In this document: positions 1-11,189 of the stretch, piece by piece
Position numbering within the stretch: position 1 is the stretch's first letter
How the letters are laid out: the number at the start of each line of letters is the position of its first letter
Source of the DNA: Desulfobacteraceae bacterium
GTDB lineage: Bacteria > Desulfobacterota > Desulfobacteria > Desulfobacterales > Desulfosalsimonadaceae
DNA length: 11,189 nt
Direction of reading: 5' to 3'
Assembly: GCA_007131845.1 (NCBI GenBank)
Contig: SLPT01000298.1
Coordinates: 1 to 11,189 of the forward strand
Position numbers and translations under genes: made by a program
Notes under the pieces: model-generated
Database searches by the model: none
The model's input: the letters and a program-made list of their open reading frames with translations, nothing else
What the model was told of the DNA's origin: nothing

Positions 1-1434
1 GATGCGGCCGCGTTCGGACGGATCGGCCCATATACCCGCCTCCCCCACTTCCCTGGAGGTCCGGCCGATCATTTCATCCCGGGTGTAGCCCAGCATGTTT
101 AGCCAGCGGTCGTTGACGTCTATCATATACCCGGTGTCGATGTCGGAGATGACCTGGGGGGCGGGGTTGGACCGGAATATCCGCGCAAAGCGTTTTTCGC
201 TCTCCCGAAGGGCGTCTTCCGCCTCCTTGCGGTCGGTGACATCCTGGCCGATGCAAAGGACGCGGACTTCCCCGTTTTGGTTCGTAACCACCCGGTTGCT
301 CCAGGATACCCAGACCCGGCGGCCGTCTTTGGTCATATTCTCGTTGATGTTGCTGGTGTATTGCTCCGGGTAAAGGACGATGTTCCGGATCATTTCGGCC
401 ATGTCCCTGCCCTCGCTGTCGTAGGACGGAACAATGGTCCCTACCACATTTTTTCCCTTGATTTCATGTGCCTCAAAGCCGAAAAATATTTCTGCGAAGA
501 GGTTGAGATACAGGGCGTTGCCCTTTTCATCCATCCGGAGGATCACGCTGTTGGAACTTTCCACCAGCTCACGGTATCTTTCCTCGCTTTCCTCCAGGGC
601 CTCTATCGCTTTCCGGCGTTCGGTGACGTCCTCGACGGTTTCGATGGCCCCGATGATTTCTTCCCTGGCGTTCCGGATGGCGGCGGCCGTGTAGTGAAGC
701 CACTTGCCCTTTTCTCCCAGGTTCGGAAAAAAGTCGGTGGCTTCGACAGCGCCGTTGGTCAGAAGGGACAGGCCATATTTTCCGGTGTACCAGGACTCGA
801 TTCCGTTCATGTCCTGGTCAACCAGGAGATCGGCCATGCACGGCCGGTGACGGTCGTAAAACGCGCGCCAGTGATTGTCCGTTCCCACCACTTCTTCCGC
901 CCGGATGCCGCTTAATAGCTCCAGCGCCCGGTTCCAGTGGAGAACCTTGTGGTCTTTCCCGATGACGAACTGGGCAACCGGCGATCCCTGGATGACATGA
1001 TGCATGGAGATTTCTTTTTCAAGAAGGGCGTCCAGGGCCTTTTTGTGGGCGTCGATATCCATGGTGAAACCCTGGTAATAGGACACGGTTCCGCTTTCGC
1101 CTTTTATGGCCCTTGCGTTGGAGGATACCCAGAAGAACGAACCGTCGCGGCGCAGCAGCCGGTACTGGCAGTTGACAACCTCCCCGAAGGTATCAAGGGG
1201 GCCGGTAAACAGGATCCGCTCATCCGGGTCGGCATAGAGCTGCGACGGGATGTCGGTTATGCTTTCGATAAGCTCCGCCGGGGTGCTGTAGCCGCACATC
1301 CGGGCCATTTCGCTGTTGGCATACACGAAGCGGCCTTCCGGCGTGGATATGAAGATGCCGATGGGCGCGCTTTCCAATATCTCCGCGGGGGAAAAGGCGC
1401 CTCCGGGGCAGGGGGGAAACTGGTTTTCTGTCAT
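1..1434 (-). CDS. Multi-PAS sensor protein, N-terminal part (cut by window edge)
   Basis: An uninterrupted minus-strand reading frame of 478 codons starts at ATG 1434-1432 and runs off the left edge without a stop. A GGAG lies 5 nt upstream of the ATG, supporting this start. The translation contains four successive PAS/PAC units at roughly residues 15-127, 143-271, 283-403 and 410 onward. They are joined by typical PAC endings and helical linkers (IETVEDVTERRKAIEAL; CIGQDVTDRKEAEDALRESE). PAS1 shows FVYANSEMARMCGY; PAS2 has the WRAFYDRHRPCMADL and EATDFFPNLGEKGKW type motifs that I recall from deltaproteobacterial sensor kinases. No signal peptide or membrane segment is visible, so the sensed signal is probably cytoplasmic. 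The output domain (histidine kinase, GGDEF/EAL or other) lies outside the window and cannot be called. The gene is divergent from the PilZ gene. Confidence 0.9.
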   Translation of the reverse strand, partial: MTENQFPPCPGGAFSPAEILESAPIGIFISTPEGRFVYANSEMARMCGYSTPAELIESITDIPSQLYADPDERILFTGPLDTFGEVVNCQYRLLRRDGSFFWVSSNARAIKGESGTVSYYQGFTMDIDAHKKALDALLEKEISMHHVIQGSPVAQFVIGKDHKVLHWNRALELLSGIRAEEVVGTDNHWRAFYDRHRPCMADLLVDQDMNGIESWYTGKYGLSLLTNGAVEATDFFPNLGEKGKWLHYTAAAIRNAREEIIGAIETVEDVTERRKAIEALEESEERYRELVESSNSVILRMDEKGNALYLNLFAEIFFGFEAHEIKGKNVVGTIVPSYDSEGRDMAEMIRNIVLYPEQYTSNINENMTKDGRRVWVSWSNRVVTNQNGEVRVLCIGQDVTDRKEAEDALRESEKRFARIFRSNPAPQVISDIDTGYMIDVNDRWLNMLGYTRDEMIGRTSREVGEAGIWADPSERGRI

Positions 1435-1761
1435 GCACTGCTCCGCTGTATGGCACTGTATTGCAGATGGCAAAACCGCACAGTATTGTTAAAGGTTTGG
1501 CGAAGCGGTTGCCGATGGAATATGGCCTTTCAGGTGCCGGCAGTTTAAAGGAAATTATTTGAATCATATGCAAAAAAAGTCTCCGGCGCAATCAAAAATA
1601 CGCAAAGCAGCGGGACAATGCGGGAAGTCAGGCTTCGTGCGGAAAAAGGAATTGATTTAAGATGCTATCTGTGGTTAACTAGCTTGTTAATACAAACCGA
1701 ATTCATTGTAACCTTCACCGGCAACACCCTTGTATGCCGGTTCGGACGATTCTGACTGCTT
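1435..1761. other. Divergent intergenic region between PAS sensor and PilZ genes
   Basis: This 327-bp stretch has no convincing gene. It is less GC-rich than its surroundings, as expected for a divergent promoter region. On the plus strand, TTGATT (1652-1657) and TTAACT (1675-1680) are spaced 17 bp apart and are a weak candidate promoter for the PilZ gene; the -10 matches consensus at only three positions. Close to the PAS gene start are short repeats: CTGTATGGCA/CTGTATTGCA in tandem (1446-1465) and GCACTGTATTG/GCACAGTATTG (1453-1463, 1478-1488). A TACAA/TTGTA inverted repeat occupies 1691-1710. No intrinsic terminator is visible. Confidence 0.6.
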
Positions 1762-2436
1762 ATGGACGCAACCAACTATCTGGAAAACCTGCCGGACGAA
1801 CTCATGGTGGCGGTCAATTTCAGCACCGTCGCCGGGGAAATCGTCAAGAAAAACGGCATGGCCGTCAACACCGATCCCCCGTCGCTCGAGATCCGGTTCG
1901 GGCCGGATTTTCGGATCGATGCCGAAAAACTCGATTTTTCGGCCGACTGCCTGGTCTTTATCGAAACCGGCGAGATCGTCACCCTCATCTGCACCGTAGA
2001 GCAAGTCCCGGAGCCCAACGCGCTTTTGCTTACCGCGCGCGACCTGGTCCAGCACGTGGAAAAGCGGGAGTATTTCCGGAGCCCGGCCGACCGGCTTGCC
2101 GTCACCTGGTACCGGAAAAACGAGCGCAAGAAAAACCGTCAAAAACACGGTGCAAAAGGGATCAATATCAGCAGCGGCGGCATGCTGGTCATGACCGAGG
2201 AAACGGTGGACCGCCGGGAGCGCCTGGTTTTAGAGGTAAAGCTGCCCGAGCCGGTCAAAAAGACCATCACCTGCGATGCAACCGTCCTGCGCGTGGAAAA
2301 CGATCCGTTGGGCCGGATGCTTGTGGCCGTTCGATTCGAAAACGCCCCTGAAATTGCCGACGACATCATGGGCTACTGTTTTGCCGAGCAGCGCCGCCTT
2401 CTCCGGGAGAAGGTGGTGACGAAAGACCTGCTATAA
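1762..2436 (+). CDS. PilZ-domain c-di-GMP-binding protein (YcgR-like layout)
   Basis: The 224-residue protein has the two hallmark c-di-GMP motifs of PilZ domains: RxxxR at residues 102-106 (R-E-Y-F-R) and NxSxxG at 135-140 (N-I-S-S-G-G). A beta-rich remainder ends in the RMLVAVRFEN strand (about 185-194). Residues 1-95 form a separate N-terminal domain resembling the YcgR-type flagellar-brake N-domain in place and length, though I cannot assign it firmly. There is no membrane segment, so the protein is predicted cytosolic. ATG 1762 is the first possible start because an in-frame TGA sits at 1753-1755; no good Shine-Dalgarno sequence is visible, and ATG 1804 is an alternative. It is the only plus-strand gene, and its last 71 bp overlap the end of the acyltransferase/hydrolase gene. 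As a likely c-di-GMP receptor it may respond to the GGDEF protein encoded nearby; that link is inference. Confidence 0.88.
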   Translation: MDATNYLENLPDELMVAVNFSTVAGEIVKKNGMAVNTDPPSLEIRFGPDFRIDAEKLDFSADCLVFIETGEIVTLICTVEQVPEPNALLLTARDLVQHVEKREYFRSPADRLAVTWYRKNERKKNRQKHGAKGINISSGGMLVMTEETVDRRERLVLEVKLPEPVKKTITCDATVLRVENDPLGRMLVAVRFENAPEIADDIMGYCFAEQRRLLREKVVTKDLL

Positions 2437-4585
2437 ACCCTTCCACCGCATGAAAGACCCTATCCGAGCCCTCTCCATTGACGATTCCGTGGCGCGGCGT
2501 ATTGACCAATACGTATTGCTTGTTTTCCGATGAAATGCCCTTGAATATGCGCATGGAGCCGGCGGGATGGACCACCGGGTCGCGCTCGCTCTGGATGATC
2601 AGCGCCGGGACCCTTATGGCGGAAAGCCTTGGCTCGAGCTGGTTCATGAATTTTCCCATCTCCGCAACCCCTGAAATGGGGTTGCGTGTATAATTGATGT
2701 GGGGGTTTTCCGGGTTGTTTTCCACGAAGCGCTTGGATGCCGACGGGATATGGAGTTTTCCCGCCAGGTTGTTCCAGAAATGGACCGCTCCCACGAAGTG
2801 CGATGAAAAATCCTGGAGCTTGAGCGGCGCGGAAATGGCGAACACCCCCCTGATGTCGTCCGCGCGCGTGCACAGGTCTAAAACCAAGCCCGCCCCGAAG
2901 GAAAACCCCCCGGCCACGACGGTCTGACAGAGATTCGACACGATGGTGTAGCCCTCGGCCACGGATTGGGTCCACTCCTGGTGGTATCGCTGCGCAAGGT
3001 CTTCCGGCGCGGTGCCGTGTCCTGGTAGCCGTACCCCGTAAACGGGATATCCGTTTGCCGCAATCCGGTCGCCAAGGGCACGCACCTCCAGGGGGGCCGC
3101 CATGTAGCCGTGCACGAGAAGCACCCCGATATCCCGGCGGCTTCCCCGGATAAAAAAGGGTGATCCCACAGCCTTTGGCTTTGCAGCGCCGTTTTTTGCA
3201 AACCGGAAATAGTCCTTTTCGAAATCGATATCCCCCTTTTCCAAAAGATGACGCCGGATTTGGTAGCGGATGCGAAGCGCCGGCTGCCGGGCGATGGATT
3301 TCAGCATCTCTTGCAGATCGTCTATGGGTTCGATCTCGTTGGCCGCCACCGCGATGGGATTTTCAATACGGATCTGGTGAAAGTCGTGCGCTTTTTCGAA
3401 ATCATAGATTTTTTGGAGCCGGCCATTTTGTTCGGCCAGGACGCCTTTTTCAACGGCCAGCTTCACGAAGCTGTTGATGCGTTTGTAGGGGTCGTCCGTG
3501 AGCAGTTCCGCGGGGTTGCGGGAGAGGCTCTGGTGGCGGAAGATGCCCCTCTTGTCGTAGTCGATGGTGGCAATGGCGAGAAATACCCGCCGCCGGAGAT
3601 CCTTTACGTCGATTGTTCCGTAGGGAAAGTGCTTCAGAAGGGTCGCCAGGATGTGATCCGGGTTGACGGTGGTCATCCGGTAGATGGCGGACATGTAGCG
3701 GCCCATGATGCGCAGTGCGGTTTTCCGGAGCATGGGGCGCGAGGCGATGGGGTCGTCGAATCCGATGGGCGCGTTGGACGCCATATCCGCCTTAACGGCC
3801 CGGGTGTTGATGTAGCCGGCCGCCCGGATGGGGTCCCCGAAGCGGATGTCCACGTCCACGCCGGACAGAAGCATACTGCTTTCCATCATGATCTCTTCGG
3901 TCATCCGCCCGGACATTTCGCCCATGAGCATTCCGGCCAGCCGGTTGAGGTTGTTTTCCCGGCCGCGCATGGGGTGGTAGGTGATGTTTACCGGGACGAT
4001 GTGGGTCTGGGTGCGGTGGACCGGGCCGGGGTCTTCGATACCGAAGCGGTCCAGTATCCGCCGGGCCTCTTCCGGGTTGTTTTTTTCCATGATGGCCAGA
4101 CGGCGTCGGTAGAATTCCGTGCGGAGGCTGAGCGTGGCCGCGCCGGTGCGCGGGGGGTGAAGCCCGGATGCGGAGAGGATCATGAAGCGCGATTCGTCTT
4201 TTTTGCCGGCGCTGTAGACTTTCTTGTTCTTGACCATTCTTCCTTCGGGAAAGATGATCCAGGCCGACTCGCCGGTCAGAAGCGAGCGCACGATGAGCCG
4301 GTCGCGGTCCGGGTTTTTATTGGACATCGCACCCAGGTTTTCCAAAAGTTTACCGAAGTTCCCCTTGAACAGGGTATAGTCCGCCAGGCTCCAGACGGTC
4401 AGCCCGGTGATGCGGTTGATGAAATAGGGCAGAAAGATGGTTTCCATGCGGGTGAAGTGGTTGATGACGAAAATCAGCGACCCCTTCGGAATCTTCTCTT
4501 CACCTTGAATGCGGAAATTCGCCCGCGCCAGCCCCGCCAGCGCACCCACCGCGTATCCGGCCGTATGATAGGCATAATAGTTCAT
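2366..4585 (-). CDS. Bifunctional PlsC-type acyltransferase / alpha-beta hydrolase fusion
   Basis: The 739-residue protein combines two enzyme modules. The N-terminal part (about 25-260) resembles glycerolipid acyltransferases: block I NHFTRME at 42-48, with E48 where the usual HX4D motif has Asp, and block III FPEGR at 112-116. The C-terminal part (about 480-720) is an Est30/monoacylglycerol-lipase-like alpha/beta hydrolase: oxyanion-type VHGYMAAP at 491-498, RLPGHGT at 519-525, nucleophile elbow G-F-S562-F-G, candidate acid D669 (SERDP) and catalytic H699 (PRHG). Residues 260-480 are an unassigned helical linker. ATG 4585-4583 lies 2 nt after the stop of the GGDEF gene, with GGAGG at 4603-4599 (13-nt spacer, long), suggesting translational coupling. 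The frame stays open upstream through the GGDEF gene, but that extension lacks domain sense. Acyl transfer to and removal from lipids is predicted; the substrates are unknown. The tail (720-739) is low-complexity and overlaps the PilZ gene. Confidence 0.88.
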   Translation of the reverse strand: MNYYAYHTAGYAVGALAGLARANFRIQGEEKIPKGSLIFVINHFTRMETIFLPYFINRITGLTVWSLADYTLFKGNFGKLLENLGAMSNKNPDRDRLIVRSLLTGESAWIIFPEGRMVKNKKVYSAGKKDESRFMILSASGLHPPRTGAATLSLRTEFYRRRLAIMEKNNPEEARRILDRFGIEDPGPVHRTQTHIVPVNITYHPMRGRENNLNRLAGMLMGEMSGRMTEEIMMESSMLLSGVDVDIRFGDPIRAAGYINTRAVKADMASNAPIGFDDPIASRPMLRKTALRIMGRYMSAIYRMTTVNPDHILATLLKHFPYGTIDVKDLRRRVFLAIATIDYDKRGIFRHQSLSRNPAELLTDDPYKRINSFVKLAVEKGVLAEQNGRLQKIYDFEKAHDFHQIRIENPIAVAANEIEPIDDLQEMLKSIARQPALRIRYQIRRHLLEKGDIDFEKDYFRFAKNGAAKPKAVGSPFFIRGSRRDIGVLLVHGYMAAPLEVRALGDRIAANGYPVYGVRLPGHGTAPEDLAQRYHQEWTQSVAEGYTIVSNLCQTVVAGGFSFGAGLVLDLCTRADDIRGVFAISAPLKLQDFSSHFVGAVHFWNNLAGKLHIPSASKRFVENNPENPHINYTRNPISGVAEMGKFMNQLEPRLSAIRVPALIIQSERDPVVHPAGSMRIFKGISSENKQYVLVNTPRHGIVNGEGSDRVFHAVEGFIAGLSSPPSPGEGGAARQNSSP

Positions 4586-4587
4586 AT

Positions 4588-6141
4588 TCAGTGTGCGTCC
4601 TCCGATCGTCCCCCATCCGTTTCCCGGTGAACCCTGTTTCTGCCGGCATGCTTGGCCTTGTAGAGGGCGCTGTCTGCCCGGGAAACGAGCTCGTCGGAGG
4701 AGAAGCCGGGGGTCGGGACGCAGCAGGAAACGCCGAAGCTTGCCGTCAGGTACGGGGAGGGAAGGTGGTCGCCCTGGTCGATTTGCAGGCCGCATACCGC
4801 GCGCCGGATTTTTTCCGCAAGCTTCACCGCCCCGTCGCCGTCGGTTTCCGGCAGCACGATGATGAACTCTTCCCCGCCGTAGCGCGCAACCAGGTCCCCG
4901 GGCCGGTGGCACTGCTCCTGAAGGGTTCGGGCCACTTGCCGTAAGACCTCGTCTCCGGCCTGGTGCCCGTAATCGTCGTTGTATTCCTTGAAATGATCGA
5001 TGTCCGCCATGACCAGGGAGATCGGACGGCCGTCGCGCGCCATACGAGGCCATTCCTTTTCCAGGTGCTCCTTCAGGCGCCTTCGGTTGGCCAGTCCGGT
5101 CAGCCCGTCCGTGTCCGAAAGATCTTTAACGGTCTGGTAATGGCGCGCATTTTCAATGGCCAGCCCGCATATCCCGGAAATTCTGGCGGCCAGTTTTTTG
5201 TACCGGTCGATATGTTCGGGCATTGCAACACCGGCAATCGTCAATTCGCCGATGGGGCCGCCGCCGCCATCGATGGTCAGGGTGAATCCGTTTTCAGGTG
5301 AAATGCGGCTGTTTTGCCGCTCCCCGCAGCCGGCCTCCTGGGACCCGGTAAAATGAACGGATGACGGGGCGAACAGCATAATGCACATTTCCCGGATCCC
5401 GTCGATCACCTCCTTTTCGGACCGCATCCGCACCAGTTTGTTAAGCAGATCCAGGGCCATGAGAAAATCGGCCAGTTCCTCCCGGCTCCGGTTGCTTTCC
5501 GGTGGGTCCGGCGGTGTATCATCTTCAATGCGGCTTTTCAGGATGGCATTGATGATCAGCAGTTCGAAATAATCCGTCCCCACCGGCACCGCCATCCAGG
5601 GGCGTCCGGTGTAATCGGCGAAATCCTTCAGGTTATCGGTGGCCGCGGGATCGACGCCGGTATCCAGCAGCAGGATGCCGGTAGACCATTGCCGGAAAAA
5701 GGGTTTCACCGTTTGTGCGTCAAACCCCCAGTCTGCAATGATCTCCTGCCAGCGGGCCAGCCAGCCCGGGGTAACCGTGTAGTAGCCCATTCGGGCGTAG
5801 TAGTCGGCCAGATCGGGGCTGACCAGGAGATGGAGGCAGTGCCTGATCCGGATCCTTGACTGCCCGCCGATGATATGATGCTTCGCCGGTATTTCGGCAA
5901 TGCATTCCCCCACGGCGACATGCAGCTCATCAGCCGGGTGTTCGGCAGAAGTGAGCCAGGCGGGAAGACCGGACATCCGGGTGTTTTCCAGCGTGCTCCA
6001 CTTTGCCGGAGGCATGCCGCAGCGACCTTTGAAAAACACAACGTCCACGTCCGGATACTTCGACGAAAGCGCCAGTGCTTCGATTTCTTTTCTGTATGTT
6101 TCGCAAACCGCAAGTGTTTGTCTGGTCGCCGGGTTGTTCAA
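4588..6141 (-). CDS. DUF1638-like / GAF-like / GGDEF diguanylate cyclase
   Basis: The 517-residue protein has three parts. Residues 8-200 resemble DUF1638: a start like LAVCETYRKEIEALA, DVDVVFFKG, then RHCLHLLVSPDLADYY and GYYTVTPGW (119-127). I recall DUF1638 proteins near corrinoid methyltransferase genes. Residues about 225-335 look like a GAF domain, ending in the IENARHYQTVKDLSD helix. The GGDEF domain (342-505) has DGLTGLANRR (345-354), metal-site D380 in MADIDHFK, GGEEF (422-426) and a correctly spaced inhibitory I-site RxxD (R413-D416), so an active, product-inhibited cyclase making c-di-GMP from GTP is expected. No membrane segment is seen. The start is a TTG (6141-6139) 12 nt after the TAA of the methyltransferase gene, in the same frame, with a poor Shine-Dalgarno sequence. 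The first DUF1638 strand begins right after it, which supports this start. The DUF1638 call is from memory of the family pattern; the GGDEF call is firm. Confidence 0.9.
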   Translation of the reverse strand: MNNPATRQTLAVCETYRKEIEALALSSKYPDVDVVFFKGRCGMPPAKWSTLENTRMSGLPAWLTSAEHPADELHVAVGECIAEIPAKHHIIGGQSRIRIRHCLHLLVSPDLADYYARMGYYTVTPGWLARWQEIIADWGFDAQTVKPFFRQWSTGILLLDTGVDPAATDNLKDFADYTGRPWMAVPVGTDYFELLIINAILKSRIEDDTPPDPPESNRSREELADFLMALDLLNKLVRMRSEKEVIDGIREMCIMLFAPSSVHFTGSQEAGCGERQNSRISPENGFTLTIDGGGGPIGELTIAGVAMPEHIDRYKKLAARISGICGLAIENARHYQTVKDLSDTDGLTGLANRRRLKEHLEKEWPRMARDGRPISLVMADIDHFKEYNDDYGHQAGDEVLRQVARTLQEQCHRPGDLVARYGGEEFIIVLPETDGDGAVKLAEKIRRAVCGLQIDQGDHLPSPYLTASFGVSCCVPTPGFSSDELVSRADSALYKAKHAGRNRVHRETDGGRSEDAH

Positions 6142-6153
6142 GATGTCATCCGT

Positions 6154-7218
6154 TTAGCGTTGAATAGGGTAGCTGCCGTGACGATGTACGGCTTCCGATA
6201 CTGCCGAAAGAACGGTTTCCGGGACTTGCCAGGGAATATCGCCGTGGTTGTCCGCCAAAATAAAACCGCCCCCGGAGGCTGCTTCTGCAATGGCGTTCCG
6301 GACGGCGGAAAGTGCATCTTCCCGGCTCCAGCGCACCATTTCCAGGCCGTTGAGATTCCCGATAACGGTTAGCCTGCCTTTGCAGGTACGTTTGAGCGCC
6401 CCTAAATCCTCGGCCGCGCTGACGCCGATTCCCCCGGTTCCCGTTTGTGCGATGTCGTCCGCTACCTGCAGGGTGGCGCCTGATGCAAGGTGAGTGGCAG
6501 TGGGCCCGTTGATCCGGGAAATGGTGCGGCTGGCCACGATATGCCCGGTCTCAAGATACAGGGACCGGGGGATGATGGTGGGAGATGCGACCGGGTCGAA
6601 GTAGCAGATTGCCGTAGCCCCTTCGGCAATCTGGGCGTTGGCCCAATCGACGCAAAATGCCTCGTTGATTTCCATCAGCTCCCAAAAAAGCGAGGGCTCC
6701 CGGCAGAGCAGTTCGATATAGGCGGAAAAGCCCATCTGCATGACCGGTAGGGAAAACGGGGAGATCACCACGCCCATCACAGGGATATCCCCCGCAGCTT
6801 TTTCGGTCAGTATCCGCGTGGTTTTGAGTACTTCAAGGAGTCCTGCGGCGCTATCGATATCCGGCGGTTTCAGCCGGGGGATCTGTATGGCGGGCTTGTC
6901 GATGAATGGCTTTCCCGAGTTGGGCGGGCCGTTGTCAAAATAAACGATATCCCCGCCCCAGGCCGCGATTTCCATCGGGGCGTGGAAAAACGCAAACAGG
7001 CAGTCGTGCCGGTATTTTGCCTGCATGCGAAGCTGGGCTTCGGCCACGGTTTCCCCGTTGGAAAAATAGTCCCTGATGGACATCTTCATTTCCCGGGCCC
7101 CGTGGGTCGTCAGTAAAAGGAAAAACGGGACCCTGTCGGGTTCCTTATGGTCCATGGCCGTAAGCACGCGCTCCATGGGGGTCATTGTATATTGCCGGGT
7201 ATCGGCTGGCAGGTTCAT
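6154..7218 (-). CDS. MtaA/CmuA-type (UroD-superfamily) corrinoid-dependent methyltransferase
   Basis: The 354-residue protein has the start MTPMERVLTAMDHKEPDRVP (12-31) typical of MtaA/MtbA/CmuA methyltransferases, a CYFDPVASP motif (205-213), GNLNG (287-291) and the closing GGGFIL strand (316-321). Relatives move methyl groups between a corrinoid protein and CoM, tetrahydrofolate or another acceptor; the corrinoid protein encoded just upstream is the evident partner. The family's zinc ligands H-x-C and C are not present as such: the first site reads H243-L-A245 and the second DNH325, so metal binding or chemistry may differ. ATG 7218 overlaps the corrinoid gene's TGA (ATGA) and has AAGGA 8 nt upstream; ATG at codon 12 is an alternative. 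The frame remains open upstream into the corrinoid gene, without domain meaning. Substrate and acceptor cannot be read from sequence. It could instead act as a sensor-like non-catalytic partner. Confidence 0.9.
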   Translation of the reverse strand: MNLPADTRQYTMTPMERVLTAMDHKEPDRVPFFLLLTTHGAREMKMSIRDYFSNGETVAEAQLRMQAKYRHDCLFAFFHAPMEIAAWGGDIVYFDNGPPNSGKPFIDKPAIQIPRLKPPDIDSAAGLLEVLKTTRILTEKAAGDIPVMGVVISPFSLPVMQMGFSAYIELLCREPSLFWELMEINEAFCVDWANAQIAEGATAICYFDPVASPTIIPRSLYLETGHIVASRTISRINGPTATHLASGATLQVADDIAQTGTGGIGVSAAEDLGALKRTCKGRLTVIGNLNGLEMVRWSREDALSAVRNAIAEAASGGGFILADNHGDIPWQVPETVLSAVSEAVHRHGSYPIQR

Positions 7219-7883
7219 GACAGGCGTCCTTCCGTTGCCATTTGGACGATCGAGAGGGCGTCCGCAGCGCTCTTTCCCGCCGCATCCGCGCCAACCTCCT
7301 TCCAGAGCCGCTCGTCCAGCCGGAAGGGGGCGCCTCCGACGGCGACCCGGGTGTTGCACTGTTCGCTGCGAAGACGGTCGATAACCGCTTTGACTTCCAT
7401 GGCCGAAGCGAGCATCAGCACGGAGATGAAAAGCAGCTCCAGGCGATCTTCGACCACCCGCCGGACCAATTCATCGGTTTCCATGCGGCCGTAATCCAGA
7501 ATGTCGTATCCGGCGCCCCGCAGGACGGAATAGACGATCTGTTTGCCCAGGGCGTGATAGTCATTCAGCAAAACGACGGCCATTTTAGGACCCGGCCTCT
7601 GAAATCCCGTGCTTTTTGCCAGAACCGATTCCGCCAGTTCTTCGCAGATCCGGCCGCTGATATAGACCTGGGAGAGGGCGTATTCCTGGTTTGCCCACCC
7701 GTTGCCGATGCTGTCCAGGGCCGGGATGATCACCGTTTCCACGAACTCGAGGGGGGTGTGCCGCTCCGTGAAACGGGATAGAATCTTTCGGGCTTCTTCT
7801 TCATCGCTGGATACCAGGGCATCCCGGAAGGCATCCGATACGGAGGGTTTCAGTCCGCTTTCTTCTGTTGGGCGCTGAGTCAT
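7215..7883 (-). CDS. Corrinoid (B12-binding) methyl-carrier protein, MtaC/MtbC type
   Basis: This 222-residue protein has the two-domain layout of methyltransferase corrinoid carriers. A helical cap covers about residues 15-92, with the PALDSIGNGWANQEYALSQ stretch at 54-72, and a Rossmann-like B12 domain covers about 98-218. The B12 domain keeps D108-Y-H110-A-L-G113 (DxHxxG, lower axial histidine ligand), S154-V-L156 (SxL) and GG at 183-184, so cobalamin binding in the base-off/His-on mode is expected. It is soluble and cytoplasmic. It begins the operon, and its stop overlaps the methyltransferase start. ATG 7883 is the first possible start because an in-frame TAG immediately precedes it, yet no Shine-Dalgarno sequence is visible. 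The substrate-specific methyltransferase that would load it is not in the window. Confidence 0.93.
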   Translation of the reverse strand: MTQRPTEESGLKPSVSDAFRDALVSSDEEEARKILSRFTERHTPLEFVETVIIPALDSIGNGWANQEYALSQVYISGRICEELAESVLAKSTGFQRPGPKMAVVLLNDYHALGKQIVYSVLRGAGYDILDYGRMETDELVRRVVEDRLELLFISVLMLASAMEVKAVIDRLRSEQCNTRVAVGGAPFRLDERLWKEVGADAAGKSAADALSIVQMATEGRLS

Positions 7884-7905
7884 CTATTTGAATTCATGTA
7901 GTTTT

Positions 7906-7917
7906 GAGTGTCTTTTT
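7906..7917. repeat. 12-bp direct repeat, left copy
   Basis: GAGTGTCTTTTT here is repeated exactly at 8118-8129. The pair brackets a 200-bp segment that contains the inverted-repeat element. It could be a relic of a target duplication or recombination, though it does not abut the element's ends. Confidence 0.6.
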
Positions 7918-7974
7918 TTGCTAAGCTTTGCATTCGGGTACAGTGCATGCTGTTTTCATGAAAAAGGCTTTTTT

Positions 7975-8099
7975 GACGGCTTCGTAAAACGTCCAATATC
8001 TGCGCCTGCGTGCAATTTCTCAGCATTTCACGTGCGCCAGGTACGCTGCATTCTTCGAAACCCGGCAAGCCTTGATCTTGAACTTTTTACAAAGCCGTC
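7975..8099. mobile_element. MITE-like inverted-repeat element
   Basis: The element is bounded by GACGGCTTCGTAAAA (7975-7989) and TTTTACAAAGCCGTC (8085-8099), inverted copies matching at 14 of 15 positions. The match extends inward, to about 22 of 26 bases (7975-8000 against 8074-8099). It encodes no transposase. The sequence, especially the core around GCATTTCACGTGCGCCAGG, resembles from memory a repeat family dispersed through Desulfobacteraceae genomes; I cannot check copy number here. No target-site duplication directly abuts the arms. As it lies downstream of the predicted promoter, it should be transcribed into the corrinoid-operon leader, where the arms could pair as a long hairpin. A REP-type or regulatory RNA repeat is the alternative. 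Confidence 0.7.
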
Positions 8100-8117
8100 G
8101 GATCGCGACTTTTACAA

Positions 8118-8129
8118 GAGTGTCTTTTT
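8118..8129. repeat. 12-bp direct repeat, right copy
   Basis: Exact copy of the 7906-7917 repeat. It overlaps the predicted transcription start area of the corrinoid operon. Just to its left, TTTTACAA (8110-8117) echoes the right arm of the inverted-repeat element. Confidence 0.6.
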
Positions 8130-8132
8130 CAT

Positions 8133-8163
8133 ATATTAGCAAAACAGGTACAATAACTGTCAA
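8133..8163 (-). promoter_or_regulatory. Predicted sigma70 promoter of the corrinoid operon
   Basis: Reading the minus strand, a perfect -35 TTGACA (8163-8158) is followed after 19 bp by TAATAT (8138-8133). The latter is preceded by TG one base upstream (TGCTAATAT, an extended -10), which can offset the long spacer. Transcription would start near 8125 and read the corrinoid, methyltransferase, GGDEF and acyltransferase/hydrolase genes. Confidence 0.6.
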
Positions 8164-8169
8164 CTCCTT

Positions 8170-8179
8170 TTTGCGCAAA
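8170..8179. promoter_or_regulatory. Palindromic operator candidate
   Basis: TTTGCGCAAA is a perfect 10-bp palindrome lying 6 bp upstream of the predicted -35 box, at about -45 to -54 of the inferred start. This is a usual place for an activator site. No regulator gene is adjacent, so the binding factor is unknown and chance occurrence is possible. Confidence 0.35.
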
Positions 8180-8203
8180 TGCCCATTGGACTAAGAGATC
8201 CGG

Positions 8204-8989
8204 TTAAGGACGTGCCCCGGCCTTCATGAAATCGGAGCCGGACCACTGCCAGGTGGTGACCTCGGCGCGGCCGGATTCGATGCAAAGATGGAAAAAGCCG
8301 TTGGGCTCCCGGTCGCGCAGGCGGCTGCTGGTGACGGTCGGGCCCTGGATGCAGGTCATGGGCCGGCGGATATGGGTATGAAAGGATGCGATATCGCCGC
8401 TGTAGGCCAGGTGGAGATGGCCCCCTAAAATCATGTCCACCCCGGCGTCCTCAAAGACGGACAGGGCGGCAGCGGCGTTTCGGACCAGGTAGGTGCGGGG
8501 ACGGTCCGGGGGCGGCAGAAACGGGTGGTGGGCAAAGACGATTTTGAAGCGGTTTGCTCCGGCCTGCCGGAAAAAACGGCCTGCCGCCGCGGCCTGGGCG
8601 TCCGATATTGCCCCTTCCTTCCACGTGTAATGGGGCACCCAGGGGCGGGCGGTGTTGATGCCCATGACGGCGATCTCATCGTCCATGTAGGTCGGCTCCG
8701 GGTTTTCGTGGATATAGCGCTTAAACCGCCGGTAGGGGTGCCGGAACCGCTCCCAGAGGTTGACGTAGGGCAGGTCGTGGTTGCCGGGAACGGCCAGCAC
8801 AACCCCCGGCAGCCGTTCAATCAGCGCGCGCGCGCCAATCCATTCCCGCGGACGCGAGCGCATGGTGAAGTCACCGCCTACGGTGCAGATGTCCGGGGCG
8901 ATTTCCGCGATGCGGGCTTCCATCTTTTCCATTGCCCCGGCGGTCAGCTTTCCGAAGTGGATGTCGGTGATGTGTACGAGGGTGCGCAT
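8204..8989 (-). CDS. Calcineurin-like metallophosphoesterase
   Basis: The 261-residue protein carries the full metal-binding signature of the family: D9-I-H11, GGD40, GN70-H71-D, HH (154-155) and GGH191-L-H193. These residues bind a dinuclear metal centre that hydrolyses phosphomono- or diesters. The length and motif spacing fit the CpdA/3',5'-cyclic nucleotide phosphodiesterase-like and Icc-like group, but the true substrate (cyclic nucleotide, lipid or nucleotide) cannot be deduced. No signal peptide is visible, so it is probably cytoplasmic. It begins 14 bp after the ABC permease stop, in the same direction, which suggests one transcript with the transporter. The Shine-Dalgarno sequence is weak. 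The downstream gap holds the next promoter. Confidence 0.9.
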   Translation of the reverse strand: MRTLVHITDIHFGKLTAGAMEKMEARIAEIAPDICTVGGDFTMRSRPREWIGARALIERLPGVVLAVPGNHDLPYVNLWERFRHPYRRFKRYIHENPEPTYMDDEIAVMGINTARPWVPHYTWKEGAISDAQAAAAGRFFRQAGANRFKIVFAHHPFLPPPDRPRTYLVRNAAAALSVFEDAGVDMILGGHLHLAYSGDIASFHTHIRRPMTCIQGPTVTSSRLRDREPNGFFHLCIESGRAEVTTWQWSGSDFMKAGARP

Positions 8990-9003
8990 GAATTACGGAT
9001 CTT

Positions 9004-10179
9004 TCAGTGCCATTTGAAGATTTTCAGTCCGGCGGCGAAAAAGACCGCGCCGATGGTAAAAAGCCCTGCTGCGGCGGGTGCGGTTTCGGCGATGCCGGCG
9101 CCTTCGGTGAACACGGCCCGGATGCCGTCCACCAGTAGCGTAAGGGGCAGCTTTTCGATGACGCCGATGGTCCATTCCGGAAAGTTGTGGTAGGAAAAAA
9201 AGACGCCCGAAAGAAGCGTCATGGGCATCACCACCGCGTTGATCATGCCGTTGCCCACTTCGGTGTTGGCGGTCCGCGACGATACGAACACCGCCATGCC
9301 GCAAAAAGCGATGTTTCCGGCCATGAAGATCATCGCCAGGGCGGCGGAAGATCCCTGGATGACGACGCCGAACAGGAGCCATGCGAAAAATGTCAGCAGC
9401 ACCGCCTCCACGATGTTGATCCCGATCCGGACCGCCATGAGTGCCCCCAGAAAATGGGATTTCACCATCGGCGTGGCCACCATCCGGCGCAGCAGCTTTT
9501 TGGATCGCTTGTCGATCATGCCGTAGCTGATTCCCCACATGCACGACATCATCACGGTCATGGCGATCAGCCCCGGTATGAGAAAATCGATGTACCGGGT
9601 TCCGGGAAGCGCCAGGGGCGAAACCGATGCGGTGTGCGATTTGTTGCCCCGTATTTCTTCGGTTGAAGCAGATTCCAGCAGCGGTGACAGGGTGTGCCAC
9701 ACCAGGCGGGCCTCCGGGTTTTGGGGGTCGAAATGAAAGACCGGACCGCAGGTATCGGCTTGATCCGGTTTGGCTTCCACGATGAGGCTGATGCGGCCCT
9801 GCTTCAGGCGCACCACGGACGCCTCCCAGGTGCCGGGCTCGAAGATGAAGATCGTGTCCCCCAGCTTGTCATCCGGGAGTGTCAGCCCGAAACGCCCGTC
9901 GTCCTTGAATGCCAATTCCTGCCCGAAAGCCTCTGTTACATCCCCCAGCACGCTCCGGACAACCCCCGGATCCGTTTCGGCAGGGCCGTTTCCGGAATCC
10001 GCGACCCAGCCCACCGTATGGACGGTTTCGGCCTCCCGGGTAAAGGCGAAGCCCAGCCCGATGGACAGCAAAATCGGAAACACGATGCCCCAGAAGAGGA
10101 CGGCCGGCTGCCGGGTGACCTCCTTCGTGTGGGCAACGGTGAGATTGATGAACTGGGTGATGTTGATATAGGGTTTCAT
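9004..10179 (-). CDS. ABC-2 type transporter permease
   Basis: The 391-residue membrane protein has the ABC2_membrane_3-type plan. A first transmembrane helix spans about residues 27-46, a large extracytoplasmic domain about 50-195, and five further helices lie near 197-219, 245-270, 278-300, 311-329 and 367-387. The stretch KRSKKLLRRMVATPM (224-238), a cytoplasmic coupling region between helices, is typical of exporters of this class. It starts 22 bp after the stop of the ATPase gene and is surely its partner, probably as a homodimer because only one permease gene is present. No clear Shine-Dalgarno sequence precedes ATG 10179. The cargo is unknown; the family includes drug, lipid and polysaccharide exporters. 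Confidence 0.92.
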   Translation of the reverse strand: MKPYINITQFINLTVAHTKEVTRQPAVLFWGIVFPILLSIGLGFAFTREAETVHTVGWVADSGNGPAETDPGVVRSVLGDVTEAFGQELAFKDDGRFGLTLPDDKLGDTIFIFEPGTWEASVVRLKQGRISLIVEAKPDQADTCGPVFHFDPQNPEARLVWHTLSPLLESASTEEIRGNKSHTASVSPLALPGTRYIDFLIPGLIAMTVMMSCMWGISYGMIDKRSKKLLRRMVATPMVKSHFLGALMAVRIGINIVEAVLLTFFAWLLFGVVIQGSSAALAMIFMAGNIAFCGMAVFVSSRTANTEVGNGMINAVVMPMTLLSGVFFSYHNFPEWTIGVIEKLPLTLLVDGIRAVFTEGAGIAETAPAAAGLFTIGAVFFAAGLKIFKWH

Positions 10180-10201
10180 GTTATATAGTTGGAATCATTA
10201 T

Positions 10202-11131
10202 TCACCCGGTGAGCCGTCTTCCGGTCATGGCCGTGAAAAGATCGTCCAGGGTTTTCCTGCGGCATTCCATGTTTTGCAGCCGGAGGCCCCGGGCATTGAT
10301 GAAGTCGAAAAATTCCGGCAGTTGTTTTTCGATGCTGTCCACCGTGATGGCGGCCCGCCCGTTTTTCCCGTCCCAGCGGATGGGAAACGGGCATTCTTCT
10401 TCGATGCGGCTTCGGTGCAGATCCGGGTTTTCGAATGAAAAAGAAATGATCTTTGCGGATGTATCCCCCCTCAGCAGTTCCTCCAGGGTCCCCTCCCGGA
10501 GCACCTTGCCGTGGTCGATGATCATGATGGTGTCGCAAAGTTGTTCGGCTTCCTCCATGTAATGGGTGGTCAGCACCAAAGACGTGTCGGAGGCTTTTTT
10601 CAGATCCAGTAAAATCGACCAGATGTCGCGGCGGGCATTGGGGTCCAGTCCCGTGGTCGGCTCGTCCAGGAGCAGTACCCGCGGTCGGTTGATCAAAGCG
10701 ATTCCCAGGGCCATGCGCTGTCTCTGCCCGCCGGAGAGGTTGATGGTATAGGCATTGGCTTTTTCCGTAAGGTTCACCATGTCCATGATTTCATGCACCC
10801 GGGTTATGCCGAGACCGTAGAACCCGGCGAACATCCGCAGGGTTTCCCGCACGGTCAGCCGGTCGATAAACCGGGTTTCCTGGAGGCTCAGGCCGATGGC
10901 ATGGTGCAGGACGTCCTCGTTTCCCGCCCACGGAAGCCCCAGCACGCGGATCGCTCCCGTGTCCGGCGACTGGATCCCCTCGATCATCTCCACGAGGGTC
11001 GTCTTGCCTGCGCCGTTGGGGCCCAGCAGGGCGATGAACTCCCCGTCATCCACCGTCAGGTCGATCCCCTCCACCGCCCGGACCCGGCCGAAGGACTTGT
11101 ATACGTTTTCTACTTCGATTACCGGCGCCAT
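10202..11131 (-). CDS. ABC transporter ATP-binding protein
   Basis: With the start at ATG 11131 the protein has 309 residues. It shows Walker A GPNGAGKT (37-44), Q-loop Q84, signature LSGGQ (132-136), Walker B LLLDEP (153-158), D-loop GLD (161-163) and H-loop H190. A C-terminal domain of about 85 residues (225-309) follows, as in NatA/DrrA-like ATPases of ABC-2 exporters. It should energise the permease encoded just downstream. The frame is open to another ATG at 11188, adding an acidic 19-residue leader. I prefer 11131 because the conserved fold begins at IEVENVYKSFG and a perfect TATAAT lies within that leader at 11179-11174. An AGGG just upstream is too close to be a strong ribosome site, so 11188 remains possible. 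Confidence 0.9.
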   Translation of the reverse strand: MAPVIEVENVYKSFGRVRAVEGIDLTVDDGEFIALLGPNGAGKTTLVEMIEGIQSPDTGAIRVLGLPWAGNEDVLHHAIGLSLQETRFIDRLTVRETLRMFAGFYGLGITRVHEIMDMVNLTEKANAYTINLSGGQRQRMALGIALINRPRVLLLDEPTTGLDPNARRDIWSILLDLKKASDTSLVLTTHYMEEAEQLCDTIMIIDHGKVLREGTLEELLRGDTSAKIISFSFENPDLHRSRIEEECPFPIRWDGKNGRAAITVDSIEKQLPEFFDFINARGLRLQNMECRRKTLDDLFTAMTGRRLTG

Positions 11132-11173
11132 ATCCCTGTTATCCGTACCGATTTCCGTATCGTCGTCTGTTGC

Positions 11174-11179
11174 ATTATA
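11174..11179 (-). promoter_or_regulatory. Candidate -10 box upstream of ABC operon
   Basis: A perfect TATAAT is read on the minus strand about 43 bp upstream of ATG 11131. The matching -35 region would lie beyond the window, so this is only half a promoter. If real, it excludes the 11188 start. Confidence 0.3.
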
Positions 11180-11189
11180 ACCTTTCATA

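Follow-up and report, generated by a model that had tools for sequence, protein, structure and literature searches.

Three adjacent genes in the window, the 11,189-nt stretch of Desulfobacteraceae DNA analysed here, very likely constitute a sensory cassette. The genes encode a corrinoid-binding protein (7215..7883; 222 aa), a URO-D-fold, MtaA/CmuA-like protein (6154..7218; 354 aa) and a DUF1638-GAF-GGDEF diguanylate cyclase (4588..6141; 517 aa, TTG start), all on the (-) strand. In the full explanation, which we consider probable, the first two proteins provide the input, the DUF1638-GAF portion of the third acts as relay, and its GGDEF domain is the output. As the sequence-only reading had described, the genes are tightly packed: at the junctions read in the sequence, the corrinoid and URO-D genes share an ATGA overlap and 12 nt separate the URO-D gene from the cyclase gene. 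A fourth gene on the same strand, encoding an acyltransferase-hydrolase fusion (2366..4585), begins 2 nt downstream of the cyclase stop codon. It also lies 3′ of the cyclase gene in the same-genus copy (L026), there after 122 nt, and it was not found beside the cassette of a Clostridia MAG (L027). This gene is outside the core cassette. No Rfam family matched the window at its gathering score, and thus no known riboswitch was seen in it.

The cap and B12 domains of the corrinoid-binding protein scored above the Pfam cut-offs (PF02607/PF02310; B12-binding, 56 bits; B12-binding_2, 41 bits). The protein has also kept the DxHxxG motif, as DYHALG at 7562-7545, and so combines the B12-binding fold and motif that define methyltransferase corrinoid proteins. 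DxHxxG occurs in 36 of 39 cassette corrinoid copies, the remaining three being incomplete as read. The PDB entries nearest to the corrinoid profile were 7xcn (trimethylamine corrinoid protein), 1y80 and 3ezx (monomethylamine corrinoid protein). Against NCBIfam TIGR02370, the window protein scored 73 bits, below the cut-off of 215.3.

The zinc ligands of MtaA and CmuA are, we presume, those of an H-x-C motif and a further Cys. The window URO-D protein scored 172 bits against the URO-D Pfam family (PF01208) and matched PDB entry 4ay7; its ligand-site segments read HLASG (6492-6478) and DNHG (6252-6241). In all 38 aligned URO-D proteins of its clade, both ligand Cys are replaced and the His is kept, the columns having been set from 4ay7 and four MtaA-like controls picked for carrying the motif. 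The window protein also scored 99 bits against NCBIfam TIGR01463, for which the cut-off is 235.4. Based on this score and the absent Cys, a canonical MtaA identity was rejected: the label "MtaA-type", initially given to this protein, overstates its membership. The juxtaposition of a URO-D protein (4ay7) and a corrinoid protein with DxHxxG (7xcn, 3ezx) is nevertheless that of MtaA, MtbA and CmuA with MtaC, MtbC and MttC. From these systems, the cassette differs in its lost zinc-ligand Cys, in scores far under the NCBIfam cut-offs, and in its coupling to histidine kinase or GGDEF outputs.

The third protein comprises a DUF1638 part (residues 1-205; 5527..6141), a GAF-like relay domain (about residues 215-340; 5122..5499) and a GGDEF output domain (4588..5115; Pfam residues 343-503), in that order on the (-) strand. 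An HMM search, which had been proposed as a check on the N-terminal domain, confirmed it as DUF1638: PF07796 matched residues 65-194 with 34 bits (cut-off, 27). Among the other fused copies, 13 passed this cut-off in hmmscan and four fell below it at 21-27 bits, one of which (L033) passed in another search. The DUF1638 part of the window protein contains Cys13, Cys41, Cys80 and Cys102; Cys13, Cys80 and Cys102 are invariant in 18 of 18 aligned sequences. The segment between DUF1638 and GGDEF has a GAF fold, the VIA-align structural test covering mostly residues 214-340. A DUF1638-GAF profile found nothing convincing among PDB sequences (best E, 0.18). A single-sequence AF2 model was poor and was set aside (mean pLDDT, 44.6), and a 5-row model had a mean pLDDT of 58.7, with residues 42-111 of DUF1638 below 50. 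The GGDEF domain (PF00990, 172 bits) carries both sequence hallmarks of diguanylate cyclases, intact as originally reported: the GGEEF signature (4878-4864) and an RxxD I-site, RPGD (4905-4894). This domain is the output of the protein and is predicted to synthesize c-di-GMP.

The sensory proposal had been made to depend on the gene order recurring beyond the window genome, and it does. The 389 genomes of the class that were surveyed included 37 with a URO-D protein of the window clade (353-655 bits; next score in this survey, 209), and the Clostridia MAG has one too, yielding 38 cassettes that span two phyla. The second fragment of one broken URO-D gene, in G071, scored 212 bits. In 38 of 38 cassettes, the URO-D gene comes after a corrinoid gene, which overlaps it or lies no more than 400 nt away. 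In 37, a gene encoding this GAF, DUF1638 or both comes next, again at no more than 400 nt; in G071, it comes after ~0.6 kb. The Clostridia MAG has the three cassette genes in unrelated flanks. Relative to the same-genus copy, dN/dS was 0.22-0.36 across the three genes. It is scarcely credible, then, that the genes are chance neighbours or the remains of a decayed catabolic operon: both the dN/dS values and an order shared by all 38 cassettes across two phyla speak against it. Chance adjacency was rejected, the shared order indicating more than chance. What this explanation has in its favour is the broken gene of G071, a URO-D protein in G251 that is short by about 215 residues within an otherwise preserved order, and an orphan URO-D in G504. 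In a survey of the phylum, G511 agreed with the cassette order and G504 departed from it: the clade URO-D of the latter has no adjoining corrinoid or GAF gene, and a GGDEF gene is found at a distance of 1.3 kb, with an opposite-strand gene in between.

Within this plan, the output of the third gene varies. Across the 38 cassettes, it is GGDEF in four, a histidine kinase in 13 and a Cys-rich tail, an unnamed domain, in 15, the gene being cut off in six. All 13 histidine kinases were confirmed by Pfam, those of G280 and G177 by HATPase_c alone. Nine distant loci, designated type B, have the same plan with DUF1638 as a separate gene; the next gene is a Pfam-confirmed histidine kinase in eight and GGDEF in one (L105). 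Among the nine type-B URO-D proteins, that of L136 has YYCG where most others have HHxG or alike and may therefore retain one Cys, although it has lost the His and the last Cys. On a URO-D tree with outgroups included, the output label changed five times (minimum, three), and repeated switching was not forced by strongly supported branches. DUF1638 is not essential to the plan, as 18 of the 38 cassettes have none. DUF1638-GAF of this kind was found in only four of 36 genomes of the family, and most DUF1638 loci are outside cassettes, a corrinoid/URO-D pair occurring at one of the 20 fetched (L059). DUF1638 proteins of corrinoid methyltransferase clusters belong to the same Pfam family and have the same three invariant Cys. 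In those clusters, DUF1638 is standalone or fused to a hydantoinase-type ATPase, whereas in the cassette it is fused to, or then followed by, a signalling output.

Such associations raise another explanation, which we consider unlikely: the corrinoid and URO-D proteins would be a catabolic methyl-transfer pair, the third protein would sense the substrate alone, through a DUF1638 or GAF pocket, and their adjacency would reflect co-regulation. Consistent with this, an output-free DUF1638 in G000 (C269) adjoins RACo and MttB matches, and others (L036-L038 and L040) are near similar genes, as read by eye. The same TRAP binding-protein gene also lies 3′ of the cassette in G160, G213, G146 and G297, accompanied in G160 and G213 by a permease and an amine-oxidase-like gene. 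However, both MtaA zinc-ligand Cys are gone throughout the aligned clade, and a merely co-regulated sensor needs no near-fixed third position. The nine window proteins scanned by Pfam included neither the MT1 nor the reactivase expected beside a catabolic corrinoid methyltransferase operon, nor did the scanned neighbours of the Clostridia cassette. The sequence-only reading had taken this lack as a sign of a sensory role; the observation stands for the window, but the argument is weak alone because G000 has three RACo-type and two MttB-type matches elsewhere in its genome. No RACo or MttB match was found in G103, a cassette genome that is 95% complete.

Other URO-D genes served as controls. 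We found no histidine kinase, GGDEF or GAF of this kind adjoining 15 such genes from four of 12 genomes (G041, five; G151, five; G186, four; G160, one), their neighbours having been screened by phmmer with the cassette domains and 20 nearby genes by Pfam; two controls, L128 and L129, are near contig ends, where a neighbour may be unseen. Six of the 12 genomes had no other URO-D match (E up to 1e-15). Partners near the controls include MtaB, MTTB, MtrH, RACo and corrinoid proteins. Signalling outputs were thus not found directly adjoining catabolic URO-D genes. In favour of co-regulation, a kinase-regulator pair is present near one ordinary catabolic cluster (L133), from 1.3 kb away and behind an MtrH gene.

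Loss of the MtaA metal ligands also suggests that the URO-D protein may no longer be an enzyme. This fits a different explanation, in which the corrinoid protein would sense a cofactor, redox state or light in the manner of photocobilins or CarH, the URO-D protein would be a scaffold and no methyl group would be moved. We regard this as quite improbable. Light sensing is less expected in the hosts, which are presumably anaerobes. Further, the corrinoid profile is nearest to methylamine-type corrinoid proteins, DxHxxG is kept, and the corrinoid protein is a separate chain paired with URO-D. Precedent for a B12-domain diguanylate cyclase comes from the photocobilins, such as AbDPcob (PDB 8j2y); according to PMC10979010, these are light sensors using B12 and a bilin, some fused to diguanylate cyclases. 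Like the cassette, such photocobilins join a B12-binding domain to a diguanylate cyclase, in their case within one light-sensing chain. By contrast, the cassette has a separate methyltransferase-type corrinoid protein and a URO-D protein, and its cyclase bears DUF1638-GAF; Pfam found only DUF1638 and GGDEF in that chain, and no B12 domain.

Overall, the near-fixed order, the exchangeable outputs, the loss of zinc ligands and the failure to find such outputs beside the 15 controls lend good comparative support to a sensory use of the corrinoid/methyltransferase pair, and the earlier proposal of such a use is to that extent upheld in part. Given a sensory cassette, the chances that the methyl or corrinoid state is the actual signal appear to us evenly balanced. 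In the sensory reading, the corrinoid and URO-D-like proteins would form an input module, DUF1638-GAF would be the relay, and GGDEF would make c-di-GMP. The ligand of the URO-D-like protein may be a methylated small molecule, or the product of one; the URO-D-like protein would then either swap a methyl group with its corrinoid partner or read the Co state of that partner. The corrinoid state would then alter docking of the pair on DUF1638, whose three invariant Cys may form a metal or thiolate site that could accept a methyl group. From general knowledge of GAF-GGDEF proteins and histidine kinases, the GAF domain would relay the change to the output through the dimer.

Methyl transfer itself would be the cassette signal in this scheme. 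Ada is a regulator activated by methyl transfer and, by functional analogy, a methyl group placed on a Cys-rich site could switch the output; methyl acceptance by DUF1638 is hypothetical. Only tentatively, we propose that corrinoid methyl chemistry is used here as a sensor: the URO-D protein would read a methylated compound, the corrinoid protein would carry the methyl group, and an Ada-like DUF1638 Cys site or the GAF-linked output would receive it or be denied it, linking the supply of methyl compounds to c-di-GMP or a phosphorelay through a modular input that has moved between phyla. We know of no name for such a class of input modules.

Corrinoid methyltransferase components are known as catabolic enzymes. 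If the proposal is right, they would also be sensors for c-di-GMP and two-component signalling, in the phylum of the window (the same-genus MAG is named Desulfobacterales) and in one or more Clostridia. DUF1638 would gain a functional context, and the lack of metal ligands in some URO-D proteins would be explained. Sensing of methylated compounds by anaerobes would then be directly testable with three small genes.

The three cassette genes of the window, on the minus strand, encode a corrinoid protein (7883-7215; Pfam B12-binding_2 and B12-binding), a URO-D (MtaA/CmuA-like) protein (7218-6154; Pfam URO-D) and a 517-aa cyclase (6141-4588; Pfam DUF1638 and GGDEF), all matches being over cut-off. 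The first two genes share an ATGA overlap, and the cyclase gene starts with TTG after a 12-nt gap. The sequence-only reading was thus correct in describing packed corrinoid, URO-D and GGDEF genes with an N-terminal DUF1638 domain. Both the GGEEF motif and the RxxD I-site of the cyclase are intact. Only 2 nt separate the cyclase gene from an acyltransferase-hydrolase gene (4585-2366); beyond the latter lie a PilZ-domain gene (1762-2436, plus strand) and the gene of a PAS protein (1473-1, minus strand), which runs off the window end. The PilZ-domain gene, a possible c-di-GMP receptor, is convergent with the cassette operon and is also kept in L026, the same-genus locus. Between the window and L026, dN/dS was 0.30, 0.22 and 0.36 for the three cassette genes, indicating that all three are under constraint. 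An intergenic repeat precedes the corrinoid gene; a 30-base stretch of it (8070-8099, minus strand) has 134 copies in the 2.05-Mb assembly at ≤3 mismatches, against 0 for the reversed control. In L028, this stretch likewise precedes the corrinoid gene and recurs between the URO-D and DUF1638 genes.

The gene order, which the sequence-only reading had proposed to survey, recurs in other genomes and in two phyla. With residues 1-334 of the window cyclase as query, the chain was found in 4 of 36 family genomes, the window's own included. Two short peptide patterns identified it in four loci, L026-L029, all named MAG records that keep the order corrinoid (7246-7911 in L026), URO-D, DUF1638-GAF; the L028 and L029 sequences stop before the output. 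L027 derives from a Syntrophomonadaceae MAG (Bacillota, Clostridia). Its cassette neighbours (an SH3-domain gene, a DUF427 gene, a hydrolase, an ABC transporter and UbiA) are unrelated to the flanks in the window's genus, which argues that the three genes are a transferable unit.

Among 389 class genomes, a DUF1638-GAF profile had matches in 47 (E ≤1e-10) and a URO-D protein profile of 18 rows in 38 (E ≤1e-60). Thirty-seven of the latter, scoring 353-655 bits, constitute the clade; the remaining genome, G141, carries a distant relative (209 bits). We inspected the neighbourhoods in all 37 clade genomes and L027 (n=38). A corrinoid gene lies upstream of the URO-D gene, within 400 nt or overlapping, in 38/38, 37 by the distance rule and L026 (G005), over the distance limit, in a separate look. 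Directly downstream, a gene with DUF1638 and/or GAF follows in 37/38; in G071, the URO-D gene is broken and the GAF gene comes ~0.6 kb later. DUF1638 was detected in 20 of the 38 cassettes and undetected in 18, including G277, which is cut short. A further locus found by its GAF gene only (G251) has a corrinoid gene, a URO-D gene short of ~215 residues and the GAF gene. A phylum survey of 247 genomes added two clade members besides the window's genome. G511 has the same order with a kinase output. G504 is the one clear exception to the cassette order: no corrinoid or GAF gene adjoins its URO-D gene, and a GGDEF gene lies 1.3 kb off behind an opposite-strand gene. The window arrangement is not one genome's accident.

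The output of the third gene is exchanged among cassettes. GGDEF is present in 4/38 (the window's genome, G186 and L027 by Pfam; G005 by phmmer). A histidine kinase, each with Pfam HATPase_c, is present in 13/38 (G059, G254, G041, G280, G267, G360, G103, G205, G177, G219, G216, G151 and G286), those of G280 and G177 having no HisKA match. In 15/38, the output is a Cys-rich tail, PICx[HY]CKx[IV]R[DE]DxGYW, C-terminal to GAF (e.g. L112:5432-6211), for which Pfam gave no match in the three examples scanned (L112, L114, L117). Contig ends cut the output in the remaining six, making it unreadable. The window copy clusters in the URO-D tree with G005, G025 and G003, then with L027 (80/89), and the other GGDEF member, G186, sits at the base without resolved placement. 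The tree has 5 output-label changes versus a minimum of 3, which strongly supported branches do not force. In two signalling islands, a second gene of the same GAF family, here joined to GGDEF, lies downstream of the cassette URO-D gene, at a distance of ~4.4 kb in L121 (9944-11005, GGDEF Pfam-backed) and ~10.3 kb in L126 (15806-16843).

Nine loci, designated type B, contain a corrinoid gene, a more distant URO-D gene, a separate DUF1638 gene (~200 aa) and then a signalling gene, identified by Pfam as a histidine kinase in L042, L059, L106, L107, L110, L111, L120 and L136 and as GGDEF in L105. The same slot therefore holds fused or separate outputs, and GGDEF occurs in both architectures. In L136 (2275-4221), the corrinoid protein carries a long fused N-terminal region, where a weak match to metallo-beta-lactamase does not reach the cut-off. 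Counter-cases among the loci fetched, a set without four weak DUF1638 rows of the profile search (G192, G082, G150, G079), are L108 and L109, with DUF1638 and no corrinoid/URO-D pair, and L135, with URO-D and DUF1638 and neither corrinoid gene nor output. DUF1638 is mostly found outside cassettes: the pair was present in 1/20 loci of one fetched set (L059) and, by a phmmer rule, in 2/13 of another (L033, L042). In L030, L031 and L032, DUF1638 occurs in 917-951 aa ORFs with a hydantoinase/oxoprolinase-type ATPase. Pfam, applied to L030 (DUF1638 N-terminal) and L032 (C-terminal), confirmed both of these; a link to corrinoid reactivation is possible.

The URO-D site is altered in all clade members aligned. 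Compared with MtaA (PDB 4ay7), the window protein keeps the His of HxC, has Ala at the next Cys, and aligns DNHG with the last Cys. A joint alignment shows the His conserved, and other residues at both Cys positions, in 38/38 clade members (without the incomplete G071 and G297, with G504 and G511 included). Its columns were marked by four MtaA-like proteins chosen for their motif, all with both Cys. In this alignment, the Cys pair is also missing from the nine type B proteins, L136 being uncertain. The corrinoid motif DxHxxG is present in 36/39 cassette copies, the three misses being incompletely read, and in 9/9 type B copies. Cys13, Cys80 and Cys102 of DUF1638 are kept in 18/18 sequences, whether the domain is fused, separate or in another setting. 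Judged by eye, Cys41 of the seven fused proteins is the fourth candidate, the other 11 sequences having His in the neighbouring column.

As a control, a Pfam URO-D search of 12 cassette genomes (E ≤1e-15) gave 29 matches: 10 clade, 4 type B and 15 others, the last from four genomes. No URO-D match besides the cassette's was found at this threshold in six of the 12 (G059, G254, G219, G103, G044, G052). Directly beside the 15 control genes, no histidine kinase, GGDEF or GAF-linker gene was found. A cupin-HTH regulator adjoins URO-D in L140, and in L133 a LuxR-type response regulator lies 1.3 kb off, with a PAS-HisKA_3 kinase behind and an MtrH gene between. Pfam-identified genes near the controls include catabolic ones: MtaB (L127), RACo (L128), MTTB (L130), MtrH, CobW and DUF2284 (L133), aldehyde dehydrogenase (L129) and ETF (L138). 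H-x-C is present in 10/15 control matches, its position alignment-checked for four. Two other URO-D genes, L131 (G041:C72:8069-9052) and L133 (G151:C12:339846-340832), each with an upstream DUF2284 neighbour, have one in-frame TGA at the same place (FAPG*DMPYDVP). By eye, this is the place of the last zinc-ligand Cys in MtaA-like proteins, and the TGA looks like a selenocysteine codon at the metal site.

The sequence-only reading had also taken the lack of an MT1 methyltransferase and a reactivase as fitting a sensory role. Neither was found among the nine window proteins scanned, but this is weak evidence because the genome carries three RACo_C_ter and two MttB matches elsewhere. RACo was found in 9/10 tested genomes and MttB in 8/10; G103 had neither and G219 had no MttB.

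To our knowledge, cyclases or kinases that have a corrinoid methyltransferase-type pair as their input have not been described. In photocobilins, according to PMC10979010, a B12 domain is coupled to a diguanylate cyclase by light. The photocobilin structure 8j2y is a match of the cassette corrinoid profile.

In G160 (L114) and G213 (L112), genes for a TRAP binding protein, a permease and a DAO-family FAD enzyme (families assigned for G160) come after the cassette in the same orientation; L086 and L088 also have a TRAP binding-protein gene of similar kind after theirs. The FAD enzyme scored best with amino oxidase/sarcosine-oxidase models, far under cut-off. These genes would suit an N-methylated compound as ligand, a hint from one small lineage only. 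The composition of the cassette, its near-fixed order, the exchange of outputs, the altered URO-D site and the intact corrinoid motif were seen directly. We propose that the corrinoid/URO-D pair would act as a sensor, through its methyl or cobalt state, and that the sensed state may be relayed via DUF1638-GAF.
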